Positions 1-6,211 of a stretch of 6,211 bases of DNA are shown piece by piece. The position numbers were made by a program, and so were the translations under genes. Origin of the DNA: a bacterium (GTDB lineage Bacteria; Blakebacterota; Blakebacteria; Blakebacterales; Blakebacteraceae). Location: assembly GCA_025774205.1 (NCBI GenBank), contig JALGWK010000212.1, forward strand, positions 1 through 6,211, in the 5' to 3' direction. Within the stretch, counting starts at the first letter, position 1. Each line of letters begins with the position of its first letter. A model generated the notes under the pieces. The model had not been told where the DNA came from and searched no databases. It saw only the letters and a program-made list of their open reading frames with translations.

Positions 1-171
1 CGCAATGTCGTGGTGATGAAGGTGCGGGATGATGCCGCCTTCTGCCGCTGGGTCCTCGCCCAGCAGGGCCGTGTCGAGATACTCTCACCCCGCCGGATGC
101 GTCGGGAGATGCGTTCCCTTATACGGCGGATGATCGATCTGCACGTGACCGGTGAGGAGGGGACTGCCTGA
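1..171 (+). CDS. WYL-domain transcriptional regulator, C-terminal fragment (PafB-like)
   Basis: Only the last 56 codons lie in the window, reading in frame from base 1 to TGA at 169-171. What is visible is a charged C-terminal end containing RVEILSPRRMRREMRSLI, followed by RRMIDLH and a short acidic tail. This resembles the end of the WCX extension of WYL regulators, where a strand with a 'V-x-[IV]-L-x-P' pattern precedes an Arg-rich amphipathic helix. The assignment leans on the neighbour: the next gene is a full WYL protein starting inside this stop codon (TGATG, one-base overlap), the arrangement of tandem pafB-pafC pairs. The N-terminal HTH and the WYL core are outside the window, so this is inference from a short tail plus context. 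Confidence 0.6.
   Translation, partial: RNVVVMKVRDDAAFCRWVLAQQGRVEILSPRRMRREMRSLIRRMIDLHVTGEEGTA
156..160 (+). promoter_or_regulatory. Ribosome binding site for the second WYL gene
   Basis: GGAGG lies 10 bases before the ATG at 171, inside the end of the upstream gene. It supports this ATG, which overlaps the upstream TGA by one base, and suggests translational coupling of the pair. Confidence 0.6.
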
Positions 172-1136
172 TGGCGAGCGCCGATCGGCTGAACCGCATC
201 CTGGGAATGATCCCCTACCTGCTGCAGAACCAGGGAGTTGGTCTGATGGACCTCTCCGAGGAGTTCCAGGTCCGTCCGGCGGAACTCCTTCGTGATCTGC
301 AGGCCCTTTCGAACTGCAGCTACGGGCCGTTCGGCTCGGCCGAGGTCATGGACGCCTATATCGAGAACGACCGGGTCCATATCTGGGCCGGAGAACATTT
401 CAAACGGCCGCTCTCCTTCACGCCCGGTGAGCTGATGGCCCTCCGGACCGCTGTCTCGCTCATGCTTGAGCACACCGACGCGAAAGAGACCCGGGCGCTG
501 GCACGGGCCTACCGCACTATCTCGGGAGATCAGGAAGGCAAGGCTGACCGGGCGACCGCCTTCAAGGGGAAGATCGGTGTCGATGCATCACCGGCGCTCT
601 CCGCGGAGATTTTCAGCACCTTCGAGAGGGGAGTGCTCGAGAACCGGAAAGTACAGATCAGGTACTTCACCGAACAGAGAGGTTCCATCTCCGAGAGGGT
701 GATCTCTCCCTACAAGATAGTGAACAGCGACGGGCAGTGGTACGTGGTGGGATTCTGTGAGCGGGCCGGGGGGATCCGGACATTCCGGGTCGATCACGTC
801 CGGGCAGCCGACCTGGGAGGGGAACATTTCGAGGTCCCTGACGAATTCCGCCTCGAGGATCATTTCACACACGGGGTGTACGTAGAGACGGAGACCGAAG
901 AGAAAATTTTAGTCCGGTACCTCTCCCCGGTGGCCCTGCTGGTGATCGAAGAGGAGGGCAGGGGGAGGACGGGTCGGGACGGATCAGTCACCCTCTCCTA
1001 TCAGACATCCAGTCCCCGCTGGCTCCTGCAGCGGGTCCTCTCTTATGGGGAAGCCGCCGAGATCATCGAACCGCTGCACGTCCGGCAGGCGCTGGTGGAG
1101 CAACTGACCGGCATGGCCGAAGTGTATAAGGAGTAA
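171..1136 (+). CDS. WYL-domain transcriptional regulator (PafC-like)
   Basis: A 321-residue cytoplasmic DNA-binding regulator. Residues about 3-60 form a winged-helix-like N-terminal region (LNRILGMIPYLLQNQG, then a recognition-helix-like EEFQVRPAELLRDLQAL). A linker follows, then the WYL domain at about 145-225. Its signature triad reads W190-Y191-V192 within GQWYVVGF, and it is followed by IRTFRVDHV, the Arg-Phe-Arg segment of the proposed ligand pocket. Residues 230-318 fit the WCX extension. Length is normal for the family. WYL proteins bind nucleic-acid or nucleotide signals and regulate DNA damage or defence genes; actinobacterial PafBC is a heterodimeric activator of DNA repair genes. 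The tandem partner directly upstream supports a PafBC-like pair, but the regulon cannot be inferred here. The Val in place of the Leu of WYL is conservative. Confidence 0.85.
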   Translation: MASADRLNRILGMIPYLLQNQGVGLMDLSEEFQVRPAELLRDLQALSNCSYGPFGSAEVMDAYIENDRVHIWAGEHFKRPLSFTPGELMALRTAVSLMLEHTDAKETRALARAYRTISGDQEGKADRATAFKGKIGVDASPALSAEIFSTFERGVLENRKVQIRYFTEQRGSISERVISPYKIVNSDGQWYVVGFCERAGGIRTFRVDHVRAADLGGEHFEVPDEFRLEDHFTHGVYVETETEEKILVRYLSPVALLVIEEEGRGRTGRDGSVTLSYQTSSPRWLLQRVLSYGEAAEIIEPLHVRQALVEQLTGMAEVYKE

Positions 1137-1280
1137 CGTCGCGTGGAAAAGGCGGCAGTCTCGCGCGGCGGCGCCCCGGAACCATTATCACTGCCGGCTG
1201 TATCAGAGATCAGGAGGAATGAGTCGGGGGGATGTAAACACGGTTTCAGCAGACTGCGTCAGGGAGATGAAGACGGATCC

Positions 1281-1305
1281 CGGTGAGGATCTGTAATACT
1301 CACCG
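1281..1305. repeat. Inverted repeat CGGTGAG-N11-CTCACCG
   Basis: Perfect 7-bp arms at 1281-1287 and 1299-1305 around an 11-base spacer containing GTAATA. It could be an operator or an RNA hairpin. No T-run follows, so it is not a classical terminator. Confidence 0.5.
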
Positions 1306-1336
1306 CTCGCGATCTCTCCTTCACTCCCTACCGCGG

Positions 1337-1356
1337 GATCAGTCTTCGTTCTGATC
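1337..1356. repeat. Inverted repeat GATCAG-N8-CTGATC
   Basis: Perfect 6-bp arms at 1337-1342 and 1351-1356 around an 8-base loop. It directly abuts the stronger hairpin that starts at 1356, so the two would form consecutive stem-loops in RNA. Confidence 0.4.
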
Positions 1357-1388
1357 GACGCCGGTCTGCCATTCGCGGGCCGGCGTCG
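1356..1388 (+). terminator. Strong hairpin, possible terminator of the WYL operon
   Basis: Arms CGACGCCGG (1356-1364) and CCGGCGTCG (1380-1388) pair perfectly over 9 bp. Five further pairs, two of them G-T, continue inward to a 5-base CATTC loop. Only a broken T-rich stretch (TTGTATGTTG) follows, so intrinsic termination is plausible but not strong. It lies upstream of the predicted promoter for the next gene, which fits transcript separation better than a 5' leader. Confidence 0.45.
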
Positions 1389-1403
1389 TTGTATGTTGCC
1401 GCC

Positions 1404-1432
1404 TTGTAGCCTCCCGGAACCATCCCTACAAT
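1404..1432 (+). promoter_or_regulatory. Sigma70-like promoter giving a near-leaderless transcript
   Basis: TTGTAG (1404-1409) and TACAAT (1427-1432) are separated by 17 bases. The -10 matches the TATAAT consensus at 5 of 6 positions, the -35 at 3 of 6. Transcription would start about 1439-1440, two or three bases before the ATG at 1442, and there is no ribosome binding site upstream of that ATG. Confidence 0.45.
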
Positions 1433-1441
1433 CATCTATAG

Positions 1442-3298
1442 ATGAAACCCGGTATTCGAATAAGCGGAGCCACGCTCCTCATGATCGCCGCGCTGGCCGG
1501 ACCTGCCGGCGCCCAGGATCCCGTATTGCTCGAGCCCGAGGGTGCGATACCCGCGGATCGGTCCGGGCCTACCGATATTGCCTACACGGTGGACCTGACC
1601 CAGCGGAGCGCCCATCTGATGGATGTCACCGTGAGGTTGAGCGGTTTGAACCGGGAAGATGTCCGCCTGGTGATGCCGTCGTGGACACGCCACTACCGGA
1701 TCCGGCACTTCGCTCAATACATCCTTCAGATCTCGGCCGAGAGCGACGAGGGGAACGTGCTCGAGGTGAGCCAGTCGGCGCTGGGGGAGTGGCTGATCGA
1801 TACGGTCGACGTGGAGGAAGCGTTCATAACATATACCCTCTATGCGAACGATCCCTCTCCCCATGCCGCCCAGCTGGATGAGACCCACGCGTTCCTCAAC
1901 CCGGCCGCCGTGCTCATGTACCTGCCCGACCACATGCACGAACCGGTCACGGTCGGTCTGCAGATGCCGCCCGGGTGGAATGCGGCGGCTCCGCTCGAAC
2001 CGACGTTCGATCCGGCCATCTTCCGTGCCGGTTCATATCTCCAGCTGGTCCAGTCACCGATCCTCGCCGCCCGGTATCAGGAACTCTTCTTCACCGTGGA
2101 GGGGGAGGATTTCGGGGGCATGAATGTCATGGTGGTGCTCGACGGACTGCCCGGGTTCAATGTGCGCGGCTACCAGCAGGGGCTCGAGCGACTCGTCAGG
2201 AAGGCCATCGAACTGTTCGGGGTTCCGCCCGGTGACAGCTATCTCTTCACGGTCCATTTCAGTGAAGACAGGATAAACGAAGGGGTCGGTTATCCCGCCG
2301 CGACGACGATCCACTGGGGAGTGCATTCCCGTGAGACCGGGATCGAATCCCTCCTTCAGACCTCGCTGGAAGCTTTCCTTCACGCCTGGCTGGGAGGCAT
2401 GATCCAGCCGGAGAGGGATAGCGAAGTCGATTTCACGTCCCCGCCGGTAGATGACAGTCTCTGGTTCCTCGATGGTGTTGCCGCCTACTATGCGGAACTG
2501 CTCATGACGAGGACAGGGCTCAAGCTGTCCGATGCTTTCTTTGCCCGGATCGGTTCCGAGATCACCCGGCTCCAGAACACCCCGGCCCGGCTCTCACAAT
2601 CGGTGTCCCGCGCTTCCGAAGAGGTCTGGTACCGCGACGAAGACTGGTACCGGTCGCCGACCAGGAGTATCGATCATCACAACAAGGGTTTCCTCCTCGC
2701 CCTCCAGCTCGACCTCGAAATGAGGTCCGCCACCGAGAACCATCAGTCACTCGATGACCTGATAGCCTTCCTGGCGGCGTGGTATGGGCGGGGAATGAGA
2801 ACGTATGAGGGTTCGAGCGCGATCGTGCAGACCGCGGGAGCGCTGGTCGAGACCGACCTCGACTTTTTCCTGGAACAGTACGTGTACGGGACAGCGGAAC
2901 TGCCCTTCGAGAGGGTCCTGGCTCTGGCCGGATGGGGTCTGGAGATAGTGGTCGAAGAGGTCGCCGCGACCGGATTCAGGACCGAGGCGGAGGGACCTGA
3001 CGCGCTGGCGGTGACGGATGTCGAGGAGCATTCCCCGGCGGCCCGGGCCGGTCTGCGTCGCGGAGACCGGATCCTCTCGGTGAACGGCTCCACCCGGGTC
3101 GGCAATCTCCAGGATATCGTCGCCGTCGCGCGACCGGAGGATATTATCACCCTCAGGATCAGGCGTATGCTCACCGAGGAGGAGATCACCTTCGCGCTCG
3201 GCATGGGCAATCGTCAGATCTACGCGCTCGGTGAACTATCACGACTGACCCTGCTGCAGCAGGCGATCGGCAGCGGACTCCTGATAGGACTTCCGTAG
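1442..3298 (+). CDS. Secreted M61 aminopeptidase-like protein with PDZ domain, catalytic residues degenerate
   Basis: A 618-residue exported protein. Residues 1-24 are a signal peptide with likely cleavage after PAGA. Residues about 44-215 match the M61 N-terminal beta domain (LVMPSWTRHYRIRHFAQYI, then LDETHAFLNPA). The middle is the peptidase fold: LEAFLHAWLGGMIQPE aligns with the family's HEFFHTWNxKRIRPE, LWFLDGVAAYYAELL with the SEGxTxYYxxLL motif, and KGFLLALQLDLEMR (from K415) with the helix after it. A PDZ domain follows at about 495-585 (SPAARAGLRRGDRILSVNG). The zinc-ligand and catalytic positions read E310, A311, H314 and D344 instead of His, Glu, His, Glu, so peptidase activity is doubtful although the fold is kept. 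TAG in frame immediately before the ATG fixes the start. Function is unknown; a periplasmic binding or scaffold role is an inference. Confidence 0.85.
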   Translation: MKPGIRISGATLLMIAALAGPAGAQDPVLLEPEGAIPADRSGPTDIAYTVDLTQRSAHLMDVTVRLSGLNREDVRLVMPSWTRHYRIRHFAQYILQISAESDEGNVLEVSQSALGEWLIDTVDVEEAFITYTLYANDPSPHAAQLDETHAFLNPAAVLMYLPDHMHEPVTVGLQMPPGWNAAAPLEPTFDPAIFRAGSYLQLVQSPILAARYQELFFTVEGEDFGGMNVMVVLDGLPGFNVRGYQQGLERLVRKAIELFGVPPGDSYLFTVHFSEDRINEGVGYPAATTIHWGVHSRETGIESLLQTSLEAFLHAWLGGMIQPERDSEVDFTSPPVDDSLWFLDGVAAYYAELLMTRTGLKLSDAFFARIGSEITRLQNTPARLSQSVSRASEEVWYRDEDWYRSPTRSIDHHNKGFLLALQLDLEMRSATENHQSLDDLIAFLAAWYGRGMRTYEGSSAIVQTAGALVETDLDFFLEQYVYGTAELPFERVLALAGWGLEIVVEEVAATGFRTEAEGPDALAVTDVEEHSPAARAGLRRGDRILSVNGSTRVGNLQDIVAVARPEDIITLRIRRMLTEEEITFALGMGNRQIYALGELSRLTLLQQAIGSGLLIGLP

Positions 3299-3321
3299 CA
3301 CGATTATTGTAGACGTAACAC
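3295..3321. promoter_or_regulatory. Candidate NikR operator upstream of cbiM
   Basis: GTAGCAC (3295-3301) and GTAACAC (3315-3321) are separated by 13 bases. From memory, the NikR of Geobacter uraniireducens recognises GTGTTAC-N13/14-GTAACAC. The right half here is exact, the spacing fits, and the left half keeps only the outer GT and AC. The two halves also read as a direct repeat with a 20-base period. The site overlaps the stop codon of the M61-like gene and the predicted -35 of cbiM. nikR itself ends the operon, so autoregulation is expected; the assignment is inference. Confidence 0.4.
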
Positions 3322-3337
3322 GCTGGACCGCTATCCT
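3307..3337 (+). promoter_or_regulatory. Predicted promoter of the nickel-transport operon, near-leaderless
   Basis: TATCCT (3332-3337) matches the -10 consensus at 4 of 6 positions including the key T, A and final T. It sits six bases before the ATG at 3344, so transcription would begin at or next to the start codon. TTGTAG (3307-3312), the same hexamer as in front of the M61-like gene, lies 19 bases upstream; GTAGAC at 3309-3314 would give a 17-base spacer. No ribosome binding site precedes the ATG. Confidence 0.35.
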
Positions 3338-3343
3338 TCCCTC

Positions 3344-3958
3344 ATGCATATCGCCGACGGCATCATAGCCGCCGAGATCTGTGTCGCCGCTGACGCCGTC
3401 TCGGTGGGAGCGCTCTACGCCTTCGGGCGGCGGACCCGGCCTGAAGATGTTCCCCGAATGGGATTCGCCGCGACGGCGATCTTCGCCGCTTCACTCATCC
3501 ATTTCCCCCTGGCCGGGACATCGGTCCATCTCGGCCTGATCGGTATAGCGGGGATCCTGCTCGGGATCAGGTCCTTCCCCGTCATTTTCACCGCGCTCCT
3601 GTTCCAGTCGCTGATATTCCAGCACGGCGGGCTGATATCGGTCGGGCTGAACACGATCAATCTGGGCGCGGGTGCCCTGCTGGCATGGGGGATCTGGCGA
3701 TGGAGATCGATACCGGAACAACTCCGGGCCTTCTCGGCCGGGTTCTGCGGCATCCTGCTGCCGGCCCTGCTCATGGCCCTGGAGTTCGAGTTGACCGGAT
3801 ACGGCCGGGGCGCCTTCTACATCCTGTCGGTCTACGCGATCGTGGCCGCCCTCGAGGGGGGGCTCACGCTGACGATCGTGAGCTTCTTCCGGAAAGTGAA
3901 ACCGGAGCTGCTGGATTCAGAGATACTGGAAGCTGATGTATGGGAGGCAGAGGAATGA
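3344..3958 (+). CDS. cbiM: ECF nickel/cobalt transporter substrate-binding membrane subunit CbiM/NikM
   Basis: A 204-residue inner-membrane S component that captures the metal ion. It begins MHIADG, the family hallmark: the free N-terminus and His2 are metal ligands, so the start is fixed at this ATG. H62 in GTSVHLGLIG matches the conserved His that completes the site in NikM structures. Hydrophobic segments at about 12-26, 41-55, 62-82, 102-116, 130-146 and 156-180 match the multi-helix fold. The segment LLFQSLIFQHGGLISVGLNTINLG is the typical CbiM core. The acidic C-terminus ends in TGA that overlaps the next ATG (ATGA). nikR downstream and a NikL-like partner favour nickel over cobalt; this is inference, because CbiM and NikM are hard to separate by sequence. 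Confidence 0.95.
   Translation: MHIADGIIAAEICVAADAVSVGALYAFGRRTRPEDVPRMGFAATAIFAASLIHFPLAGTSVHLGLIGIAGILLGIRSFPVIFTALLFQSLIFQHGGLISVGLNTINLGAGALLAWGIWRWRSIPEQLRAFSAGFCGILLPALLMALEFELTGYGRGAFYILSVYAIVAALEGGLTLTIVSFFRKVKPELLDSEILEADVWEAEE
3943..3947 (+). promoter_or_regulatory. Ribosome binding site deciding the nikL-like start
   Basis: GGAGG lies seven bases before ATG 3955. An in-frame ATG at 3940 would place this motif inside the gene, so 3955, which overlaps the cbiM stop as ATGA, is the better start. Confidence 0.7.
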
Positions 3959-4458
3959 AGCATTGGTATGAAGCCGGCTTACCCGTGCTGCGCCTCCCGC
4001 CATTCCTTATTCTGCCCGCGCTGCTCCTCCCCCTCTTGCTCCTCTCCGGTTTCGCTCCCCACCACGGGATAGAGGTCGAGATCAAGTGGCATTCCCCCGC
4101 GCTCGTCGCGACCTGTACCTGGTCGGGAGGGGGCGGGGCGGTGGTCGGAGCGGCGGTAGAGGTCTATTCACCGGATGACGGGGATGAGCCGTACCAGAAG
4201 GGGGAGACCGACCGGAACGGGCGCTTCTCCTTCGTGCCGGAGTCGGCCGGGGAGTGGAACTTCATAGTAGATGACGGGATGGGGCACCGGGAGGAGACCA
4301 GGTACATCCTGCCACTCGATTTCCGGACCCTGGAGACGATCACCCCCGGTCCTGCCGGTGGGAGTGATCTGCGCTACGCGGGTCTGGCAGTCGTCGGGAT
4401 ACTGATCGTGGCGATAGCGATCGTGCTCATCAAACGCGCGTCACCGGCGGGTGGCTGA
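3955..4458 (+). CDS. nikL: NikL-like auxiliary subunit of the ECF nickel transporter
   Basis: 167 residues from the ATG that overlaps the cbiM stop by four bases. An N-terminal hydrophobic helix (about 16-34) and a C-terminal one (about 142-159) flank an extracytoplasmic beta-sandwich-like domain. Its segment from V63 through AAVEVYSP and ETDRNGRFSFVP to EWNFIVDDGMGHR resembles the carboxypeptidase regulatory-like domain of proteins encoded beside nickel-type CbiM genes. H36, H37, H46 and H111 lie on the outer side and could contact the metal (inference). In this position other systems carry CbiN/NikN, a two-helix protein with a short loop; this one has a larger folded loop, which fits NikL. 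The symbol rests on architecture and neighbours rather than a diagnostic motif. Confidence 0.7.
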   Translation: MKHWYEAGLPVLRLPPFLILPALLLPLLLLSGFAPHHGIEVEIKWHSPALVATCTWSGGGGAVVGAAVEVYSPDDGDEPYQKGETDRNGRFSFVPESAGEWNFIVDDGMGHREETRYILPLDFRTLETITPGPAGGSDLRYAGLAVVGILIVAIAIVLIKRASPAGG

Positions 4459-4461
4459 CCC

Positions 4462-5256
4462 GTGCAGCATGCCTTCCTCGACCGATACAGCGACCTCGAT
4501 TCACCGCTCCACCGGCTCGATCCACGGGTGAAACTCGTGGTCTTCACGGCGATCCTCCTCATGATGGTGTCGGTTCCACGGGATGAACCGCTCACCCTGC
4601 TCCTCTGCTACCCGGGCCTCGCCATCCTGCTGGCGCTCAGCCGGGTTCCCGTTTCGTACATCCTCAGACGCTGCCTGCTCGTAACCCCCTTCGTACTGAT
4701 GGCGGCCGGGGTGATGATGCTGACCGGTGAAACGAACGGGAGAGCGGTGGCGGGTACCGGCGCCGATCTCCGCTCCCTGGCAGCCCTGTCGATCGTGCTG
4801 AAGGCGTTTGCCGCCGTGATCGTGCTCTCTCTGCTGACCTCCACGGAGCGATTCCACCGGCTCCTGGAAGGTATGCGGGCCCTGGGGCTGCCGCCCCTCC
4901 TGGGAGTGCTCTCGGCGTACATGTACCGTTACGCTTTCATCCTCTCCGAAGAGGTGATGCGTACTTCCCGGGCCCGTCTCAGCCGGACACCGGGTCCTCT
5001 GCGGACGGGCAGGATCCGGACCTATGGCAATCAGGCGGCGATGATCTTCATCCGGAGCTGGGAACGCTCACAGACGGTATACAATGCCATGTGCTCACGG
5101 GGATTCACGGGAGAGTTCCCCCCCACAAGTGACCTTCGGTCAAGTGACCTGCGGTCAAGTGACCTTCGGTCCCGAAGAGGTGACCTTCGGTCAAGTGACC
5201 TGGTCTTCGCGCTCATCGTACCGGCGACCTTCCTGGCAGTGAGGTTGTGGGGATGA
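4462..5256 (+). CDS. cbiQ: ECF transporter transmembrane coupling subunit CbiQ/NikQ with internal SDLRS repeats
   Basis: The 264-residue T component linking CbiM to the ATPase. It starts at GTG three bases after the nikL-like stop; a weak GGTGG at 4450-4454 precedes it. The opening QHAFLDRYSDLDSPLHRLDPRVKL is the standard CbiQ start. Membrane segments lie near 27-41, 45-60, 66-86, 106-125 and 247-262. The coupling region includes RTSRARLSR and SQTVYNAMCSRGFTGE, where the usual Ala-Arg-Gly motif reads Ser212-Arg213-Gly214. Residues 223-244 are four near-identical copies of SDLRS interrupted by RRG, encoded by a 15-bp tandem repeat, just before the last helix. This stretch is not part of the conserved family core. 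The TGA overlaps the cbiO ATG by four bases. Confidence 0.92.
   Translation: MQHAFLDRYSDLDSPLHRLDPRVKLVVFTAILLMMVSVPRDEPLTLLLCYPGLAILLALSRVPVSYILRRCLLVTPFVLMAAGVMMLTGETNGRAVAGTGADLRSLAALSIVLKAFAAVIVLSLLTSTERFHRLLEGMRALGLPPLLGVLSAYMYRYAFILSEEVMRTSRARLSRTPGPLRTGRIRTYGNQAAMIFIRSWERSQTVYNAMCSRGFTGEFPPTSDLRSSDLRSSDLRSRRGDLRSSDLVFALIVPATFLAVRLWG
5128..5208 (+). repeat. In-frame 15-bp minisatellite within cbiQ
   Basis: Copies of AGTGACCTTCGGTCA: 5128-5142 (exact), 5143-5157 (one change), 5158-5172 (last base changed), a 6-base interruption CGAAGA (5173-5178), 5179-5193 (first base changed), and a partial copy beginning AGTGACCT at 5194. The unit is a multiple of three, so copy-number change would add or remove SDLRS without shifting the frame. 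CTTCGG-TC-CCGAAG (5164-5177) forms a small hairpin at the interruption. Confidence 0.9.
5239..5244 (+). promoter_or_regulatory. Ribosome binding site deciding the cbiO start
   Basis: GTGAGG ends eight bases before ATG 5253. It is too close to the alternative in-frame GTG at 5247, so the ATG overlapping the cbiQ stop is preferred. Confidence 0.5.
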
Positions 5257-5936
5257 ACACACCTGCGGTCTCCATACGCGATCTCTCCTTTGCCTACACC
5301 GGGCAGGAGCAGGTGCTCGATCACGTCGACCTGGAGATACAGCCGGGTGAGCGTTTCGGCATCATCGGACCCTCCGGGGCGGGGAAATCGACCCTGCTGC
5401 TCCATCTCAACGGGATCCTGCGCGGCCGGACGGGAAAGGTGGAGATCGGCGGAATCCCGGTCGGTGAAGAGTCACTCCCCGAGATCAGGCGAAGGGTCGG
5501 GCTTGTCTTCCAGAATCCCGACGACCAGTTGTTCAATCCCACCGTGGAGGAGGATGTCGCGTTCGGTCCGCTGAATATGGGTCTGAGCAGTGAAGAGACG
5601 GTCGGCCGTGTAGAGAAGGCGCTCGGGGCGATGAACCTGGAGGGTTTCGAGAAACTCTCCTCCCATCATCTGTCGCTGGGTGAGCGGAAACGGGTGGCGC
5701 TGGCCACCGTCCTGGCGATGCGACCTGATATCGTGGCCTTCGATGAACCGTTCTCGAACCTGAATCCGGCCATGGTCGAGCAGGTGATCGGGATCGTGTC
5801 CGGTCTGAAAGCTACCGTCATCATCGTATCGCAGTCGATCATTCCCGTTCTGGCCGTCTGTGATCGGATAGCGGTGCTCAATGAGGGAAGGATAGCGGCC
5901 GTGGGACCGGTTGACGTGATCGCGTCCACCGGTTGA
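5253..5936 (+). CDS. cbiO: ECF transporter ATPase CbiO/NikO, C-terminally truncated by a 22-bp duplication
   Basis: The cytoplasmic ATPase that powers the nickel transporter, 227 residues as it stands. Visible motifs are Walker A GPSGAGKST (39-47), Q-loop Q87 in VFQNPDDQLFNPTVEEDVAFGP, signature LSLGE (140-144) and Walker B IVAFDE (160-165, with D164 and E165 intact). The D-loop reads SNLN, with Asn171 replacing the usual Asp. The switch position, normally THD, reads S193-Q194-S195, so the histidine is missing. The frame ends at a TGA created inside the second copy of a perfect 22-bp tandem repeat (5906-5949). Removing one copy continues the protein to TGA 6067-6069 for 264 residues, with a tail containing [13 protein letters not shown]. 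Whether the short form works is unknown; the nucleotide-binding core is complete apart from the substitutions noted. Confidence 0.9.
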   Translation: MNTPAVSIRDLSFAYTGQEQVLDHVDLEIQPGERFGIIGPSGAGKSTLLLHLNGILRGRTGKVEIGGIPVGEESLPEIRRRVGLVFQNPDDQLFNPTVEEDVAFGPLNMGLSSEETVGRVEKALGAMNLEGFEKLSSHHLSLGERKRVALATVLAMRPDIVAFDEPFSNLNPAMVEQVIGIVSGLKATVIIVSQSIIPVLAVCDRIAVLNEGRIAAVGPVDVIASTG

Positions 5937-5949
5937 CGTGATCGCGTCC
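5906..5949 (+). repeat. Perfect 22-bp tandem duplication causing a frameshift in cbiO
   Basis: Two identical copies, 5906-5927 and 5928-5949, each starting ACCGGTTGACGTG and ending GCGTCC; one further base (5950) also matches. Twenty-two is not a multiple of three, so reading through the second copy puts TGA (5934-5936) in the cbiO frame. Confidence 0.95.
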
Positions 5950-6069
5950 AGCCGTGATCTCCTCCGGGAATGCGGACTCGACTTCCACTTCTACTGCGAA
6001 ATCTGCCGTGATCTGCTCCAGGACTCCGGCGCTGAACAACGAACAGGGGAGGGAATGGGCGATGTCTGA
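5937..6069 (+). pseudogene. cbiO: Disconnected cbiO 3' end (CxxC-containing tail)
   Basis: In the frame one step over from cbiO, this stretch is open from the second repeat copy to TGA 6067-6069. It encodes [10 protein letters not shown] then [17 protein letters not shown] and a short Gly/Glu-rich end. I recall similar RELL...GLDFHFYC-type ends in full-length CbiO proteins, which argues this is the displaced native tail. In the restored 264-residue protein Cys241 and Cys244 form a CxxC near His238 and Cys233, possibly metal-binding (inference). GTG at 5938 could restart translation, but no ribosome binding site precedes it. The stop overlaps nikR by eight bases, as expected if this was the original cbiO end. 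Confidence 0.8.
6048..6052 (+). promoter_or_regulatory. Ribosome binding site of nikR
   Basis: GGAGG within GGGGAGGG ends nine bases before ATG 6062. Because the cbiO frame now stops at 5936, ribosomes no longer translate through this site, which may alter coupling of nikR to cbiO. Confidence 0.65.
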
Positions 6070-6211
6070 CCTGGTCCGGTTCGGAGTTTCGATCGAGAAC
6101 GGACTGCTCGATGAATTCGACACGCTCATCACGGAGCGGGGTTATTCGAACCGCTCCGAGGCGATCAGGGATCTCATACGGGGATATACTGCCGAGCGGG
6201 AGTGGGAAGAG
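6062..6211 (+). CDS. nikR: Nickel-responsive regulator NikR, N-terminal part
   Basis: The first 50 residues before the window ends. The N-terminal strand [17 protein letters not shown] followed by two helices (LITERGY and [14 protein letters not shown]) is the ribbon-helix-helix DNA-binding domain. The [15 protein letters not shown] stretch is nearly diagnostic of NikR. The family's C-terminal ACT-like domain with the His and Cys nickel ligands lies outside the window and was not seen. NikR binds nickel as a tetramer and represses nickel uptake genes, which fits its place at the end of this operon and a candidate operator at 3295-3321. The start overlaps the ancestral cbiO stop by eight bases. 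Confidence 0.93.

Follow-up and report, generated by a model that had tools for sequence, protein, structure and literature searches.

Nickel/cobalt ECF transporters of the CbiMNQO and NikMLQO types are the closest described systems for the gene cluster analyzed here. The solved ECF ATPases are 265-300 aa long, and the CbiO protein of Rhodobacter is among the proteins with known structure (5x3x/5x41). The cluster carries a short tandem duplication, for which two published cases are relevant. In M. tuberculosis, promoter tandem repeats vary in copy number at 1e-2 to 1e-3 (PMC12817950). For metagenome assemblies made with IDBA-UD and CLC, Chen et al. 2020 (PMC7111523) describe joins at which overlapping flanks stand in duplicate; on assembly duplications of 22 or 47 bp, a literature search yielded nothing specific.

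The analyzed window of 6,211 bp is one complete contig within a draft genome (G000) of 527 contigs. On its forward strand, the gene of the substrate-specific component cbiM (3344-3958) is followed by a gene for a NikL-like subunit (3955-4458; NCBIfam NF058648, 45 bits, below the cut-off of 100), by cbiQ for the ECF T component (4462-5256; TIGR02454, over the cut-off) and, in the same operon, by a cbiO-like gene for the transporter ATPase (5253-5936), which as it stands encodes 227 aa with a complete ABC_tran domain. The 5' end of nikR (6062-6211) comes last, with 50 codons before the contig end; NikR of the congener G001 is 86% identical over these 50 residues, and a search for the remainder of nikR on the other contigs of G000 found none. 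The S, T and ATPase components are encoded together as CbiM, CbiQ and the ABC_tran protein, the NikL-like match being weak, and by its predicted gene content cbiM-nikL-cbiQ-cbiO-nikR is an ordinary nickel/cobalt ECF transporter operon. The presence of the NikR regulator suggests that the substrate of the predicted transporter is more likely nickel. The weak NikL-like match at 3955-4458 and the downstream nikR together also suggest a nickel transporter, and the cbi names may mislead.

The cbiQ gene contains a repeat of its own, an imperfect in-frame 15-bp tandem repeat at 5126-5201 that encodes SDLRS units and adds ~15 residues relative to CbiQ of the three family relatives G001, G002 and G003. 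Because it is in frame and diverged, this repeat looks real, unlike the 22-bp one in cbiO. Its core, GGTCAAGTGACC, comes close to a palindrome, and contig C506 of G000 has a related repeat of 16 bp.

In cbiO, the 22-bp unit ACCGGTTGACGTGATCGCGTCC occurs twice head-to-tail on the forward strand, with the first copy at 5906-5927 and an identical second copy at 5928-5949. Tandem Repeats Finder gives a period of 22 with 100% matches and no indels over 5906-5950, base 5950 being once more the first base of the unit (1 base of microhomology). The chance expectation for perfect 22-bp tandem pairs in the window is ~1e-9. The frame begun at the ATG at 5253 is terminated by the TGA at 5934-5936, inside the second copy, as a preliminary description of this DNA had stated. 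That description had also proposed that deletion of one copy yields a 264-residue CbiO overlapping nikR by 8 bases, and the one-copy reading gives exactly this layout, with the cbiO stop at 6067-6069, the nikR ATG at 6062 and the 8-base overlap ATGTCTGA. The encoded protein has 264 aa with one copy of the unit; with two, three or four, it ends after 227 aa. The displaced C-terminal tail occupies 5937-6069 of the forward strand, and a GTG at 5938, one base past the TGA, lies in frame with it and opens 43 codons that end in the nikR overlap. The repeat is 261 bp away from the contig end. The second copy (5928-5949) was probably inserted by assembly, for the reasons given below.

Comparison with related genomes supports the one-copy layout as ancestral. 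The CbiO orthologues of G001 and of two members of the same family, G003 and G002, are 79%, 71% and 70% identical to CbiO of G000, respectively. All three relatives have one copy at the ACCGGTTGACGTGATCGCGTCC site and a full-length CbiO tail, and the two-copy form is found in none of them. The 8-base overlap ATGTCTGA with nikR is identical in G001 and G003, while G002 has no nikR at this place. One-copy alleles, which the preliminary description had suggested looking for in related genomes, are thus what all three carry, in line with its view of the ancestral layout. Among 80 wider CbiO loci, none has a stop within 10 residues of the point matching residue 225, and all 80 run at least 11 residues beyond that point (median 19); the final part of the tail varies in length among relatives. 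CbiO proteins also ending near residue 227, which the same description had named as evidence against its reading, were seen neither in the three family relatives nor in the 80 wider loci. Since the relatives are one-copy with a full tail and none of the 80 stops as early, the two-copy form is either derived or false. A truncation of CbiO at residue 227 would likely lead to loss of function.

Other origins of the short frame were also considered. A natural C-terminal shortening of CbiO was rejected, as 80 of 80 wider relatives are longer and the solved ECF ATPases have 265-300 aa. A programmed or regulated frameshift in cbiO was likewise rejected, the relatives being devoid of the repeat.

A sample of G000 comprising 100 contigs or stretches (0.756 Mb, ~0.74 Mb of it readable, as G000 and G001 both include short contigs made up of N alone) was searched for perfect tandem repeats with a period of at least 15. 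Twenty such repeats were found, with periods of 22 (five cases), 47 (four), 25 (two), and 15, 16, 16, 17, 24, 28, 42, 42 and 66. In most of them, and in nearly all of those with periods of 22, 25 or 47, the unit stands exactly twice (2.0 copies) with 0-1 base of microhomology; 15 of the 20 are out of frame, and the sequences at the repeat sites are unrelated to each other. The two commonest lengths make up half of the simple two-copy cases (8/16; P = 0.00035 under a log-uniform null that was picked after the lengths had been seen). Provided that the sampled 24% is representative, the whole genome should contain ~45 perfect repeats with one of the lengths 22, 25 and 47 bp. An excess of perfect repeats near contig ends of G000 is only suggestive (KS P = 0.054).

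The reading frame separates the perfect repeats from older ones. For tandem pairs of G000 with a period of at least 18, 12 of 16 perfect pairs are out of frame versus 5 of 35 diverged ones (80-99% identical; Fisher P = 4e-5), the frame being kept in 4 and 30 pairs, respectively; real repeats of some age within genes have to keep it. As the perfect class is mostly out of frame and the diverged class mostly in frame, no selection has acted on the perfect class. Almost no diverged members of the 22/25/47 class were found in the G000 sample, and therefore such events never grow old. Perfect repeats with a period of 22, 25 or 47 are absent from 80 loci taken from other public genomes (0.59 Mb; P(0) = 2e-4 at the rate of G000), and the G001 sample (0.55 Mb) contains one. 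The G001 draft also has perfect out-of-frame repeats of 22, 65, 32, 17 and 29 bp (L177, L184, L193, L253, L255).

At many of the G000 repeats, a one-copy reading lengthens or joins frames, for instance from 595 to 940 residues for a TonB-dependent receptor and from 359 to 648 for YidC, whose gene (contig C515), the sole copy in G000, is split within the periplasmic domain by a 47-bp repeat. The single topA locus (contig C360) is read as two fragments matching columns 181-276 and 259-410 of Pfam Topoisom_bac; the overlap between these columns corresponds to 47 bp read twice, and topA of G001 forms one 780-aa frame. In the gene of pyruvate phosphate dikinase (PPDK; contig C10), 22 bp are duplicated where G001, with flanks ~92% identical, has the unit exactly once. 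A GspE-like ATPase, an ABC permease and an ABC exporter are also broken, as read from their sequences alone. In an S9 peptidase gene, duplications of 22 and 17 bp lie ~200 bp apart. Located at 4920-4963 and 5152-5185 of L214 (contig C503), they are both perfect and out of frame, and their sum of 39 restores the downstream frame. A perfect duplication of 47 bp (886-980 of L199, contig C515) is at the rsmG start or just upstream and contains the parS-type consensus TGTTTCACGTGAAACA.

We consider it highly probable that the second 22-bp copy in cbiO is an assembly error. The preliminary description had left a recent event, a reversible switch and an error side by side; error emerges as the likeliest because perfect duplications of the same lengths break many genes of G000, some of them essential. 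This reading is further supported by the recurrence of the lengths, by the absence of microhomology and the near absence of diverged members, by the single copy in three family relatives together with the lack of 22/25/47 repeats in 80 other public loci, and by the context, a 6.2-kb contig of a 527-contig assembly with the repeat 261 bp from its end. As expected of such errors, the copies are perfect, the sites are single-copy in relatives (for cbiO in all three, for PPDK in G001), and the repeats recur regardless of frame or essentiality. Two overlapping sequence pieces would have been joined with the overlap uncollapsed, leaving it twice in tandem; this join step is our proposal for the origin of the duplication, and the relation 22+25=47 suggests that the three values are related overlap lengths produced by partial trimming. 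The real gene in the organism would then have one copy and encode the complete CbiO/NikO ATPase of 264 residues, with its translation coupled to that of nikR. Against an assembly error count that a k-mer overlap of 22 would be unusual, that the cbiO copies abut directly, whereas Ns lie between them in the published scaffolding case, and that duplicated overlaps flanking N runs, a direct sign of join error, were not found in the G000 sample. Given the few perfect out-of-frame repeats of G001 (17, 22, 29, 32 and 65), some perfect repeats may be real.

If the duplication is instead a single recent 22-bp event in the sequenced population, CbiO would be truncated at 227 residues, with transport lowered or abolished. 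Perfect copies are expected from a very young event, the relatives are one-copy, the truncated protein keeps the whole ABC_tran domain, and G001 too has some perfect out-of-frame repeats. We nevertheless regard it as unlikely: the same lesion, with the same few lengths, is seen in topA and in the sole yidC, where real ones would be lethal or strongly counter-selected, and a preference for exactly 22 and 47 bp in the absence of microhomology is not expected of real slippage. The few discrete lengths at unrelated sequences are what a fixed-stagger cut would leave, and could point to a real, still active process of this uncultured lineage that makes blunt, microhomology-free tandem duplications of fixed length (22, 25, 47 bp) genome-wide, tolerated or reversed by the cells; staggered-cut footprints, element excision, or fill-in and end joining would be candidate sources, for example. 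Such a process is very improbable in view of the essential genes hit, the near absence of older, diverged copies and the lack of selection on frame, and 22+25=47 would fit overlap trimming better than enzymology.

We give even less credit to phase variation by reversible slippage, the switch of the preliminary description, in which the CbiO tail and the nikR coupling would be toggled. Copy number of tandem repeats can indeed vary within a population, but here two copies are present in one genome, the relatives are one-copy with no repeat at the site, and a search of the G000 bin for a one-copy cbiO allele elsewhere found none. Moreover, full-length CbiO requires exactly one copy, all of the two-, three- and four-copy forms ending at residue 227; the one-copy state holds no repeat, and therefore nothing is left to slip back. 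Phase-variable repeats are expected to be conserved in relatives and slippable in both states, neither of which applies here, and the same kind of lesion is found in topA and yidC. The loss or toggling of nikR coupling need not follow either, as translation of the tail could begin anew at the GTG at 5938; with a real duplication, such a restart could preserve some of the coupling to nikR.

With assembly error as the preferred reading, the 22-bp duplication in cbiO probably does not exist as biology, and this cbiO should not be described as encoding a transporter that is truncated or switchable. The value of the case is as a warning: a quick screen for perfect tandem repeats whose lengths recur reveals such false pseudogenes in draft genomes.

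Compared with the described systems, the repeat resembles phase-variable contingency loci such as the M. tuberculosis promoters (PMC12817950) in that copy number could alter gene output, and differs from them in that two copies occur in a single assembly with no variation observed, that the relatives have not conserved the repeat, and that essential genes carry lesions of a similar kind. With the local errors of metagenome assemblies (PMC7111523), it shares a short perfect duplicate from overlapping ends that breaks genes and is scattered over the assembly; there, Ns separate the copies, whereas here the copies abut and the lengths 22, 25 and 47 recur. The operon itself matches the CbiMNQO and NikMLQO transporters in combining CbiM, a NikL-like protein, CbiQ, CbiO and NikR, and the NBD of its CbiO aligns with residues 2-229 of the 280 of Rhodobacter CbiO (5x3x_A). 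It departs from them in the missing C-terminal tail of the annotated CbiO, and solely through the duplication.
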